Part shown: positions 1 through 64,000 of the stretch, piece by piece
Layout of the letters: every line of letters begins with the position of its first letter
Numbering within the stretch: the first letter of the stretch is position 1
Source of the DNA: Spirochaetales bacterium Spiro_05
GTDB taxonomy: Bacteria > Spirochaetota > Spirochaetia > Sphaerochaetales > Sphaerochaetaceae
NCBI GenBank assembly: GCA_001603115.1
Contig: LVBG01000021.1
Span: forward strand, 1-64,000
Length of the DNA: 64,000 nt
Reading direction: 5' to 3'
The notes under the pieces: generated by a model
What the model was told of the DNA's origin: nothing
Databases searched by the model: none
The model's input: the letters and a program-made list of their open reading frames with translations, nothing else
Position numbers and translations under genes: made by a program

Positions 1-29
1 ATCCTGGCCTTGTACCAATAATATTTTCC

Positions 30-58
30 TTGCCCCACATCACGAAAATCGCTATGCT
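30..58 (+). promoter_or_regulatory. Promoter of the rubredoxin gene
   Basis: TTGCCC at 30-35, a 17-base spacer and TATGCT at 53-58 form a good sigma70-like promoter. Transcription would start near 65, just before an AGGAGG ribosome site at 66-71. Confidence 0.6.
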
Positions 59-79
59 GAATAGCAGGAGGAAACGACC

Positions 80-241
80 ATGAAAGAGTATGAGTGCGAT
101 CTTTGCGGGTATGTGTACGACCCGACTGTAGGTGATCCCGACAACGGAATCAAACCCGGAACAGCCTTTGAAGACCTTCCCGAGGATTGGGTATGCCCTC
201 TCTGCGGAGCTCCTAAGTCTGACTTCTCTCCCCGCGACTAA
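80..241 (+). CDS. Rubredoxin, 53 aa
   Basis: Small cytoplasmic iron-sulfur electron carrier with one Fe held by four cysteines. The frame encodes 53 residues, the usual rubredoxin length. The two knuckles are CDLCG (Cys6, Cys9) and CPLCG (Cys39, Cys42), with the family's YVYDP and DWVCP contexts. The ATG at 80 follows a strong AGGAGG site by 8 bases. In anaerobes rubredoxin usually passes electrons to oxygen- or peroxide-reducing enzymes. No such partner is adjacent, but flavodoxin and nitroreductase genes follow. A terminator hairpin lies 17 bases after the stop, so the gene is probably transcribed alone. Identity is certain from the cysteine pattern; the electron partner is unknown. Confidence 0.97.
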
Positions 242-258
242 GGTTGTGGGTTTTTCAG

Positions 259-290
259 ACGGGGGTAGGCTTGGCCTTCCCCGTTTTTTT
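259..290 (+). terminator. Intrinsic terminator after rubredoxin
   Basis: ACGGGG (259-264) pairs with CCCCGT (279-284), followed by a run of T to 290. It lies directly downstream of the rubredoxin stop. Confidence 0.8.
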
Positions 291-296
291 GTGTCC

Positions 297-600
297 TTAC
301 GCTTCTTCTCTGAGGAACCGTAGGACATTCTCCTTGACAGCAGGATGGGCCACGTTTGGGTAGAGGCACAGCCTGACATACGCAATACCCTGTGCTGTCT
401 CCCTGAACAGGTCGGGAGGGTAGAAGTAATCATCCTCACCTCCTGCAACCAAGGTGGGGCACACAATCTCTTACAAACAATCTTCAACCGCATGCGTATC
501 TTCCGCCTCGAAGGTCACCACCAGATCGGTCGGGTCCTCCGGATGATCGAGTGAAAGCAGAAATGCAATGAGGCCAACCAACTCTGAAAATACCCTTGCT
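297..600 (-). pseudogene. Alpha/beta hydrolase remnant (C-terminal part, internal stop)
   Basis: Reading the minus strand from about 600 to the TAA at 297-299 gives a continuous protein-like frame broken once by TAA at 471-473. After the stop it continues with EIVCPTLVAGGEDDYF, and later PNVAHPAV and a FLREE tail. This matches the last third of alpha/beta hydrolases: the strand before the catalytic acid (GGEDD) and the catalytic histidine (AHP). The half that would carry the nucleophile serine is missing, because the remnant begins right at the end of the flavodoxin gene. The missing N-terminus plus the in-frame stop point to a decayed gene. A sequencing error could explain the stop but not the missing half. 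Hydrolase assignment is by motif and is moderately sure. Confidence 0.7.
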
Positions 601-603
601 GGT

Positions 604-1065
604 TCATTCGGTAATCTCTTTTGACCACTGGATGGCACGCTCAATCTCGCCATCTTTCAGGGGCCCTTCCTTTTCAATGACTATGAATCCCATCGGGGGA
701 ACGGCTCGCACTCCTCCCTTTTTCACCAGAGCACTCATGATCGGCTGGGCAGCATATCCGAACAATCTCACTAGGATGGTCAGGAAGCGATTGCCGACCT
801 GCTTCACATCCACGCGGGTATCGAAGGAAGCGACCTTGACGTTCGTGAGGCTTCCAACGGGAAGGTTCTTCAGAAAAGCCTTGACCGACGGCAATGGTTG
901 GAACGCTTGGGTCGGAGAACCGACAAGCAAGATATCCAGATCTTTGAGCTGTTCAGCTTTCACCTCTCCTACGCGAAGCACATCAGCTTTGCAGGCACTG
1001 CCAATGGCTTTGGCAATCGACTCAGTATTCCCATATGCAGAATCATAGACAACCAGAATGTTCAT
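604..1065 (-). CDS. Flavodoxin-like protein, 153 aa
   Basis: FMN-binding electron carrier of the flavodoxin fold. The N-terminus MNILVVYDSAYGNTESIAKAI contains the phosphate-binding loop that grips FMN. A second flavin-side loop is suggested by LLVGSPTQAF. Length (153) is normal for the family. I chose ATG 1065 because a GGAGAG ribosome site sits just upstream and the flavodoxin fold begins there; the frame is open 34 codons further but that stretch is not flavodoxin-like. The gene is divergent from the nitroreductase at 1217 and has its own TTGTTT-N18-TACAAT promoter. It may be a carrier for the pyruvate oxidoreductase NifJ encoded at 13262, but that link is inference. Confidence 0.88.
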   Translation of the reverse strand: MNILVVYDSAYGNTESIAKAIGSACKADVLRVGEVKAEQLKDLDILLVGSPTQAFQPLPSVKAFLKNLPVGSLTNVKVASFDTRVDVKQVGNRFLTILVRLFGYAAQPIMSALVKKGGVRAVPPMGFIVIEKEGPLKDGEIERAIQWSKEITE

Positions 1066-1086
1066 ACGGTTCTCTCCTTCTTTTTG

Positions 1087-1116
1087 ATTGTATCCTTTTA
1101 CAGCATCAATAAACAA
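1087..1116 (-). promoter_or_regulatory. Promoter of the flavodoxin gene
   Basis: On the minus strand TTGTTT (1116-1111), an 18-base spacer and TACAAT (1092-1087) lie about 22 bases before the ATG at 1065, leaving room for the GGAGAG site. Confidence 0.55.
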
Positions 1117-1216
1117 CAAAAATAAGAGTACATCGGATGCATGGATACCAACCCATACAGATCGCACACAAGTGAGCCAAATTGTAGTATCTTGAAAGCA
1201 TCAATGGAGGATATCT

Positions 1217-1789
1217 ATGCCGATGTTACAAGCAATCAATGACCGAAGAGCGTTCCGTGCTCTTGATGCCAAGCCTATAGAAAAGGAAACTCTGTTGCGC
1301 TTGGTCGAAGCTGCCCATACCGCCCCCTCATCCTTGAACAACCAGCCGTGGCGCTTTGTGACTGTCACTGACACCGAGGTGCTCGATACGTTGAGAAAGA
1401 CGCTTTCTCCGGGCAACTATTGGGCTTTGCAGGCCCCCGCCATCACGGCAGTGGTCACCAACAAGGCGTGGGGAATGACACTGGGCAACCGTGATTTCGC
1501 CCCCTTCGAACTTGGCATGGCTGCCATGGCCTATCAGACCCAAGCAGTAGCAGAGGGCCTCTATGTCCACCCCATCGCCGGCTTCAACGCCGATGAAGCG
1601 AAAAAAATCCTCAATATCGCAGATGAGGACACCCTCATGATCATGCTGGTGGTAGGCCATCCTGGGGATAGTTCAAAATTGAACGAAAAGCACCTTGAGA
1701 GCGAAAAAGGCAAGAGAATCCGCCTACCGCTTGAGAAGGTACACAGCTTTGACACCTTCACCGACCAGATCAAGCCGCAACCCAAATAA
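1217..1789 (+). CDS. Nitroreductase-family flavoprotein, 190 aa
   Basis: Member of the FMN-dependent nitroreductase superfamily, which reduces nitroaromatics, quinones or flavins with NAD(P)H. Seen: an N-terminal DRRAFRALD segment and the APSSLNNQPWRFV motif, both typical FMN-contact regions. Length 190 suits the compact single-domain form, which works as a dimer. ATG 1217 follows a GGAGG site at 1206-1210. A second family member (3211) is nearby but is only distantly similar. The physiological substrate cannot be read from sequence. A hairpin shared with the convergent MFS gene ends the transcript. Confidence 0.88.
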   Translation: MPMLQAINDRRAFRALDAKPIEKETLLRLVEAAHTAPSSLNNQPWRFVTVTDTEVLDTLRKTLSPGNYWALQAPAITAVVTNKAWGMTLGNRDFAPFELGMAAMAYQTQAVAEGLYVHPIAGFNADEAKKILNIADEDTLMIMLVVGHPGDSSKLNEKHLESEKGKRIRLPLEKVHSFDTFTDQIKPQPK

Positions 1790-1798
1790 GAGGAGAGC

Positions 1799-1838
1799 AA
1801 ATCGTGCACCTACCCAACTTACTGGAGGTGCACGATTT
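1799..1838. terminator. Bidirectional terminator hairpin
   Basis: AAATCGTGCACC (1799-1810) pairs perfectly over 12 bases with GGTGCACGATTT (1827-1838). It sits between the convergent nitroreductase (ends 1789) and MFS gene (ends 1819) and includes the last MFS codons. T-rich bases follow on both strands, but neither run is long. Confidence 0.65.
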
Positions 1839-3132
1839 CTTGGTTGATGACGTCGTTCAGCCGCTCTTCCTCGGTGATGATCATTGAACTCTCCTTGAGA
1901 AAGGAGCTGCCGATCATGGCAGCAACCAAAAGCCCTCCCAGCGAGGAGAGCAGCATCACTGAGTACTGCTCGGTCGTCACCAAGCTTACGATGAGGATGA
2001 ATGCACATCCAGCCTGGCTGAAAAGCAAGAGCATGCCTTGGATGATCTCTTCATGGATTCCCTGGCCCAACTCTGCAGCATACTGGCTGCCGATAGGGAC
2101 GGAAGCAAGCAAACTCAATCCGACAATTGAAGCCCCAATCAAGGCAATCGCCTCACTGCCAAGTATGACCTGACCGATTTGCTGACAGAATACCAACAAA
2201 AGAATACCTGGTATCGAGCAGACATTGCAGAAGACGAAAAAGAGCTTCCGTCTACGGAACCGATCCGAGAGGGCCGGAAGCAGGACTGCACCCACCATAC
2301 CTCCGGCAAGCATCGCTATGCCAAGCAGCCCGTTTGAATCGGGGAATCCAAGCAGAGCACTGATTTCGTCAACCTTGATGAACAAGGTCATCAAAACTCC
2401 CCAGCCTACTGAAAAGATGATCGTCAGTCCCCTCAGTGAGGTATTGGCATTCAAGGCACGAAACGAGGAGAGGAAACTCTCACTCTTTTTGGAAGCGAGG
2501 GAAGACGAGGGGGTGGGAGGGTTCTCCCTGATCAAAAAAGCAGGAATGAGGGCGAGGATGGAACTGAAAAATGCATAGAAGCGCATCATCTGTTCAAATC
2601 CGCTTCCCCACGCAGGATCGTTTGCACGGGTGGCAACCATCAGGGGGCTGATGATCATGACCAGAGCAAGACTCAGGTACTGGCTCGCTGAGGTGATACC
2701 TACAGCCATTCCCCGCTCTCGGATGGGAAACCAACGCGACACAATCTCTGTGATACTGGTCAGGACAAGCGCTTGGCCCAATGCAAGGAAGAACTGGCCG
2801 AACAAAACAGCCAGAAAATTCGAAAGATAGAGCCACTTGGTCATTGCACCGAAGATGATGAGGCCACTGGCTATCCAGGTTGCCCACCTGATACCCAGAC
2901 GATGCAGCAGGTAGGATGCAGGAATGCTGGCAACGATGAAGACCAAGAGATAGGTCAAGGAGAGCAGGTCAACCGGACTGGAATACCGCAAGGGAAGCTG
3001 TCCTTGGTAGTAGTGGTTTGCCACCCTCCCCACAGGAGCGAGGTTGAGCCACTGGACCCCCACCGAAAACATGAGAAGTACCAAGGAGAGCAAAATAAGA
3101 TACCGATAGCGATACGCCTTCACGCTTTTCAT
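1819..3132 (-). CDS. MFS transporter, 437 aa
   Basis: Twelve-helix major facilitator protein of the inner membrane. Seen: alternating hydrophobic segments along the whole length; an N-terminal half with a loop after helix 2 (LLHRLGIRWATW) resembling motif A; a charged central loop near residues 200-220 (NPPTPSSSLASKKSE); and a second motif-A-like loop (LSDRFRRRKLF) in the C-terminal half. Substrate cannot be assigned. The start at 3132 has no ribosome site. Instead a TATGCT box ends 7 bases upstream, fitting a leaderless start. It is divergent from the nitroreductase at 3211. The 3' end shares a terminator with the gene at 1217. Confidence 0.88.
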   Translation of the reverse strand: MKSVKAYRYRYLILLSLVLLMFSVGVQWLNLAPVGRVANHYYQGQLPLRYSSPVDLLSLTYLLVFIVASIPASYLLHRLGIRWATWIASGLIIFGAMTKWLYLSNFLAVLFGQFFLALGQALVLTSITEIVSRWFPIRERGMAVGITSASQYLSLALVMIISPLMVATRANDPAWGSGFEQMMRFYAFFSSILALIPAFLIRENPPTPSSSLASKKSESFLSSFRALNANTSLRGLTIIFSVGWGVLMTLFIKVDEISALLGFPDSNGLLGIAMLAGGMVGAVLLPALSDRFRRRKLFFVFCNVCSIPGILLLVFCQQIGQVILGSEAIALIGASIVGLSLLASVPIGSQYAAELGQGIHEEIIQGMLLLFSQAGCAFILIVSLVTTEQYSVMLLSSLGGLLVAAMIGSSFLKESSMIITEEERLNDVINQEIVHLQ

Positions 3133-3139
3133 GGGTTAC

Positions 3140-3168
3140 AGCATACAGCAAAGTGTTTCACTTGTATA
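3140..3168 (-). promoter_or_regulatory. Promoter abutting the MFS start codon
   Basis: Minus strand: TATACA (3168-3163), 17 bases, TATGCT (3145-3140), then 7 bases to the ATG at 3132. The -35 is weak; no Shine-Dalgarno is present. Confidence 0.45.
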
Positions 3169-3175
3169 TCTTCTC

Positions 3176-3204
3176 TGGAAGTGAGAAGACAAATCGCCTA
3201 TACT
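3176..3204 (+). promoter_or_regulatory. Promoter abutting the second nitroreductase start
   Basis: TATACT at 3199-3204 ends 6 bases before the ATG at 3211. The hexamer 17 bases upstream (TGGAAG) is a poor -35. No ribosome site lies between. Confidence 0.45.
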
Positions 3205-3210
3205 CTGGAT

Positions 3211-3996
3211 ATGCAAGATACCATCAACCTACTGCTCACAAGACGTTCGGTGCGCTCCTTCGAGGAGAGACCTATTGAAGAGGAACAGCTGAAGCTGCTC
3301 AAAGAAGCAACATTACGTGCACCCACTGCGGGAAACATGGCACTCTACTCCATCGTGGAAGTCTTCGACCCGATGAAGAAGCAAAAACTCAGTGAAATCT
3401 GCGACAACCAGGACATGATCGCCCAAGCTCCACTGGTCTGGGTTTTCCTTGCTGACATGCAAAAATGGGTGAACTACTTCCACGAAAGCGGTGCTGTCGA
3501 GAAGGCCGAGAGGGACAACCTCGCTTCCTATCGGAAGCCCGGTCTTGGAGACCTGCACCTTTGCATGCAGGATGCCATCATTGCGGCACAGAATGCCGTG
3601 GTCGCAGCTGAAGCGCTGGGCATCGGATCGTGCTACATCGGTGATGTGATCGAAAACTTCGAGGCTTTGAGAGAGCTTCTCGACCTGAAGCAATACACCA
3701 TCCCTGCCTGTATGCTCATCTTCGGCTATCCGAAAGGGAAGAAGCCGGTCAAGCTTACCCCACGATGCCCTGCGACCTCCATCTTCATGACCGATTCCTA
3801 TCAACAGCCCCATCTGGAGCAACTGAAGACAGCCTTTGCTCAGCATGAGATGCAACGCAGAACCACCAACTCCCTCCCCTATGACAACACAGGAACGCTT
3901 GCCGACTACTACTACCTACGCAAGCATACCAGCCCTTTCATGGAGGAGATGAATCGCTCGACATCGGTCATGTTCGATTGGTGGTGCAACGGCTAA
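3211..3996 (+). CDS. Nitroreductase-family protein, 261 aa
   Basis: FMN-dependent oxidoreductase of the nitroreductase superfamily, larger than its neighbour at 1217. Seen: LLTRRSVRSFEERPI at the start and APTAGNMALYSIV for FMN binding. A central region follows (DAIIAAQNAVVAAEALGIGSCYIGDV) that resembles NfsA/FRP-type and related NADPH reductases, then GYPKGKKPVKLTPR, typical of proteins with an extended C-terminal arm. The last 50 residues (YYLRKHTSPFMEEMNRS) form an extra helical tail. The frame is open far upstream but overlaps the divergent MFS gene there; ATG 3211 is where family similarity begins and where a -10 box ends 6 bases before. Substrate unknown. Confidence 0.87.
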   Translation: MQDTINLLLTRRSVRSFEERPIEEEQLKLLKEATLRAPTAGNMALYSIVEVFDPMKKQKLSEICDNQDMIAQAPLVWVFLADMQKWVNYFHESGAVEKAERDNLASYRKPGLGDLHLCMQDAIIAAQNAVVAAEALGIGSCYIGDVIENFEALRELLDLKQYTIPACMLIFGYPKGKKPVKLTPRCPATSIFMTDSYQQPHLEQLKTAFAQHEMQRRTTNSLPYDNTGTLADYYYLRKHTSPFMEEMNRSTSVMFDWWCNG

Positions 3997-4001
3997 ATTT
4001 C

Positions 4002-4030
4002 TTGCGTCTGCACCGCTTTCCCACTACCAT
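4002..4030 (+). promoter_or_regulatory. Promoter abutting the response regulator start
   Basis: TTGCGT (4002-4007), 17 bases, TACCAT (4025-4030), then 6 bases to ATG 4037. No ribosome site, so transcription and translation probably start together. Confidence 0.5.
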
Positions 4031-4036
4031 ACACCT

Positions 4037-5644
4037 ATGGCGTACACGATTCTTCTTGTTGATGATGAAACGGCGGTACGGGATGGAATTCGTTCCCGTA
4101 CCCCATGGCAAACCTATAATTTTGAGGTCATAGCAGAAGCCGGCAATGGCATAGAAGCCTTGGAACTGGTTGAGGAGCTGCATCCCGATGTCGTCATCAC
4201 TGACATCCGAATGCCCTATCTTGATGGGATGGAGCTGATCCAACAGATTCGCAGCAGTCATCCTGCAACCACCCTTGTCATCCTCAGCGGCTATGACGAG
4301 TTCACCTACGCCCAACAGGCGATGCGCTATGAGGTGAGCGAGTATGTACTGAAGCCGGTGTCCGTCGAGGACCTGAGCAAGCTGCTCGAACGGCTTGGAA
4401 AGCGCCTCGATGAAGAGATCAAGCGTACCCAGGACCAAGATCGTCTCAGACAAGCGTACTTGCAGGCACTCCCTCTGATCAGGGAGAAATTTCTTGTCTC
4501 GTTGCTTACCACTGTCCATCCGCTCTCCGACTCCTTGCTGGTCAGCAAAGCCCAGGAGTATGGCTTCGATCTGGATAAGGACGAGTTCATGGTGGCACTG
4601 ATCGAAACCAACCACTATCAGGATGATCCCTTGCAGGCTCTGGCCATGTTGGAAGTTATCGAGGAAGCGCTCAAGAAGGAGGGAGGAGGCCTTGCCTTCC
4701 AGTTTGAGAATCAGATTGTCATCATCTTCAGTGCGCACAGCCACAACCAGAGCCAGTACGACTCGCTCTTCCGCAAACAGACCTACCGCAAGGCTGAGCA
4801 TCTGAAAACATACCTGGAGAAGTTCTCTTTCGATGCAGTCATGGGGGTGGGAAGCCTTGTCCATAACCCGTCTGCCATCACCCTCTCCTACCATCAGGCC
4901 CTCACCGCTCTCAACTACAGCTCCTGTTACCCGGAGCAATCACTCTTCTTCATCAGCGACCTTGAGAACACCCCCACCGAGGAGAGCGTCGGGAAACTGC
5001 AGGAGATGAAGTCAAACATCCTCATTGCGGTCAAGATGGGCAATGAGGAGCAAGTCACCGATGGAGTGAACCAGCTGCTCGGTGAGCATCTTGCTTCCCT
5101 TGGCGTGCAGGAGATGCAAGCCCTGTTGCTTGAACTCTCCTCATCCTTGCAAGATCTCGCACACTCCTATGGACACTCCCTTTTCGCCATCGGCGAGGAG
5201 GAGGGCCGCAACCTTTTCCTAGAACTGGCAAGTCTGACCACTCTGGGCAAAGCAAGGCGGTGGTACACCCGCCTTTGCCTGAACCTAAGGGCAATGATTG
5301 CAGGACAACGGGAAAACAGTCATATCCAATTCATTGGACAAGCCAAGACCTTGATCGCCAAGCACTTCACCGAGAGTGGATTCGGACTTGAGCAGATTTG
5401 TGAGATGATCGGGGTGAGTCCCTCCTATTTCAGCTCCACCTTCAAGCGGGAAGTGGGGTTGAGTTTCGTACAGTACCTTACCGGAATGCGAATGGACAGG
5501 GCCAAGGAGCTTTTGGTGAAGACCGAAGGGAAAACCTATGAGATTGCCCAGACAGTGGGCTTTGCTGAGCCAAACTACTTCAGCTTCTGCTTCAAGCGAC
5601 ATGTGGGGCTCTCCCCCTCCCAATATCGACAGGCAAACCGATGA
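4037..5644 (+). CDS. YesN-type response regulator (REC + AraC DNA-binding), 535 aa
   Basis: Transcription regulator of a two-component pair. Residues 1-125 are a receiver with acidic pocket Asp9/Asp10, phosphoacceptor Asp56 (VVITDIRMP) and Lys106 (YVLKPV). A middle region of about 300 residues has no clear domain but resembles the linker of YesN proteins. Residues about 430-535 hold two helix-turn-helix motifs of the AraC family (LEQICEMIGVSPSYFSSTFK and IAQTVGFAEPNYFSFCFK). The stop overlaps the next ATG (ATGA at 5641), so it is translated together with the kinase. Likely target: the convergent mglBAC operon or another sugar uptake operon; that is inference from position. The start is probably leaderless. 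Confidence 0.93.
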   Translation: MAYTILLVDDETAVRDGIRSRTPWQTYNFEVIAEAGNGIEALELVEELHPDVVITDIRMPYLDGMELIQQIRSSHPATTLVILSGYDEFTYAQQAMRYEVSEYVLKPVSVEDLSKLLERLGKRLDEEIKRTQDQDRLRQAYLQALPLIREKFLVSLLTTVHPLSDSLLVSKAQEYGFDLDKDEFMVALIETNHYQDDPLQALAMLEVIEEALKKEGGGLAFQFENQIVIIFSAHSHNQSQYDSLFRKQTYRKAEHLKTYLEKFSFDAVMGVGSLVHNPSAITLSYHQALTALNYSSCYPEQSLFFISDLENTPTEESVGKLQEMKSNILIAVKMGNEEQVTDGVNQLLGEHLASLGVQEMQALLLELSSSLQDLAHSYGHSLFAIGEEEGRNLFLELASLTTLGKARRWYTRLCLNLRAMIAGQRENSHIQFIGQAKTLIAKHFTESGFGLEQICEMIGVSPSYFSSTFKREVGLSFVQYLTGMRMDRAKELLVKTEGKTYEIAQTVGFAEPNYFSFCFKRHVGLSPSQYRQANR

Positions 5645-7407
5645 AGAGCATCCGAGGCCCCCACTCCATCAAGACCATCCTCTCCATCGCCATTGCAGTG
5701 GTCTCCATCTCCTTTACCTTGCTTGTGTCTGCAATCCTCTATACCCAGTTCAGTTCGACCATCAGGGAGAACGCCACCGTCTCAACCCGTGAGATAGTCC
5801 GTCAGGTGAATGCCAACCTCAACTTCTACACCAACGACATCCTCACCATCGCAGGCTATGCACGGGATCTTGCCAAACAGACCAACGACCTGCCCCGCTT
5901 CGAGATTGAGCAACGTCTGCGCTCAATCGTTGACAGCAGACAGGACATCGTCTGTCTGGTGCTCTTCAATCTGGAGGGAGAGGCGGTTCTCTCCACAAGC
6001 GATGCAAAACTTCGCAGTGCCAAGGAAATCAAGGATCAGACCTGGTTCACCAGAGCCCTCGGAGGTGAGGGAAACTTCTATTTCACCGGACCGCATGTCC
6101 AGCAGCTCTTCACCTCAAGCTACCCCTGGGTCATAACCTACAGCCAACAGATCAGCTATCTGGATGAGGGGGGAGAGACCAAGTACGGACTCTTGGCAAT
6201 CGATATGAACTTCTGGGCGGTGAGTGAGCTTTGCCAGAATGCAAGACTAGGGTCCACCGGCTATGTCTACTTCATCGACAACAATGGAAAAATCGTCTAC
6301 CACCCCTACCAACAGCTGATCAACTCCGACCTCTTCAATGAGGATCTGGATGCGGTCCAAGAACACATCTTCGGAACCTTCACCAACACCTTTGAAGGAA
6401 GGGAACGGCTTGTGATCGTTGATACGGTCAACAATGCCCGCTGGCGAATCGTTGGGGTTGCCTACATGGATGAGCTGATGTCAGGTTTGGACCAGTACAC
6501 CTCGGTCATGTTCCTGGTGCTTGCCTTCTGTATCATCATCACCATCCTGCTCTCCCGTACGGTCTCCGCGTACATCAGCCGCCCCATCAGAGAGCTGGAA
6601 AGGCTGATGAACAGCGTGGAGCGCGGCGATTTCTCTTCTCCTCCCACCGTAGGAGGAAACCAAGAGGTTGCAGCCCTCTCGCAAACCTTCGCCCTGATGG
6701 TCGGTCGTATCCGCCAGCTCATGGATGACATCGTCAAGAGCCAGGAGATGAAACGCAAGTTTGAGCTCGATGCTCTGCAGGCAAAAATCAATCCACACTT
6801 CTTGTACAACACCCTCGATTCGGTGGTTTGGATGGCTGAGCAGAACAACACCGAGGGGGTCATCACCATGATTACCTCCCTCGCAAAGCTCTTCAGGATC
6901 TCGATCAGCAAGGGAAGGGACATCATCACCCTCAGCGAGGAGCTGGAGCATGTACGCAACTATCTGATCATCCAGCAGATCCGCTACCGAGACAAGTTCG
7001 AGTTCTCCATCTCGATGGAAGCGGGTATGGAGAATCTGCCGACCATCAAGCTCATCGTCCAACCCATCGTGGAGAATGCCATCTATCATGGCATCAAGTA
7101 CCTGCAGGAGATGGGCCATATCGACATCAAGGTGTTCAAGCGCAAACCAGGAGCTGTAGTAATCGAGGTTCGTGACAACGGGGTGGGCATGGATGAGCAG
7201 AAACTCTCAAACATCCTTAGCTACGAAGGACCGCACCATAAGGGAGGAGCGGGTATCGGGGTGAGGAATGTCCACCAGAGAATCCAACTCTACTACGGCT
7301 CTGATTACGGCCTTGAAATCTCCAGCGAATTGGATGAAGGAACCCTGGTCAGGCTCGTAATACCCGAACAGGTGCCGATCCATCCCATCAAGGTGGCCTC
7401 ATCATGA
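5641..7407 (+). CDS. YesM-type sensor histidine kinase, 588 aa
   Basis: Membrane sensor kinase partner of the regulator at 4037. Seen: a first membrane helix near residues 12-36; an extracytoplasmic sensor region of about 245 residues with Cache-like features (YVYFIDNNGKIVYHP); a second helix near 289-312; a HAMP linker; the His_kinase block with NPHFLYN, in which His386 is the phosphorylated residue; and an ATPase domain with VENAIYHG and DNGVGMDEQ. This order is standard for YesM kinases that respond to extracellular sugars. It overlaps both neighbours by ATGA (5641 and 7404), so three proteins come from one message. The ligand is unknown; the adjacent binding protein suggests a sugar. Confidence 0.94.
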   Translation: MKSIRGPHSIKTILSIAIAVVSISFTLLVSAILYTQFSSTIRENATVSTREIVRQVNANLNFYTNDILTIAGYARDLAKQTNDLPRFEIEQRLRSIVDSRQDIVCLVLFNLEGEAVLSTSDAKLRSAKEIKDQTWFTRALGGEGNFYFTGPHVQQLFTSSYPWVITYSQQISYLDEGGETKYGLLAIDMNFWAVSELCQNARLGSTGYVYFIDNNGKIVYHPYQQLINSDLFNEDLDAVQEHIFGTFTNTFEGRERLVIVDTVNNARWRIVGVAYMDELMSGLDQYTSVMFLVLAFCIIITILLSRTVSAYISRPIRELERLMNSVERGDFSSPPTVGGNQEVAALSQTFALMVGRIRQLMDDIVKSQEMKRKFELDALQAKINPHFLYNTLDSVVWMAEQNNTEGVITMITSLAKLFRISISKGRDIITLSEELEHVRNYLIIQQIRYRDKFEFSISMEAGMENLPTIKLIVQPIVENAIYHGIKYLQEMGHIDIKVFKRKPGAVVIEVRDNGVGMDEQKLSNILSYEGPHHKGGAGIGVRNVHQRIQLYYGSDYGLEISSELDEGTLVRLVIPEQVPIHPIKVASS

Positions 7408-8351
7408 AACGAGTACTCCTCATCTTGCTCATCACTACCCTTCTTCTTGGCTGTTCCAACAAGCAACAGGATCAAAACAAGACCTATCGCATCGCCGTCA
7501 TCACCATGATGCAGGGAGGCGAATTTTGGGGAGCTCTGAAGAACGGGGCAAGAAGCGCTCGCAGCGCTACCGGATCGGTATTGGAATTTCTCGCCCCAGT
7601 CAATGAGTCAGACTATGAAGGCCAGATCAGTGCAGTCCAACGCGCCATAGACCAGCAGTTTGATGCAATCGTTCTCTCTCCAAGCCACTACACCCGTCTT
7701 GAGGACGTGGTGGCAAAGGCACGAAGCAAGGGTATCAAAGTGGTGTTTGCCGATACATCGCTGATGAACGTACACCCAGATTTATCCATCACCGCCGACT
7801 ACCAGGCGATAGGAAAAGCAATGGCAGAGCACGCATTCTCCCATTTTGCTGAAGGGGAGCCGATCAAGGCCCTGGTCTTGGGATCGATGCCGAACACCAG
7901 CAGCATGACGGCAATTGTGGAAGCTCTGGCAGCCAATTTTGCGAAAAAGGAAGGAGCTGCAATTGTCAATGCAACCTACTCCTTTACCGATGAGGCGATC
8001 GCAAAAGATATCACCACCAGCGCCCTTGCCAGCGATCCTTCGATCAATCTCATCTTCGCTCTGGAAGAGTATACCGCCCATGGCGTGGCGAATGCATTGA
8101 AAGAGAATCAGAAGGTTCACTTCATTGCCTTTGGAACCACCCAATATGAGATCCAGCTCCTGGAGCAGGGTGTCATCGATGCCTTGGTAGTGGTCAACTC
8201 CTTCAACCTCGGTTACCGTGCAGTGATGGCCGCCATCGACCTGCTGAACGGGATAAAACCTATAGAGAAGCTGGTGGATTTCGACCTCGTGACCAAGGAG
8301 TCGATGTTCAGCGAAGAACATCAGCGCCTGCTCTTCCAAACGCTGCAATAG
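7404..8351 (+). CDS. RbsB-like sugar-binding lipoprotein, co-sensor candidate, 315 aa
   Basis: Periplasmic type 1 sugar-binding protein anchored as a lipoprotein. A short signal with lipobox LLLGC puts the lipid on Cys17. The mature protein has the ribose/galactose-binding fold: IAVITMMQGGEFWGALKNG at the first strand, DAIVLSP, GIKVVFADT, then a hinge and a second lobe with LIFALEEYTAHG. No permease or ATPase follows; the gene is translationally coupled to the sensor kinase (ATGA at 7404). That makes it more likely a ligand-presenting partner of the kinase than a transport protein, as in known three-component sugar sensors. It faces mglC across a shared terminator. Ligand unknown. Confidence 0.9.
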   Translation: MKRVLLILLITTLLLGCSNKQQDQNKTYRIAVITMMQGGEFWGALKNGARSARSATGSVLEFLAPVNESDYEGQISAVQRAIDQQFDAIVLSPSHYTRLEDVVAKARSKGIKVVFADTSLMNVHPDLSITADYQAIGKAMAEHAFSHFAEGEPIKALVLGSMPNTSSMTAIVEALAANFAKKEGAAIVNATYSFTDEAIAKDITTSALASDPSINLIFALEEYTAHGVANALKENQKVHFIAFGTTQYEIQLLEQGVIDALVVVNSFNLGYRAVMAAIDLLNGIKPIEKLVDFDLVTKESMFSEEHQRLLFQTLQ

Positions 8352-8354
8352 AAA

Positions 8355-8376
8355 GAGGCAGGGTTGCCCCTGCCTC
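8355..8376. terminator. Convergent terminator between the sensor operon and mglC
   Basis: GAGGCAGGG (8355-8363) pairs with CCCTGCCTC (8368-8376) around a 4-base loop. It lies between stops at 8351 (+) and 8398 (-). A short T-rich stretch follows on the minus side only. Confidence 0.6.
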
Positions 8377-8397
8377 AAGTAGCGTAGGAAGGGACGA

Positions 8398-9402
8398 CTA
8401 CTTCTTCTGGACGTATTTGCGGATATCGAAGGAGACCGCAGAGACGATGATGACACCCTTGATGATGTTCTGCCAGTACGGGTTGACCCCGATGAACGTC
8501 AGACCATAGTTGATGAAGCTGAAGATGATGACACCCGCGATTACCCCGCTGACCGTACCAACACCACCGGTGGTAGATACACCACCGACAACACAGCTGG
8601 CGATGGCATCAAGCTCATACCCGTTGCCGTAGTTGTTGGTTGCACCTCCAGTACGGGCTGCTTCCAGCACGCCTGAGAGCGAGATGAGAAAACCACATAC
8701 CCCAAAGAGCCCCACCAAGGTCTTGGTGATGTTGATGCCTGAAACAGCAGCTGCCTCAGGGTTTCCCCCCACCGCGTATACGTTCTTGCCGAACACGGTC
8801 TTGTTCAGGACGAACCAGACGATGATCGAAACAATACCCGCAAAGACAACGATGACCGGGACAAAGCCCACTGAACCCGAGCCGAGGAAGGTGAAATCAG
8901 CTCTGAGGCCGCCGATGGGCTGGCTGTTGTTCGGGGGCATGTTGAAGTAGATGGAGTTGATCCCATAGATGATCAACATGGAACTGAGGGTTGCGATGAA
9001 GGCCGGTACCTTGAATTTGGCTACGATGAGGCCGTTCATCATCCCAAACAACGTACCTACTGCAACGGCCAGCAGAATCGGCAGAATCACAGGCACCTGC
9101 CCCAAATCGGGGTAGAAGCGCCTGACATAGTCAGCAGTCTGCAGCATGGAAGCTGAGATGACCGCTGCCATACCAACCAAACGGCCACCACCAAGGTCTA
9201 CACCACCGGTAAGGATGACAAACATCATACCCAGGGCCATGATGATCTTCGTGGAGCTCATCATCAGGATATCGCGCAGTACCTGCAAACGCAGGATCCT
9301 TGGATTGATGATGGCGATGACGACGACAAGCAGGAGCAAGACCAAGAAAATTGCCTTGTCCATGACGAACTGTTTCACTTTTTTTGCATTCAGCATTTCC
9401 AT
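8398..9402 (-). CDS. mglC: Sugar ABC transporter permease MglC-like, 334 aa
   Basis: Inner-membrane channel subunit of a ribose/galactose-class ABC importer. Seen: about eight to ten hydrophobic segments starting at [19 protein letters not shown]; the [21 protein letters not shown] segment; the EAAAVSGI cytoplasmic loop that contacts the ATPase; and the conserved [22 protein letters not shown] block near the C-terminus, all typical of this permease family. I place the start at ATG 9402, preceded by GGAGGG with an 8-base gap; a longer frame reaches into mglA but lacks any signal. It begins 13 bases after the mglA stop, so it is co-transcribed and probably coupled. Confidence 0.94.
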
Positions 9403-9415
9403 ATGGTTCACCCTC

Positions 9416-10924
9416 CTACCCGACGTACTTTGTCGCCAGTTCCATGATTGCTTCCTGGTTTGTCTCTTTGCTGGCCACCACACCGGCGACCCTGCCCTCA
9501 CTCATGACCACTATTCTGTCGGTCATCCCCAGCAGCTCGGGCATTTCACTGCTGATCATGATCACACCCTTGCCTTGGGCGGCAAGCTCGCGCATGATCA
9601 CATAGATCTCAAACTTTGCACCAACGTCGATACCACGGGTCGGTTCGTCCAGAATGAGAATATCGGGAACGGTGAGCAGCCACCGGGCGAAGAGTACCTT
9701 CTGCTGGTTTCCTCCGCTCAGGCTCTTGATAAGTGTCCTGGCCGATGGGGTTTTGATATCCAGTTCCTTGATGCTCTTCTTCGTGTCAGCTGCCATCTTG
9801 GCAGCATTGAGCAGACCGTTCTTGTTCCGATACGCATTGATGTTTGCGATGACAAGGTTCTCCTGTACCGAGAGGACAGGGAAAATACCGGTTGCACGCC
9901 GTTCCTCGGTCAGCAATGCCATGCCCAGACGTTTGGCATCGTAGGCATTGTTGCAGACCACCTCCTTGCCATTTACAAAGAGCTTGCCTTGGCTGTGGAG
10001 CCTCAGGCCGAACACCGCCTCCATGACTTCGGTTCGCTGGGCACCGACAAGACCCCCGATACCCAGGATTTCTCCCTTGTGCAATGTAAGCGATACATCC
10101 TTGAAGCTTCGGGGATTCGGAGAGGTATACTGCTCGATTCGCAAAAGCTCTCCACCAATGGTACTCTCCCCAGAAGGGAAGCGATGGGTAAGGTCTCGTC
10201 CAACCATGCGCTTGATGATGGTAGCTGTCGTAAGCTCGTTTGCAGGCCAGGTGCCCACATACTTGCCATCGCGCATGATGGTGACTTCGTCGCTGATCTT
10301 CAGGATCTCTTCCATCTTATGGGAAATATAGATGATGGCCACACCTCGTGCCTTCAGAGAGCGAATGATGGTGAACAGATGCTCCACCTCATTCTCCGTC
10401 AGCGAGGAACTTGGCTCATCCATAATGATGATTTTTGATTCATAGGATACGGCCTTCGCAATCTCGACACTCTGTGCCTTTGACACCGAGAGGGTGCGCA
10501 AAAGATCGGTAGGCTGAATAGTGTTGAGATTGAGCTCCTTCAACAAGGAGGCTGTCATCTCATACATGGTCTTGTGGTCAACAACCGGACTCTTCGATCC
10601 ACCGATACGTGGATATCTGCCCAACCAGATGTTCTCCATGACCGAGCGATAGGGGATCAAATGGAGCTCTTGGTGGATCATCGAGATCCCAAGCGCTAGA
10701 GCTTCCTTTACGCTGTTGATGTTCACCGGCTGTCCATTGAAGGAAATCTGCCCTTCATCCATGGAATACAGGCCGAAGAGGCACTTCATCAGGGTGGACT
10801 TTCCTGCCCCATTTTCTCCCATGAGAGCGTGTACCGTTCCCGGCCTCACCTTCAGTGTTACGTCGTCCAATGCCTTGACGCCGGGAAATGACTTGGAGAC
10901 ATGGTCCATTTCTAATACATACAT
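9416..10924 (-). CDS. mglA: Sugar ABC transporter ATPase MglA-like, 502 aa
   Basis: Cytoplasmic ATPase with two tandem nucleotide-binding domains, the layout used by ribose/galactose-class importers. First domain: Walker A GENGAGKST near residue 37, signature LSVSKAQSVEIAKA, Walker B IIIMDEPSSSL. Second domain: a degenerate Walker A (GGLVGAQRTE), signature LSGGNQQKV, Walker B ILILDEPTRGID. The weak second P-loop is normal here, since only one site hydrolyses well. It lies between mglB and mglC; an attenuator-like hairpin separates it from mglB, which would lower its level relative to the binding protein. Confidence 0.96.
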   Translation of the reverse strand: MYVLEMDHVSKSFPGVKALDDVTLKVRPGTVHALMGENGAGKSTLMKCLFGLYSMDEGQISFNGQPVNINSVKEALALGISMIHQELHLIPYRSVMENIWLGRYPRIGGSKSPVVDHKTMYEMTASLLKELNLNTIQPTDLLRTLSVSKAQSVEIAKAVSYESKIIIMDEPSSSLTENEVEHLFTIIRSLKARGVAIIYISHKMEEILKISDEVTIMRDGKYVGTWPANELTTATIIKRMVGRDLTHRFPSGESTIGGELLRIEQYTSPNPRSFKDVSLTLHKGEILGIGGLVGAQRTEVMEAVFGLRLHSQGKLFVNGKEVVCNNAYDAKRLGMALLTEERRATGIFPVLSVQENLVIANINAYRNKNGLLNAAKMAADTKKSIKELDIKTPSARTLIKSLSGGNQQKVLFARWLLTVPDILILDEPTRGIDVGAKFEIYVIMRELAAQGKGVIMISSEMPELLGMTDRIVVMSEGRVAGVVASKETNQEAIMELATKYVG

Positions 10925-10967
10925 GACTTCCCCCGTCTCCCCGGAGATCCCGGGGTGTAGTTCCTTG

Positions 10968-11003
10968 AAAAAACCCTCCGGATTAACGAGCTAACCCGGA
11001 GGG
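10968..11003 (-). terminator. Attenuating terminator between mglB and mglA
   Basis: CCCTCCGG (10974-10981) pairs perfectly with CCGGAGGG (10996-11003). On the minus strand the stem is followed by six T (10973-10968). It is intrinsic-terminator-like but sits inside the operon, so partial read-through is expected. Confidence 0.78.
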
Positions 11004-11024
11004 GGAATCACACTGACTCAGTTC

Positions 11025-12038
11025 TTATTTGAACTGCTTGTAGTTCTCTTTGGTAACCTTCTGGTAAGGAACCCAAACGTACTTGCCATCAGTGATCTTG
11101 TAGCCGATGGAGTCGCTGGTGGGTTTGATGCCACGAGCCAAGTCGTAGGAGAGCATGAAGGTTGCACGGCCCTGGTTGACAGCGTCATTGAGGACGGTGC
11201 CGAGCAGGGTGCCTTCTTCGAGAGCCTGCAATGCGGGAGCGGTTGCATCAACACCGACGACGGGCATGAACTTTCCGTCCTTGAAGTAACCGGCAGCCTT
11301 GAGGGCTTCGATTGCACCGAGGGCCATATCGTCGTTGTTTGCGAACACTGCCTCAATCTTGTCGCCCTGGCTGGCAATGAAAGCAGCCATCTTTTCCTGG
11401 CCCTTTACACGGTCCCACATGCCGGTGTCTTCAGCAAGCTTCTGCACCTTGATTCCGTTGTCCTGCAGATTCTTGATGGAGTACTCGGTGCGGAGCTCTG
11501 CGTCCTGGTGACCGGGCTCGCCCTTGAGCATGACATACTGCAATACGCCGTCGCCATTCTTGTCCATGGACTTGTTGGCCTTCCAGTAGTCGGCAATGAT
11601 CTGGCCACTCATGGTACCGGACTCTTCAGCACGGGCACCAACATAGTAGATCTTGTCCCACTTTGCCATGTCTTCAGCAAGCGGCTCGCGATTGAAGAAC
11701 ACTACGGGAATGTTGGCCTTCTTGGCCTTGTCGATGATGACACCGGCTGCGGTGCGGTCGACAGGATTGATCTGCATGGCTTTCATGCCCTTGGTGATGA
11801 ACAGGTCGACCTTCTCATTCTGGGTGGCCTGAATGTTCATGGAGTCGACAACCTCCACCTTTGCATCAGTCTCTGCTGCTGCAGCGACGATTGCATTGCG
11901 GACACCAGTCATGAACGTGTCATCAAACTTGTAGATGGCGCATCCGATTTCAATGGCCTTGCTGTCAGACTGACCCTGTGCAAACATGGGTGTTGCCAAG
12001 GCAAGTGCCAAGCACACAACTGCGGTAATCTTTTTCAT
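11025..12038 (-). CDS. mglB: Galactose/glucose-type periplasmic binding protein MglB-like, 337 aa
   Basis: Substrate-binding protein for the mglAC importer. An N-terminal signal (MKKITAVVCLALALATPMFA) is followed by the mature type 1 fold. Features resembling galactose-binding proteins are: GCAIYKFDDTFMTGVRNAI at the first strand; IQATQNEKVDLFITKGMKAMQINPVD; VVFFNREP; the DKNGDGVLQ calcium-loop-like segment; VFANNDDMALGAIEAL; and PVVGVDATAPALQAL. Galactose or glucose is the likely ligand, from these family-typical contacts. ATG 12038 has a GGAGG site 5 bases upstream. It is the first gene of the operon; the hairpin after it should leave mglB more abundant than mglAC, as usual for binding proteins. 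Confidence 0.95.
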   Translation of the reverse strand: MKKITAVVCLALALATPMFAQGQSDSKAIEIGCAIYKFDDTFMTGVRNAIVAAAAETDAKVEVVDSMNIQATQNEKVDLFITKGMKAMQINPVDRTAAGVIIDKAKKANIPVVFFNREPLAEDMAKWDKIYYVGARAEESGTMSGQIIADYWKANKSMDKNGDGVLQYVMLKGEPGHQDAELRTEYSIKNLQDNGIKVQKLAEDTGMWDRVKGQEKMAAFIASQGDKIEAVFANNDDMALGAIEALKAAGYFKDGKFMPVVGVDATAPALQALEEGTLLGTVLNDAVNQGRATFMLSYDLARGIKPTSDSIGYKITDGKYVWVPYQKVTKENYKQFK

Positions 12039-12098
12039 AGATCCCTCCTAATGGATTTTCTCTGTACTCAGTCTTGCATGGGCCTCGTAAGCCGTACA

Positions 12099-12114
12099 TG
12101 CAATTTTTTTTGCA
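12099..12114. promoter_or_regulatory. Inverted repeat upstream of mglB
   Basis: TGCAA and TTGCA arms flank a run of T, about 60 bases before the mglB start, in a region rich in A/T tracts. It could be an operator or upstream promoter element. I cannot assign a regulator; the rest of 12039-12214 shows no gene. Confidence 0.3.
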
Positions 12115-12214
12115 CAATCTTGGTTTTTTTTCGATTCCAGAGAAAAAACTTCCATGTAAGATTTTGAGGGAAGCCAGAATGCTGCTTGAACGCTATCTAC
12201 CGCATATCAAGGAG

Positions 12215-13138
12215 TTACAGTTGCTCAAGCACCTGTTCGATGATTGAAAGTGCCGCACATTTCTCACAACTCTCTCGTCCTGCCAAGGCCCCCGGTCCAT
12301 GACAGGAGGACTCGAGGAAGCGAGAGTCCTCCGCCTTGAAAACCACCTCCCCACCACCTGGGGGGAAGGCATGCATCCATGTCCACCCTGAGGGGTGTAT
12401 GTGGGCATCGAGGTGACACTCATGGAGCAGACAGAAGGAGTTGATCGCAGGATCTGCTCCAGGGTGCCAGGGTCTTCCCAGAAATACACTCCCATCTGCA
12501 ACTTTCGCTTCCCTGACCAGGTTGCACCGATAGAACACAAAGCCCAGCTTTTCCTGTTTGGTTGAGGGAGCTGTGAGGTACCCAGAACCTCTGGAGAGGA
12601 TGGTGCACTCCTCAAAGAGTGCCGCACCCCCGCCGAAGATAAAATCAATATTGCCGGCAATCAGGCAGTTTTGCAGTCGATGGCTGCCGCAATCGAGCAG
12701 AAGGGTATCCTGCCAACCAAGCAACGAACAGTCGGTGAGCGTGGTGTGATCTGCTCCTGTGCAGGTACGAAAAGCCACTGCCTGCAAGCCCTTCACCTTC
12801 CCTGGATTCTCCTCCACCCGCTGCCGATGGGCCTCATAGTCGAACGAGTTTGCAATCGTCAGGCTCTCTGCATGAAAGAAAGGACTGCAGACACTCACCG
12901 ATGCCGATGCAAACGTTCCCATCATCTTCCCGTCCCGCTCCATGAAAGCGGCATCCCCATAGCTGAGCATGGTTCTCTCCCGTCCCCTGCCCAGCAGGGT
13001 GACGTCAGGACGATTGATGCACACTTTCTCGGTATATACACCCTCTTCCAGCTGGATGACCAGCGGTCCTTGCACCGTTTGGGCAAGCACCTCATTGATA
13101 CTCTCTCCGACCTTCACCACTCTTGTCTGTGTCTGCAT
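12215..13138 (-). CDS. Pectinesterase-family protein without signal peptide, 307 aa
   Basis: Carbohydrate esterase family 8: removes methyl esters from polygalacturonate. Seen: right-handed beta-helix repeats; the VRTCTG-like segment AFRTCTGADHTTLTDCSLLGWQDTL with the family's QDT; the catalytic NIDFIFGGG block holding the nucleophile Asp; and LGRPWHPG holding the conserved Arg-Trp. No signal peptide is visible from either possible start, so the enzyme would be cytoplasmic and act on imported oligogalacturonides. I use ATG 13138; a TATGAT box ends 6 bases before it and contains part of an earlier in-frame ATG (13159 start), which argues against that longer start. The gene stands alone between nifJ and mglB. 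Confidence 0.9.
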   Translation of the reverse strand: MQTQTRVVKVGESINEVLAQTVQGPLVIQLEEGVYTEKVCINRPDVTLLGRGRERTMLSYGDAAFMERDGKMMGTFASASVSVCSPFFHAESLTIANSFDYEAHRQRVEENPGKVKGLQAVAFRTCTGADHTTLTDCSLLGWQDTLLLDCGSHRLQNCLIAGNIDFIFGGGAALFEECTILSRGSGYLTAPSTKQEKLGFVFYRCNLVREAKVADGSVFLGRPWHPGADPAINSFCLLHECHLDAHIHPSGWTWMHAFPPGGGEVVFKAEDSRFLESSCHGPGALAGRESCEKCAALSIIEQVLEQL

Positions 13139-13144
13139 GCTTCC

Positions 13145-13150
13145 ATCATA
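13145..13150 (-). promoter_or_regulatory. -10 box abutting the pectinesterase start
   Basis: TATGAT on the minus strand, 6 bases before ATG 13138. No clear -35 at 16-18 bases; no ribosome site. Confidence 0.45.
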
Positions 13151-13209
13151 ACCGCACAAGCTTGGAATTTACCGACACAAGTTTCTCTCTTTCCTTTGTG
13201 TAAGCGTAG

Positions 13210-13238
13210 AAAAAGGGCTGCCGCAGTGCGACAGCCCC
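13210..13238 (-). terminator. Intrinsic terminator of nifJ
   Basis: On the minus strand GGGCTG (13237-13232) pairs with CAGCCC (13220-13215), followed by five T (13214-13210). It lies 24 bases after the nifJ stop. Confidence 0.8.
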
Positions 13239-13261
13239 GAAAACACAAACTACAATGAGTC

Positions 13262-16200
13262 TTACATCAAAGGACCAAGCTTCTCGAAGAAACTCCAGCG
13301 CTTCAATGCATCGGCCTCAGCCTTCGCGAAGAGATCTTCGGCATTCTCAGGATTCGTCTTGTAGAGTGAAGTATAGCGAACCTCACCCTTGATGAAATCC
13401 TGGAAAGAACCGGAAATCGGCTTTGCATCCCAGCTGAATCTCTTGCCTTCCTCGAGTGAGGGGTTGAAGCGGTAGAGCGGCCAGTAACCAGCTTCCACTG
13501 CCTTCTTCTCCTCAACCTGGCTGAAACGCATGTTCATGCCGTGGTTGATACACGGGGAGTAACAGAAGATGATGGAGGGACCCTTCCATGCAACTGCTTC
13601 CTGCAGGGCCTTCTGGGCATGCAGGCGGTTGGAACCGAGTGCGATGGAAGCAACATACGCATGTCCGTAGGTCATGCACATGAAGCCCATGTTCTTCTTG
13701 CCGATCTCCTTACCTGCGTTTGCAAACTTTGCAACGGCAGCGATCGGAGTGGCCTTGGAAGCCTGCCCACCGGTGTTGGAGTACACTTCGGTGTCGAGCA
13801 CCAGGATGTTGACGTTCCTACCAGAGGCAACGACGTGGTCAACACCACCGTAGCCAATGTCATAGGCCCAGCCATCACCACCGATGATGAAGACAACCTT
13901 GTCGGCAAAATAGTCCTTCAGCTCATCAATCTTGACAAGCACGGCCTTCTGCTCGGCATTGGCAGCAGCCATAGCCTCGGGAAGGGCAGCCTGGACTGCC
14001 TTCTGAGCAGCGTTGGCAGCATCAGAGGACTCATCCCACAGCTCGATGGACTTTTCGATGGCACTCTTCAGCGCATCGGTGGTACCCAGTGCAAACAGCT
14101 GATCGATGTAGATGCGCAGCTGCTCGCGGTTGGAGTCCACGGCAAGGCGCATGCCCAGACCATACTCAGCATTGTCCTCGAAGAGACTGTTTCCCCATGC
14201 CGGACCCTGCCCATCACTCTGGCGTACAGTGTACGGAGTGGTCGGGAAGGTACCGCTGTAGATGGAAGAACAACCGGTTGCGTTGGCTACGATCATGCGA
14301 TCACCACAGATCTGGGAGACCATCTTCACATAGGGGGTCTCACCACAGCCGGCGCAAGCACCGGAGAACTCAAAGAGCGGCTGCTTGAACTGCAGGCCCT
14401 TGATTGAGGTCTCAGGAGCGCCATCGAGCACATCGTAGGGCAGAGCTTCGAAGAACTCAGCATTGGCGATCTCACCAGCATCACGCTCGGTCTGGATCGG
14501 GCTGAACTCAAGGGACTTCACCTTGGACGGGCAGGTCTCGATACAAACACCACAACCCTGGCAGTCCTCAGTGTAGACCTGGATCTTGAACTGGAGATTG
14601 CGATCGTTCTTGGTGCTGGACTTCAGGACCGTGAAAGTCTCTGGTGCTCCTTCCAAATCCTTCGGATCAATCTGCTTGGCGCGGATTGCAGCGTGGGGAC
14701 AGGACTGTACGCACTGGTTGCACTGGATGCAGTTCTCAGAAATCCAGTGAGGCACGAAGGGTGCAACACCGCGCTTCTCGAACTTGGCGGTAGCGGTCGG
14801 CAGACTGCCGTCAAACGACATCTTGGATACGGGAATATCATTGCCCTTCAGGTGCATGATGGGCTCCATGATGTCCTTTGCAAAGTCGTCGGCATCTGCG
14901 GGGATCAGGCGAGCAGGCTCATAGCTCTTGGTGATCTTTGCAGGAATGACAACCTGATGCAGTGCATCGCTTGCGCCATCAACAGCGGCCCAGTTCTGCT
15001 TAACGATGTCCTCGCCCTTCTTGATGAAGGTCTTCTTGATGTACTGCTTGACCAAATCAATGGCCTCAGTCTCAGGAAGCACTTCGCTGATCTTGAAGAA
15101 CGCGGCCTGCATGACCGTGTTGATGCGGCTTCCGAGACCGGCTTTCTCAGCAATCTCAAGAGCGTTGATGTTGTAGAAACGGATCTTTTTCTCGATGATC
15201 TGCTCCTGCATCTCGCGTGTCAGGTGCTCAAAGACTTCGTCAGAGGAAATCTGGCTGTTGAGCAGGAAGACACCACCCTTCTTGAGCGGACCGAGCATGT
15301 CATAGCGCCCAATGTAGGCGGGGTTGTGACAGGCAACAAAGTCGGCATGGTCGATGAGCCAGGGCATATCCAACGAACTCTTGCCGAAGCGAAGATGGCT
15401 GACGGTGATACCGCCGCTCTTCTTGGAGTCGTAGGAAAAGTAAGCCTGTGCATTGAGCTCGGTGTTGTCGCCGATGATCTTGATGGAGTTCTTGTTTGCA
15501 CCGACGGTACCGTCGGAACCAAGACCCCAGAACATGCAGGAAACGACACCAGCGGGAGAGACGTTGATCGTCTCACTCACCGGGATGGAGCGACCGGTCA
15601 CGTCGTCATTGATGCCGACGGTGAAGTTGCTGAAAGCCTTGCCGGCAAGGTGATCGTAGACAGCCTTTGCATGGGTGGGAGTGAAGTCCTTGCTGGAAAG
15701 ACCAAAGCGGCCACCGATGACCTGCATGTCAGTCCTGCCCATCTGGCTGAGAGCGGTGATGACATCCTGGTAGAGGGGCTCACCGAGCGAACCGGGTTCC
15801 TTGGTGCGGTCGAGCACTGCAATGCGCTTCACCGACTGGGGAATGGCCTGGACAAAGTGCTTGGCACTGAACGGGCGATAGAGGCGAACCTTCAGCACAC
15901 CAGTCTTGCCACCCTTCTTGTTCAGGTAGTCGCTGGCCCACTCGAAGGTGTCTGCACCGCTGCCCATCACGATGACGATATCGGTAGCATTGGGATCACC
16001 GACATAGTCGAAGAGGTGGTACGGACGACCGGTGAGTGCGGAGACCTGGTCCATGTACTTCTGCACCATCTCGGGGAGGGCTTCGTAGTACGTATTGACG
16101 GTCTCACGACCCTGGAAGTAGACGTCTTCGTTCTGAGCTGCAACCTTCAACTTCGGATGCTCGGGGCGCATTGCCCTTTCGCGGAAGCGGCGGACATACT

Positions 16201-16795
16201 CTTCTTGTACCAGCGGCTTAATCTCTTCATAGGAGATCTCCTCGACCTTCTGCAGCTCGTGGGAGGTCCTGAAACCATCGAAGAAGCTGAGGAAGGGAAC
16301 CTGGGCCTCAAGGGTTGCCAGGTGAGCTACCAAGGACATGTCCATGGTCTCCTGTACGTTGTTCGCACAGGTCATGGCAAAGCCGGTATTGCGGCAGGAC
16401 ATTACGTCGGAATGATCACCAAAGATCGAGAGCGACTGTGCTGCAAGAGAACGGGCCGAGACATGAAACACGGTAGGAATCATTTCACCGGCAATCTTGT
16501 GCATGTTGGGAATCATCAACAGCAATCCCTGACTAGCTGTAAACGTGGTGGTCAAAGCACCAGCAGAGAGGGCACCATGTACGGCACCGGCTGCGCCAGC
16601 CTCGGACTGCATTTCCATGATCTCCACCGTCTTTCCCCACAGGTTCTTACGTCCGGTGCTGGACCATGAATCTGCGAACTCTCCCATCGGGGACGAGGGG
16701 GTGATCGGATAGATTGCGGCTACCTCGCTGAAGGCATATGCAATATGCGCGGCAGCGGTGTTTCCGTCAATAGTAACCCTTTTTTTGTTACCCAT
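13262..16795 (-). CDS. nifJ: Pyruvate:ferredoxin (flavodoxin) oxidoreductase, 1177 aa
   Basis: Cytoplasmic enzyme that oxidises pyruvate with CoA to acetyl-CoA, CO2 and two low-potential electrons; the key step of anaerobic sugar breakdown. It is the single-chain homodimer form at the expected length of about 1170. In order: the pyruvate-binding gamma/alpha region (AYAFSEVAAIYPITPSSPMGE); the CoA-binding domain; a two-cluster ferredoxin insert (CIQCNQCVQSCP and CQGCGVCIETCP); then the thiamine-pyrophosphate domain with CAGCGETPY, the NATGCSSIY cluster cysteine and GGDGWAYDIGYGG for Mg-TPP. ATG 16795 follows GGAG by 7 bases. Strong promoter at 16890-16918 and a leader hairpin at 16824-16842. 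Likely electron acceptors nearby are the flavodoxin (604) or a ferredoxin. Confidence 0.98.
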   Translation of the reverse strand: MGNKKRVTIDGNTAAAHIAYAFSEVAAIYPITPSSPMGEFADSWSSTGRKNLWGKTVEIMEMQSEAGAAGAVHGALSAGALTTTFTASQGLLLMIPNMHKIAGEMIPTVFHVSARSLAAQSLSIFGDHSDVMSCRNTGFAMTCANNVQETMDMSLVAHLATLEAQVPFLSFFDGFRTSHELQKVEEISYEEIKPLVQEEYVRRFRERAMRPEHPKLKVAAQNEDVYFQGRETVNTYYEALPEMVQKYMDQVSALTGRPYHLFDYVGDPNATDIVIVMGSGADTFEWASDYLNKKGGKTGVLKVRLYRPFSAKHFVQAIPQSVKRIAVLDRTKEPGSLGEPLYQDVITALSQMGRTDMQVIGGRFGLSSKDFTPTHAKAVYDHLAGKAFSNFTVGINDDVTGRSIPVSETINVSPAGVVSCMFWGLGSDGTVGANKNSIKIIGDNTELNAQAYFSYDSKKSGGITVSHLRFGKSSLDMPWLIDHADFVACHNPAYIGRYDMLGPLKKGGVFLLNSQISSDEVFEHLTREMQEQIIEKKIRFYNINALEIAEKAGLGSRINTVMQAAFFKISEVLPETEAIDLVKQYIKKTFIKKGEDIVKQNWAAVDGASDALHQVVIPAKITKSYEPARLIPADADDFAKDIMEPIMHLKGNDIPVSKMSFDGSLPTATAKFEKRGVAPFVPHWISENCIQCNQCVQSCPHAAIRAKQIDPKDLEGAPETFTVLKSSTKNDRNLQFKIQVYTEDCQGCGVCIETCPSKVKSLEFSPIQTERDAGEIANAEFFEALPYDVLDGAPETSIKGLQFKQPLFEFSGACAGCGETPYVKMVSQICGDRMIVANATGCSSIYSGTFPTTPYTVRQSDGQGPAWGNSLFEDNAEYGLGMRLAVDSNREQLRIYIDQLFALGTTDALKSAIEKSIELWDESSDAANAAQKAVQAALPEAMAAANAEQKAVLVKIDELKDYFADKVVFIIGGDGWAYDIGYGGVDHVVASGRNVNILVLDTEVYSNTGGQASKATPIAAVAKFANAGKEIGKKNMGFMCMTYGHAYVASIALGSNRLHAQKALQEAVAWKGPSIIFCYSPCINHGMNMRFSQVEEKKAVEAGYWPLYRFNPSLEEGKRFSWDAKPISGSFQDFIKGEVRYTSLYKTNPENAEDLFAKAEADALKRWSFFEKLGPLM

Positions 16796-16823
16796 TTTGA
16801 CACTCCATAAAACAGTATTTGAT

Positions 16824-16842
16824 GTACCCCAGAAGGGGGTAC
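16824..16842 (-). promoter_or_regulatory. Perfect inverted repeat in the nifJ 5' leader
   Basis: GTACCCC (16824-16830), loop AGAAG, GGGGTAC (16836-16842). It lies in the predicted nifJ leader about 28 bases before the ATG and after the promoter. No T-run follows, so it is not a terminator. An operator or an RNA hairpin controlling translation or stability is possible; no regulator can be named. Confidence 0.5.
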
Positions 16843-16889
16843 CCTATGCGCGTGCAAAAAAAAATCCACACAGATTTTCCCAGAAATCA

Positions 16890-16918
16890 ATCATAAACCA
16901 ATAAGGAATCGTTTGCAA
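16890..16918 (-). promoter_or_regulatory. Promoter of nifJ
   Basis: Minus strand: TTGCAA (16918-16913), 17-base spacer, TATGAT (16895-16890). Predicted start near 16883, giving a leader of roughly 88 bases with a hairpin. Confidence 0.65.
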
Positions 16919-16964
16919 CCTTCCCCAATCTGATTTCCTGTATTGATAAACTTTTAGCCATGTT

Positions 16965-18182
16965 TCATTTCTTAAGGTGCTTGTTTAGTGCAATATAACC
17001 GCACCCAAGCAGAAAACAGAGCCCCGCATTGATAAGCCAGAGCTGCCTATAGTCCAAAACCAGCAACAAGAGCCCTCCATAGGAAGGGCTGAGGGCGTGG
17101 CCAAGACTTGAGGTGGTCATCAGATAGGCGTTCGCCCGTGAGCGCAGCGAAGGCGGAGTGTAGGCGTTGACGAACACATTTGCGTTGGTCGCCATCAGGA
17201 TTTCGCCAAGGGTCCAGATGCAAGTTGCCACCAAGAAAGGAACGAAGCTGGTGCACCCCGCATAGACAGTGTAGCCAAACACATAAAAGAGCATCGCGAG
17301 TGCCATCGAATTGAGCTGACCGATCTTATGCGTCCAGATGGTCAGAAACGCAGTGGCAACCAGAACCGTAACGGCATTGACGCTCATCAGAAATGCATAG
17401 GATTGCGAGCCTGCCGTTTCCCCGAAGAGGGAGGCAAACTGCAAAGGCAAGGTGAAAGAGTTCTGCCCATAGGTAAGGCTGTAGAGGGCAAAGCCAAGAA
17501 AGAACAAGACCAAAATCGGGGATAGATGCAAAGCATCCCCCTTCTCCACGGTTGCCTCATCCTTGGCTCTCCTGGTTCGCATCACATTCGGGATGGCAAT
17601 CATAAGCAACACGGTTGAGAGGGAGAGCAGGAGCGCCGAGAAGCTGAAAAGCAGAAACAGCGAACGGGCATAGAGGAAGGAGGCGGCCATCGGGCCGAGG
17701 GCAACCCCTACGTTCGTCCCCAGATAGAGCAAACTGAAAGATTGGGAGAGTTGCTCCTTGTTGCTGAACTCAGCGACCATGGTATTGGTCAGCGGCGCTG
17801 TTCCTCCACGGAACGGACTACCCAGAAGAATGAGATAGGGAATAAGCTGGGGATGGCTTGCATAGGAGAGAGCGCAGCCGGCATACGAGAGAATCACCAT
17901 GGATTGGAAGAGCACCAAAGGACGCTTTTGCCCCCACCGCTCAGCCACCGGGGCACTGAGCAGTTGTCCGAGCATGGTAGCTGCAACACTCAACGAGACG
18001 AAAAAGCCCGCCTGGGCTGGAGTGAGATTGAGCTTGCCGGTAAGAATCAGGACCAGCAACAGCTGCACAAAGTCTCCGAACCGATTGATGATCCGGATGA
18101 CGAAAAGGACATAGATGGATGTTCCCAGCCCCCTGTACAGGGAAAACCCCGCCAGGGATTGACGGGGTTTCTGTTTGTTCAA
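16965..18182 (-). CDS. MFS transporter, about 405 aa
   Basis: Twelve-helix inner-membrane carrier of the major facilitator superfamily. Seen: first helix IYVLFVIRIINRFGDFVQLLL; motif A after helix 2 (LSAPVAERWGQKRPLVLF); conserved FRGGTAPLTNTMVAEF in the N-half; and a central charged loop (MRTRRAKDEATVEKGD). Closest in style to multidrug or sugar efflux carriers, but substrate is unknown. There is no ATG near the start; TTG 18182 gives a normal short cytoplasmic N-terminus and lies 50 bases after the nrdJ stop, with AGGG 9 bases upstream. The frame is open to TTG 18278 inside nrdJ, which is less likely. A hairpin (18143-18170) falls in the first codons of this gene. Confidence 0.82.
   Translation of the reverse strand: MNKQKPRQSLAGFSLYRGLGTSIYVLFVIRIINRFGDFVQLLLVLILTGKLNLTPAQAGFFVSLSVAATMLGQLLSAPVAERWGQKRPLVLFQSMVILSYAGCALSYASHPQLIPYLILLGSPFRGGTAPLTNTMVAEFSNKEQLSQSFSLLYLGTNVGVALGPMAASFLYARSLFLLFSFSALLLSLSTVLLMIAIPNVMRTRRAKDEATVEKGDALHLSPILVLFFLGFALYSLTYGQNSFTLPLQFASLFGETAGSQSYAFLMSVNAVTVLVATAFLTIWTHKIGQLNSMALAMLFYVFGYTVYAGCTSFVPFLVATCIWTLGEILMATNANVFVNAYTPPSLRSRANAYLMTTSSLGHALSPSYGGLLLLVLDYRQLWLINAGLCFLLGCGYIALNKHLKK
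18143..18170 (-). terminator. Hairpin after nrdJ, overlapping the start of the MFS gene
   Basis: AAACCCCG (18144-18151) pairs with CGGGGTTT (18163-18170). On the minus strand it ends in four T. It could terminate nrdJ transcription or limit read-through into the MFS gene. A perfect palindrome CCCTGTACAGGG (18131-18142) follows directly. Confidence 0.5.
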
Positions 18183-18231
18183 AGCGGAATCCCTACCCTG
18201 TCTTGGAGGGTAAGGATTGTCATCTCTTTGG

Positions 18232-20733
18232 TCAACACTCGCTGTGACCGCAAGAGAAACATTTCTTGCAACCTTCAATATTCACAAAGGTGACATTCCC
18301 GCAAATCGGGCAGATATCGGGTTTCACACTTGCCGTTGCAGAGGGAAGACCGAGATCAAGCTGGCCTGCTTCGTCCTCCTCATCCTCTTCATCGGGAAGA
18401 CGCGAAGCCTCCCGATCAGAGTCTGAGGACCCGATGTGCTCCTGCAACACCTGTGCCACTGCATCAGGAAGACTCATGACCCTATTCTTGCCAAAGCCCA
18501 TCGACCGACCACTGCCGATTCCTGAGAGCTGGCCGATGATCGCCTGTGCCCGCTGATCGGGGGTGAGTGGGCTGGGCATGCGAAGCATCAAGCTGATGAG
18601 CCTGCCCAGGCCCTCTGCATCTGCTGCCACATCCGAGCCGACCTTGGCCACATTGATGAACACCTCGAAGATATCACTGGGATTGGGGCCATCACAGTTG
18701 ACCGTAATGTACGCCGTCCCGATCGGGGTTGCCTTGCGGTAGGTCGTTCCCTGCAATACGGTGGATCTCACACGCGGCTTTGGCTCGGAAGAGCGGCTGA
18801 CCACCGGCTTCTCAACCTTCGGCTCCTCTTTCTTCACGGTAAGGACCTGCGTGTCGCGCGATCCATCACGATAGGTCGTACCACCCTTGCACCCCAGATC
18901 GTAGAGCAGCTCGTAGAGCTTGCCGGTCTGCTCGACCGTGTACTCCTTGGGAGTGTTTCCGGTCTTCGAAATGGAGGAGTCAACCCACTTCTGGATGGCT
19001 GCCTGCACCTTCACATGCCCTTCAGGGGCAAGATCCATGGCAGAGACAAAGTAGTCGGGCTTCTTCTGACCAGGGTGATCTTTCACCCACTCATCATAGA
19101 CTTTCACCCGCTCGATGTTTGTGCCCATCCTGCCGGTTCTCTCCCACTCCCAGAAGTAGTAGGGCTCAATGCCGGTGGAGGTGTTCACCATCGTACCGGT
19201 GGTGCCGGTGGGAGCCTGGGTGAGCAGGGTCACGTTGCGCAGTCCCTGCTTTCTCACCTTCTCTCGAAGGGTTTCAGGCATCTGAAGCATGAAGCCGCTC
19301 ATCAGCAACTTCTCGGCATCGAAGAGGGGGAAGCTCCCCTTCTCCTTGGCGAGTTCGCTGCTTTCGCTGTACGCCTCGATGCAGATGAACTTGTACAACT
19401 CCTCGATGAAAGCCAGAGAAGCATCACTGCCATAGCCAAGCTCGAGCTTGATCAACATGTCGGCAAGGCCCATGGTGCCAAGCCCGATGCGCCGCTCGCT
19501 GAGCTGCTGCTGCTTGTTCTCCTCAAAGAAGTACGGCGTGTCATCGATGACATCGTCCAAAAAGCGGACTGCAGCACGCACGGCCCTTCCCAGATCCTCG
19601 TAGAGCACCTTCTTGTCCTTCACGAAGCGACTGAGGTTGATGGATCCGAGGTTGCACACGCCCCAGGGGGGAAGTCCTTGCTCGCCACAGGGATTGGTGC
19701 TCTGGATTGTGGAGTAGTACCACGAGTTGGACATCTTGTTATACCGGTCGATGAAGAACACACCCGGTTCTGCACTCGCCCAAGCACTCTCTACGATGGC
19801 TTCCCAGATTTTCCTGGCTTTCAGCTTCTGATAGACGAACACCTTGTGCCCGTTCTTCTTCCACTTGTTGATATCCCCATCCCACTCCTTGTTGTAGGCG
19901 GGGTCGGTGGTATCGGGGAAGAAGGTCTCCCAGTCGCCATCGCTACGCACAGCATCCATGAAGTCATCGGTAATGCCGACACTGATGTTTGCGTTGGTGA
20001 TCTTGCCCATCTCACGCTTGGAGTTGATGAAATCGAGGATATCCGGATGCCAGACGTTGAGGATCAGCATCAACGCACCGCGTCGGGATCCACCCTGCTC
20101 AATCAGGCCGGTGACGAAGCTGAAGAGTCCGCCCCAGCTTACCGAGCCACTGGATCTTCCATTTACGCCCTTGACGTAACTGTGCCTGGGCCTGAGGGAG
20201 GAGATGTTCATCCCCACTCCGCCGCCGCGGCTCATAATCTCGGTCATCTGTCCCAGCGAGGCAATGATGCCACCACGACTGTCCTTCGGAGAGGGGATCA
20301 CGTAACAGTTGAAATAGGTCAGATTCTGATCCGTTCCAGCGCCAGTAAGAATCCTGCCGCCAGGGACAAACTTCCAATCCTCCAGGAGCCAATTGAACTC
20401 TTTTTCCCATGTTTTCTGAATCTCCGGCTTCTCTTGCGAAGCGATACCTTTCGCTACACGAGCCAACATCTGGGCAGGATCGGTTTCAAGGGGTTTGTCC
20501 ACATCTTCCCGCTTGACATGCAAGACAATACCGTCGTCCAGCTTCACCGTGATCGAGTCGTTGGCGAGCAGTTCGGTGACCACACCGATCTCACGCTGAC
20601 CTGTCTTAGGATTGCTTACGGCGACCACGACATCCCCAACCGAAAGGGTCTCTTTTTTCACATCTTTCAGTGCATATCGGTCCAGGAAAATCTTGCGTCC
20701 CAACGTACTCAGTTCATTCTTCACAGAGCTCAT
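18232..20733 (-). CDS. nrdJ: Vitamin B12-dependent (class II) ribonucleotide reductase, 833 aa
   Basis: Makes deoxyribonucleotides from ribonucleotides using adenosylcobalamin as radical source, so it works with or without oxygen. Seen: the first active-site segment YFNCYVIPSP; SRGGGVGMNISSLRP; the NPCGE motif with the thiyl-radical Cys349; TGTTGTMVNTSTGIEPYYF; GCKGGTTYRDGSRDTQVL; and a C-terminal acidic linker leading to a cysteine-rich tail (CPICGN...CKKCFSCGHSEC) that delivers reducing power or binds zinc. Length is normal for NrdJ. The start has GAGGGA upstream. Two NrdR-like boxes precede it (20873-20920), so deoxynucleotide-sensing repression is likely. No second reductase is seen in the window. 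Confidence 0.97.
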   Translation of the reverse strand: MSSVKNELSTLGRKIFLDRYALKDVKKETLSVGDVVVAVSNPKTGQREIGVVTELLANDSITVKLDDGIVLHVKREDVDKPLETDPAQMLARVAKGIASQEKPEIQKTWEKEFNWLLEDWKFVPGGRILTGAGTDQNLTYFNCYVIPSPKDSRGGIIASLGQMTEIMSRGGGVGMNISSLRPRHSYVKGVNGRSSGSVSWGGLFSFVTGLIEQGGSRRGALMLILNVWHPDILDFINSKREMGKITNANISVGITDDFMDAVRSDGDWETFFPDTTDPAYNKEWDGDINKWKKNGHKVFVYQKLKARKIWEAIVESAWASAEPGVFFIDRYNKMSNSWYYSTIQSTNPCGEQGLPPWGVCNLGSINLSRFVKDKKVLYEDLGRAVRAAVRFLDDVIDDTPYFFEENKQQQLSERRIGLGTMGLADMLIKLELGYGSDASLAFIEELYKFICIEAYSESSELAKEKGSFPLFDAEKLLMSGFMLQMPETLREKVRKQGLRNVTLLTQAPTGTTGTMVNTSTGIEPYYFWEWERTGRMGTNIERVKVYDEWVKDHPGQKKPDYFVSAMDLAPEGHVKVQAAIQKWVDSSISKTGNTPKEYTVEQTGKLYELLYDLGCKGGTTYRDGSRDTQVLTVKKEEPKVEKPVVSRSSEPKPRVRSTVLQGTTYRKATPIGTAYITVNCDGPNPSDIFEVFINVAKVGSDVAADAEGLGRLISLMLRMPSPLTPDQRAQAIIGQLSGIGSGRSMGFGKNRVMSLPDAVAQVLQEHIGSSDSDREASRLPDEEDEEDEAGQLDLGLPSATASVKPDICPICGNVTFVNIEGCKKCFSCGHSEC

Positions 20734-20872
20734 GTAATCCCTCTATATATGTATTTTTTCACTCTCTCAAAAGACTTGATTGCCAGACTTTAGGGCCTTG
20801 CAAGCAAGGGGGCCGACGGCTGTCGACCCTCATCAACCATACCATGGAGACTACAACTTGGCAAGCATGATT

Positions 20873-20888
20873 ACCGTATTTATAGCGC
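20873..20888 (-). promoter_or_regulatory. Downstream NrdR-like box of nrdJ
   Basis: Minus strand GCGCTATAAATACGGT, a weaker match to the NrdR consensus acaCwAtATaTwGtgt. It lies exactly 16 bases from the stronger box at 20905, the usual spacing of paired NrdR sites, and near the likely -10 region. Confidence 0.6.
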
Positions 20889-20904
20889 AGTCAAAAGTTG
20901 AATA

Positions 20905-20920
20905 ACGCTATATATAGTGT
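20905..20920 (-). promoter_or_regulatory. Upstream NrdR box of nrdJ
   Basis: Minus strand ACACTATATATAGCGT matches the published NrdR-box consensus acaCwAtATaTwGtgt at 15 of 16 positions. NrdR is the ATP-cone repressor of ribonucleotide reductase genes. A TTGACT (20894-20889) sits between the two boxes as a possible -35. Confidence 0.82.
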
Positions 20921-21149
20921 TATATAGGTTTGATAGCACTCACGTATCAAGTCTAAGAAAATGCGTATGAGAAAGGTCTGAAAGGTTCAAATTGACAAAA
21001 ATAAAAACTTTCAATTCCTTGCTGGCAATGAGCAGAAGTTGTAAGCAGACGCCCCCTCTCAAGCCTTGTTTTCCTGTGGCAAAATCATGCGCATTCCCAT
21101 CCTTCGCCCATGTACAAGATTGCAAAACTGTCGGTTGCCTAGTGGCCTG
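20921..21149. other. Intergenic region between nrdJ and gdhA with no recognised gene
   Basis: The whole gap 20734-21215 is 482 bases. From the nrdJ side it holds a leader of roughly 130 bases with a small CCTTG/CAAGG hairpin (20795-20815 region), the two NrdR-like boxes and then about 230 bases in which I see no convincing gene, tRNA fold or riboswitch. Next to gdhA is its terminator. A 90-codon frame on the minus strand (21212 to 20940) runs through the terminator and looks non-coding. Confidence 0.5.
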
Positions 21150-21184
21150 AAAAATGGGAGTCTCCCCGACGAGAAGACTCCCAT
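21150..21184 (-). terminator. Intrinsic terminator of gdhA
   Basis: On the minus strand ATGGGAGTCT (21184-21175) pairs with AGACTCCCAT (21163-21154), then a run of T. Ten-base perfect stem, 31 bases after the gdhA stop. Confidence 0.88.
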
Positions 21185-21215
21185 GATACACAAAACCCCA
21201 TTGGGGGAACAATCA

Positions 21216-22553
21216 TCAGTATCCGAGCTGGACCATGGTATCGGCAACCTTCCTGAAGCCGGCGATGTTCGCCCCCTTCACGTAGTTGATGTACCCGTCA
21301 TCCTCCTTCCCTTCACGAACACAAGCCTGATGAATCTGGGTCATGATGGAAAAGAGCTTCTCATCCACCTCCTCAGCAGTCCAGGAAAGGTGCATGGCAT
21401 TCTGGCTCATTTCCAAGCCGCTGACAGCTACTCCGCCTGCATTTGCTGCCTTGCCCGGAGCAAAGGGAATGCGTTGTCCGATCAGGAAGGTGACCGCATC
21501 AGCTTGGCATCCCATGTTTGAAGTCTCGACCACGTACTTCACTCCGTTGGCCACCAATATCTTCGCATCCTCAAGATTCAGCTCGTTTTGGATGGCGCAG
21601 GGGAAAGCAAGGTCAACCGGAACCTCCCAAGGCTTCTTCTTCGGGACAAACGTGGCCCCGAACTTCTTTGCATACGGCTCCACCACATCGTTGTTGCTGG
21701 TTCTCAGGAAGTTCATGAAAGCCCACTTCTCCGGTGTACCCACTCCCTCCTCGTCATAGATGTAGCCATCGGGTCCGCTGATGGTAACCACTTTGGCCCC
21801 AAGCTGGGTTGCCTTGACTGCAGCACCCCAGGCAACATTGCCGAATCCGCTGATGGAGACGCGTTTGCCCTCGAAGCTGTCATTGTGTGCCTCAAGCATG
21901 GCCTTGGCAAAGTACATCGTGCCATAGCCGGTAGCCTCCGGACGGACCAGCGAGCCACCATAGCCCAAGCCCTTGCCGGTCAGAACACCGGTATTCTCCT
22001 CCCGGATGCGCTTGTACTGCCCATACAGGTACCCGATCTCCCTGGCCCCCACTCCGATGTCCCCTGCAGGAACGTCAGTATCCGGACCGATGTATTTCTG
22101 AAGCTCAGTCATGAAGGAGCGGCAGAAACGAAGGATTTCCGCATCACTCTTGCCACGGGGATTGAAGTCACTGCCACCCTTGCCGCCACCCATGGGAAGG
22201 GTCGTCAGGCTGTTTTTCAGGGTCTGTTCGAAACCGAGGAACTTCAGTGAGCCGAGGGTCACACTGGAGTGGAACCGGAGCCCTCCCTTGTAGGGGCCGA
22301 TGGCATTGTTGAACTGCACCCGATATCCGCGATTCACCTGTAGGTTACCCTCGTCATCCTCCCACTCCACCCGGAAAGAGTACACACGATCGGGCTCGGT
22401 CATCCGTTCCAGAATCCGGTTTTTCTCATAGACGGGGTTCTCATTCACCACATCGATGACACTCTCCAGGACCTCGCGCACAGCCTGGATGAACTCAGGC
22501 TGGGCGGGATTCTTCCGCTCCAGATCTTCCATTAATGTTTCAAGGGTATACAT
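21216..22553 (-). CDS. gdhA: NADP-type glutamate dehydrogenase, 445 aa
   Basis: Cytoplasmic enzyme joining ammonia and 2-oxoglutarate to make glutamate. Seen: the substrate domain with YKGGLRFHSSVTLGSLKFLGFEQTLKNSLTTLPMGGGKGG (catalytic Lys in the GGGKGG region); PAGDIGVGAREIGYL; and the nucleotide-binding domain with SGFGNVAWGAAVKA, then NMGCQADAV and NAGGVAVSGLEMSQN. Length of about 445 and the sequence style match the hexameric NADP-dependent assimilatory class. I choose ATG 22553 (MYTLETLMEDL) after AAGGAG; the frame also opens 12 codons earlier. It has its own TTGACA promoter and a strong terminator, so it is a single-gene unit. Confidence 0.96.
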   Translation of the reverse strand: MYTLETLMEDLERKNPAQPEFIQAVREVLESVIDVVNENPVYEKNRILERMTEPDRVYSFRVEWEDDEGNLQVNRGYRVQFNNAIGPYKGGLRFHSSVTLGSLKFLGFEQTLKNSLTTLPMGGGKGGSDFNPRGKSDAEILRFCRSFMTELQKYIGPDTDVPAGDIGVGAREIGYLYGQYKRIREENTGVLTGKGLGYGGSLVRPEATGYGTMYFAKAMLEAHNDSFEGKRVSISGFGNVAWGAAVKATQLGAKVVTISGPDGYIYDEEGVGTPEKWAFMNFLRTSNNDVVEPYAKKFGATFVPKKKPWEVPVDLAFPCAIQNELNLEDAKILVANGVKYVVETSNMGCQADAVTFLIGQRIPFAPGKAANAGGVAVSGLEMSQNAMHLSWTAEEVDEKLFSIMTQIHQACVREGKEDDGYINYVKGANIAGFRKVADTMVQLGY

Positions 22554-22606
22554 ACCTAGATTTTTCTCCTTCAGAACGAGTGCAAGCATCTACTGCTTGT
22601 TCAAAA

Positions 22607-22635
22607 AGCCTAAACCCGAGCATAGGTTCTGTCAA
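22607..22635 (-). promoter_or_regulatory. Promoter of gdhA
   Basis: Minus strand: perfect -35 TTGACA (22635-22630), 17 bases, TAGGCT (22612-22607). Predicted leader of about 45 bases with an AAGGAG site. The flanking region 22640-22740 is very AT-rich. Confidence 0.6.
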
Positions 22636-22762
22636 TGTTTAAATTGAGTTAATCATGAGTATTATTTTTTATATTACTCGATTGTTCAATAAATCGTATA
22701 TTTTTTGAATTTTTTATCAAATTTATGCAATTCTTGAATTTCTATTCAAAACTGTATGCCCA

Positions 22763-22771
22763 TGCTACACT
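22763..22771 (+). promoter_or_regulatory. Extended -10 promoter abutting the REC/ATP-grasp gene
   Basis: TGC followed by TACACT (22766-22771), 7 bases before ATG 22779. No good -35 at standard spacing; the extended TGn motif may compensate. No ribosome site. Confidence 0.5.
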
Positions 22772-22778
22772 ACTCGGT

Positions 22779-25724
22779 ATGTACACACTAGACCCTACCT
22801 GGTTGCCCTTCAGCAACCTGATGCTGAAACATATCTACAACGTCCTGCTCATCTGCAACGAATACGACCGGTTTCTTCTGGAAGAGGACGGACGGGTTGA
22901 AGAGGAGCTGTACATCGAATACACCCAGCTGGGGCTGAACAACCCTCCAAAAATCACCCACACCAACAGTGGTGAGGAAGCGCTCAAGCTCATCGCAAGC
23001 CGGAAGTATGAACTGGTCATCACCATGCTCGATCTCGGGCCGGAATCAGTGGAACAACTTGCCGACTCCATCAAGAAGCTGGATCCGGAAATGCCGGTCA
23101 TCGCCCTCTCCCCCTCCTCAAGCCACCGCAGGAACAAGCTGATCAAGGGTTCGGACTGTCAGGCGATCGACTACTTCTTCTACTGGCAGGGCGACCCCAC
23201 CATCTTCTTGGCCATGATCAAGCTGGTCGAGGACAGGATGAACCTCGATCACGACACAAAGGAAGCTGACGTACAGGTCATCATCCTGGTTGAAGACTCA
23301 ATCCGTTTCTACTCCTCCTACCTACCCATGATGTACACCTGCCTCATCCAGCAGAACCGCTCAGCCATTTTGGAAGCGCTGAACAACTGGGGCAAAACCC
23401 TGCGCATGCGGGGAAGACCCAAAATTGTCCTTGCAAGGACCTATGAGGAGGCTTGGCAGCTGTACAGCACCTACCGGCACAACATCCTGGGCATCATCAC
23501 CGACATGTCCTACCTCAAGGAAGGGCAGCAGGACAGGCTGGCCGGGCTTACCCTCACCAAGGAGGTACTCGCCCTCGACCCCGAAGTCCCCATTCTGGTG
23601 CAAAGCAGCGACAACAACGCCCGTGACGAGGTGGAGGATGGTGGAGCCTTCTTCATCTGGAAGCACAGCTCGTCGCTGCTCTTCGACCTCAACAAGTTCA
23701 TGACCAGCCATTACGGCTTCGGCCCCTTCATCTTCCGTGACCCGAAAACGATGGAAGAGATTGCACGAGCTGAAACAATGCGTGACCTGCAGCGGCTTCT
23801 GCCCTTCATCCCAGCTGAAAGCTTCGACTTCCACTGCAGGCGCAATGAGTTCTCCCGCTGGCTGAGGGCACAGAGTCTCTATACCCTCGCCGCCAAGATC
23901 AAGAACCTGCAGATACCTCCCGGAGGCAATGCCTCGCTTGTCCAGCAGCAGCTCATCGACATCATCCGCACCTACCGAAGCGAACGCACCAAAGGTGTCA
24001 TCGCACAGTTCAGTCGCAACAACTATGACGAGACACTCTTTTTCAGCCGTATCGGGGGAGGGTCCCTGGGTGGCAAGGGCAGAGGGCTTGCTTTCATCGA
24101 CATGGTGCTCAGAGCAGCAAAGCTTCCTGCCAAGTACCCCCAGGTCTATCTCTCCATTCCCCGTACCGTTGTGCTGACCACAGAGATGTTCACCCAATTC
24201 ATTGAGGAGAACAACCTCACCGACATCACCACCGCAGACCTCCCGGATGAGACCTTGCTCAAGATTTTCCTCTCCAAGCCGTTGAAAGAGGAGCTGGTGC
24301 TCAACCTCGCTGAGATAATCCAGGTGATCCACCAACCCATCTGCGTGCGCTCCTCGAGTTTGCTTGAAGACTCCCACTACCAGCCGTTCGCAGGGGTGTA
24401 TGAGACCTGCATGCTGCCCAACAAGGGAAGTGACGAAGTACGACTCGCAGAACTGTGTGATGCAATCAGGGCAGTATGGGCCTCAACCTATTTCCGCAGT
24501 GCCAAGGAGTACCTCAAGGCAACCGAGCACATGCTCGAGGATGAGAAAATGGCTGTCATCATCCAGCAGGTCATCGGCAGCGAACACGGCTCATACTGGT
24601 ATCCGAACATCAGCGGGGTTGCCCGCTCACTCAACTACTATCCCTTGGGTGGGGAAAAACCCGAGGACGGAGTTGGAATGCTCAGCTTCGGGTTTGGAAA
24701 GTCTGTCGTCGACAATGGGTCGGCTCTGCGCTTCAGTCCCTCCCATCCCAAGCGACCGGCCCAGTATCTGGGAGGAAACCAAACCAGCAGCCAAAGGACC
24801 TTCTACGGCCTGAATCTGAAAAACGGGTACCACCCGCTGGCTGAAGGTGGCTTGGAAAACCTTGAACTGCTGGATCTCAGTGAAGCTGAACAGCATCCTG
24901 AATCACTCAAGTTCATCGCAAGCACATATGAGATGGCAACCGGGACCCTCAGTGAATCGATCCGTGCAGAAGGGCAGAAGGTCATCACGTTCAACGGGGT
25001 TCTCAAGTATGACGCCTTCCCGCTCGCCCAGATTGTCAAGGACATCCTCATCCTCGGCACCGAAGCCATGGGAAAGCCGGTGGAAATAGAGTTTGCCGTC
25101 AACCTCAACCGAAAAGCTCCAAAAATCCAGGAGTTCAGTCTCCTGCAGATCAGGCCCATTGCGGCAGGCAATGAGGAGAGCGATGTGGCCATCAGCGATG
25201 AGGAACGGACACAAGCCGCAATTCACTCCGTAGTGGTCATGGGAAACGGGAAGATTGAGGATATTCATGATCTCATCTATCTCAAGCTCGATCGCTTCAA
25301 TGCATCAGCTATGAAGGATATGGCCAAGGAGCTGGACAAGCTCAATGCCCAGATGGTTCTTGCCGAGCGCGACTATGCCCTCCTGGTTGCCGGCAGGCTC
25401 GGTTCTTGCGACCCTTGGCTCGGAATCCCGGTAACGTGGTCACAGATTTCCCGCTCCAAGGTAATCATCGAAACCGGCCTGAAGGGCTTCCAGGTTGAGC
25501 CCAGCCAAGGAACCCACTTCTTCCAGAACATGACCAGCCTCGGCTGCATGTACCTTACGATCAATCCGATGTATCGATCAGGACGCCTGGATAGGGAAAA
25601 GCTATCAGCACTGGCTGTCTATGATGAGACTGAGCACTTCATCCATGCCCACAGTGAAAAGCCGCTCACCATCAAGGTGAACGGCTTCAAAGGGGAAGGG
25701 GTGGTGCTGATCAATCAGGAGTGA
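22779..25724 (+). CDS. Double receiver-like domain + PEP-synthase-type ATP-grasp protein, 981 aa
   Basis: Large cytoplasmic protein of uncertain function. Residues 16-155 look like a receiver whose phosphoacceptor position is Met83 instead of Asp. Residues 165-315 are a second receiver-like domain that keeps Glu172/Asp173, Asp242 and Lys295. A helical linker (320-420) leads to a pyruvate-phosphate-dikinase/PEP-synthase N-terminal ATP-binding region: GGGSLGGKG (426-434), RSSSLLED (524-531), PFAGVYET (537-543), ISGVARS, and LLQIRPI (788-794). The swivelling phospho-histidine domain and PEP-binding barrel of true PEP synthase are absent. The last 120 residues carry a distinct conserved-looking block (GRLGSCDPWLGIPV and EPSQGTHFFQN). 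I infer a signal-controlled ATP-dependent phosphotransferase or nucleotide-binding regulator. ATG 22779 is chosen over 22725. Confidence 0.8.
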   Translation: MYTLDPTWLPFSNLMLKHIYNVLLICNEYDRFLLEEDGRVEEELYIEYTQLGLNNPPKITHTNSGEEALKLIASRKYELVITMLDLGPESVEQLADSIKKLDPEMPVIALSPSSSHRRNKLIKGSDCQAIDYFFYWQGDPTIFLAMIKLVEDRMNLDHDTKEADVQVIILVEDSIRFYSSYLPMMYTCLIQQNRSAILEALNNWGKTLRMRGRPKIVLARTYEEAWQLYSTYRHNILGIITDMSYLKEGQQDRLAGLTLTKEVLALDPEVPILVQSSDNNARDEVEDGGAFFIWKHSSSLLFDLNKFMTSHYGFGPFIFRDPKTMEEIARAETMRDLQRLLPFIPAESFDFHCRRNEFSRWLRAQSLYTLAAKIKNLQIPPGGNASLVQQQLIDIIRTYRSERTKGVIAQFSRNNYDETLFFSRIGGGSLGGKGRGLAFIDMVLRAAKLPAKYPQVYLSIPRTVVLTTEMFTQFIEENNLTDITTADLPDETLLKIFLSKPLKEELVLNLAEIIQVIHQPICVRSSSLLEDSHYQPFAGVYETCMLPNKGSDEVRLAELCDAIRAVWASTYFRSAKEYLKATEHMLEDEKMAVIIQQVIGSEHGSYWYPNISGVARSLNYYPLGGEKPEDGVGMLSFGFGKSVVDNGSALRFSPSHPKRPAQYLGGNQTSSQRTFYGLNLKNGYHPLAEGGLENLELLDLSEAEQHPESLKFIASTYEMATGTLSESIRAEGQKVITFNGVLKYDAFPLAQIVKDILILGTEAMGKPVEIEFAVNLNRKAPKIQEFSLLQIRPIAAGNEESDVAISDEERTQAAIHSVVVMGNGKIEDIHDLIYLKLDRFNASAMKDMAKELDKLNAQMVLAERDYALLVAGRLGSCDPWLGIPVTWSQISRSKVIIETGLKGFQVEPSQGTHFFQNMTSLGCMYLTINPMYRSGRLDREKLSALAVYDETEHFIHAHSEKPLTIKVNGFKGEGVVLINQE

Positions 25725-26413
25725 TTCTGAGCAACAAACGCATCCCAAAGGGCATCATGGGGAGGCTCGGCTATCAGGCTGATCACCTCCTTCTTCACCG
25801 GGTGGGTAAAGGAGACCGAGCGTGCGTGCAGACAGATTCCTCCATCCGGGTTTGACCTGGGGAACCCATACTTGAGATCCCCCTTGATGTGCAGTCCGAT
25901 GGCTGCCAGCTGGGCTCGGATTTGGTGATGCCGACCGGTATGCAGGTTGATCTCCAAAAGATAGTAGTTCTTCGAGGCTGCAATCACGCGATAGTCCAGC
26001 TTGGCAAGCTTGCCCCCCTTGCGCTCCACAGGAAGGGCGACACTCTTGTTTGTCCTGGTATCCCGGATGATGTAGTGGACCAGCGTACCCTCAGTAGCAT
26101 TGGGCATCATATCCACAATCGCCCAGTAGTATTTTTGCACTGAGCTTCCTTTGAACATCTCATTGAGCCGGATGAGGGCCTTCTCTGTCTTGGCATAGAC
26201 GACGATCCCGCTGGTGGGACGATCCAGGCGATGAGGAATGCCCAAATACACATTCCCCTTCTTCTGATAGGTGGTGCGCAGATACTCCTTGACCAGGTCG
26301 GCCAGCGTCTCATCGCCGGTCTGGTCTCCCTGGACCAGTTCACCACACAGCTTGTTCACCACGATGAGATGGTTGTCCTCATAGAGAATGCGATCCTGTA
26401 TGCCCATCATCAC
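25715..26413 (-). CDS. RluA-family pseudouridine synthase, 232 aa
   Basis: Converts a uridine in structured RNA to pseudouridine. The catalytic motif HRLDRPTSG carries Asp64. Other family blocks: LYEDNHLIVVNK at the start, KYYWAIVD, LEINLHTGRHHQIRAQL and DLKYGFPR. There is no S4 domain; length 232 fits the short RluA/RluC-like or YdzA forms that act on one rRNA or tRNA site. The target is not readable. The start overlaps the parC stop (ATGA at 26413); ATG 26407, two codons on, is better spaced from GGAG. The 3' end overlaps the convergent gene at 22779 by ten bases. Confidence 0.92.
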   Translation of the reverse strand: MMMGIQDRILYEDNHLIVVNKLCGELVQGDQTGDETLADLVKEYLRTTYQKKGNVYLGIPHRLDRPTSGIVVYAKTEKALIRLNEMFKGSSVQKYYWAIVDMMPNATEGTLVHYIIRDTRTNKSVALPVERKGGKLAKLDYRVIAASKNYYLLEINLHTGRHHQIRAQLAAIGLHIKGDLKYGFPRSNPDGGICLHARSVSFTHPVKKEVISLIAEPPHDALWDAFVAQNHS

Positions 26414-28386
26414 TCCTTCTCTTCCTCGTCGAACAGGCTGGGTTCGGCATCTTTCGCATGAACCACTTCCTTGACTGCCCTCAGCTTGAGTGAGGCAACT
26501 TCCTTGACGGCGATACGCACCCCGCCGGCCTTCACTCCCTTTACCAGATAGTCGGAAAAGTAGAATTTCTCTTCCAAGATTCTCAGTCCCGGTTTGGGTT
26601 TATAAGAAACCGTCAGCTCAGCGTTGGGGAAGGTCGACAGCTTGATGAGCTTGAACTCTCCCTCAGGCAACAAGGAGTAGACCTTCTTCAGCTGATAACT
26701 TACGATCTGACACCGCTTGAGGAAGAGGTACTTGTACGTCTTCTCCTGATAAATGATCGTGAAGGTAAGCGAAGCAAGCTCATTCTTGTCAGCAAAACCG
26801 CAGTGCAGCATGCCCTTGCCGACAAACTCCTTCTCCGGTGCATCAATCACCTGGTAGGACCCATCCTTGCGGATGACCAGAAGGCGGTCGAAGGGACTTA
26901 CCTCAAGCAAGGTGGTTCCCCCCTTCACCCCGTAGCCCAGGTATCCATTGGCCGGATCGTACTTGACCGGCAGATTGCGCAGGGCAACTTCCTTCACATC
27001 GACCAGCTCAAAGGATTTGAGGGTTGTCTTTCGTTGGTGCTCCACAGGATCGAGCATACTCTTCAGCTCCCCTAGGTAGGAGAGTGCGTAGCCGACCAAA
27101 TCACCGAGCTTGCGCTCGATATCCTCAAGGTTGGCATTGATCTGCTCGATCTCCGTGCGGTTCTTCTCGATATCAAAGAGACTGATGCGCCGGATGGGAA
27201 TCTTCAGAAGCCGTTCCACATCGTCATCATCAACCGCCCTGAGCAGTTGGTCCTCGAAGTTCTTGAATCCGGTGATAACCGCCTTGTTCACCTCTTCGGC
27301 ACTCTTTTTCTGCTCAATCCTCTTGTAGATGCGCTCCTCGATGAAGATGCGCTCCAAGGTCCGGGCATGCAACTTGTCCAGCTGATGCCCCTTCTCCAGC
27401 TCAAGCTCGGCCTTGAGGACCTGGACCAGATGCTTTGCATGGTAGTCAAGGATCTCATGCACTCCCATGATGGTCGGCACATTGTCGCGAATCACCAAAG
27501 GGTTCACCGACAGCTTGGTCTCACAAGCGGTATAGGCATACAAGGCATCGACAATTTCCTGGGCGTAGGTATTGCGGGCGAGATTGATCTCAATGTTCAC
27601 GAACTCGGCAGTGTAGTCATTGATCGAACTGATCTTGATCCTGCCCTTCTTTGCCGCTTCCTCCACCGAGTGGATCATTGCTTCGCTGGTGGTACCGTAG
27701 GGAAGCTCCTCGATGATGATGCGCTTTGGATCTGAGGTATTGAGCTTCGCCCTGATGGAAACAGAACCCCTTCCATCATCGTAGTTCTCTACATCGACAA
27801 TTCCCCCTCCGGGGAAGTCGGGATAGAGGCGATAGCTCTCCCCCTTCAGCGAGGAGGCCATGGCATCAAGCACTTCAAAAGCGTTGTGCGGAAGGATGTA
27901 GGTACTCATACCCACCGCAATGCCGCTGACACCTTGGATGATGACTACCGGAATCTTTGCAGGAAAGGCTACCGGTTCCTGGTTTCTCCCATCATAGGAG
28001 TCAACGAACTCGGTCAATTCGGGGTTGTACAGCACCTTCTTGGCAAACGGCAGCAGACGGCATTCGATGTATCGGGCGGCGGCGGCACTGTCTCCGGTAA
28101 GGATGTTGCCGAAGTTTCCCTGCCGTTCGATGAACAAATCACAGTTGGCGAGATTCACCAGTGCTTCATAGATGGAAGCATCACCGTGGGGGTGGTAACG
28201 CATCGCCCAGCCGACCACGTTCGCCACCTTGTGGAATTTGCCGTCATCCATCTCAAAAAGCGTGTGGATGATACGCCTTTGCACCGGCTTGAACCCGTCG
28301 ACAAGATCGGGGATTGCCCGCTCCTTGATGACGTAGCTGGCATATTCAAGAAAATTTTGTCGGAATATTGAGTGTGCCTGGGTCAT
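26410..28386 (-). CDS. parC: DNA topoisomerase IV subunit A, 658 aa
   Basis: DNA-cutting subunit of a type IIA topoisomerase that separates linked chromosomes. Seen: PDLVDGFKPVQRRIIHTLFEM; RYHPHGDASIYEALVNLA of the quinolone-binding region; the catalytic Tyr106 in AAAARYIECRLLPFAKKVL; then a coiled-coil tower (NRTEIEQINANLEDIERKL) and a short C-terminal part. At 658 residues it is shorter than GyrA and lacks the full six-bladed wrapping domain, which favours a topoisomerase IV role. It overlaps parE by one base (TGATG at 28386), so the two subunits are made together. No separate promoter. Confidence 0.92.
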   Translation of the reverse strand: MTQAHSIFRQNFLEYASYVIKERAIPDLVDGFKPVQRRIIHTLFEMDDGKFHKVANVVGWAMRYHPHGDASIYEALVNLANCDLFIERQGNFGNILTGDSAAAARYIECRLLPFAKKVLYNPELTEFVDSYDGRNQEPVAFPAKIPVVIIQGVSGIAVGMSTYILPHNAFEVLDAMASSLKGESYRLYPDFPGGGIVDVENYDDGRGSVSIRAKLNTSDPKRIIIEELPYGTTSEAMIHSVEEAAKKGRIKISSINDYTAEFVNIEINLARNTYAQEIVDALYAYTACETKLSVNPLVIRDNVPTIMGVHEILDYHAKHLVQVLKAELELEKGHQLDKLHARTLERIFIEERIYKRIEQKKSAEEVNKAVITGFKNFEDQLLRAVDDDDVERLLKIPIRRISLFDIEKNRTEIEQINANLEDIERKLGDLVGYALSYLGELKSMLDPVEHQRKTTLKSFELVDVKEVALRNLPVKYDPANGYLGYGVKGGTTLLEVSPFDRLLVIRKDGSYQVIDAPEKEFVGKGMLHCGFADKNELASLTFTIIYQEKTYKYLFLKRCQIVSYQLKKVYSLLPEGEFKLIKLSTFPNAELTVSYKPKPGLRILEEKFYFSDYLVKGVKAGGVRIAVKEVASLKLRAVKEVVHAKDAEPSLFDEEEKE

Positions 28387-30188
28387 CAGATGAGATTCTC
28401 CATAATGAATTCGCGTCGTTCGGGGGTATTGTTGCCCATATAGAACTCCAAAGTCTTATGCATCTCGTTCATACCTGCAATGGAAACCGGTATGAGACGC
28501 ATATCCTCACCGATGAACTGCCCGAACTCCTTGGGATCGATCTCACCGAGGCCCTTGAACCGGGTGACCTCGCTGTTCCTGATCTGGGCGGTTGCATTAT
28601 CGCGCTCCCGCTCACTGTAACAGTAGACCGTCTGGTTCTTGTTGCGCACACGAAACAGCGGAGTCTCCAGGATGTATACCCGTCCAGCGAACACTAAATC
28701 CTCAAAATAGGTCAAGAAATAGGTCATCAACAGGTTTCGGATATGGAAGCCGTCATTATCAGCATCGGTGGCGATGATGACCTTGCCGTAGCGCAATCCC
28801 TCAACCCCATTCTCGATGCCCAAGGCAACCATCATATTGTAGAGCTCTGCATTCTTGTAGATTTCGGTCTTCTTCTTCCCATATACGTTGAGAATCTTTC
28901 CCCGCAGGCTGAATACGGCCTGGGTCATGACATCGCGTGTCTTGGTGATCGTGCCGCTGGCGCTGTCACCCTCGGTGAGGAAGATCATCGAACGCTCGCA
29001 CTCATCCTGATGGGAAGCACTCTGGCCAAGATGGTATTTGCAATCCTTGAGCTTGGGAATGTTCAGCGAGACCTTCTTTGCTGACTCCCTCGCCCCTTTC
29101 TTTACCTCATTGAGCTCCTTGCGCAAGGCTTCGTTGTTGATGACCTTCTGATACAGCTTGTTCGCTTCCTCAGTATTCTTGAGCAAGAAGTCGATGATGG
29201 CATCCTTGACCTCATTCACGATCCAGGTGCGTATTTCGGTATTGCTCAGCTTGTTCTTGGTCTGGGACTCAAAGACAGGATCCTTTACCTTGACGGCGAT
29301 GGCTCCCACCACCCCTTCGCGGGCATCCTGAGGAGCCCAGTTCTTCTTGAAGTGCTCGTTGATAGCCTTGAGGATGCCCTCCTTGAACGCGCTCTGGTGA
29401 GTACCTCCGTCGTTGGTATGCTGGCCGTTTACATAGGAGAAGTAGTTCTCCCCATAGCTGCCACCCACATGGGTCAGCGCAAATTCAAGCTGCTTGCCCT
29501 GATAGTGGATGATGGAATAGAGGTTCTCAGTTCCCACCTCCTTGTCCAAGAGGTCCAAAAGCCCGTGGGCAGAACGGTAGATCTTATTGTTGTAATCAAG
29601 AGAGAGTCCGGTATTGAGGTAGGCGTAACTCCAGATACGAGAGAGGATGAAGTCCTCATTGTAGCGATAGTCACCGAAGAGCTCGGGGTCGGGAATGAAG
29701 GTCACCTCAGTCCCATCGGCCTCGCCGGTCTTCCCGATCTCCTCGTTGACCAACACACCCTGGCAGAAGGTAGCCCTGCTGAACTTGCCCTCACGATAGC
29801 TGGTTACCGAAAAATGGGAGGAGAGCGCGTTGACAGCCTTCGTACCTACCCCGTTCAACCCCACTGAGAACTGGAAAACATCGTCGCTGTACTTCGCACC
29901 GGTATTGATGATCGAAACACAGTCGACCACCTTGCCCAGCGGGATGCCACGCCCAAAGTCCCTGACGCGGATCTCACTCTCTTTGAGCCGGATGAGGATC
30001 TTGCTGCCATAGCCCATGATGAACTCGTCGATGCTGTTGTCCACCACCTCCTTGAGGAGGATGTAGATACCATCATCGACATGCGTGCCGTTGCCCAAAC
30101 GTCCGATATACATACCAGGGCGCTTTCGTATATGCTCCAGCGCACTCAGCGTTTGGATCTTTGATTCATCATAAGTTGTCTTCGCCAT
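28386..30188 (-). CDS. parE: DNA topoisomerase IV subunit B, 600 aa
   Basis: ATPase subunit paired with parC. Seen: HIRKRPGMYIGRLGNGTHVDDGIY; the GHKL ATP site with EVVDNSIDEF and DFGRGIPLGKV; VGLNGVGTKAVNALS; the Toprim domain TEGDSASGT and ATDADNDGFHIRNLL; and the tail TRFKGLGEIDPKEF. Length 600 is that of ParE rather than the longer GyrB. The ATG has no ribosome site; a textbook promoter ends 8 bases before it, so the operon parE-parC-rluA probably starts as leaderless mRNA. It is divergent from the YhhN-family gene. Gyrase B would be the alternative call, but the parC partner is short and adjacent. Confidence 0.93.
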   Translation of the reverse strand: MAKTTYDESKIQTLSALEHIRKRPGMYIGRLGNGTHVDDGIYILLKEVVDNSIDEFIMGYGSKILIRLKESEIRVRDFGRGIPLGKVVDCVSIINTGAKYSDDVFQFSVGLNGVGTKAVNALSSHFSVTSYREGKFSRATFCQGVLVNEEIGKTGEADGTEVTFIPDPELFGDYRYNEDFILSRIWSYAYLNTGLSLDYNNKIYRSAHGLLDLLDKEVGTENLYSIIHYQGKQLEFALTHVGGSYGENYFSYVNGQHTNDGGTHQSAFKEGILKAINEHFKKNWAPQDAREGVVGAIAVKVKDPVFESQTKNKLSNTEIRTWIVNEVKDAIIDFLLKNTEEANKLYQKVINNEALRKELNEVKKGARESAKKVSLNIPKLKDCKYHLGQSASHQDECERSMIFLTEGDSASGTITKTRDVMTQAVFSLRGKILNVYGKKKTEIYKNAELYNMMVALGIENGVEGLRYGKVIIATDADNDGFHIRNLLMTYFLTYFEDLVFAGRVYILETPLFRVRNKNQTVYCYSERERDNATAQIRNSEVTRFKGLGEIDPKEFGQFIGEDMRLIPVSIAGMNEMHKTLEFYMGNNTPERREFIMENLI

Positions 30189-30196
30189 GACTGGGT

Positions 30197-30225
30197 ATTA
30201 TATCAGAATTCCTTGAGGATAGCAA
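30197..30225 (-). promoter_or_regulatory. Promoter abutting parE
   Basis: Minus strand TTGCTA (30225-30220), 17-base spacer ending in TGA, perfect TATAAT (30202-30197), then 8 bases to ATG 30188. It also has an extended -10. Confidence 0.75.
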
Positions 30226-30246
30226 AATAGTGTGCATCATTCCTTC

Positions 30247-30275
30247 TTGCAGGCTGAAGAAGTGTGCGTTACCGT
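30247..30275 (+). promoter_or_regulatory. Promoter abutting the YhhN-family gene
   Basis: TTGCAG (30247-30252), 17 bases, TACCGT (30270-30275), then 6 bases to ATG 30282. No ribosome site. Confidence 0.55.
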
Positions 30276-30281
30276 ACCAAT

Positions 30282-30878
30282 ATGTACACCTCACTGGTTC
30301 CTTATCTTATCCTCTCCTTCCTCCATCTCAGCTTGAGAAGCGAAGGAAAACACAGAGCAGCAGTGGTGACCAAGGCGCTGCTCATGCCTTCACTCGCTCT
30401 CTTTGTGCCCAAGACCCAAGCCTACAGCTGCCTATTGCTTGGCCTGGCATTCGCAACAGCTGGGGATGTTCTGCTCACCAAGTCCAAGCAGTACCGATGG
30501 TTTCTTGCAGGTATGGCGCTGTTCGCCCTGTCCCACATAGCCTACAGTCTTCAGTTGCTCAGCACTTCCATCTCTCCTCTTCCCACGCTCATCGCGTTTG
30601 CCATCCTTGCTGCCGGCTGCATGGTGCTCATCCGAACCTTGGGAAAGGGAAAAGGGAGGCTCAAATACCTGCTCTATGCCCTCAATCTCTCTGCCATGAG
30701 TGCCCTATGTGCAGGATCAGGCTCCATTGTCTGTATCCTTGGAGCCTTGGCCTTCCTCATCTCCGACGGTATGATAGCACTGGACACCATGGGGGTGAGG
30801 ACGAGCAAGAAAATCAGCGAGATGTCTTTGTATATCCTTGCCCAGCTCTTGCTGGTGCTCGGTTTCACCGCCTTATAG
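30282..30878 (+). CDS. YhhN-family membrane protein (lysoplasmalogenase-like), 198 aa
   Basis: Polytopic inner-membrane protein with about seven to eight hydrophobic segments. Family features: ALLMPSLALF in the first third, GLAFATAGDVLLTK (the conserved G-D in a membrane helix), FLAGMALFALSHIAYS, and a late FLISDGMIALDTMG with the second acidic residue. TMEM86/YhhN proteins hydrolyse the vinyl-ether bond of lysoplasmalogens. Anaerobes often make plasmalogens, so the role is reasonable but untested here. I use ATG 30282 because a promoter ends 6 bases before it; a GTG six codons upstream would overlap that promoter. First gene of a packed operon; corA follows after 9 bases. Confidence 0.85.
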   Translation: MYTSLVPYLILSFLHLSLRSEGKHRAAVVTKALLMPSLALFVPKTQAYSCLLLGLAFATAGDVLLTKSKQYRWFLAGMALFALSHIAYSLQLLSTSISPLPTLIAFAILAAGCMVLIRTLGKGKGRLKYLLYALNLSAMSALCAGSGSIVCILGALAFLISDGMIALDTMGVRTSKKISEMSLYILAQLLLVLGFTAL

Positions 30879-30887
30879 GAGAATGAC

Positions 30888-31928
30888 ATGTTGGAGAAAA
30901 AACAACGCACCATGCTTCACAAGAGAAAAGAAGGATTGGTACCAGGAACCCTGGTCTATGTAGGGGATACGGAAGAGGAGCAGACCCTTGTCCGCTCCCA
31001 CCACTACAGCTCGGAGTACTATCACCTGGAAGAGGGATTCTCCAAACCTCAGCAAGGAAACCTCTGGGTGGAAATCACCGGCCTGAAGGATATCAGGCAC
31101 ATTGTGAAGATAGCAAAGGAGTACTCCCTCTCCAACCTCAGCCTAGAGGACGTCTTCTCTACCGACCAACGCCTGAAGGTTGACCGCTATGACTCCTACC
31201 TGTCAGCAACCCTCCGCATCCTGGGAACCCAAGAGAGTCCTGAACAACAGCTCTCACTCTTCTTGGGCAGCAACTGGGTTCTTTCCATTGCTGAGAACAA
31301 GAGTGAAATATTCGAGCCCTTGATCCGCCAGTTGGCAACCAACCAGACCAAGCTGCAAACAGGCAGTGCGGGTATGCTCTTTCACTCCCTGATGGACCGG
31401 GTGGTGGACCAGTATCTGGTGCGAGCCGATGAGCTCGAGCTGAAAACAGAGCATCTGGAAGAGCAAGTCATCACCTCCCCCCAGACAACCGATGCGCCCA
31501 CCATTCACCAGCACAAGGCGGAAATCCTGCGTCTGAGAAGGATGACCAGTCCTCTCAGAGAAATATTGACCACCCTGCTTCGCTCTGAAAGCGAATACCT
31601 GGACAAGAACACACTCTTCTTGCTGAAGGACATACAGGACCACGCCCTCTGGCTGAGTGAGGAGTGCGACATGTTGCGTGAAACGGTTTCGGGCATCATG
31701 GAAGTCTATCTCTCCAGCCTGGACATGAGGATGAACACCATCATGAAGGTGTTAACCATCATTTCCACCATCTTCATCCCCATGACCTTTCTCACCGGTC
31801 TGTATGGCATGAACTTTACCGTAATGCCCTTCACCTCTGCTTGGTGGGGCTTCTATGCCATTCTCTTGTGCTGCGTCCTCGTGGTGACAGCCATGATCGT
31901 CTATTTCAGGAGGAAGCAATGGTGGTAG
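30888..31928 (+). CDS. corA: CorA-family Mg2+/divalent cation transporter, 346 aa
   Basis: Pentameric inner-membrane ion channel. Residues 1-240 form the cytoplasmic alpha/beta funnel (WVEITGLKDIRHIVKIAKEY, LSLEDV, RLKVDRYDSYL). A long helix holds ILRLRRMTSPLREIL. Two C-terminal membrane helices are joined by the selectivity motif Gly307-Met308-Asn309 in YGMNF. A short basic tail (RRKQWW) follows. The usual acidic periplasmic loop after GMN is replaced by an uncharged FTSAWW segment. ATG 30888 has AGGAG 7 bases upstream. It overlaps the next gene by ten bases. CorA family is certain; Mg2+ is the default substrate, but Co2+, Ni2+ or Zn2+ efflux variants exist. Confidence 0.93.
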   Translation: MLEKKQRTMLHKRKEGLVPGTLVYVGDTEEEQTLVRSHHYSSEYYHLEEGFSKPQQGNLWVEITGLKDIRHIVKIAKEYSLSNLSLEDVFSTDQRLKVDRYDSYLSATLRILGTQESPEQQLSLFLGSNWVLSIAENKSEIFEPLIRQLATNQTKLQTGSAGMLFHSLMDRVVDQYLVRADELELKTEHLEEQVITSPQTTDAPTIHQHKAEILRLRRMTSPLREILTTLLRSESEYLDKNTLFLLKDIQDHALWLSEECDMLRETVSGIMEVYLSSLDMRMNTIMKVLTIISTIFIPMTFLTGLYGMNFTVMPFTSAWWGFYAILLCCVLVVTAMIVYFRRKQWW

Positions 31929-32752
31929 TCTCATCGCTTTCAAAGGTGGACATCGACCATCTTCTTGAGACGTTCAACGACGCCTTCAGCGACTATGACG
32001 TCCCCATGCAGATGGACAGTTCCCAGCTTGTCCGCCATATGCATACCAACGGATGCAGCCTGGATGATTCGGTCGGCCTCTTTGACGAAGGAAAGCTGGT
32101 AGGCTTTCTGTTGGTGGCACGGCGCAACACAATCGCGTATGACGCAGGAACCGGGATACGAGTGGCCTATCGTGGCCAGGGCCTTGCCCATCAACTGATT
32201 GATCAAGCGATCAAGCATACCGCACATCGAGGCTGCACGTCCTTCGTCCTGGAAGTCCTGGATACCAATGATCGGGCAAAAAAACTCTACGAGAAACACG
32301 GTTTTTCCACCGTTCGGACATTGGCCTGCCATCGATTGGAACGAGATGCTTGGCCAGGCAAAGGCTTGGTCTCGCTGAAAAGGCAACAGCTCCTGCGCCT
32401 CGGGCGGGGGGAGTGCGAGCCGAGTTGGCAATACAGCGAACAATCGCTCAAAGCAGGTTCCTATACAGGATTCGACATCGTTTGCAACAGAGAAGTGGTT
32501 GGTACGCTCTGCTTGGACACCACAAGGGGAATGATAGCCCAGATCTTCATAGAACCAAGCCAGAGAAGAAGAGGCTATGCAAAAGAAGCCCTTCTTGCTG
32601 CGCAAGCTCTGTGTGAAACGGAGCACCTCTCCTTCTACAACGTGGATACCGCTTGCCTGGATCTCCAGGGTTTTCTCGCAGCTGTCGGCTTTCACTGTCT
32701 CCTTACCCAAAGCGAGATGCATCGCACCCTGAATCCGCAGGCCAGAGCATGA
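31919..32752 (+). CDS. Tandem GNAT acetyltransferase, 277 aa
   Basis: Cytoplasmic protein with two acetyl-CoA-binding GNAT folds. N-terminal copy: VGLFDEGKLVGFLL strand and VAYRGQGLAHQLIDQA, the Q/R-G-x-G-x-A pyrophosphate loop. C-terminal copy: IAQIFIEPSQRRRGYAKEALLAA, again with a usable loop. One copy may bind substrate only, as in other double-GNAT proteins. The start is ATG 31919, 5 bases after AGGAGG (31908-31913) within the end of corA. It overlaps the next start (ATGA at 32749). The substrate (protein, amine or antibiotic) cannot be told. Confidence 0.88.
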   Translation: MVVVSSLSKVDIDHLLETFNDAFSDYDVPMQMDSSQLVRHMHTNGCSLDDSVGLFDEGKLVGFLLVARRNTIAYDAGTGIRVAYRGQGLAHQLIDQAIKHTAHRGCTSFVLEVLDTNDRAKKLYEKHGFSTVRTLACHRLERDAWPGKGLVSLKRQQLLRLGRGECEPSWQYSEQSLKAGSYTGFDIVCNREVVGTLCLDTTRGMIAQIFIEPSQRRRGYAKEALLAAQALCETEHLSFYNVDTACLDLQGFLAAVGFHCLLTQSEMHRTLNPQARA

Positions 32753-33825
32753 GTGACTATCTGATCCATCCTCTTCCACAAGGGCAACAGGAAGAAGCGC
32801 TTCAGCTCATGCGTCGCATCTTTGAGCCAAACCTTCACTCCATCTTCTTCCTGCACCCACAGACCACGCTGGTGGTGAGCTTCGAGGGCAGAATTGTGGG
32901 AGGACTCAATCTGGACGTCTACCAGGTGAATGCCAAGATAAAGATGGGATATCTTGGGTGGCTCTACATCGACGAGCAGCACCGCGGAAAGGGCCTGGCA
33001 GGACGTTTGATCGACGAAGGGCTCACCTTCCTCCGTGAAATCGGTTGCACCGATGCGGCAGGCTGTGTGGAGGGAGATAATCCAGCTTCTTTCAGGCAGT
33101 TGGAGCAACGTGGCTTTACCATCCGCTCGCTCTCCTTCCAAATCAAGCGCTACCGCTTGGGAGTGGCCAAGGTCTGGTCCCACGCTTCACGCTTTTTCGA
33201 CATGGGGTATTTCTTCTGGCAAACAAGCCTGAAGGAGGAGCAACCGAAATCGTATCCAACCAACCTTTCGGCCTTTGTGCGTACCATGTTGGGAAACACC
33301 CTTGCCTTTCTGTTGCTTGTGCTTGGTTGGAATATCCCGGCACTGCTCGCCCTGCCCTGGACTCAAAGGGAAGCCGGCATCGAGCCAGCGCTTCTTCTCC
33401 TGATTCCCACGCTTGCTCTCTCAGCACGCACCCTCTCCATGCTTCTGGTGGCGCGAGCCTACAAACTCCCTGTGGTCTTTCGCGGCTGGGATACTGCCTA
33501 TGTGGCCGCCTATCTAGCACCCCTGGTGTTGGGCCTGCCTTTCCCAGCTCCCGGAAATCTCTATATCAAGGGAAGCGCCTGGTCACCGGCATCCCATGCA
33601 AAACCTCTCTTTGCCATGGGCTTTGCCTCTGTCTGTTCGCTGGGATTGCTCACCCTCCTCATGCCCTCTCCTTATGTGGTGATACTCCTCTTGCTTGATA
33701 CTTTTTTCTTCATGTATCCCTTCTGCGGATTCAATGCATCGCGCATTTGGAGGGGAAATCGAAAGCTTGCCCTTCTTGCGGTGCTCATCACCCTTGTCTG
33801 CTGTACACTTCTGTTGGTATACTGA
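32749..33825 (+). CDS. GNAT acetyltransferase fused to a six-helix membrane domain, 358 aa
   Basis: Residues 1-145 are a GNAT domain: FEGRIVGGLNLDVY, then LYIDEQHRGKGLAGRLIDEG (acetyl-CoA loop) and NPASFRQLEQRGF. Residues 175-358 are membrane-spanning. Parts of this region resemble site-2 protease (M50-like) membrane domains: LVARAYKLPVVFRGWD, GLPFPAPGNLYI (262-273) and the late YPFCGFNASRI (323-333). The protease's HExxH is replaced by RTLSM (227-231) and the late metal Asp by Asn329, so it cannot bind zinc that way. If the match is right this is an inactive protease-like membrane platform carrying an acetyltransferase. The match is by eye and needs a profile search. ATG overlaps the preceding stop. 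Confidence 0.75.
   Translation: MSDYLIHPLPQGQQEEALQLMRRIFEPNLHSIFFLHPQTTLVVSFEGRIVGGLNLDVYQVNAKIKMGYLGWLYIDEQHRGKGLAGRLIDEGLTFLREIGCTDAAGCVEGDNPASFRQLEQRGFTIRSLSFQIKRYRLGVAKVWSHASRFFDMGYFFWQTSLKEEQPKSYPTNLSAFVRTMLGNTLAFLLLVLGWNIPALLALPWTQREAGIEPALLLLIPTLALSARTLSMLLVARAYKLPVVFRGWDTAYVAAYLAPLVLGLPFPAPGNLYIKGSAWSPASHAKPLFAMGFASVCSLGLLTLLMPSPYVVILLLLDTFFFMYPFCGFNASRIWRGNRKLALLAVLITLVCCTLLLVY
33794..33823 (+). promoter_or_regulatory. Internal promoter before the CBS/CNNM gene
   Basis: TTGTCT (33794-33799), 18 bases, TATACT (33818-33823), inside the end of the preceding gene. Transcription would begin near 33830-33833, next to a short ATG frame at 33833. Confidence 0.5.
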
Positions 33826-33832
33826 CTTTATT

Positions 33833-33919
33833 ATGGATGATCCGTTACCTAGAAAAGGGTGCTCTGATGAACACCCATTGTTGTTTGTGGCCGGGAGGTG
33901 TACATGCAGGTACAACTGA
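33833..33919 (+). CDS. Possible 28-aa leader peptide
   Basis: A short frame starts at ATG 33833, nine bases after a TATACT box, and ends at TGA 33917-33919, overlapping the next gene's start (33904) by 16 bases. It has no ribosome site and would be leaderless. The product has three cysteines near the end (GCSDEH and RCTCRYN) and no known family. A GGGTG/CACCC hairpin lies within it (about 33857-33877). This may be a chance frame; I list it because of the promoter position and the overlap. Confidence 0.25.
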   Translation: MDDPLPRKGCSDEHPLLFVAGRCTCRYN

Positions 33920-35166
33920 CCGCCATCATTATTCTGTTGGTCTTTTCTGCAATCTTCAGTGCCACGGAAACCGCTTTCACCTCCCTCTCCTTCGTACAGC
34001 TCAAGATCCTGGAGAACCGGAAGAGCCGCGCAAGCAGGCTTGCCTATCGGCTCAGCCAGCGGCGTGAGGAACTCATCACCACCGTCTTGGTCGGAAACAA
34101 TGTGGTGAACATCTCCGTCTCCTCCCTGGTAACGACGTTTGCAATCGAATTCTTTTCCAACCAGGCCATCGGGTATGCCACCGGTATCCTTACCTTGGTC
34201 ATCCTGATCTTCGGGGAGATCACCCCCAAGCAGCTGGCCCTTACCCACAACATGAAGATTGCTGTCTTCATGGCCTATCCCATGCGCTTTCTCACCACCC
34301 TACTCTTTCCGATCATCTGGGCTCTGAGGCATTTTTCCGCCCTCATCACCCGCCTCTTCTCCTCCCATGCCGATCCGACCATCACCACCGAAGGGGTGAT
34401 GCATATGGTTGATGCGGCAGAAAATGTGGGCTTGGTGGACCAATATGAGTCGGATCTCATGCAACGGGCCATCCACTTCAGTGAGACGCAGGTGAGAACC
34501 ATCATGACCCACCGGACCAACGTCTTCTGCATCAGCGACGAGCTGACCATCCGGGATGCCTTCCCCTCCATCGTTCGTTCGGGCTACAGCCGTATCCCGA
34601 TCTTCCACAAAAGCCCGGAAAACATCATCGGCATTGTGTTGGTGCGTGATATCCTCAAGGCCCAGCTGGAAAAAAGAATGGACAAGATGCTCTCCTCAAT
34701 CCAGCGCGAGCCGATGTTCGTCCCCGAGCAGATGCACCTCGACGATGTCTTCTACCTCTTCAAGAAGGCAAAACTGCAACAGGCGATTGTCTTGGATGAG
34801 TATGGTGGTTTCAGTGGGGTGGTGACCATGGAGGATGTGGCCGAGCAGCTCTTCGGTGAACTCTATGATGAGCATGAACGCCGCTTTCCCGACCGCATTG
34901 TGGAGCGTGAGCAGAAGCCGGGAACCTTCCTCGTCATGGCCGATACCCCCTTCCAGCAGATGGTCGATGAACTGGACTTGATGGTGGATGAGCACAGGGG
35001 AAGAACCTCCACTGTGGCCGCCTATCTGCTTGACCTCATCGGGGACATCCCCAGTGAAGGGGAAGTGGTGCAGTCTCCACTGGGGACCTTCAGAATCATC
35101 TCCATGAAGGGGAACAGGATGGAAGCTGTGGAATTTTCCCCAACCATTGATGATGGAACCCTCTAG
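33904..35166 (+). CDS. CNNM/CBS/CorC-type membrane protein (hemolysin C family), 420 aa
   Basis: Inner-membrane protein of the family linked to Mg2+ or other divalent ion transport. In order: a DUF21/CNNM domain with about four hydrophobic segments (residues 1-180; FSATETAFTSLSFVQ and LVGNNVVNISVSSL are typical); a CBS pair beginning at VRTIMTHRTNV and including YSRIPIFHKSPENIIGIVLVRDIL and IVLDEYGGFSGVVTMED; then a C-terminal CorC_HlyC domain (GTFLVMADTPFQQM...GEVVQSPLGTFRI). ATG 33904 follows GGGAGG by 5 bases. It completes an operon that also holds CorA, which suggests a common role in divalent cation handling. Confidence 0.92.
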   Translation: MQVQLTAIIILLVFSAIFSATETAFTSLSFVQLKILENRKSRASRLAYRLSQRREELITTVLVGNNVVNISVSSLVTTFAIEFFSNQAIGYATGILTLVILIFGEITPKQLALTHNMKIAVFMAYPMRFLTTLLFPIIWALRHFSALITRLFSSHADPTITTEGVMHMVDAAENVGLVDQYESDLMQRAIHFSETQVRTIMTHRTNVFCISDELTIRDAFPSIVRSGYSRIPIFHKSPENIIGIVLVRDILKAQLEKRMDKMLSSIQREPMFVPEQMHLDDVFYLFKKAKLQQAIVLDEYGGFSGVVTMEDVAEQLFGELYDEHERRFPDRIVEREQKPGTFLVMADTPFQQMVDELDLMVDEHRGRTSTVAAYLLDLIGDIPSEGEVVQSPLGTFRIISMKGNRMEAVEFSPTIDDGTL

Positions 35167-35182
35167 GAAGAGCTTGTCGGCG

Positions 35183-35211
35183 TTGACTGATTAGGGATGC
35201 AAAGGTATGAT
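35183..35211 (+). promoter_or_regulatory. Promoter abutting leuS
   Basis: TTGACT (35183-35188), exactly 17 bases, TATGAT (35206-35211), then 7 bases to ATG 35219. The closest consensus match of the leaderless set. An upstream ATG (35207) lies inside the -10 box. Confidence 0.8.
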
Positions 35212-35218
35212 TGCTCCC

Positions 35219-37735
35219 ATGAGCAAATACCCCTTCCAGGAAATAGAAACCAAGTGGCAAGCCTACTGGGAAAAGCACCAGAGCTTTGCAGTGACCGAGG
35301 ATGAGAACGTACCCGCTGATAAGCGTGTGTACGTATTGGATATGTTCCCCTATCCCTCCGGGGCGGGCTTGCATGTGGGACACCCTGAAGGGTATACGGC
35401 CACCGACATCTACTGCCGGTTCCTCCGCATGAATGGCTACAACGTACTGCACCCGATGGGCTTCGACTCCTTCGGGCTCCCTGCCGAAAACTATGCAATC
35501 AAAACGGGTACCCACCCCAGGGCCACCACTGAAAAGAATATCGAAAACTTCCGCAAGCAGATCAAGAGCTTGGGCTTCAGCTATGACTGGAACCGGGAAG
35601 TTTCCACCCACAGCAGCGACTACTACCGCTGGACCCAGTGGATCTTCCTCCAGCTCTTCAAGAAAGGCCTAGCGTATGAGTCCCATACCCCGATCAACTG
35701 GTGCGACCAGTGCAAGACCGGCCTCGCCAATGAGGAAGTGAAGGAAGGCAAATGCGAACGCTGCGGGACCACCGTGGTGCGCAAGAACATCCGCCAGTGG
35801 GTGCTCAAGATCACCGAGTATGCGGACAAGCTGCTCTCCGACCTGGACAGTGTCGATTGGCCGGAGTCTGTGAAGAGCATGCAACGCAACTGGATCGGCC
35901 GCAGCGAAGGAGCTTCAGTCCTTTTCCCTGTAGATGGCCTTGATGAGCAGCTCGAAGTCTATACCACTCGTGCCGATACGCTCTTCGGTGCTACCTACAT
36001 GGTAGTAGCCCCAGAACATCCGCTTGTTGCAAAGCTGACCACCGAAAGCCAGAAAGAGGCGGTCGAGGCCTACCTTGAGGCAAGCGCCCGCAAGAGCGAC
36101 CTCGAGCGCACTGACCTTGCCAAGGATAAGAGCGGCGTCTTCAGTGGCAGCTTTGCGATCAACCCGGTGAACAACAAGAAGATTCCCATCTGGATTGCCG
36201 ACTATGTCTTGATCAGCTACGGTACCGGTGCCATCATGGCAGTCCCTGCCCATGACACCCGTGACTGGGAGTTTGCCAAGAAGTTCGGCCTGCCCATCGT
36301 TGAAGTTCTCAAGAGTGAGGTCGATGTCCAGCAAGAAGCGTGGACCGAGGATGGCATTCACGTAAACAGCTCCTTCCTTGATGGTCTGAACAAGGAGGAT
36401 GCCATTGCCGCCATGCTTACTTGGCTCGAAGAGCATAAGCTGGGGACAAAGGCGGTCAACTACAAGCTCAGGGACTGGATTTTCAGCCGGCAGCGGTACT
36501 GGGGTGAACCCATCCCCTTGGTGCACTGCCCCACCTGCGGCACGGTTGCTGTTCCCGAAGAAGAGCTTCCCTTGCTGCTTCCCGAAGTAACCAGTTACGA
36601 ACCCAGCGGTACCGGAGAAAGTCCGCTTGCAAAGATTGACGGCTGGGTGAACACCACCTGTCCGGTGTGCGGCGGCAAAGCCAAGCGTGAGACCAACACG
36701 ATGCCCCAGTGGGCAGGCTCCTGCTGGTACTATCTGCGCTACCTCGATCCGAACAACACCAAAGAGTTCGTCTCCAAGGAGAAGGAACAGTACTGGATGC
36801 CCGTCGACCTCTATGTGGGTGGTGCAGAACATGCGGTGCTCCACCTCTTGTATGCACGGTTCTGGCACAAGGTTTTGTTTGACCTTGGAGTAGTCTCCAC
36901 CAGTGAGCCGTTCAAGCGCTTGGTCAACCAGGGCATGATCACCAGCTACGCGTATCAGCGAAAGGACAAGAGCCTTGTTCCCACCGATATGGTCGAAGAG
37001 ACTTCCACCGATGTCTTTGTTGAGAAGGCAACCGGCGAGCAGCTTGAGCGTGTCGTGGCGAAGATGTCCAAGAGCCTGAAAAACGTCATCAACCCCGACG
37101 AGATCATCACCGAGTATGGTGCTGACTCGATGCGGATGTATGAGATGTTCATGGGTCCTCTGGAAGTCTCCAAGCCTTGGGCAACCACTGGCCTGATCGG
37201 AGTCTACCGTTTCCTCGACCGCATCTGGAGGCTCTACGACGAGCGGCCGATCACCGACGAGCCGTTGGGTGAAGAGTTGGAGAGGACACTGCACAAGACC
37301 ATCAAGAAGGTGACTTACGATACCAACACCCTCAACTTCAACACCGCCATCAGTCAGATGATGGTACTGGTCAACGAGTTGTACAAGGTCGACAGCTTCC
37401 CCCGAGAAGTGGCTGAGACGCTGGTCAAGCTGCTCTCTCCCTATGTCCCTCACCTCGCTGAGGAACTCTGGGAGCGGTTGGGGTATACGGGCAGCCTGGG
37501 AACAGTGGCCTGGCCTGAGTACCAGGAAGAACTGACCTTCGACACCCAGATCGAAATGGTCTTCCAGGTCAACGGGAAGGTCCGCTCCAAGGCAACCGTT
37601 GCCATGGGAATGACCAAGGAATCTGCCCTGGCCTTGGCCAAGGAAGATGAGAAGATGCAAAGCTGGCTTGCAGGAAAGACCATCGTCAAGGAGATTGTGG
37701 TTCCCGACAAGTTGGTGAACATCGTCGTTCGCTAG
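35219..37735 (+). CDS. leuS: Leucyl-tRNA synthetase, 838 aa
   Basis: Class I synthetase attaching leucine to tRNA-Leu. Seen: the HIGH-type motif HVGHPEG near residue 50; a zinc-like CDQCKTG...CERCG insert; the CP1 editing domain with the threonine-rich [20 protein letters not shown]; the [14 protein letters not shown] block; the second cysteine set CPTCG...CPVCGGK; KMSKS near the end of the catalytic core; an anticodon-binding helical domain; and the C-terminal extension. Length is standard for bacterial LeuRS. Start chosen at ATG 35219 because an earlier ATG is within the promoter. No ribosome site; probably leaderless. Ends at a TTCG-loop terminator. Confidence 0.98.
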
Positions 37736-37748
37736 CAATACACCCAAG

Positions 37749-37774
37749 GGGAGGCTTTCGAGCCTCCCTCTTTT
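37749..37774 (+). terminator. Intrinsic terminator of leuS
   Basis: GGGAGGCT, loop TTCG, AGCCTCCC (37749-37768), then TCTTTT. A stable tetraloop hairpin 13 bases after the leuS stop. It overlaps the last codon and stop of the convergent gene at 37773. Confidence 0.88.
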
Positions 37775-38258
37775 ATTCCTCCAGCACGAGATGGATGGTC
37801 AGGCTGCTCTGCATTCCTTGCATTTGGCTCAGGGGACGAGCAAATCGGGCATACAGCCTTCCCACCTTCACCTGTTCATGAACGATTCCTCCCACCCGGT
37901 ATTCCAAAGGAAGATCCGCTGCGAATCGTCTCCCTTGTTCATCCTCAAGCTGATAAGAGATCACCTGAGCTCCTTGGGAGAGTGCGGTATGGTCCAGAAT
38001 CAATCTGCCAGCACCCCGATGCTTTGCATGGAGGGTAAGGTCACAGATAGGGATGCGAGTCCGATTTGCTGTTTCCTCATCGTCAAGAGATTGCACTTCG
38101 ATCACTACATTGGTGGAGGCCGTCTCAAGGATGATGGCAGGAAAGAGTGGATATAAGCAAATACAAAGAAAGAGAATGCAAAACAAACCCGAACGTACTA
38201 TTCGGGTGGAAGGAGAGGCTAAGTTGAAGCTAGAGAACAACCCTGTTTTGCATTCCAT
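37773..38258 (-). CDS. Secreted or membrane-anchored hypothetical protein, 161 aa
   Basis: Unrecognised. The first 21 residues are polar, followed by a strong hydrophobic segment (LFCILFLCICLYPLFPAIIL), then a hydrophilic region with beta-strand character (NVVIEVQSLDD, RIPICDLTLHAKHRGAGRLILDH, ARFARPLSQM). It ends in LTIHLVLEE. This suggests export with an uncleaved or cleaved signal. ATG 38258 is the only ATG; a TTGACA-N18-TACTGT promoter ends 12 bases upstream and supports it, although TTG 38186 inside the signal is possible. A palindrome ACAGTACTGT overlaps the -10. Downstream is the leuS terminator, which may serve both strands. Confidence 0.6.
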   Translation of the reverse strand: MECKTGLFSSFNLASPSTRIVRSGLFCILFLCICLYPLFPAIILETASTNVVIEVQSLDDEETANRTRIPICDLTLHAKHRGAGRLILDHTALSQGAQVISYQLEDEQGRRFAADLPLEYRVGGIVHEQVKVGRLYARFARPLSQMQGMQSSLTIHLVLEE

Positions 38259-38270
38259 ATGCTATGACAA

Positions 38271-38300
38271 ACAGTACTGTAGTGGACAAACCTATGTCAA
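38271..38300 (-). promoter_or_regulatory. Promoter with overlapping palindrome upstream of the secreted hypothetical
   Basis: Minus strand perfect -35 TTGACA (38300-38295), 18 bases, TACTGT (38276-38271). The perfect palindrome ACAGTACTGT (38271-38280) covers the -10 and could be an operator. The rest of 38301-38431 is AT-rich with an ATCCGG/CCGGAT inverted repeat near 38323-38343 and no gene. Confidence 0.5.
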
Positions 38301-38431
38301 GAGTGGAGGATGTTTCCCATTAATCCGGTAATTTATCCCGGATAATTCACAGCGAAAGACTAATCATTTCTTTAATATGTTAAATATTATGAATGTCAGC
38401 TATTCTTCCCTATCTTATGACACATCAAAGC

Positions 38432-39640
38432 CTAACCCAGAACCTTTGCCAAGCCACCTTTGGAGGTCTCACGATATAGGGAAGGCAGGGCCTGCCCTGT
38501 TTCCCGCATGACTTCAATGGCATTGTCAAACGATACCTTGTGCCTTCCATCCCCAAGCAGGGCGTAGGTGCAGTGGTCAAGCGAGCGCATCGTGGCAAGG
38601 GCATTGCGTTCAATGCAGGGAATCTGAACCAGACCGCGCATCGGGTCGCACGTAAGGCCGAGATGGTGCTCAAGTCCCATCTCCGCGGCATACTCGATCT
38701 GATGAATCGTCCCACCGAGCAGATGGGTTGCGGCAGCACCTGCCATGGCGCAAGCCACCCCGATCTCCCCTTGGCATCCTACCTCAGCTCCGCTGATGGA
38801 ACCATTGGTCTTCACCACGTTGCCGATGATGCCGGCTGTCAGAAGAGAACGAAGAATCTTGATCCTGGGGAATTTGTACTGTCTGGCAAGATAGTACAGT
38901 ACCCCGGGAAGCACACCGCAGCTGCCGCAGGTTGGAGCGGTGACGATTCTCCCTCCCCCTGCGTTCTCCTCACTGACAGCCAGTGCATAGCTGAGAGCAA
39001 GCGCGGTATTGCCCAAAGGCCCATTGAAGTCACTCGCCTTGGAGTTGTACTGGCTTGCCTTGCGGGCAAGCTTCAAGCCCCCGGGGAGCACTCCCTCTGC
39101 GTTGAGCCCACTCTCAACCGCTTCGCTCATCACTGTCCAGACCTCGTCCATATAGGTGAGAATCTGGGGATCTTCAAACTGCAGGGCGAACTCCCAGAAC
39201 TGCAAGCCCTCCTCAGAGCAATAGTCGAGGATCTGACGCATCCTGGAGTACTCTTTCGGGTAGACTTCCAGATTCTGTGCAGCCTCTTCCCCCTCAACAA
39301 CAATCTTACCCCCACCCACACTATAATAGGTCTGCTCATGTTGGACTGCTCCCTCTGCATCAAAAGACCTGATCGTCAGGGCGTTGGGGTGGAAGGGTTT
39401 TTCAATCTCAGGATACCAGATGATTTCCACTTCCTTTTGTTGGGAAGCGAAGACCTCTCTCAGCGCTTTGTCGGTAAGGTGCCCCTTTCCGGTAGCCGCA
39501 AGACTTCCGTACAAGTCGGCCTCATAGCGCTCTGCCTTAGTGAACGTAAAGAGAAAATGGGTGGCCGCAGCTCGGGGCCCCATGGTATGGCTGCTGGAGG
39601 GACCGTAACCGATCCTATAGAGTTCTCGAAGGGATTCCAT
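38432..39640 (-). CDS. sdaA: L-serine dehydratase, single chain, 402 aa
   Basis: Iron-sulfur enzyme converting L-serine to pyruvate and ammonia. The first 150 residues are the beta-like part (IGYGPSSSHTMGPRAAA and GSLAATGKGHLTDKAL); the rest is the catalytic alpha part with TAPTCGSCGVLPGVLYYL, TNGSISGAEVGCQGEIGVACAMAGAAA, and GLTCDPMRGLVQIPCIERNA, which supply the cysteines for the [4Fe-4S] cluster. Single-chain layout as in many Gram-negative enzymes, though about 50 residues shorter. No ribosome site; a TTCCCA-N17-TACAGT promoter ends 7 bases before ATG 39640. Product feeds pyruvate to nifJ. Single-gene unit. Confidence 0.94.
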   Translation of the reverse strand: MESLRELYRIGYGPSSSHTMGPRAAATHFLFTFTKAERYEADLYGSLAATGKGHLTDKALREVFASQQKEVEIIWYPEIEKPFHPNALTIRSFDAEGAVQHEQTYYSVGGGKIVVEGEEAAQNLEVYPKEYSRMRQILDYCSEEGLQFWEFALQFEDPQILTYMDEVWTVMSEAVESGLNAEGVLPGGLKLARKASQYNSKASDFNGPLGNTALALSYALAVSEENAGGGRIVTAPTCGSCGVLPGVLYYLARQYKFPRIKILRSLLTAGIIGNVVKTNGSISGAEVGCQGEIGVACAMAGAAATHLLGGTIHQIEYAAEMGLEHHLGLTCDPMRGLVQIPCIERNALATMRSLDHCTYALLGDGRHKVSFDNAIEVMRETGQALPSLYRETSKGGLAKVLG

Positions 39641-39647
39641 ACCTTTG

Positions 39648-39676
39648 ACTGTATCGGTTTATGGGTAAAATGGGAA
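39648..39676 (-). promoter_or_regulatory. Promoter abutting sdaA
   Basis: Minus strand TTCCCA (39676-39671), 17 bases, TACAGT (39653-39648), then 7 bases to ATG 39640. Confidence 0.5.
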
Positions 39677-39683
39677 GCTGGTA

Positions 39684-40412
39684 TTACCACAGCGGAGCCT
39701 TTGCAAGGCTGCTCAGATACCGTCGCTCAGATAAGTCTGCATAGAGGGTGAGGCAAAGGGAGCGCTCTCGGTTCCACCACCGCTGCAGGCCTCCCCTCAC
39801 CTGGAGATCCACACTCTCGCCCCACTGGCTCCAAAAGGCTTGTTGTGCGTTTCGCTCAGGGACCCAGTACCCTTCAGGAAGATCGGTAAGCGTGACTTGC
39901 AGCATCTGCAGGACAGTCATCTTACTCTGTGTAAGCTCGCCATTGAGCAGCGATACCATGAGCGCATCGCCATCAACCAAAGAGGCATCACCCACCAACG
40001 AGGCAAGAAGGGTTCCCTGCAGGTTCTCAACCGCCTCATGATTCTTCTCATACGAGTTGAGAAGCAAGTCTGCAAGACTGCCATTCTCCTCACTCAGCGA
40101 GATGATGTTCTCACTTCCGGGATGGCAGAAGCCGGCGACAGGGTGGAGAGATGAGAGCGGATAGGCGGCAATGACTGTCATCTTTCCCCTGGCAACCGAT
40201 AGCTTCACCCGCTTCGTTCCCGGCAGCAGATAGCGTTTTTCAAGGCCACCCTTGCCATTGGTATACACCAAAGTGTACCACAGCGGGTGGTGGCTCGCCT
40301 CATGCCAGGGATGCTTTTCAGAAAGAACGACCTCGATGGTACGCTCAGTAAGGATATGGGTCTCACACCCTGCAAGCAGGCAGAGCATGAGACAGACAAT
40401 ACAGACTCTCAC
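39684..40412 (-). CDS. Hypothetical lipoprotein, 242 aa
   Basis: Signal MRVCIVCLMLCLLAGC with lipobox LLAGC, lipid on Cys16. The mature part is hydrophilic with no family I recognise; it includes TIEVVLSEKHPWHEASHHPLWYTLVYTNGKGGLEKRYL, a beta-rich stretch, and PEGYWVPERNAQQAFWSQWG near the end, rich in tryptophan. Position next to a DUF4416 gene (4-base gap) suggests co-expression with it and with the DAHP synthase fusion upstream. Probably an envelope protein of spirochaetes; function unknown. Confidence 0.7.
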   Translation of the reverse strand: MRVCIVCLMLCLLAGCETHILTERTIEVVLSEKHPWHEASHHPLWYTLVYTNGKGGLEKRYLLPGTKRVKLSVARGKMTVIAAYPLSSLHPVAGFCHPGSENIISLSEENGSLADLLLNSYEKNHEAVENLQGTLLASLVGDASLVDGDALMVSLLNGELTQSKMTVLQMLQVTLTDLPEGYWVPERNAQQAFWSQWGESVDLQVRGGLQRWWNRERSLCLTLYADLSERRYLSSLAKAPLW

Positions 40413-40415
40413 ACC

Positions 40416-40961
40416 CTAGAAGAGGTGGAGAGACCCTGCTTGCTTCAATTGCTTGTGATAGACCTCTCTCCATGCTTTGAGCATGGCCTGCACTTCCTCG
40501 CTTCGGTAGTCCTGGTAGGTCCAAGGCAGTAGGGAGAAGGCCCCTGCTTGGTACATCAGCGTCACCTCTGCATGGATTCCATCCCGCAGGGGAATGCGAT
40601 GGGAACGGGACTTTGTAGTGGCCAGGATGAGGGACGAGAGGCTAAGCAGCCCGGGATCGAGGTTGCAGGTCCTTCTTCCCTCCCTCTCCCATTCTTTTTC
40701 AAGGGCATTGGTCCACTTCTTTATGTCGGCAAGCGTGGCTGGATCGACCAAGCGCTCGAAACAGAGATAGAGACGCCAAGGCTTGGCACCCATCTCCTGG
40801 TCATAGTAGTCGGTGAATACGAACCTCCTCGGTTCACTCACCGCCATGACCGGCCCGAACTCACCGACCAGCTTCCCGGTCAACGAGGAGAGGAGGGAGA
40901 GATCGGTGATGAGCAAGCCCATCACCAACAGGCTTGGGGTGAACGAACGCTCAGTGCCCAT
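40416..40961 (-). CDS. DUF4416 family protein, 181 aa
   Basis: Member of the uncharacterised DUF4416 family. Seen are blocks I associate with it: RRFVFTDYYDQEMG, ADIKKWTNALEKEWE, RTCNLDPGLLSLSSLILATTK, HRIPLRDGIHAEVTLMYQ and LPWTYQDYRS. No signal peptide or membrane helix, so it is cytoplasmic. Length is normal. It starts one base after the stop of the DAHP synthase-prephenate dehydratase gene and so is in its operon. No function has been shown for this family that I know of. Confidence 0.85.
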   Translation of the reverse strand: MGTERSFTPSLLVMGLLITDLSLLSSLTGKLVGEFGPVMAVSEPRRFVFTDYYDQEMGAKPWRLYLCFERLVDPATLADIKKWTNALEKEWEREGRRTCNLDPGLLSLSSLILATTKSRSHRIPLRDGIHAEVTLMYQAGAFSLLPWTYQDYRSEEVQAMLKAWREVYHKQLKQAGSLHLF

Positions 40962-40962
40962 C

Positions 40963-42873
40963 CTAATGGTTGGCGGTAAAGGTCCCCAAGACCCTGATCG
41001 AATGACAGAGAGCTTTCAGCTCTTCCAATGCCGTCTCGAATGCCCCTGCATCCCCAAGCTCGGTCTCCACGAAGAATGAGTACTCCCAGGGTTTCCCCGG
41101 AATGGGCCGGCTTTCCAGCTTTTTCATATTCAGCCCATGCTTGGTCAGAACGAGAAGCGCCTCAAAGAGGGAACCGGGCCTATCGGGTACGGTGAAGTTC
41201 AGCGAAGCACGGTTGACTGCAACGCTGGAGCGATAGACAGCCGAACGTTCCTCACGACAGATGATGTAGAACCGGGTATAGTTTCGGCTGTTGCTCTCTA
41301 TGCCCTCCTGCAAGATCTCCATCCCATGTACCTTAGCAGCAGGAACGCCGGCGATGGCCGCCTTGGTGGTGTCACCGACTTGTTTGATATGGCCAACTGC
41401 TCCTGCGGTATCAAAGAAGGGAATTGCCTGGGCATGTGCCATTTCGTTCTGGAGGAACTGGGCACATTGGGCCAAGCCCTGGGGATGAGAATAGATCTCG
41501 CGAATCTCCTCCTTCTTTGCACCCGGAAGCGCAATGAGGTTGTGTATGATCCTGATCTGCTGCTCACCTACCACCTGGATGGCAGGATGACGATCGAGCA
41601 AATCGAGGTTCTCATAGAGGGTTCCCCCAAGGGTATTCTCAACCGGAATCATGCCATAGGCTGCCTTGCCCTGCATCACGGCATCGAAGACCGAGGAGAA
41701 GGAGGGACAGGGCAGAACTTGGGTTGTTTCATCAAAGGCCCTGCGGATGGCAAGCTCACTATATGCACCCCGCTCTCCTTGGAAGGCGACGATGAGGTCG
41801 GAAGATGCAGAAACGGCGACCTGAGCATCAGGAAGGGAGGAAGCCTGCAGACGGGGAATCCGTTCAAGCGACTTCCCTACCACAGCACTGAGGGCCTGTA
41901 AATCGCGCATCAGCTTCTCAAACTGGGATGGATAGAGTGACTGAGGCCCATCACTGAAGGCTTTTTCCGGGTTGTTGTGGACTTCCACGATAAGGCCCGA
42001 AGCACCGCTTGCAATCAAGGCAAGGCTCATGGGACTGACCATGTCACGCATGCCGGTGGCATGGCTGGGATCGCCGATGACCGGGAGGTGGGTCATCTTC
42101 TGCACCACCGGGATAGCTGAGACATCAAGCGTATTGCGGGTGGCACGCTCATAGGTGCGGATGCCACGCTCGCAGAGCACAACCTGGTCGGTGCCACTGG
42201 CCATCAGGTACTCAGCTGCCATCAGCCACTCCTCGATGGTAGCGCACAAGCCGCGCTTGAGCAGGACAGGCATCCCTGTCTTTCCCACAGCCTTCAGCAG
42301 TTCAAAGTTCTGCATGTTCCTGGCCCCTATCTGGAACATGTCGATGTACTTGGTCATCATCGGGGCGTCCGAAGGGTTCACGATCTCGGTGGTCACCGGC
42401 ATGCCATAGGCCTGGCCGGCTTCCTTGAGATACTTCAGGCCCTCTTCTCCCAAGCCTTGGAAAGCATACGGGCTGGTACGGGGTTTGAAGGCTCCCCCAC
42501 GCAGGATGACAGCCCCTGCCTCCCGTACTGATGCAGCGATGGTCATGATTTGCTCACGCGATTCAACGGCACAAGGACCTGCCATGATGGCAATCCTGTT
42601 ACCCCCGATCTTCACGTTGCCCACCGTAACGATGGTATCCTCTTTCTTCAGCTCGCGTGAAGCTAGCTTGTAAGGCTTGCTGATGGGCACCACACTGGCA
42701 ACACCCTCAAGCATCTGTACCTCACGAATATCGATGGTACTCTGTCCCACCGCCCCGAAAATGGTCTCTTCCTGACCGATGATCTCCTTGACGGTATACC
42801 CCTTCTCAACCAGGAAGGAACGGATAGCCTCTTTGTGCTTTTCGCTGATCTGCTGTTTCAGTACGATTATCAT
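40963..42873 (-). CDS. DAHP synthase - prephenate dehydratase fusion, 636 aa
   Basis: Joins the first step of the shikimate pathway to the step committed to phenylalanine. Residues 1-70: ferredoxin-like regulatory domain. Residues 80-335: type I-beta DAHP synthase with AGPCAVES (98-105), KPRTSPYAFQG (130-140) and GDPSHATG (267-274). Residues 361-540: prephenate dehydratase with FQGERGAYSE and the catalytic-site NYTRF (531-535). Residues 556-634: ACT domain with the phenylalanine-binding ESRP (587-590). A short linker separates the two enzymes. Chorismate mutase is not in this chain. I infer that phenylalanine bound at the ACT domain could control both activities. A TTGACC promoter ends 6 bases before ATG 42873; no ribosome site. 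Confidence 0.93.
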   Translation of the reverse strand: MIIVLKQQISEKHKEAIRSFLVEKGYTVKEIIGQEETIFGAVGQSTIDIREVQMLEGVASVVPISKPYKLASRELKKEDTIVTVGNVKIGGNRIAIMAGPCAVESREQIMTIAASVREAGAVILRGGAFKPRTSPYAFQGLGEEGLKYLKEAGQAYGMPVTTEIVNPSDAPMMTKYIDMFQIGARNMQNFELLKAVGKTGMPVLLKRGLCATIEEWLMAAEYLMASGTDQVVLCERGIRTYERATRNTLDVSAIPVVQKMTHLPVIGDPSHATGMRDMVSPMSLALIASGASGLIVEVHNNPEKAFSDGPQSLYPSQFEKLMRDLQALSAVVGKSLERIPRLQASSLPDAQVAVSASSDLIVAFQGERGAYSELAIRRAFDETTQVLPCPSFSSVFDAVMQGKAAYGMIPVENTLGGTLYENLDLLDRHPAIQVVGEQQIRIIHNLIALPGAKKEEIREIYSHPQGLAQCAQFLQNEMAHAQAIPFFDTAGAVGHIKQVGDTTKAAIAGVPAAKVHGMEILQEGIESNSRNYTRFYIICREERSAVYRSSVAVNRASLNFTVPDRPGSLFEALLVLTKHGLNMKKLESRPIPGKPWEYSFFVETELGDAGAFETALEELKALCHSIRVLGTFTANH

Positions 42874-42879
42874 GAAAAC

Positions 42880-42908
42880 ACGCTAGAGCGTAACAAAAAA
42901 AAGGTCAA
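42880..42908 (-). promoter_or_regulatory. Promoter abutting the DAHP synthase fusion
   Basis: Minus strand TTGACC (42908-42903), 17 bases containing eight T, TAGCGT (42885-42880), then 6 bases to ATG 42873. Confidence 0.65.
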
Positions 42909-42915
42909 GGGAGCG

Positions 42916-42944
42916 TTGCATCTTTCCCTTCGGTGTGCTACCAA
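42916..42944 (+). promoter_or_regulatory. Promoter abutting nth
   Basis: TTGCAT (42916-42921), 17 bases, extended TGC-TACCAA (42939-42944), then 5 bases to ATG 42950. It is back-to-back with the promoter of the divergent DAHP synthase fusion. Confidence 0.5.
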
Positions 42945-42949
42945 ATGGC

Positions 42950-43612
42950 ATGGATGCAGACTACTGGGACAACCTCTTTGCAAGCTTCAGGCATGCTGTC
43001 CAGCAGGAAGGTGGGGTCCTGCCCTCCGTCTCGATCATAGCCGAGCGGGAGAACGACCCCTACCGGGTGCTGATAGCCACCATCATCTCCCTCAGGACCA
43101 AGGATGAGGTCACCCTCTCGGCAAGCAAGCATCTTTTTGCCCTTGCAAAGGATCCTCAGTCCATGCTCGCCCTCTCTGTCTCCCAGATAGAAGATGCCAT
43201 CTATCCTGCAGGTTTCTACAAAACCAAAGCAAAGACCATCCAGGCAATCTCCCTACAGCTTCTCGAGCGTTTTGGAGGGAAGGTTCCCGATACACAACAA
43301 GAGTTGCTCTCCCTTCCCGGGGTGGGCATCAAGACAGCGAATCTGACACTCAATCTGGGTTTCCAGATTGAGGCCATCTGTGTGGACTGCCATGTTCATC
43401 AAATTGCAAACCGTCTGGGTTGGGTAACAACAAAAACGCCTGAGCAAACCGAAGAGGCGTTGGCCTCTCTCATGCCCAGGCGATTCTGGATACCGCTCAA
43501 TGAGCTCTTGGTCCGCTACGGCCAGCTCATCTGCACCCCGGTCAGTCCCTTCTGCAGCAAGTGCCCGGAAGAGAAAACCTGTCCCAAAATCGGGGTGACA
43601 CGCTCGCGCTAG
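42950..43612 (+). CDS. nth: Endonuclease III-like DNA glycosylase, 220 aa
   Basis: Base-excision repair enzyme removing oxidised pyrimidines and nicking the DNA. Seen: IISLRTKD near residue 45, where the family has S-x-Q/R-T-D; the helix-hairpin-helix LLSLPGVGIKTANLTLNL; VDCHVHQIANRLGW with the catalytic Asp; and the C-terminal [4Fe-4S] loop C-x6-C-x2-C-x5-C (CTPVSPFCSKCPEEKTC). ATG 42950 is preceded by a promoter and no ribosome site, so it is probably leaderless. The 3' end overlaps metF by four bases (CTAG). The lysine usually found before GVGxKTA is replaced by a proline-rich turn, but otherwise it is standard. Confidence 0.93.
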   Translation: MDADYWDNLFASFRHAVQQEGGVLPSVSIIAERENDPYRVLIATIISLRTKDEVTLSASKHLFALAKDPQSMLALSVSQIEDAIYPAGFYKTKAKTIQAISLQLLERFGGKVPDTQQELLSLPGVGIKTANLTLNLGFQIEAICVDCHVHQIANRLGWVTTKTPEQTEEALASLMPRRFWIPLNELLVRYGQLICTPVSPFCSKCPEEKTCPKIGVTRSR

Positions 43613-44562
43613 AAAACCTCGCGTACAATCCTTGAGACCGATTCGGCCTTTCCAAGCGTATAGAAATGCACTCCTGGCACTCCGTGTGCCAACAGATCCT
43701 TTGCCTGCTTGGTGCACCAATGCACCCCGATCTCCCGGATCTCGGAGAGCTTCTGAGCCTTGTTCAACAATTGAACAAGTTCGGAGGGGAAGTCGACATG
43801 GAAGGTCTGGGGAATGGTCGCAAGGTCGCGCTTGCTTCCGATCGGCTTGAGCCCCGGAATGATCGGGACGGTGATGCCTGCCTTGCGGCAATCATCGACG
43901 AAGCGATAGAAGACTGTATTGTCGAAGAACATCTGTGTCACAATGTACTGGGCACCGCACTCCACCTTGTACTTGAGCATTTGGATGTCCTCTTCAAGAT
44001 TCGGAGCCTCAGCATGCTTTTCAGGATACCCCGCAACGCCAGTACAGAAATGGGTCTTTCTCCCATCCTGCAAGGTGCTGTCCAAATACCTTCCCTCATT
44101 CAGGTTTGCGATCTGCTTCACCAGGTCGGAGGAGTGTGCGTAGCCTCCCTTCATCGGGACAAACCGCTTCTCACCGTTGGGGGGATCGCCCCGTAGGGCG
44201 AGGATGTTCTCAATACCTAAGAAGTTGAGCTCAACCAAGGCATCCTCAAGCTGGTCGGCATCCATGCCGCCGCAGATGAGATGGGCGACCACCGGAATGT
44301 TGAAGGTGTATTGGATCAGGGCCGAGAGGGCAATGGTCCCAGGACGCTTTCGCACCGTACGCCGCTCCAAGAGCCCATCTTCGCGCTCAAGGTAGACCAC
44401 CTCCTGCTGGTGGTTGGTCACATTGATGTAGGCCGGCTCGAACTGGGCAAGCTCCCGTACGCTGCCGAGCAGGGACTGGGCATCACTGCCTTTCAGCGGA
44501 GGAACCAATTCAAAGGTGAACAGCGGTTTTTTAGCCTCGTTGAGGATGTCGATTACTTGCAT
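43609..44562 (-). CDS. metF: Methylenetetrahydrofolate reductase, 317 aa
   Basis: FAD enzyme making 5-methyl-THF, the methyl donor for MetH. Seen: FTFELVPPLKGSD at the first strand; AYINVTNHQQ; VAHLICGGMDADQLEDAL; NILALRGDPPNGEKRF; QMFFDNTVFYRFVDDCRKAGITVPIIPGLKPI; and the tail GVHFYTLGKAESVSRIVRE. The barrel is complete at normal length. The frame is open further upstream within metH, but ATG 44562 begins the barrel and lies 4 bases after the metH stop, so translation is coupled. Last gene of the methionine operon. Confidence 0.95.
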   Translation of the reverse strand: MQVIDILNEAKKPLFTFELVPPLKGSDAQSLLGSVRELAQFEPAYINVTNHQQEVVYLEREDGLLERRTVRKRPGTIALSALIQYTFNIPVVAHLICGGMDADQLEDALVELNFLGIENILALRGDPPNGEKRFVPMKGGYAHSSDLVKQIANLNEGRYLDSTLQDGRKTHFCTGVAGYPEKHAEAPNLEEDIQMLKYKVECGAQYIVTQMFFDNTVFYRFVDDCRKAGITVPIIPGLKPIGSKRDLATIPQTFHVDFPSELVQLLNKAQKLSEIREIGVHWCTKQAKDLLAHGVPGVHFYTLGKAESVSRIVREVF

Positions 44563-44566
44563 GGCC

Positions 44567-47500
44567 TCAGTATCCCATACCACTGAGCAATGTGGCAAGC
44601 GCCTCACGCGAAAGGCCCTTCCTTCCTGCATAGAGGTCCAGCTGCTCCTCACTCACCCCCTTGAGGGCGAAATAGCGAAGATCTTCCCCTCCGATGAGCA
44701 TACCGCACACCGAGGACGGAGGATCCATGGCAAAGCTTTCGGTCAAGCGCACCCCGATTCTCTCCGTGGCGCCAAGGGCTGCAAACAATACACCCTTCTC
44801 GCTGTGGTCGTTCCAGCTCGGATAGCCCGGTGCAGGACGAAGATACATCGTGTGGCCCTGCGCCCATTTGGACCGTATCAAACGCTCGGCTTCTTCTGCA
44901 AGTGCTTCGGCAAGCCGGTCTGCAAGCAACTTCAGGCTGAGTATTTCCATGCCATCCAGCTCCACATCACGTGTTTTCAGGTAGGCAGGGAGGGTCAGGG
45001 CGGATGTGGTGACAAACAAGCCGACTGTATCCTCCTTGGCAATGCAATCGGCAAGGCAGAGCCCGTTCTCCTCATTGCGCAAGAAGTGGAAGCGATGCTC
45101 GCCCACCGTCACCGCCATGCGGTCGCTTGAAGCGGGGAAGAGTCCGTAGACCACCTTGCACCCTGCCTCAAACATGGTCCTGACTTCGTCTCTGGCAAGA
45201 AGGGTGTTTGCTTCACCAACCAGACGTCTCCCCTCATCACTGTCAAAGGGGACTTTCCACGCAGCACAGTACATCTTCCAATTGATGCGTTCGAGGAGGG
45301 AAGGAAGCGTGAATGAGGAGGCGGTATATACTCCATAGGAGGAAGCTCTTGTTCCTCTCTCTTTTTGCGTGGAGAGGGCGAGGGCTTTTTGGTACGAGCC
45401 GTCCTGACCTCCATCACTTTCTTTTCCCACGTGCTGTGCACGAAGACTTTCATACAGTGCATGCTGTTTTGAAAGGAAGGAAACGCGCTCTTTTCCCACC
45501 ACCTCATTGGCGGCAAGCACCATGGATGATGCGTCCTTGGTCTGGATGACTGCTTCTGAGTAGAGCGGGCTGAGTTTCACTGCAGTATGGAGTGCACTGG
45601 TGGTCGCTCCCCCGACAAAGATGGGGATGGCTGACTGATGCTCCTCAAAGAGCCGGATGACCGTCTCCATCTCCTTCAGCGAGGGGGTGATCAGGCCGCT
45701 GAGGCCCACCAAATCCGCCTTGTGTTTGCATGCAGCTTCCCATATGGCTTGAGGTTGCACCATGACCCCAAGATCGATGACCTCGAAGTTGTTGCATCTG
45801 AGCAAAAGGTTGACGATATTCTTCCCAATGTCGTGCACATCACCCTTTACGGTTGCCATCACGGCAATTTTCTTTGCTTGGCTCTCTGATGAGGCCTGCT
45901 GTGCCAAATACGCGGTGATGCGAGGTTGGAGAATATCGACTGCCATCTTCATCGTGCGGGCGCTTCGTACGACTTGGGGAAGAAAGAGCTTGCCCTCACC
46001 GAAAAGACGGCCTACTTCCTTCATCCCGTCCATCAGAGGACCTTCTACCAAGAGAAGGGGATCTTCCTCTTTCAATAGCTCCAGATCTTCCTCCAGGAAG
46101 GTATGCTCCCCGCCCAAAACAGCCTCATAGAGGTTCTTCTTTGGATCTTCAGTACTGCGCACCACCTTCTTTGCCGGCTTATCGTCTTTCTGCATTCCCA
46201 CTGCCAGGGCAATGAGATTCGCCCTGACCTGGTTGAGGTCATCCGTGTCGGCAAGCAGGGCATGTTCAATAGTTGAACGTACAGATGGCTCCAAGGCCTC
46301 CACCTCAAGCAGGGAGGACGGGTTGATGATGGCCATATCCAGGGAAGCAAGATTGAGGAACGCAGCATGCATAGCAGTGCGCAGCTCATCATTACCGCGG
46401 AATGAGAAGGAGAGGTTGCTCACCCCACCGCTGGTGCTGCAGCGCGGGTACAGCCTTTTCAACTCGCCTGTGGCAAGGATGAAGTCGCGTGCATAGGTGT
46501 CGTGCTCCTCGATGCCTGTGGCGATGGCAAGCACGTTCGCATCAAAGATGATGTCCTCTTCCCTGATGCCCGCTCCCACCAAAAGCTCATGACTTCGCTT
46601 TGCGATGGCAATCTTGCGCTCATAGGTGGCCGCTTGGCCTTCCTCATCAAAGAGCATCACCACCATGGCATGGCCATGGCTTGCAATCTGCCTGGCATGG
46701 GCGAGGAAGGGCTCTTCACCCTCCTTGAGGCTGATGGAGTTGACGATTCCCCTGCCCTGCACTTCACCCATGGCACTCTCAATGACCGACCAGTCTGAGG
46801 AGTCGATCATGATGGCGGCCTTGCTTACCGAAGGGTCGCTGGCGATGTAGCGCAAGAAGTTTCGCATGCTTTTCGGTGCATCAAGCATCGAGGCATCCAT
46901 GCAGACATCGAGGACCTGTGCTCCTTCATTGACCTGCTCCCTGGCGATGGCCAGGGCCTCCTCCCACTTCTCTTCCTTGATGAGGCGGGCGAACTTACGT
47001 GAGCCGGCAACATTGGTACGCTCCCCGACCACCAGCAACTTTCCGGCCGTCCTCTGTACCGTTTCCAAGCCGCAAAGCTCCAGCACAGGTTCTCTGGCAG
47101 GAAGAGGCCTGCTCGTGCCCTGTGCAGAGGCTTGCCTGAGCGCCTTGATGTGTTCGGCGGTGGTGCCGCAGCAACCACCTACGATATTCAGCTTCCCATC
47201 CTTCAACAAACGGAGCAGTTGGTCGGCCATCTGCTTGGCAGTAAGCGTATAGTTGCCCTCCTTGTCGGGAAAACCCGCATTGGGGTGGGCGCTGACATAA
47301 AACGGGCAAATCGCAGAAAGCTCCTCGATGAGGGGGATCATCTCCTGTGGGCCGGTGGAACAGTTGAGCCCAAGGCTGAACAGGGGGTAGGCACTGAGGC
47401 TGGTTACAAAGGCAGAGAGGGTTTGCCCGCTGAGGGTTCTTCCGCTCTGGTCGCTGAAGGTCACACTCACCATGATGGGAACCTTGCGGTTCTGCGCTTC

Positions 47501-48079
47501 CATCTCCTCTATACAGGCCTGGATGGCGCTTTTGGCTACAAGGGTATCGAACACTGTCTCGATGAGCAGAAGATCCACGCCTCCCTCAAGCAGGGCTTTC
47601 ACCTGTTGGCGGTACATCGCCAGAAAGGCAGGATAATCACTCTGGCGGTAGGCTGGGTCCTCCACCTTGGGAGAGAAGGCAAGCGAGCGGTTGGTAGGGC
47701 CGATGCTTCCCGCTACAAAGGCGTACCCTTCCGTGTTCGCCTCATGGTCCGCTGCCGCTTCACGAGCGATTTCACAGGCTGCCTGGATGATAGTCTCCAC
47801 TTCATCAGAAAGGCCGTACTCGGCCAGATTGAACGCGTTGGCACAGAACGTATTGGTTTCTATGATGTCTGTACCACTGTCCAGATAGTCGCGATGGATC
47901 TGATAGATTACATCGCCTCGGGTGAGGTTGAGCACCTCATTGCATCCAAGGGCCGCATGGCCTTCAAAGGTATAATCATCCGTATCAAGGTCCTGGCTTT
48001 GGATCATAGTGCCCATCGCGCCATCAAGCAGGACAATTCGCTGTGCGAGCAGATGCTCAAGGTATTGGGTTCTGTTCAT
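44567..48079 (-). CDS. metH: Cobalamin-dependent methionine synthase, 1170 aa
   Basis: Transfers a methyl group from methyl-THF to homocysteine. Domains: homocysteine barrel (residues 1-300) with zinc ligands in GLNCSTGP and IVGGCCGTT; folate barrel (about 325-600) starting VVGERTNVAGSRKFARLI; B12 cap and binding domain (about 630-860) with ATVKGDVHDIGKNI, the His ligand motif; and the S-adenosylmethionine reactivation domain with RPAPGYPSWNDHSEKG. All four modules are present. I choose ATG 48079 (MNRTQYLEHLL) where the barrel begins; it overlaps the UPF0280 gene by 23 bases, with GGAGG upstream. Activity needs B12, like NrdJ in this window. Confidence 0.97.
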   Translation of the reverse strand: MNRTQYLEHLLAQRIVLLDGAMGTMIQSQDLDTDDYTFEGHAALGCNEVLNLTRGDVIYQIHRDYLDSGTDIIETNTFCANAFNLAEYGLSDEVETIIQAACEIAREAAADHEANTEGYAFVAGSIGPTNRSLAFSPKVEDPAYRQSDYPAFLAMYRQQVKALLEGGVDLLLIETVFDTLVAKSAIQACIEEMEAQNRKVPIMVSVTFSDQSGRTLSGQTLSAFVTSLSAYPLFSLGLNCSTGPQEMIPLIEELSAICPFYVSAHPNAGFPDKEGNYTLTAKQMADQLLRLLKDGKLNIVGGCCGTTAEHIKALRQASAQGTSRPLPAREPVLELCGLETVQRTAGKLLVVGERTNVAGSRKFARLIKEEKWEEALAIAREQVNEGAQVLDVCMDASMLDAPKSMRNFLRYIASDPSVSKAAIMIDSSDWSVIESAMGEVQGRGIVNSISLKEGEEPFLAHARQIASHGHAMVVMLFDEEGQAATYERKIAIAKRSHELLVGAGIREEDIIFDANVLAIATGIEEHDTYARDFILATGELKRLYPRCSTSGGVSNLSFSFRGNDELRTAMHAAFLNLASLDMAIINPSSLLEVEALEPSVRSTIEHALLADTDDLNQVRANLIALAVGMQKDDKPAKKVVRSTEDPKKNLYEAVLGGEHTFLEEDLELLKEEDPLLLVEGPLMDGMKEVGRLFGEGKLFLPQVVRSARTMKMAVDILQPRITAYLAQQASSESQAKKIAVMATVKGDVHDIGKNIVNLLLRCNNFEVIDLGVMVQPQAIWEAACKHKADLVGLSGLITPSLKEMETVIRLFEEHQSAIPIFVGGATTSALHTAVKLSPLYSEAVIQTKDASSMVLAANEVVGKERVSFLSKQHALYESLRAQHVGKESDGGQDGSYQKALALSTQKERGTRASSYGVYTASSFTLPSLLERINWKMYCAAWKVPFDSDEGRRLVGEANTLLARDEVRTMFEAGCKVVYGLFPASSDRMAVTVGEHRFHFLRNEENGLCLADCIAKEDTVGLFVTTSALTLPAYLKTRDVELDGMEILSLKLLADRLAEALAEEAERLIRSKWAQGHTMYLRPAPGYPSWNDHSEKGVLFAALGATERIGVRLTESFAMDPPSSVCGMLIGGEDLRYFALKGVSEEQLDLYAGRKGLSREALATLLSGMGY

Positions 48080-48815
48080 CGTGGGTGCAAACCTCCAGCC
48101 GGCCACCGATGGCCAGTGTATCATCAATGACAACCAGGACGGAGAGAATCCCCTCCTGGGAAGAGAGCTCTGTACAGACGCGCTGCGCATCGCTTTTTGC
48201 CTGTACCTGATTGCAACCTGCGGTTGCCCAAGCATCGGCAAGCGCGGCATCTATTGCCGCTACCATCACTGCATCTGCCCGGCCGAAGCTCAGTGAATGA
48301 CCGATCCTAGCTGAGGAAGTGCAAACCCCCAGAGGGCACTCAGAAGGGGAAACCACTACCGAAAGCTTTCCTGAAAACGCACTTGAAGGTGCAAATAGCC
48401 TTATCAGAAGGGGTTTGAGGACATCAACATAGAGATCTCCCCCATTCTCAACGACTATCTCTTCGAGTGAGAACTTCTGCTTCAGTGCCTTTCCCACCGC
48501 TTGGGCAATTGCACCAGCAACCGCTGCCATGGGTCCGGTGCCGGCACGCAGGGAAGCACTGTGCATGGCAGTGGCGAGTTCGCTTGGATAGTCATGCCCT
48601 GCAAGCGGCACCAAGCTTGTCAGAAAGCTGGGATCAGGATGTCCGATCAGCTCCAGTCTCAACCGGCGTACAAGTTCTGCAGCTGATTTGATCAGCTGAG
48701 CCTGGTCGACAGACCCGGTCCAGCCGATCCAAAGATCACTTTCCTGAATGGAAAGGGAGATGCTCGTGAAGCGACCTGCTCCCATGTTCTGACGATAGGT
48801 TCGCTTCTCGTACAT
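48057..48815 (-). CDS. UPF0280 / COG2122 protein, 252 aa
   Basis: Family related in fold to ApbE (FAD:protein flavin transferase); genetically tied in methanogens to homocysteine synthesis from sulfide. Seen: EKRTYRQNMGAGRFTSISLSIQESDLWIG at the start, HPDPSFLTSL, the MAAVAGAIAQAVGKAL helix, and VVENGGDLYVDV with the nucleotide-site Asn-Gly-Gly-Asp. Cytoplasmic. It starts 2 bases after the NIL-ferredoxin stop and overlaps metH. Being between the sulfurtransferase pair and metH supports a role in the same step. Exact biochemical role is not known to me. Confidence 0.9.
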   Translation of the reverse strand: MYEKRTYRQNMGAGRFTSISLSIQESDLWIGWTGSVDQAQLIKSAAELVRRLRLELIGHPDPSFLTSLVPLAGHDYPSELATAMHSASLRAGTGPMAAVAGAIAQAVGKALKQKFSLEEIVVENGGDLYVDVLKPLLIRLFAPSSAFSGKLSVVVSPSECPLGVCTSSARIGHSLSFGRADAVMVAAIDAALADAWATAGCNQVQAKSDAQRVCTELSSQEGILSVLVVIDDTLAIGGRLEVCTHDEQNPIP

Positions 48816-48817
48816 GG

Positions 48818-49231
48818 TCAGGCCTCTCGCTCGTGCGAAACCTCAAACAAGCGTAGAGGACAGGCTTGGGTGCAAAGACCGCAAACTACGCACAGCGAAA
48901 CATCAAAGACGAGCTTTGCAGAGCTGTCCATCGAGAGGGCCTTTGGGGAACAGACAGCAGTACAAGCTCCGCAATGGATGCAGGATTCCTGCTTGAAGAT
49001 CAACTCCTTGACCATCTCGGAGACAAGGACACCAACCTCAGAGAGATAGTGTACGCTCTTATCGAGGTTCTCATCGGTTCCCACCAGTTCAACAATGAGC
49101 TTACCCCCGCGACCGCTTGCTACATCTGCATTGAGGATGTTGATGTCCACATCGTAGATTCTGGCGAGCTTGCTGACGATCGGCTGCTCCACCAAGGCGG
49201 GAGAGAACCGAAGCGCATATCTGCGTCTCAT
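48818..49231 (-). CDS. NIL-domain two-cluster ferredoxin, 137 aa
   Basis: Electron-transfer partner of the DUF39 sulfurtransferase. Residues 1-78 form an NIL (ligand-binding, ACT-like) domain; residues 80-130 carry two [4Fe-4S] sets, CIHCGACTAVC and CVVCGLCTQACP. This is the same pairing as the methanogen homocysteine system (DUF39 plus NIL/ferredoxin protein). The ATG overlaps the DUF39 stop (49228-49231). Likely supplies electrons or carries sulfide-derived sulfur. Confidence 0.92.
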   Translation of the reverse strand: MRRRYALRFSPALVEQPIVSKLARIYDVDINILNADVASGRGGKLIVELVGTDENLDKSVHYLSEVGVLVSEMVKELIFKQESCIHCGACTAVCSPKALSMDSSAKLVFDVSLCVVCGLCTQACPLRLFEVSHEREA

Positions 49232-50388
49232 TGTGCACCTCCTTCGCGGTGTACCAAGGGTTTGACAAAACTGTCCTTGGGGAACATGGCAACCGGTTCG
49301 GTCAGGAAGAACTTCCTGCTTCTGATCCTATCGGCAAGGATATCGGCAATTTCTCGTGCCTTTGCCAAGGAAGAGAGCGGAGCTGTCTTGACCTGCTTGC
49401 CGTCGGAGAGGGTGACAGACCCACTTGCAAGCTGGGCATAGGTAACCGCACCCACACTGGGATGGTTCTCCTGGCCATAGTCGAGGATGGTGGTCTCAAT
49501 CTGGTCGTTGCTGATGGCAAGATTTTGGGCCATCCTCTCGTCCAGGACGGGGATGGGAATGCCTATGCCGACAAACATCGAGACACCATACTTCTCATAG
49601 TAGGCGGAACGGATGAAATCGGTTGACATCTGCCGTGCATCACCGAGCACCGCCAAGGTGGCACCGGGAAGCTTGGGGATACCCATGCTGTTGCGCTCAC
49701 GACGGGTGTTGAACTGGGTTCCGTTCCACACAACAAAGCCTTCACCACCACCAAGGAAGATTCTCGTTCCCAGACCGATGGTCCTGAGGTAGGGATCATT
49801 GAGCAAAGGACTCAACTCCCCACTGGTTGAGTAGGTGATGTTGCCCATCCGTGGAAGGAGACTGCCCATATAGGTGTATTTGATGCGGCTGGTGCTGTTG
49901 GTTGCCGCAGCATAGTTCTGATAGGCGTTACGGGGATTGAACAGGTAGAATTCGTTGACCGTATCCTTGTTGATCCACGTATCGATCTCCTTGGTCGGAT
50001 AGCAATCGGTCCCCTTCCCTCGGGCATGGAGTCGTACATCCTTGCCTGCAATGAGGTCTTCGATCACATTCGCCCCCCCATAGGTGGGATCGAATTTCGA
50101 TTCGGCGGTTGCTCCGATGTAGGTGTCCACCGCAGCCAAGCCCTCATAGGCACTCACCCCGTTGAGACTGATCTCCTCCATCCTGATGCCTGGAGACCAA
50201 TGCCCGAAGTTGATGATGGCACCTGAAGAACACATGGGGCCGAAGGTGGCGGTGGTGACAATATCCACTTCCTCGCTGAGGGTGGAAATCGGCGTTTCCT
50301 TGGCCATTTTTGAGAAGGCTTCGGCGCTTACCACCACCACGCTTCCCGCCTTGATTTTCTCGTTGATCTGGGCAATCGTCTTTGCCAT
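49228..50388 (-). CDS. DUF39 homocysteine biosynthesis enzyme (L-aspartate semialdehyde sulfurtransferase), 386 aa
   Basis: COG1900/DUF39 protein. In Methanosarcina members of this family make homocysteine from aspartate semialdehyde and sulfide. Seen: INEKIKAGSVVVVSAEAF; TTATFGPMCSSGAIINFG with Cys53; NGVSAYEGLAAVDTYIGAT; GKGTDCYPTKEID with Cys129; and a GTRIFLGGGEGFVVWNGTQ block. The two cysteines sit in the segments known to be reactive in the family. The 386-residue chain lacks the C-terminal CBS pair of some archaeal members. Being in one operon with NIL-ferredoxin, UPF0280, metH and metF makes the assignment strong. Confidence 0.93.
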   Translation of the reverse strand: MAKTIAQINEKIKAGSVVVVSAEAFSKMAKETPISTLSEEVDIVTTATFGPMCSSGAIINFGHWSPGIRMEEISLNGVSAYEGLAAVDTYIGATAESKFDPTYGGANVIEDLIAGKDVRLHARGKGTDCYPTKEIDTWINKDTVNEFYLFNPRNAYQNYAAATNSTSRIKYTYMGSLLPRMGNITYSTSGELSPLLNDPYLRTIGLGTRIFLGGGEGFVVWNGTQFNTRRERNSMGIPKLPGATLAVLGDARQMSTDFIRSAYYEKYGVSMFVGIGIPIPVLDERMAQNLAISNDQIETTILDYGQENHPSVGAVTYAQLASGSVTLSDGKQVKTAPLSSLAKAREIADILADRIRSRKFFLTEPVAMFPKDSFVKPLVHREGGAQ

Positions 50389-50396
50389 GGATGCTC

Positions 50397-50729
50397 CTAT
50401 TCGTTGTACTCGACCCCCTCAAGGGTCAAGACTGGGATCAGATGATAGGCAGGAACCTCATAAGGATGAGCGTCGAGCAGAGCCTGTACCGCCAAAGCGG
50501 CACTCTCTTCGTCGACCACCAATTCTACCCGCCACTCCTCTTCTTGTGCAAGCATTCCTTCGGTCCCCAGAAACGGAGAACTGCCGGAAAGTGGCATGAA
50601 TTGCCCTGTTCCCTTGGTTTGGAAGCAACATTTTGCGTAGTTGCCCATGGTTCCTGCTCCTGTGGAGAAGACAGCCTCTTTCACCGACTCAAGATGGGAC
50701 TGCGGTACATAGAAGACCAGTACATACAT
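50397..50729 (-). CDS. COG3323 / NIF3-type PII-like protein, 110 aa
   Basis: Small CutA/PII-like fold, the insert domain of NIF3 (YqfO) proteins found here alone. Seen: YVPQSHLESVKEAVFSTGAGTMGNYAKCCFQTKGTGQFMPL, and the tail ALLDAHPYEVPAYHLIPV. The repeated His and Glu residues could bind a metal, and the family is assumed to be regulatory. AGGAG lies 8 bases before ATG 50729. It is the first gene of the homocysteine operon, 8 bases ahead of the DUF39 gene, and divergent from pth with a shared 35-base gap. A function in sensing for methionine synthesis is inference. Confidence 0.85.
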   Translation of the reverse strand: MYVLVFYVPQSHLESVKEAVFSTGAGTMGNYAKCCFQTKGTGQFMPLSGSSPFLGTEGMLAQEEEWRVELVVDEESAALAVQALLDAHPYEVPAYHLIPVLTLEGVEYNE

Positions 50730-50730
50730 C

Positions 50731-50759
50731 TTTTCTCTCCTCTGGATTGCCCGTATGAT
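50731..50759 (+). promoter_or_regulatory. Promoter abutting pth
   Basis: TTTTCT (50731-50736, weak), 17 bases, TATGAT (50754-50759), then 5 bases to ATG 50765. The promoter overlaps the divergent COG3323 gene's ribosome site region. Confidence 0.45.
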
Positions 50760-50764
50760 AGGCT

Positions 50765-51295
50765 ATGGTAAAACTAATGGTATTCCTGGGCAACCCCGGA
50801 AGGGAGTATGCAAGAACCAGGCACAACGTCGCCTGGATGGTTTGCGACCATCACTTTCCCAACCTCTCGTGGACTGCAAAATTTCATGCACAACTCTCCA
50901 GTGAAGGCCCTGTCCGCCTGCTCAGGCCTCAGACCTATATGAATGAGAGTGGAAAGGCAGTTCGTGCCGCCCTTGATTTCTTTCATCTCGAGCCCAACAA
51001 CATCCTGGTGGTTCATGACGACCTTGAGCTTCCTTATGGTACGCTGCGAGTACAGGCTGGGGGAGGACTGCAGGGACACAATGGGCTGAAATCGATCAAG
51101 CAGCATTTGAATAGTGATCAGTTCCTTCGTCTGAGAATAGGTATCGGCAGACCAAAGCATGGGTCAGTTGCCTCCTTTGTACTGGAGCGGTTTACTTCAG
51201 AAGAAGAAGTCTCGCTTCCGTTGGTGCTAGAGCTTGCATCATCGATGCTTGATAGTGATATTTCTTCACTTCCGGTAACAAATACATTAGTCTAA
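50765..51295 (+). CDS. pth: Peptidyl-tRNA hydrolase, 176 aa
   Basis: Recycles tRNA from peptidyl-tRNA. Seen: VFLGNPGREYARTRHNVAW with catalytic His20; LLRPQTYMNESGKAV; ILVVHDDLELPYGTLRV with the conserved Asp; GGLQGHNGLKSIKQHL; and LRIGIGRP. Slightly shorter than the 190-residue average. Five bases from a TATGAT box; leaderless. Divergent from the homocysteine operon. Confidence 0.95.
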   Translation: MVKLMVFLGNPGREYARTRHNVAWMVCDHHFPNLSWTAKFHAQLSSEGPVRLLRPQTYMNESGKAVRAALDFFHLEPNNILVVHDDLELPYGTLRVQAGGGLQGHNGLKSIKQHLNSDQFLRLRIGIGRPKHGSVASFVLERFTSEEEVSLPLVLELASSMLDSDISSLPVTNTLV

Positions 51296-51320
51296 CAGAC
51301 GCTCATTCCCAAGAAAGGGG

Positions 51321-51348
51321 TTACAACCAAAGCCTCTCATGGTATACT
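51321..51348 (+). promoter_or_regulatory. Promoter of the GH13 gene
   Basis: TTACAA (51321-51326), 16 bases, TATACT (51343-51348). Transcription would begin near 51355, giving a leader of about 38 bases with a GGGAGG ribosome site. An ATG at 51339 overlaps this promoter and cannot be used. Confidence 0.65.
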
Positions 51349-51392
51349 GGGCTTACCGTTCAGGGATTGAACCACCCTCAGGGAGGCGTGAC

Positions 51393-54300
51393 TTGATTAC
51401 ACGTGATTTTCGCATTTCAGTTCGTACCAGGACTGAAATGGATTTTTTTCCAGCGTTGTTTGCTTCGGATTCCGATCTTGGAGCACTGTACAAGCAGGCT
51501 ACCGAACTCGCCCATATCTACAACTCCAAGGTAAAGGCGAAAGGGGGCAACGATTGGGTGTCGTCGGGGAAACTGCATGCCACTGCCGTCCTTCATCAAC
51601 TCTACCAGAGTGTGCTCTCCCGTTACCTCTCCGACAATGAACCGGACTTCTTCACCCGTCTTACTGCATTGATCAACAAGAATCATGCTGCCCAAGAGGT
51701 GTTGGCCTTCTATATGAAGGAGTTCCCCTCCCCGCTGTTGATCCAGCAGTCACTGCCTTTGGATTTCTTTTACGAGGAGTCTCTGCGAGGATACTTCATC
51801 CATCAGGTCATGATGGAAAACCCTGCTCTCACCAAGGCGGCAAAACCTTTCATTGCTCCCGAAGGACTCTCTTTTCCCAAAGCAGCCCAAGCGATGACCG
51901 CACTGATGGGAGGCGCTTCTACTGGGATGCGAAACAGTGACGAGGATATCTTCTCATTCCTCACCCGCCCTGCCAGGCTCTATCCCGACTCCTTGCTTGA
52001 CCAGATTTCCTATATTCTTGAGGCTTGGAGCGACCTGATACCCCAGACATTGAGAACGCTTCTGCTCAGGGCTGTCGACTTTGTGCAGGAGGAGAACAAA
52101 CCCCATTTCCCCTCTGCCGGAGGTGGGTCGGCAGAGATGGTAGTCCCAGACTACAGTCTCTTCGACCATGAATATGAAGCCTTCACTGCTGACAAGAACT
52201 GGATGCCCAATGTCATTATGATGGCCAAGTCAACCTTGGTCTGGCTTGACCAGCTTTCCAAGGAGTACGGCTATCCGATCGACACCTTGGACAAGGTTCC
52301 TGACAAGGAGTTGGAGAATCTTGCAGGGCGAGGCTTCACCGCCTTGTGGCTGATAGGATTGTGGGAGCGAAGCAGTGCAAGCAAGAAGATAAAGAACCTG
52401 TGCGGGAACCCCGATGCCGAGGCTTCGGCCTACTCATTGAAGAACTATGAGATCGCCCAGGCAATTGGGGGCTGGGCTGCGTTGGACAACCTGCGCCAAC
52501 GCTGTGCCCGGTATGGCATCAGACTTGCCAGCGACATGGTGCCCAACCACTGTGGAATCGATGGAGACTGGGTTTTCGATCACAGTGAGTACTTTGTCCA
52601 GCAAAGCTATCCTCCCTTCCCATCCTATACCTACGATGGGCCGAATCTCTCTCCAAACCCTGATATCGAGATCAAGCTCGAAGACCATTACTACGACCGT
52701 AGTGATGCAGCTGTTACGTTCCGACGCAGGGACTTGAGAAACGGAGATACCACCTATATCTTCCATGGCAACGATGGGACTTCGATGCCCTGGAATGACA
52801 CTGCTCAGCTTGATTTCCTTAATCCGGCTACAAGAGAGGCTGTGTATCAACAGATTAAGCATGTTGCTTCCAACTTCCCGATCATCCGATTCGATGCGGC
52901 AATGACTTTGGCAAAGAAGCATATCCAACGTCTTTGGTACCCGAAGCCGGGCCACGGCGGGGATATTGCAGGACGCGCCCAGTACGGGATGGATGAACTT
53001 GAATTCAACCAGAAAATCCCCCAAGAGTTCTGGAGGGAGGTGGTGGACAGGATTAACGAGGAGCTTCCTGACACCCTCCTGCTTGCCGAGGCTTTCTGGA
53101 TGATGGAGGGCTACTTTGTAAGGACATTGGGCATGCACCGTGTCTACAACAGTGCCTTCATGAACATGCTCAAGAACCAAGAGAACCAGAAGTACCGCGA
53201 GACGATCAAGAATACCATCAGTTTCGAACCGGAAATCCTCAAGCGCTTCGTAAACTTCATGAACAATCCCGATGAAGAGACCGCCATCGCCCAGTTTGGT
53301 GATGGGGATAAGTACTTCGGCATCTGTACCCTCTTGGCAACCATGCCCGGCCTTCCGATGTTCGGCCATGGGCAGATTGAAGGGTATCGGGAAAAGTACG
53401 GCATGGAGTACCGCAGGGCTTATTGGGATGAGAGACCCAACCAAGGTCTTGTCGATCAGCATTACAAGCGAATTTTCCCGCTTCTGAAAAAGCGATACCT
53501 GTTCAGTGGGGTCGACTTTTTCCACCTCTTCGACCTCTACCGGGACGGTGTGGTACAGCAGTCTGCGTTCTGTTATGTAAACGGTACCGAAACGGAACGA
53601 GCCCTCATCCTCTACAACAACCAGTATGAGGAAGTGAGCGGCTGGATCAAAACATCTGCACCAAAGTTGCAGAAGAATGGGGAAGATAAGCGGACAGTAA
53701 CCACCAGCCTTGCAGAAACCCTGGGTCTTACCCTGGGGGGAAGGCGCTATGTGATCTATGACTCCTTCTCTGAAGGCCTGACCTACATGAAGCCCTCCCT
53801 AAGAGTCTATGACGAAGGGTTCAGCCTTCATCTGAGGGGTTTTGAGACCAAGGTCTATCTCAATATCCGTGAAGTAGAGGATGTCGATGGTACCTATCTG
53901 GCTCTCTATGAGCAAATGGGAGAGCAGGGTGTACAGAACTTTGAGCAAGAGATACTGGCTCTCAGGCTCAAACCGGTGTACAAGGCGATGGAGAACTTCC
54001 ATTCCGAACAGTTCTTCAAGCAGATTCGTCAGATTCTCAAGGGGGAAGCTACCAGCAGGACCGAACGCAAGCTCATCCTCACCCTTGCAGAAGCATACAC
54101 CCACCTTGGAGCGGTGGTGGAAAACCTCCATCCCACAGCACGGAAATCCTTGCCTGCCCTGCCAAGAGAAATCAACCCAGCCCTCATGCTCAATGAGGTG
54201 AAGCGATGGAGCACCCTCTTCAGTAATCCGAAAACCCGTTTCTTCCTCCACGGTTCAGCCATCATGGATGAGCTTGATGCAGTAGTGGCTGCATTTTTCT

Positions 54301-54728
54301 TCCTCAAGCCCTTCCTCAGTGAAGATTGCACCATCGAGAACGCAATGATTATCAGCGACAAGTTGCTGCTCTCCCGCTTCTTCAGCAAGGAACTGTGCGA
54401 GGTGGGCTTTGTCCAAGACCTTTCCAGAAAAGCTTGCCACAGTGCTGCCATTCTTGCGAGTGCCGCCTATCAGGTTGACGACTCCATGGAAGATCCGAAG
54501 AAGATTCTGGCCCTTCTGTTGGAGGACAAAAGCCTTCGCTTGTACGCACAGGTGAATGAGTATCAGGGAACCACCTGGTACACGAAGGAAGCAATGCAGG
54601 AGATCATCTATCTTTCAGCACTCTCACTCGGGGTTATCAAGGGGATGTCCAGCGTAGAGCGCTACGTACAGGTTCTGCTTGAGGCGGAGTTGGATGCAGC
54701 CTATAAGCTCGAGCGTCTCCTGAGCTAA
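51393..54728 (+). CDS. Large GH13 alpha-amylase-family protein, 1111 aa
   Basis: Cytoplasmic glycoside hydrolase family 13 member; no signal peptide. Residues 1-260: mainly helical N-terminal extension. Residues 270-830: the barrel with region I DMVPNHCG (Asp381), region II IIRFDAAM (nucleophile Asp501), region III LLAEAF (acid Glu566) and a region-IV-like NNPDE (Asp627), where the usual His-Asp is changed to Pro-Asp. A beta-sandwich is likely near 720-830, and about 280 more residues of helix follow. Start: TTG 51393 with GGGAGG 6 bases upstream. No related transporter is adjacent. Role probably in storage or imported alpha-glucan; specificity unknown. Confidence 0.88.
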   Translation: MITRDFRISVRTRTEMDFFPALFASDSDLGALYKQATELAHIYNSKVKAKGGNDWVSSGKLHATAVLHQLYQSVLSRYLSDNEPDFFTRLTALINKNHAAQEVLAFYMKEFPSPLLIQQSLPLDFFYEESLRGYFIHQVMMENPALTKAAKPFIAPEGLSFPKAAQAMTALMGGASTGMRNSDEDIFSFLTRPARLYPDSLLDQISYILEAWSDLIPQTLRTLLLRAVDFVQEENKPHFPSAGGGSAEMVVPDYSLFDHEYEAFTADKNWMPNVIMMAKSTLVWLDQLSKEYGYPIDTLDKVPDKELENLAGRGFTALWLIGLWERSSASKKIKNLCGNPDAEASAYSLKNYEIAQAIGGWAALDNLRQRCARYGIRLASDMVPNHCGIDGDWVFDHSEYFVQQSYPPFPSYTYDGPNLSPNPDIEIKLEDHYYDRSDAAVTFRRRDLRNGDTTYIFHGNDGTSMPWNDTAQLDFLNPATREAVYQQIKHVASNFPIIRFDAAMTLAKKHIQRLWYPKPGHGGDIAGRAQYGMDELEFNQKIPQEFWREVVDRINEELPDTLLLAEAFWMMEGYFVRTLGMHRVYNSAFMNMLKNQENQKYRETIKNTISFEPEILKRFVNFMNNPDEETAIAQFGDGDKYFGICTLLATMPGLPMFGHGQIEGYREKYGMEYRRAYWDERPNQGLVDQHYKRIFPLLKKRYLFSGVDFFHLFDLYRDGVVQQSAFCYVNGTETERALILYNNQYEEVSGWIKTSAPKLQKNGEDKRTVTTSLAETLGLTLGGRRYVIYDSFSEGLTYMKPSLRVYDEGFSLHLRGFETKVYLNIREVEDVDGTYLALYEQMGEQGVQNFEQEILALRLKPVYKAMENFHSEQFFKQIRQILKGEATSRTERKLILTLAEAYTHLGAVVENLHPTARKSLPALPREINPALMLNEVKRWSTLFSNPKTRFFLHGSAIMDELDAVVAAFFFLKPFLSEDCTIENAMIISDKLLLSRFFSKELCEVGFVQDLSRKACHSAAILASAAYQVDDSMEDPKKILALLLEDKSLRLYAQVNEYQGTTWYTKEAMQEIIYLSALSLGVIKGMSSVERYVQVLLEAELDAAYKLERLLS

Positions 54729-54742
54729 GGATAGATGTTTGA

Positions 54743-54771
54743 TTGACTTGCCTGTGCTGATAAGATACTCT
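54743..54771 (+). promoter_or_regulatory. Promoter near the symporter start
   Basis: TTGACT (54743-54748), 17 bases, TACTCT (54766-54771), then 8 bases to ATG 54780. The -10 is weak; GATACT at 54764-54769 is an alternative. Confidence 0.45.
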
Positions 54772-54779
54772 TGGAAACT

Positions 54780-56027
54780 ATGAAGACGTGGATAAGCTAT
54801 CTGGCTGCAACTGCCCTCGGCTTGGCTGCAACCCTGCTGTTTGGAGAATCGGGTATATTTCAGCAACTGATGTATACGATTACCGCCCTGCTGGTTCAGC
54901 TTGGTGGATTCGTGTTGATTCCGCTGGTCTTCTTCGGCTTCTCTTCAGGGATTGCTTCCTTGCGAAAGGACAGCAAGGGAGGTGTCTTTGCCAGGACAAC
55001 CATCCTCTGGAGCCTGCTCACCACCATCTTTCTGGTAGCCGCCTCTGCACTAGTCTTCCGCTTCTTCCCCTCCAACTTCCCGGCCAGCACCACCGCCGGT
55101 ACGGATGCTTCCGTCCTCTCCATGGTAGCGCCCCAATCGCTTTCCACCCTCTTTGAGTCGATGTTGCCGGTCAATCCTTTCTACACCTTGGCAAATGCTG
55201 AGAGTTTCTTGCTTCCTGTTCTGATCATCGCCTTGGTCTTCGGATACTTTCTCAAGCCCAACGTGGAGGTCATCAGACCTGCCTATGTAACCATGAACTC
55301 CCTCAGTGAGACGATGTTCCGCCTGGCCAGGGCATTCAGCACCACTGGCCATTTGTTCGTTTTCTTCGCCTCCTCCTATTTTTTCAGCCATTTGCAGTCT
55401 GAGGGCACCATTTTTGTTGCCGAACGGTTCCTGCTCATGCTCCTCGGTTCAACACTCCTTGTCCTATTGGGCCTGCTTCCCCTGCTTTTCGCCCTGGTCA
55501 CCGCTTTCAAGGTGAATCCATACAAGGTGCTCTATCGCATGATAGCTCCAGCAAGTGCTGCCTTGTTTACCGGAAGCATCTTCTTCTCAAGTCCGATGAC
55601 CATCTCCCTCTCCCGTCACAACCTTGGGTGCCAGAAACGGGTAAGCGCTACTGCAGTTCCGCTCTATACACTCATTGGGCGAGGCGGTTCTGCCATGATC
55701 GCAACGTTGAGCATCCTCAGCCTCTTGTATGCGGCTACCGGTACGTTGCCTGCTGACAAGGTGCTTCTCTTTGTTGCTCTCGCCAGTGCACTGTTCTCCT
55801 TTGCAAGCCCGCTCTACCTTGGGTATGAAGTCTTTTTCATCTCCATCATTGCCCTCCAGTTCCTCAAGATCGACCTGTATGGAGCAGAGATGACACTCAT
55901 TGCCATGATGCCGATCCTCAACGGAATGGGCATTCTCATCGACTCCTACATAGCGGCCTTCGGAGCAACCTACACCTGCCATAGGATGGGAGTGCTCGTC
56001 GAAAGCTCCTATTCGGATGTCCTGTAA
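54780..56027 (+). CDS. Dicarboxylate/amino acid:cation symporter family protein, 415 aa
   Basis: Inner-membrane Na+ or H+ coupled carrier of the GltP/DAACS type. Seen: about eight hydrophobic segments, LVQLGGFVLIPLVFFGFSSGIASLRK in the first third, SSPMTISLSRHNLGCQKRVSATAVPLYTLIGRGGSAM, which resembles the SSxxTLP...G...DGxA re-entrant loop, and NGMGILIDSYIAAFGAT, which resembles the later NxxxD helix. The signature serine-rich and NMDGT-like motifs are modified, so substrate may differ from glutamate. It is followed after six bases by a membrane protein of unknown function. Confidence 0.8.
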   Translation: MKTWISYLAATALGLAATLLFGESGIFQQLMYTITALLVQLGGFVLIPLVFFGFSSGIASLRKDSKGGVFARTTILWSLLTTIFLVAASALVFRFFPSNFPASTTAGTDASVLSMVAPQSLSTLFESMLPVNPFYTLANAESFLLPVLIIALVFGYFLKPNVEVIRPAYVTMNSLSETMFRLARAFSTTGHLFVFFASSYFFSHLQSEGTIFVAERFLLMLLGSTLLVLLGLLPLLFALVTAFKVNPYKVLYRMIAPASAALFTGSIFFSSPMTISLSRHNLGCQKRVSATAVPLYTLIGRGGSAMIATLSILSLLYAATGTLPADKVLLFVALASALFSFASPLYLGYEVFFISIIALQFLKIDLYGAEMTLIAMMPILNGMGILIDSYIAAFGATYTCHRMGVLVESSYSDVL

Positions 56028-56033
56028 GAGATT

Positions 56034-56801
56034 ATGGGAAAGAACCTACGCTTCGTCCTGTTGGGTGTCCAAGCCCTTGTAACCCTCATATTGAGTGCAG
56101 TGATTGTGCACAGCATCATTGCATCCGTACAAAATGGGATGTGGGTCACTACCCGTTCCCACTTGTTGCCTTCTCTCATCCACCTGTGGGTTGCCCTTAT
56201 TGCAGCCCTATTGCTCTGTTTCTTCTACCGTGCCAATATCGGGGCCGAAGCACGGGTGCTTCCCTTGCTCTTTCTCATGATCAGTTTGGGCAATGTAAAA
56301 ATACTTCCCCTTCATCACGCCCTCACCGGCCTGTTTCTTCTCAATCCGTTGAATGTTTCGGTTCTCTACCACTTCTCCCTGCTCTTCGGTTCGTTTCTCT
56401 TTCTCTCCTCAGGCCTCTTCCAACAAACCATCAACCCAACCAAGCTTGGCCAGTACTCTTTTGTAGGGGCAGCGAGTGCGCTCTTGCTTTCCATCTTGGT
56501 TCCTGTATCAGCAAGCTCAGCTTCCTTCCTATGGGAAGTAAGCGTCACGAATCGTCTCTTTCTGGGAGTCTGCATCCTGATCAACGCCCTTGCGGTGCTG
56601 ACCTTTCTTATCGCCATCTTTGAAGAACACTTCAGCAGGCAGACGCTTGCCCGCTGTCTCTCCTTCATCCTCATGATCATAGGAACCATGATGGTTACGG
56701 TCAGCCAAGATACCCTGTTCAACAGCCTCGGCTTGGTATTCTATGTTGCAGGCACAACAACCCTGATCCTGGTAACCAGGACCTACCATATCTGGACTTA
56801 A
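56034..56801 (+). CDS. Seven- to eight-helix membrane protein of unknown function, 255 aa
   Basis: Almost wholly hydrophobic, with about seven membrane segments: helix 1 near 8-30, helix 2 near 45-65, then segments near 76-90, 105-125, 140-160, 175-195 and 205-245. Residues between helices are short and uncharged. I do not recognise the family; the layout resembles 7TM sensor input domains without any output domain. It begins 6 bases after the symporter stop, so the two probably form a unit. Convergent with the aldo/keto reductase, two bases apart. Confidence 0.7.
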   Translation: MGKNLRFVLLGVQALVTLILSAVIVHSIIASVQNGMWVTTRSHLLPSLIHLWVALIAALLLCFFYRANIGAEARVLPLLFLMISLGNVKILPLHHALTGLFLLNPLNVSVLYHFSLLFGSFLFLSSGLFQQTINPTKLGQYSFVGAASALLLSILVPVSASSASFLWEVSVTNRLFLGVCILINALAVLTFLIAIFEEHFSRQTLARCLSFILMIIGTMMVTVSQDTLFNSLGLVFYVAGTTTLILVTRTYHIWT

Positions 56802-56803
56802 GC

Positions 56804-57658
56804 TCAGACAAACAGCGGTTTCATCCCTTCCTGCTCCACCAATGCCAGCATTGCTTGCTCATCCGGTTCTTGGATATCCATATCCGCTGCCTTGAGTACA
56901 GAGGGAAGCAAACCCAGGTCCCCAGTGCTGTTGAGAAACAGCTGCTCATGAGAAAGAACATAGTGCACAGCCATCTGGATGGCCTTCTCTTCTCCCAGGG
57001 CATCATACCAGGTGGTATACACCTTCTCTTTGGCACCCCATTCCCCTCGGGCAAGACTCTTGATGGTCTGTACCGCTACATTTCGTTGCTTGCACAGACC
57101 AAGCAAAGCCTCGACATCCTTCTTGTAGGAGGGCTGCTGAAGCATCGGAAAGTTGTAAGGGAAGAGCACCGAATCAAAATCATAGACACTGAGGCTATTC
57201 ATATGAGCTTTGGGAGCATCGATTCCATGGCCGGTAACCCCTGCGAAGCGAACCAAGCCCTGCTGTTTTGCTTCTTGTATTGCCTCAAGAGCACCCCCCT
57301 CACTCATCGCAGTCTCCCATTCCGTCGAATCGACAAGAAAGTGCAACTGCCATAAATCCAGATGGTCGGTTTTCAGTCGGGTAAGGCTTTGCTTGAGCTC
57401 CTCAAGGGCTTCCGCCTTGGTCCGTGCCCCGGTCTTTGAAGCCAGGAAAAAGTCTGAACGATGCATTTTCATCCAAGGTCCAACACGTAGTTCCGCATCT
57501 CCATAGCTTCGTGCAGTGTCAATGTGGTTGATGCCGTGGTCAAGCAACAGACCAAGAGCTTTGTCTGCTTCCTTCTGACTTACATCCCACAGCGCTGCTG
57601 CGCCAAAAAGGACCCTGCTTGAACGATGACCAGTCCTTCCGAACTCCATGTACTGCAT
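56804..57658 (-). CDS. Aldo/keto reductase, 284 aa
   Basis: NAD(P)H-dependent carbonyl reductase with a TIM barrel. Seen: MEFGRTGHRSSRVLFGAAAL; HIDTARSYGDAELRVGPWM with the catalytic Asp and Tyr; FFLASKTGAR with the Lys; DHLDLWQLHFL, where the usual His follows; and a shortened cofactor-binding part (KSLARGEWG). It may use NADPH or NADH. AGGAGG lies upstream of ATG 57658. Last gene of the lgt-pepP-gpmI group, separated from gpmI by a hairpin. Substrate unknown. Confidence 0.9.
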   Translation of the reverse strand: MQYMEFGRTGHRSSRVLFGAAALWDVSQKEADKALGLLLDHGINHIDTARSYGDAELRVGPWMKMHRSDFFLASKTGARTKAEALEELKQSLTRLKTDHLDLWQLHFLVDSTEWETAMSEGGALEAIQEAKQQGLVRFAGVTGHGIDAPKAHMNSLSVYDFDSVLFPYNFPMLQQPSYKKDVEALLGLCKQRNVAVQTIKSLARGEWGAKEKVYTTWYDALGEEKAIQMAVHYVLSHEQLFLNSTGDLGLLPSVLKAADMDIQEPDEQAMLALVEQEGMKPLFV

Positions 57659-57681
57659 AGATTCCCTCCTTGGAAATACGA

Positions 57682-57701
57682 ACAGGGCCCGAAGGCCCTG
57701 T
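57682..57701 (-). terminator. Hairpin between gpmI and the aldo/keto reductase
   Basis: ACAGGGCC, 4-base loop, GGCCCTGT (57682-57701). Strong stem but no T-run on the minus strand, so it is a weak terminator or an RNA-processing element. Confidence 0.55.
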
Positions 57702-57723
57702 CCATGATACCACGTTTTTCTGC

Positions 57724-59370
57724 TTACTGCAGGGTGATGATGCTCGGATCATACTCAGCCGGAGCTTCGAAGTCGAGCAAGTTCATGCAGGTTGCTGCAA
57801 TGCTGCTGATCCCCAATCCCGTCTTGAGTTCGGTCGAATACTCACCCTGATAGTTGCTGTCACAGATGATGCAGGGAACCGGGTTGAGCGAGTGGCTGGT
57901 CTTAGCCTTCGGATCCCCGTTCTCCTTGTACTGTACACTGCCGTCCTTGCCATGCTCGAACATATCGTCGGCATTGCCGTGGTCGGCGGTGATCACCATC
58001 ACACCCCCTGCTTCCATCACAGCCTTGTGGATCCTGCCGATCTGCAGGTCAAGGCCCTCCATGGAGCAGACAACCGCCTGGAAGATGCCGGTATGGCCAA
58101 CCATATCACCATTGGGGAAGTTGAGCTTGATGAAATCCCACTTGCCGCTCTCCACTTCCTTGATGACGCGGTCAGCAATTTCTGCGCACTTCATCCAGGG
58201 TCTTTCCTCAAAGGGGACGATATCACTGGGAATCTCAACATACTCTTCCAGCTTCTCATCGAATTTCCCGCTCTTGTTGCCATTGAAGAAGTAGGTTACA
58301 TGGCCGAACTTCTGTGTCTCACTGATGGAGAACTGCTTCACCTTCGACGCACACAGGTACTCAGCAATCGTCTTGTCGATGGCCGGGGGGGTAACCAAGT
58401 ACTGGGCAGGCACATGAAGGTCCCCATCATACTCCATCATTCCGGCGTACTCGACCTTTGGTCTGCGCTTACGGTCGAACTCGGTCAGCTCTTCTGCTTC
58501 AAAGGCCTTGGTGATCTCAAGGGCGCGGTCTCCACGGAAGTTGAACAGGATGACACTGTCCCCGTCCTCGATGGTACCCACCGGCTTGCCATCCTTGGCA
58601 ATGATGAAGGGAGGCAGATCCTGGTCAATCGCCTTGGTCTCCTTGCGCAGTTGTTCAATGGCCTCGTGGGCCGAATCGAATTGCCTGCCCTCACCAAGTA
58701 CATGGGTTTCCCAACCCTTGCGTACCATATTCCAGTTTGCATTGTAACGGTCCATGGTAATGACCATTCTTCCGCCTCCGCTTGCAATCTTTGCGTCAAA
58801 GGTTGCATCGTTGAGAGAAGCGAGAAACTCCTCAAACGGATCGAAATACTCAAGGGCACTCACCTCACCGACGTCACGACCGTCAAGCAGTGCATGCACA
58901 CGGACAGAGGAAACGCCTTCCGCTTTTGCCTGCAAGATCATTGCCTTGAGGTTGTCAACGTGGGAGTGAACATTGCCATCGCTGAGCAAGCCGATGAAGT
59001 GCAAGGTAGATGTATTTGTTTTCGCGTTGTTGATGAGCTTCTTCCAAGTCTCACCGGCAAACATAGCCTTCGATTCAATTGAGTTCACCACCAGCTTTGC
59101 ACCCTGGGAGAAAACCCTTCCGCATCCCATGGCATTGTGGCCGACTTCGCTATTACCCATATCGTCATCACTGGGAAGGCCGACGGCAAGGCCATGAGCC
59201 TTGAGCTTCGTCCAAGGATTGGACTTGTACAACTTGTTCAGGTTCCCGGTGAGTGCAGATGCAACAGCATCGCCATCCTTGTATTTTCCAAATCCAACGC
59301 CATCCATGATGACCAGGACAACTGGACCCTTGCGAGAAATCTTTCCCATCTTCTTCAATGCTTCAACCAT
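57724..59370 (-). CDS. gpmI: 2,3-Bisphosphoglycerate-independent phosphoglycerate mutase, 548 aa
   Basis: Glycolytic enzyme, Mn-dependent, exchanging 3- and 2-phosphoglycerate. Seen: VVLVIMDGVGFG with the first metal Asp; DDMGNSEVGHNAMGCGRV with the catalytic Ser; VHALLDGRDV; LFNFRGDRALEIT; LNFPNGDMVGHTG; and VVITADHGNADDMFEHGKDG with late metal ligands. Slightly longer than the 510-residue norm. ATG 59370 has AAGGAG 9 bases upstream; a longer open frame to 59457 has no signal and overlaps pepP. It follows pepP by 37 bases. Confidence 0.96.
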   Translation of the reverse strand: MVEALKKMGKISRKGPVVLVIMDGVGFGKYKDGDAVASALTGNLNKLYKSNPWTKLKAHGLAVGLPSDDDMGNSEVGHNAMGCGRVFSQGAKLVVNSIESKAMFAGETWKKLINNAKTNTSTLHFIGLLSDGNVHSHVDNLKAMILQAKAEGVSSVRVHALLDGRDVGEVSALEYFDPFEEFLASLNDATFDAKIASGGGRMVITMDRYNANWNMVRKGWETHVLGEGRQFDSAHEAIEQLRKETKAIDQDLPPFIIAKDGKPVGTIEDGDSVILFNFRGDRALEITKAFEAEELTEFDRKRRPKVEYAGMMEYDGDLHVPAQYLVTPPAIDKTIAEYLCASKVKQFSISETQKFGHVTYFFNGNKSGKFDEKLEEYVEIPSDIVPFEERPWMKCAEIADRVIKEVESGKWDFIKLNFPNGDMVGHTGIFQAVVCSMEGLDLQIGRIHKAVMEAGGVMVITADHGNADDMFEHGKDGSVQYKENGDPKAKTSHSLNPVPCIICDSNYQGEYSTELKTGLGISSIAATCMNLLDFEAPAEYDPSIITLQ

Positions 59371-59407
59371 TGGTATGTACTCCTTATCAGTAATCAGGTT
59401 CTGCTGC

Positions 59408-61177
59408 CTAGAGACTTCTGGTAGCTTCCTTGAGGTAAGGCAATGCCTCTTCATCAACCAAATCCTTCAACTCCTCAAAGACCCACCGATGATAGGTATC
59501 AACCATGGCTATCTCTTGGGGTGAAAGCAGATTCTTATCTATCAATGTGCGTTCAAACGGACAGATGGTCAATACTTCAAAGCTGAGGAACTGGCCAAAT
59601 TCTGTTTTCACATCCTCTCGCACAGCAAGGATGTTCTCAATGCGGATGCCATGCCTGCCTTCCTTATACAGACCAGGCTCATCACTGACGATCATACCCT
59701 TCTTGAGGGGAACCGTAAGAGGCTTGGGACTGATGGACTGCGGACCTTCATGGACACCAAGTCGGAAGCCAAGACCATGCCCGGTACCATGGAAGTAACT
59801 CAAGCCCTCCTGCCAGAGGAACTGTCTTGCAAGCACATCCAGCTGATAGCCGCAGGTTCCTTCAGGAAACCGTTGGGAAGCCAGAGCCAAGTTACCTTTC
59901 AGCACCAGGGTATAGTCACGGATCTGTTCCTCGGTAGGAGTACCGAAGAGAATGGTCCTTGTCACATCCGTCAAGCCGAAGCGGTACATTCCACCGGTAT
60001 CGAGAACCAAAAGACCATTGCCTTTCAGGGTGAGATTGCTCTTTTCATCCGCGCTGTAGTGACACATCGCCCCATGTTCGGCCCAGCCGGAGATGGGGGC
60101 AAAGGACTCGCCAAGGCAATCGGGATTACGAAGCCGTTGTTCACGCAGCAGGTCGGAGAGCTCAATCTCCGTATACTTGGGATGCTTTCTGTCCAAACGG
60201 GCAAGGAAGTTCACCAAGGCCACACCATCAAGCAGGTGCGCTCTGCGCATACCCTCAAGCTCAGTCTCGTTCTTGCTTGCTTTCAGGTCGGTGGAAAAAT
60301 CCCTTCCGACCACCACCTTGTTTTTCGAGAGTGCTGAATGGAGCAGCAGATTTGTCTTCTCTGGGTTGTAATAGACCACATCGTCGGACTTGAGAATCTG
60401 CTCCAGATGGGAAACCACCTCTTCATAGGCAAGAATCTCATACTCCTCTTCCAAAAGTCCACGCATCTCATCGCTGAATCGAGCAGGATTGGTAAAAAGC
60501 CATGCTTTCTCGGTTCCCACCAGCAGGTAGGAGAGGAAAACGGGATTGTACGAAACATCACTGCCGCGCAGGTTGGTAAGCCAGGCGATGTCGTCAAGAG
60601 AGGAGATGAGGGTGTACTTGGCACCCTTCTGCACCATCGCAACACGAACCATCGTCAACTTCTGGATTCTTGAGAAACCGGCGATGTCGTCATTCAACAA
60701 GACCACAGGCTGGGAGGGAACAGCAGGACGATCGGTCCAAACCTGGTCAAGCAAATCTTCAGAATCCACCAGGACCAGCTCGTCCCCAAACACCTCTTCC
60801 AAGCTCTTCTTGCCTGAAACGGTAAGGGTGGCTTTGTCTATGCCTACCCGGCTTCCCTTATCCAAGTTCTCCTTGAGAAAAGTATAGGGATCGGGATAGG
60901 AAGGAGTGTCCACCTTCATCATGGTAAAGCAGGTTCCCTCAATCTGCTGCTGGGCTTGGATGAAGTACCGTGAATCGACCCAAAGCAGAGCCTCATCCTT
61001 GGTGATGACCACAGTCCCCGCACTCCCGGTGAACCCGCTTATATAAGCCCGGGTTCTCCACCGCGGACAGACATATTCGCTTTGATGGGGATCGGTACCG
61101 TTGATGATCCACCCATCAAGTTGGTGTTGGGCAAGCAACGAGCGCAAAAGTGCAACCCGTTCATCGATGTGATGCAT
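59408..61177 (-). CDS. Xaa-Pro aminopeptidase (M24B), long form, 589 aa
   Basis: Cleaves N-terminal residues before proline. This is the three-domain long form: two creatinase-like N-terminal domains (residues 1-310) and the pita-bread metallopeptidase domain. Metal ligands by motif: VLDTGGMYRFGLTDVTR (two Asp), HGTGHGLGFRLGVHEGP (His), SDEPGLYKEGRHGIRIEN (Glu) and FLSFEVLTICPFE (Glu). A canonical GTTD is GLTD here. The tail after it (about 60 residues) is as in eukaryotic-type enzymes. ATG 61177 has AAGGAG within the end of lgt, which it overlaps by 17 bases. Cytoplasmic. Confidence 0.93.
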   Translation of the reverse strand: MHHIDERVALLRSLLAQHQLDGWIINGTDPHQSEYVCPRWRTRAYISGFTGSAGTVVITKDEALLWVDSRYFIQAQQQIEGTCFTMMKVDTPSYPDPYTFLKENLDKGSRVGIDKATLTVSGKKSLEEVFGDELVLVDSEDLLDQVWTDRPAVPSQPVVLLNDDIAGFSRIQKLTMVRVAMVQKGAKYTLISSLDDIAWLTNLRGSDVSYNPVFLSYLLVGTEKAWLFTNPARFSDEMRGLLEEEYEILAYEEVVSHLEQILKSDDVVYYNPEKTNLLLHSALSKNKVVVGRDFSTDLKASKNETELEGMRRAHLLDGVALVNFLARLDRKHPKYTEIELSDLLREQRLRNPDCLGESFAPISGWAEHGAMCHYSADEKSNLTLKGNGLLVLDTGGMYRFGLTDVTRTILFGTPTEEQIRDYTLVLKGNLALASQRFPEGTCGYQLDVLARQFLWQEGLSYFHGTGHGLGFRLGVHEGPQSISPKPLTVPLKKGMIVSDEPGLYKEGRHGIRIENILAVREDVKTEFGQFLSFEVLTICPFERTLIDKNLLSPQEIAMVDTYHRWVFEELKDLVDEEALPYLKEATRSL

Positions 61178-62123
61178 GTTTCACTCCTTTGTGACGTGAG
61201 AGAAAGAACATGAACAGCAGGCCGCCTGCAATCATGGCAAGGCAGAACAGCTGTCCCATGGAAAAATTGAAGAATGATTGGAACAAGGCGATATTGTCAG
61301 ACTCCTTGCCCAAGGCAATGATATACCCAAGGTTCTCATCCGGAGAGCGGAAGTACTCGATGATGAATCGTACCAGGCCATACCCGATCACATACCAGGC
61401 AAGGCCGAAACCTTGTGGCAGCTTCTTCCGCCTCCTCCGAATAACAAACCAGAGGAAACAGAAGAGCAATACACCCTCAAAGAGAGCTTCATAGAGCTGG
61501 CTTGGGTGCCTGGGAAGATTCACCATCGCTCCGGTTTGGTAGGAGAGACCGACTTCTTCTGCAATTTCCCGTACCCAAGCATAGTTGGTGGAGAATAAGG
61601 GAGCATCAGGAAAAATCATTGCCCAACGCTGGGTAGAGACCCTGCCGAACAGTTCCCCATTGATGAAATTGCCCAGCCTTCCGAAGGTATACCCCAAGGG
61701 TGCTGCATAACTGACTGTATCGGCAATAGTGAGAAAGTTGACTTTATAGCGTCTGCTGTAGGTCCATCCCCCTACAATGGCCCCCACAAGTCCCCCGTGG
61801 TAGCTCATACCGGGAAGCCCGACGAACCGACCACCCTGGAAGGGCCAGAAGATCATCCAAGGGTGTGTCCAGTAATAGAATGATCCGTCATAGAAGAGGA
61901 CAGAGAAAAGCCGTGCCCCAATAATCAGGCCGATGACGCAGTAGAGTACCAGATTGAGGCTCTGATCGGCATCAAGGTCAATTTCACCCTTCCTTGCCTG
62001 CACTCGGATCATGAGATAGGCAAAGGAAAACGCTATCACATACATGAGACCATACCACCTCAGTGGCAAACCGGGGATGATCTCGGGGGAAATCCAACTG
62101 GGAAAGGCAATAAAAAACGTCAT
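61161..62123 (-). CDS. lgt: Prolipoprotein diacylglyceryl transferase, 320 aa
   Basis: Inner-membrane enzyme adding diacylglycerol to the lipobox cysteine, the first lipoprotein maturation step; needed for the lipoproteins at 7404 and 39684. Seen: seven or so helices; LPLRWYGLMYVIAF; the GMSYHGGLVGAI segment with the essential His; the signature GRLGNFINGELFGR; HPSQLYEALFEG; and GLVRFIIEYFRSPDENLG. Usual length. ATG 62123 lies 6 bases after a promoter; the frame opens 32 codons further but that would run through the promoter. First gene of the group lgt-pepP-gpmI-aldo/keto reductase. Confidence 0.96.
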   Translation of the reverse strand: MTFFIAFPSWISPEIIPGLPLRWYGLMYVIAFSFAYLMIRVQARKGEIDLDADQSLNLVLYCVIGLIIGARLFSVLFYDGSFYYWTHPWMIFWPFQGGRFVGLPGMSYHGGLVGAIVGGWTYSRRYKVNFLTIADTVSYAAPLGYTFGRLGNFINGELFGRVSTQRWAMIFPDAPLFSTNYAWVREIAEEVGLSYQTGAMVNLPRHPSQLYEALFEGVLLFCFLWFVIRRRRKKLPQGFGLAWYVIGYGLVRFIIEYFRSPDENLGYIIALGKESDNIALFQSFFNFSMGQLFCLAMIAGGLLFMFFLSRHKGVKHASHR

Positions 62124-62129
62124 GCGGCA

Positions 62130-62158
62130 AGTGTAATGTGCAAGAGTGGTGTGGTCAA
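62130..62158 (-). promoter_or_regulatory. Promoter abutting lgt
   Basis: Minus strand TTGACC (62158-62153), 17 bases, TACACT (62135-62130), then 6 bases to ATG 62123. A near-consensus promoter with no space for a ribosome site. Confidence 0.75.
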
Positions 62159-62193
62159 TATGGCAAAAGGTAGCCGTTTTTCTCTTGATACAG

Positions 62194-62199
62194 TATATT
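62194..62199 (+). promoter_or_regulatory. -10 box abutting the S41 protease start
   Basis: TATATT 7 bases before ATG 62207. No good -35 at standard spacing. A GTG at 62201 is closer still and is unlikely as a start. Confidence 0.45.
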
Positions 62200-62206
62200 T
62201 GTGGGT

Positions 62207-63643
62207 ATGAAAAGAACACTACATCGCAGGCTCAGCCTCAGTTTAATAACATTGATGATCCTCCTTCCCGTTTTTGGCGGTGGTTCCATGGAGCAAATAC
62301 TTGCTTCCCCGGTCACCACAAGCTACACACGGGCAGCAGAGGTAGACCAGATCTCTATCGACGTCGCAGCCCTGGAGCGACTGTATCGGTATGTGGATTC
62401 CATTTACATCGACGAGGTGGACAAGCAGAAGATGTTCAACGACCTCGCTTCTGCCCTGATAGCAAGCCTCGACGACCCCTACTCCTTCTACGTACCCCCC
62501 ACAAAGGCGAAGGAGTACCAGGAAGAGACCAGCGGAGTGTACGGGGGTATCGGGACCTACCTGAACAAGCCCGCTCCGGAGAACAAGGATCTTTCCGAGC
62601 CAACCACCTTCATGATCACCATAGTCTCTCCCTTCCCAGGCTCCCCGGCCCAGCGTGCTGGGCTGATGGCCGGAGATCTGATCAGTCATATCGGTGGGGA
62701 GAAGGTAGACGACCTTACCAGCTACGAAGCGAGCATGAAACTCAGAGGGGAACCAAACACTGCGGTGACAATAACTGTGTACCGCAATGGGACCTCCTTC
62801 GATCTGACCTTGGTACGTGAGCGAATCACCACCCCAACGGTCGACAGCGGAATCATCGATGGCAACATCGGATACATCCAACTCTCCGAATTCACTCCCC
62901 AAACTGGAAAACAACTGCTCGATCATGTGCAGAAACTCCAGAAACAGGGTATCGTTGGCTTGGTGATCGATGAACGCAACAACAGCGGCGGAGCCGTGGA
63001 CGGAGCAATGCAGTCGGCAAACATCTTCCTTGACGAGGGAAAGACACTGGTCACCATCCAAGGAAAGAAGGGAAGTTTGCGTGACCAACGCTATATTTCC
63101 ACAGGTAAGGCTGAAGTCCCCTCATCGCTGCCGATCGTCATCCTCACCAACGGAGGCTCAGCCTCTTCTGCGGAGATTTTTGCGGCAGCAATGAAGGACA
63201 ACGGCCGTGCCACCCTGATCGGAAGCAAAACCTTCGGCAAGGGTATCGTCCAGGATGTCTTCCGCTTCGGTGAAGGGTTTGCCCAGGTGACAACCGCCCA
63301 TTACTACACCCCCAACGGGGAGAACATCCACGAGCTTGGGATCGAGCCGGATATCGCGGTTGAGGAAGTCAAACTATCCGATGAGCAGATACCTGCCTTC
63401 GAACAGTTGATGACCGACAAAATCATCAGCACCTATGTGAAGGATAATCCAGAACCCAGTGAGGAGAACATCCGTCGTTTTGCCTCCCTCAACAAGGATA
63501 AAGGCATTGATGAGAACATCCTTACCCTACTGGTGAGAAACGAGTATCTTTCCAAGATGCCATATGACAAACGGCCGATCGCCGATCCTTTGTTCGATAC
63601 CACGCTCAATCGGGCTGTCCAGTTCATCAGGACCGGTCGATGA
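62207..63643 (+). CDS. C-terminal processing peptidase (S41), 478 aa
   Basis: Exported serine protease of the CtpA/Prc family. N-terminal signal (RRLSLSLITLMILLPVF) targets it to the periplasm. A four-helix cap segment follows, then a PDZ domain (PFPGSPAQRAGLMAGDLISHIGGEKV), then the catalytic core with GNIGYIQLSEF, the substrate-loop NNSGGAVDGAM, the nucleophile segment NGGSASSAEIFAAA (315-327) and the catalytic Lys345 in SKTFGKGIVQ. A 100-residue tail follows EPDIAVEE. The start is next to a TATATT box. The stop overlaps rsmE (ATGA at 63640), so they are made together. Confidence 0.94.
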   Translation: MKRTLHRRLSLSLITLMILLPVFGGGSMEQILASPVTTSYTRAAEVDQISIDVAALERLYRYVDSIYIDEVDKQKMFNDLASALIASLDDPYSFYVPPTKAKEYQEETSGVYGGIGTYLNKPAPENKDLSEPTTFMITIVSPFPGSPAQRAGLMAGDLISHIGGEKVDDLTSYEASMKLRGEPNTAVTITVYRNGTSFDLTLVRERITTPTVDSGIIDGNIGYIQLSEFTPQTGKQLLDHVQKLQKQGIVGLVIDERNNSGGAVDGAMQSANIFLDEGKTLVTIQGKKGSLRDQRYISTGKAEVPSSLPIVILTNGGSASSAEIFAAAMKDNGRATLIGSKTFGKGIVQDVFRFGEGFAQVTTAHYYTPNGENIHELGIEPDIAVEEVKLSDEQIPAFEQLMTDKIISTYVKDNPEPSEENIRRFASLNKDKGIDENILTLLVRNEYLSKMPYDKRPIADPLFDTTLNRAVQFIRTGR

Positions 63644-64000
63644 GACAATACCTATTGCCCCCCGGCTACCAAGGAGAGAGCTCCTTGGTACTCGAGGGGA
63701 AGGAGAGCCAGTATCTGACCAAGGTGTTGCGTCTGAAAGTCGGGCAGCAGATCCTTGGCCGTGATGCAAAGGGCAATCGGTATGTGCTGAAACTCACCGA
63801 TATTGCTCGGCACAGCTGCACCCTCTCATGCGCAGTTGCAGAAGCTCAGGATTCGGTGCAGTCCACCGACGAGCTTCCCTCCTTTCAGGGACCCTATCCA
63901 AATCTTGTCCTCCTGCAGTGCCTGTGCAAGGGAAAGAAAGAAGAACAGATAGTCCGTCAGGCAACCGAGATTGGGGTGCATACCATCGCCTTGGTCTCCA
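63640..64000 (+). CDS. rsmE: 16S rRNA m3U1498 methyltransferase RsmE, N-terminal part (runs off the window)
   Basis: The visible 120 codons match RsmE: an RNA-binding N-terminal domain with MRQYLLPP and SQYLTKVLRLKVGQQILGRDAKGN, then the start of the SPOUT methyltransferase domain, LVLLQCLCKGKKEEQIVRQATEIGVHTI. The C-terminal knot that binds S-adenosylmethionine lies beyond the window. The ATG overlaps the S41 protease stop (ATGA), so it is co-translated. There is no frameshift in the visible part. Confidence 0.92.
   Translation, partial: MRQYLLPPGYQGESSLVLEGKESQYLTKVLRLKVGQQILGRDAKGNRYVLKLTDIARHSCTLSCAVAEAQDSVQSTDELPSFQGPYPNLVLLQCLCKGKKEEQIVRQATEIGVHTIALVS

Follow-up and report, generated by a model that had tools for sequence, protein, structure and literature searches.

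The window analysed, a stretch of 64,000 nucleotides, carries at positions 22779–25724 of the plus strand an open reading frame of 981 codons plus stop. The product, with two receiver-like domains and an undescribed tail, represents a conserved, uncharacterised ATP-binding family. The features of the locus are:

21216–22589, minus strand: gdhA, glutamate dehydrogenase (GDH; ELFV_dehydrog), divergent neighbour and predicted partner or target
22590–22778, no strand: intergenic region of 189 bp between gdhA and the family gene, 77% mean column identity with 7 near relatives
22779–25724, plus strand: coding sequence, 981 aa, in the order REC1, REC2, linker, PPDK_N ATP-grasp, C-terminal domain
22830–23258, plus strand: REC1, receiver-like, residues ~18–160, Met83 at the phosphoacceptor position
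23256–23732, plus strand: REC2, receiver-like, residues ~160–318, pocket E172/D173, D242, S276, K295
23502–23504, plus strand: codon of Asp242, predicted REC2 phosphoacceptor (Asp in 72/72)
23838–23978, plus strand: linker region, residues 354–400, weak DUF5752 likeness (E 0.21)
24063–25211, plus strand: PPDK_N ATP-grasp module, residues 429–811, with K433, R524, E771 and Q790 invariant
25212–25721, plus strand: C-terminal domain, residues ~812–981, without a convincing Pfam, NCBIfam or PDB relative
25515–25517, plus strand: codon of the invariant His913 (His in 131/132, one gap)

An alternative in-frame ATG further upstream, at 22725, would give a product of 999 aa. The Met at 22779 is common to 10 other Spirochaete rows of alignment A1 and is thus the likely start, but it is unproven, since the start of each row was taken as the one nearest to the query Met at 22779. 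Bacteroidales relatives share ~40–44% identity across almost the full length, which argues that the conservation of the protein is not due to chance. One NCBI record names the family "PEP/pyruvate-binding domain-containing protein", and the DUF5752 likeness of the linker is stronger in one relative (E 5.5e-5, locus L184).

The N-terminal part contains two receiver-like domains, as the preliminary description had proposed, and the residue numbers given there for both are correct. Pfam Response_reg (PF00072) matches residues 58–132 of the query (REC1) with an E-value of 6.9e-7 and 29.9 bits, just below the cut-off of 30.2. The same family is matched at E ≤ 1 in 25 of 27 aligned REC1 members (5.4e-5 for the query segment), and a REC1 profile finds receivers in the PDB with E-values down to 1.6e-6. 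Judged by such profile matches, the receiver likeness of REC2 is weaker than that of REC1: Response_reg is matched at E ≤ 1 in 18 of 27 members (best 1.6e-5, query segment 0.064), and the PDB matches are marginal, with a best E-value of 0.063, all of them being receivers. The combination of a phosphoacceptor Asp with Lys and Ser/Thr is present in REC2 alone, REC1 failing at Met83. The first receiver had been described as lacking its phosphoacceptor, and throughout 72 REC-type representatives position 83 is indeed Met (54), Thr (17) or a gap (1) and never Asp. The pocket ascribed to the second receiver is likewise retained in these representatives, with D242 and S276 in 72/72, E172 in 71/72, K295 in 70/72 and D173 in 68/72.

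The receivers are followed by the ATP-binding module of PEP synthase/PPDK that had been noted before. It is a complete PPDK_N domain (PF01326; E 4.8e-45, 154.7 bits against a cut-off of 27), in which K433, R524, E530, D531, E771 and Q790 are kept in all 132 representatives, a set picked by C-terminal profile. We take K433, R524, E771 and Q790 to be ATP-site residues of PPDK_N. From the sequence, it is plausible that the protein, as enzyme or sensor, binds ATP under the control of a signal.

The protein extends 170 residues past PPDK_N. The unassigned block formerly delimited as residues 870–930 turned out to be the core of a larger conserved domain (~812–981), with the pattern G872-R-x-G ... 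E898 ... S909-x-G-T-H913-F. G872, R873, G875, G882, E898, S909, G911, H913 and F914 are identical in 131 of the 132 representatives, the remaining one having a gap; owing to the selection by C-terminal profile, strongly diverged copies (e.g. L069:5350-8379, GSHFSSN) are missing from this set. Searches of Pfam, NCBIfam and the PDB for a known identity of the domain returned weak, scattered matches only; it is thus conserved yet unnamed in these libraries. Pfam detects neither a swivel (PF00391) nor a PEP-barrel family in the query at E ≤ 1. A phospho-His domain hidden in the C-terminal region, which the invariant His could suggest, gained no support either: hhalign of the C-terminal domain yielded a probability of 0.6% over 6 columns against a swivel profile that combined PPDK, PEP-synthase-like and enzyme I proteins. 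Moreover, His913 stays unpaired with the swivel His when the alignment is anchored on the common PPDK_N ATP-grasp. At the sequence level, the earlier statement that phospho-His swivel and PEP barrel are absent is therefore upheld, the swivel being unrecognisable by Pfam, hhalign and anchored alignment and the barrel by Pfam. The spacing between the QxR motif and the invariant His amounts to 123 residues in the query (Q790 to H913). It is 119–122 in eight PPDK-like proteins and 39 in the one PEP-synthase-like protein that the pattern picked up; the likeness to the PPDK-like proteins is treated as coincidence.

The pair of ATP-grasp and C-terminal domain is also found behind KaiC-like or GAF-like N-termini, or behind none (581 aa). 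The REC part and the KaiC-like N-terminus share no meaningful similarity by BLAST. Among six GAF-like proteins scanned, three bear a nucleotidyltransferase in C-terminal position. Members of the family occur in at least two phyla of bacteria: of 296 genomes sampled from the home phylum, 61 have family matches, and of 247 sampled from the phylum to which G322 belongs, 42 match the C-terminal domain.

These variants bear on the idea of an ATP-grasp histidine autokinase: His913 would be phosphorylated from ATP and hand the phosphoryl group on to Asp242 in the protein's own REC2, or the transfer would run the other way, and the resulting conformations would regulate GDH without a classical histidine kinase. 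His913 is invariant, as is Asp242 in REC-type members, and PPDK_N relatives of known mechanism phosphorylate a histidine. In addition, among the clusters of genes that neighbour the family within 4 kb, the 22 largest include no histidine kinase; one annotated histidine kinase lies ~5.5 kb from the family gene at L131. However, no homology between the C-terminal domain and the swivel is detectable, and members that lack receivers keep His913 just as invariantly, so that a relay to REC2 is not its general purpose. We regard the autokinase as improbable.

Upstream of the family gene lies the divergent gdhA. Since both neighbours are on the opposite strand, the gene is probably not co-transcribed with them, and a promoter/terminator scan gave nothing clear. 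The preliminary description was thus probably right in placing the gene outside an operon, but its view that the partner lies elsewhere is probably wrong, with gdhA 189 bp away and adjacency to GDH recurring in the family. Within a non-random sample (48 loci gathered by similarity to the query) clustered at 90% identity, with each flank 1.5 kb or longer, GDH is found within 3 kb of the family gene in 65 of 107 clusters and within 600 bp in 59; on a recount the 107 clusters correspond to 98 loci, 61 of which have GDH. The same GDH profile found nothing across the fetched stretch at 19 canonical, swivel-bearing PPDK/PEP-synthase-like control loci, of which 17 comply with the flank rule of the family and 9 come from one genus. 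By N-terminal type, GDH lies within 1 kb in 24/54 double-REC, 22/33 KaiC-like, 10/13 GAF-like and 2/3 minimal 581-aa members, in the single unassigned 1010-aa row (1/1) and in 0/2 members combining GAF with two RECs.

All four relative orientations of family gene and GDH occur (divergent, as at L169, convergent and both tandem arrangements), and 9 of 13 GAF-like members pair with a different GDH class of ~430 aa. Mapped on a 106-row FastTree phylogeny, adjacency changes at least 20 times and arrangement 29 times, which indicates that the link is not one frozen block. At L184 and L185, two family paralogs are present per locus, each behind its own gdh. GDH also co-occurs with the family in the home phylum, being present in 60 of 61 genomes that have the family and in 143 of 235 without it (Fisher p 2e-10, uncorrected for kinship). 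In one sampled genus, 14 of 20 fetched loci have GDH within 4 kb and 6 do not, and one Bacteroidales double-REC clade has GDH within 1 kb in 0 of 17 rows. An ATP enzyme gated by its receivers, whose unrelated acceptor is encoded at another place, as envisaged earlier, would make the adjacency coincidental. The 38 of 106 clusters without GDH within 4 kb would fit such an enzyme; given the empty controls and the recurrence of the link across orientations and N-terminal types, we consider it highly improbable. The repeated neighbourhood is an association, which gives neither direction nor chemistry.

As relatives in at least two phyla often adjoin a GDH gene, the protein probably controls GDH. 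With a probability of about one half, we propose that it is a dedicated, signal-gated and ATP-dependent regulator of GDH, most likely a phosphotransferase acting through His913. The N-terminal module would sense a signal, here by a phosphorylatable REC2 coupled to the pseudo-receiver REC1, and this task may fall to a KaiC-like or GAF-like module in relatives. The signal would gate the ATP-grasp of PPDK_N; this module would bind ATP and, together with the C-terminal domain, act on GDH, the target suggested by genomic context. The action may be covalent, most likely a phosphoryl transfer from ATP with His913 as carrier or catalyst, and ammonia assimilation or glutamate deamination would thereby track the state of the cell.

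A purely sensory use of ATP, in which PPDK_N serves to gauge the ATP/AMP level and GDH is inhibited or activated through non-covalent binding of the protein, would agree with the lack of a detected swivel or acceptor barrel, the signalling N-termini and the GDH link. We think it quite unlikely, since the complete retention of the six ATP-grasp residues seems to exceed the needs of binding. Alternatively, the protein may be a metabolic enzyme at the glutamate/2-oxoglutarate node, whose ATP-grasp phosphorylates a small molecule made or used by GDH or glutamate synthase and whose C-terminal domain forms the substrate site. GDH adjacency would suit such an enzyme, as would glutamate synthase or GltD-like genes found at some family loci and the invariant Arg/Glu/Ser/His set of the C-terminal domain. 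The PPDK_N enzymes whose function is known use small-molecule substrates such as pyruvate or, as reported in PMC4844700, rifampin. However, one core occurs with several N-termini and, in some members, with a nucleotidyltransferase, and the paralogs at L184/L185 are paired with their own gdh, which renders this enzyme unlikely. The several N-terminal modules and the nucleotidyltransferase in three of six GAF-like proteins speak more for a regulator than for a housekeeping enzyme. A class of 8 "GOGAT only" clusters was dropped as evidence, because in 7 of the 8 the assignment came from moderately scoring matches to a GltD-like protein.

The family protein shares with PEP synthase and PPDK (PpsA, PpdK) the PPDK_N ATP-grasp and its conserved residues, but differs in lacking a detectable swivel or PEP barrel, in adding a signalling N-terminus and an undescribed C-terminal domain, and in often adjoining GDH. 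Response regulators with enzymatic outputs resemble it in the Asp/Lys/Ser pocket of REC2 and its N-terminal placement; in contrast, the family has a tandem of pseudo-receiver and receiver, with Pfam scores below cut-off in the query, and an output of PPDK_N and a new domain. GlnE and GlnD modify nitrogen enzymes and provide signal-driven control of an ammonia-assimilation enzyme. The kind of work would be the same if GDH is the target, and some GAF-like members bear a C-terminal nucleotidyltransferase; however, the target would be GDH rather than glutamine synthetase or PII, the core is an ATP-grasp, and no homology is claimed. Rifampin phosphotransferase (RPH; PMC4844700) is likewise an ATP-grasp enzyme with a non-pyruvate phosphorylation target, but its His swivel and rifampin-binding domains are undetected in the family protein.

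More broadly, an undescribed control of GDH could operate in at least two phyla, with a PPDK_N core and a new His913 phospho-transfer domain modifying GDH, interchangeable sensors in the form of tandem receivers or of KaiC-like or GAF-like modules, and a nucleotidyltransferase in part of one branch; as a whole, this scheme is unlikely. If true, the PPDK_N/His913 system would be the GDH counterpart to glutamine-synthetase adenylylation and could also house a phosphorelay from His to Asp that dispenses with a classical histidine kinase. PMC4539542 describes the two GDHs of Bacteroides as fundamental for assimilating nitrogen. The family is a concrete candidate for switching their activity. Going by its title, a 1996 study by Baggio and Morrison (J Bacteriol 178:7212), cited in PMC4539542, reportedly found that GDH activity in Bacteroides is affected by one or more trans-acting genes located downstream of gdhA; the family may account for this finding.

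No publication on the family of ATP-grasp and C-terminal domain was recognised in a literature search, and no tie could be established between the family and PG1017 of Porphyromonas gingivalis. Viral spread was rejected, as 35 pattern matches among viral contigs included 0 relatives. Three full-length matches were obtained among plasmids, all in Bacteroidales records that look chromosomal.

The 981-residue protein and its recognisable parts, as located by Pfam and by an alignment of 27 members, are the following.

22779–25724, + strand: coding sequence, 981 aa, from the ORF reading
Residues 18–160: REC1, receiver-like (27-sequence alignment)
Residues 58–132: borderline Response_reg match (Pfam)
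Residues 160–318: REC2, more distantly receiver-like (27-sequence alignment)
Residues 429–811: PPDK_N, E 4.8e-45 (Pfam)

The Pfam search yielded no match for residues 812–981. Response_reg was matched at E≤1 by 25 of the 27 aligned members over residues 18–160 and by 18 of 27 over residues 160–318; the corresponding alignments reached PDB receivers at E-values down to 1.6e-6 and of 0.063 at best, respectively. The receiver nature that the preliminary description had assigned to the first 320 or so residues is supported, more weakly for the second segment.

Residue conservation was assessed in 132 representatives of the family, selected by a C-terminal profile whose threshold excludes the degenerate copy L069:5350–8379. 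Lys433, Arg524, Glu530, Asp531, Glu771 and Gln790 do not vary, and Arg873, Glu898, Ser909, His913 and Phe914 of the C-terminal domain are identical in 131/132, the remaining one having a gap. Asp242 and Ser276 are invariant in the 72 REC-type members and Lys295 is present in 70, while position 83 is occupied by Met (54) or Thr (17), with one gap. Judged by this conservation, REC1 is a pseudo-receiver, as its missing phosphoacceptor had suggested, and REC2, with the pocket described earlier, looks phosphorylatable. The pattern suggests an active ATP site and a catalytic or ligand-binding role of the C-terminal domain.

Sequence comparison of the C-terminal domain with the phospho-His swivel gave no signal, in line with the previously noted absence of a recognisable swivel, and searches against Pfam, NCBIfam and PDB sequences gave weak, scattered matches only. 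A weak resemblance lies in the distance between the QxR motif and the invariant His (123 residues in the query, 119–122 in eight PPDK-like proteins, 39 in one PEP-synthase-like protein) and in the preceding residue, Thr or Ser in the family and Ser before the swivel His among the seeds listed. The own genome, a 2.3-Mb draft of 68.6% completeness, holds a single PEP-utilizers match, in a 584-aa frame of enzyme I size; PPDK or PEP synthase was not found in this assembly.

A scan of genome contigs with the query yielded 48 loci, with identities of about 69–98% in Sphaerochaeta/Spirochaetales and about 40–44% in Bacteroidales-type genomes; closest were a Spirochaetia MAG (96%) and a partial sequence of another MAG (98%). 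One Parabacteroides distasonis member is named "PEP/pyruvate-binding domain-containing protein" at NCBI. More distant relatives share solely the ATP-grasp and the C-terminal domain, and their N-termini differ. One alternative N-terminus, which we read as KaiC-like, lacks a Walker A motif and had no Pfam match below E 0.1 in the examples scanned; a second is read as GAF-like, and a minimal type of 581 aa lacks an N-terminal module. The 132 representatives comprise 70 2REC, 38 KaiC-like, 13 GAF-like and 2 GAF+2REC proteins, and 9 without assigned N-terminus, several of them clipped by contig or locus ends. At L069 two paralogs stand in tandem (5350–8379 and 8276–11377, both − strand), one with a degenerate ATP-grasp/C-terminal part carrying GSHFSSN in place of GSHFF/GTHFF.

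The partner of the protein had been expected elsewhere, which is probably wrong, given a glutamate dehydrogenase (GDH) gene next to it and the counts below.

21216–22589, − strand: gdhA, Pfam-confirmed, divergent from the query gene and 189 bp away

A search with this GDH placed a GDH beside those Sphaerochaeta-type loci among the 48 whose upstream sequence sufficed, and beside members of other types. With a GDH profile, 137 clusters were counted in all; among the 107 with at least 1.5 kb on both flanks (98 loci, 61 of these with GDH), GDH lies within 3 kb in 65 and within 600 bp in 59, versus none of 19 control genes from related genomes, canonical PPDK/PEP-synthase-like ones with a swivel, of which 9 come from one genus and 17 satisfy the same flank rule. 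The family sample is non-random, 48 loci having been taken by similarity to the query and the remainder largely from an even sampling of the genomes of two phyla.

Position of GDH within 1 kb of the family gene, by type
2REC: 11 divergent; in tandem, 8 with GDH upstream and 3 with GDH downstream; 2 convergent; none in 30
KaiC-like: 2 divergent; in tandem, 3 with GDH upstream and 13 with GDH downstream; 4 convergent; none in 11
GAF-like: 9 following a shorter-class (~430 aa) GDH; 1 divergent; none in 3
Minimal: 2 behind a shorter-class GDH, 1 none
GAF+2REC: 0 of 2
Unassigned, 1010 aa (one row): in tandem, with GDH downstream

A FastTree tree with 106 rows requires at least 20 changes in adjacency and 29 in arrangement, counts that are subject to the method's warning about long branches. 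Against a functional link with GDH speak the 38/106 clusters without GDH within 4 kb and one Bacteroidales clade with GDH within 1 kb in 0/17 tree rows.

Locus L176 carries a trio (4597–10834) of a 430-aa-class GDH, a minimal PPDK_N plus C-terminal protein (581 aa) and a GAF-like protein with nucleotidyltransferase (1064 aa), and a similar pair occurs in L177 and L179. In L184 and L185 two family paralogs each directly follow their own gdhA, and downstream of one of them lies a third GDH, which belongs to the other class.

In the genus of genome G563 the C-terminal domain is present in 55/60 sampled genomes. GDH lies within 4 kb in 14 of 20 fetched loci, within 600 bp in 6 of these; the other six (L221, L222, L223, L224, L229, L232) hold the family gene without GDH in the 10–15 kb fetched. 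In each of L181, L182 and L225, one gdh lies convergent to the family gene at 91–304 bp, which puts the family gene downstream of that gdh, and a second gdh is found 2.4–3.3 kb to the opposite side; Parabacteroides (L131) and Phocaeicola (L216) display a divergent gdh and a second one 3.5–4.1 kb away. The convergent layout would fit the trans-acting gene(s) downstream of Bacteroides gdhA affecting GDH activity, as titled by Baggio and Morrison (1996).

Across the home phylum, a PF00208 match (E≤0.001, some weak) was obtained in 60 of the 61 genomes, out of 296 sampled, that carry the family, versus 143/235 without it (Fisher p 2e-10, kinship uncorrected). Family presence was taken as a best match of E<1e-15, the other matches listed being weak and mostly receiver-only. 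The sole exception, G186, is 77% complete.

The family is thus linked with GDH in the genomes, and we infer that GDH is its target. A signal, in the 2REC type phosphorylation of Asp242, would change the ATP-grasp, which would bind and probably split ATP; the C-terminal domain, via His913 or as catalyst, would then pass phosphate to GDH or otherwise alter its activity. Phosphotransfer is ranked first, because PPDK_N enzymes of known mechanism act via phosphohistidine. For part of the GAF-like members, nucleotidylylation is suggested by a C-terminal NTP_transf_2 domain, present in three of six proteins scanned; the domain was not found in L077 (partly masked), L193 and L194.

L062:1836–5054, − strand: GAF-like member with nucleotidyltransferase
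L063:4706–7900, − strand: the same
L176:7643–10834, + strand: the same

ATP-grasp and receivers are known parts. No paper on the family was recognised in the literature searched, and the literature and database searches made gave no account of the C-terminal domain, of its range of architectures or of the association with GDH. If modification of GDH were shown, this would be a new regulatory system.

Recurrent neighbours within 4 kb (116 loci), named by Pfam from one example each, include the glutamate synthase large subunit (6), GltD-like proteins (15, taking in some only moderately similar) and an NAD-binding/FeS reductase (10). Stand-alone KaiC-like proteins form a neighbour cluster in five loci. 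Proteins of this kind beside KaiC-type enzymes are listed below, all but the first identified by profile.

L061:2729–4021, + strand: stand-alone KaiC-like protein
L157:8951–10222: the same
L144:7791–9098: the same
L152:9154–10515: the same
L143:4220–5617: the same

The L061 protein, the one scanned, joins the KaiC-like module to a helix-turn-helix (HTH_3) and has a weak Cupin_2 match, so that one sensor may serve a transcription factor as well as the ATP-grasp protein.
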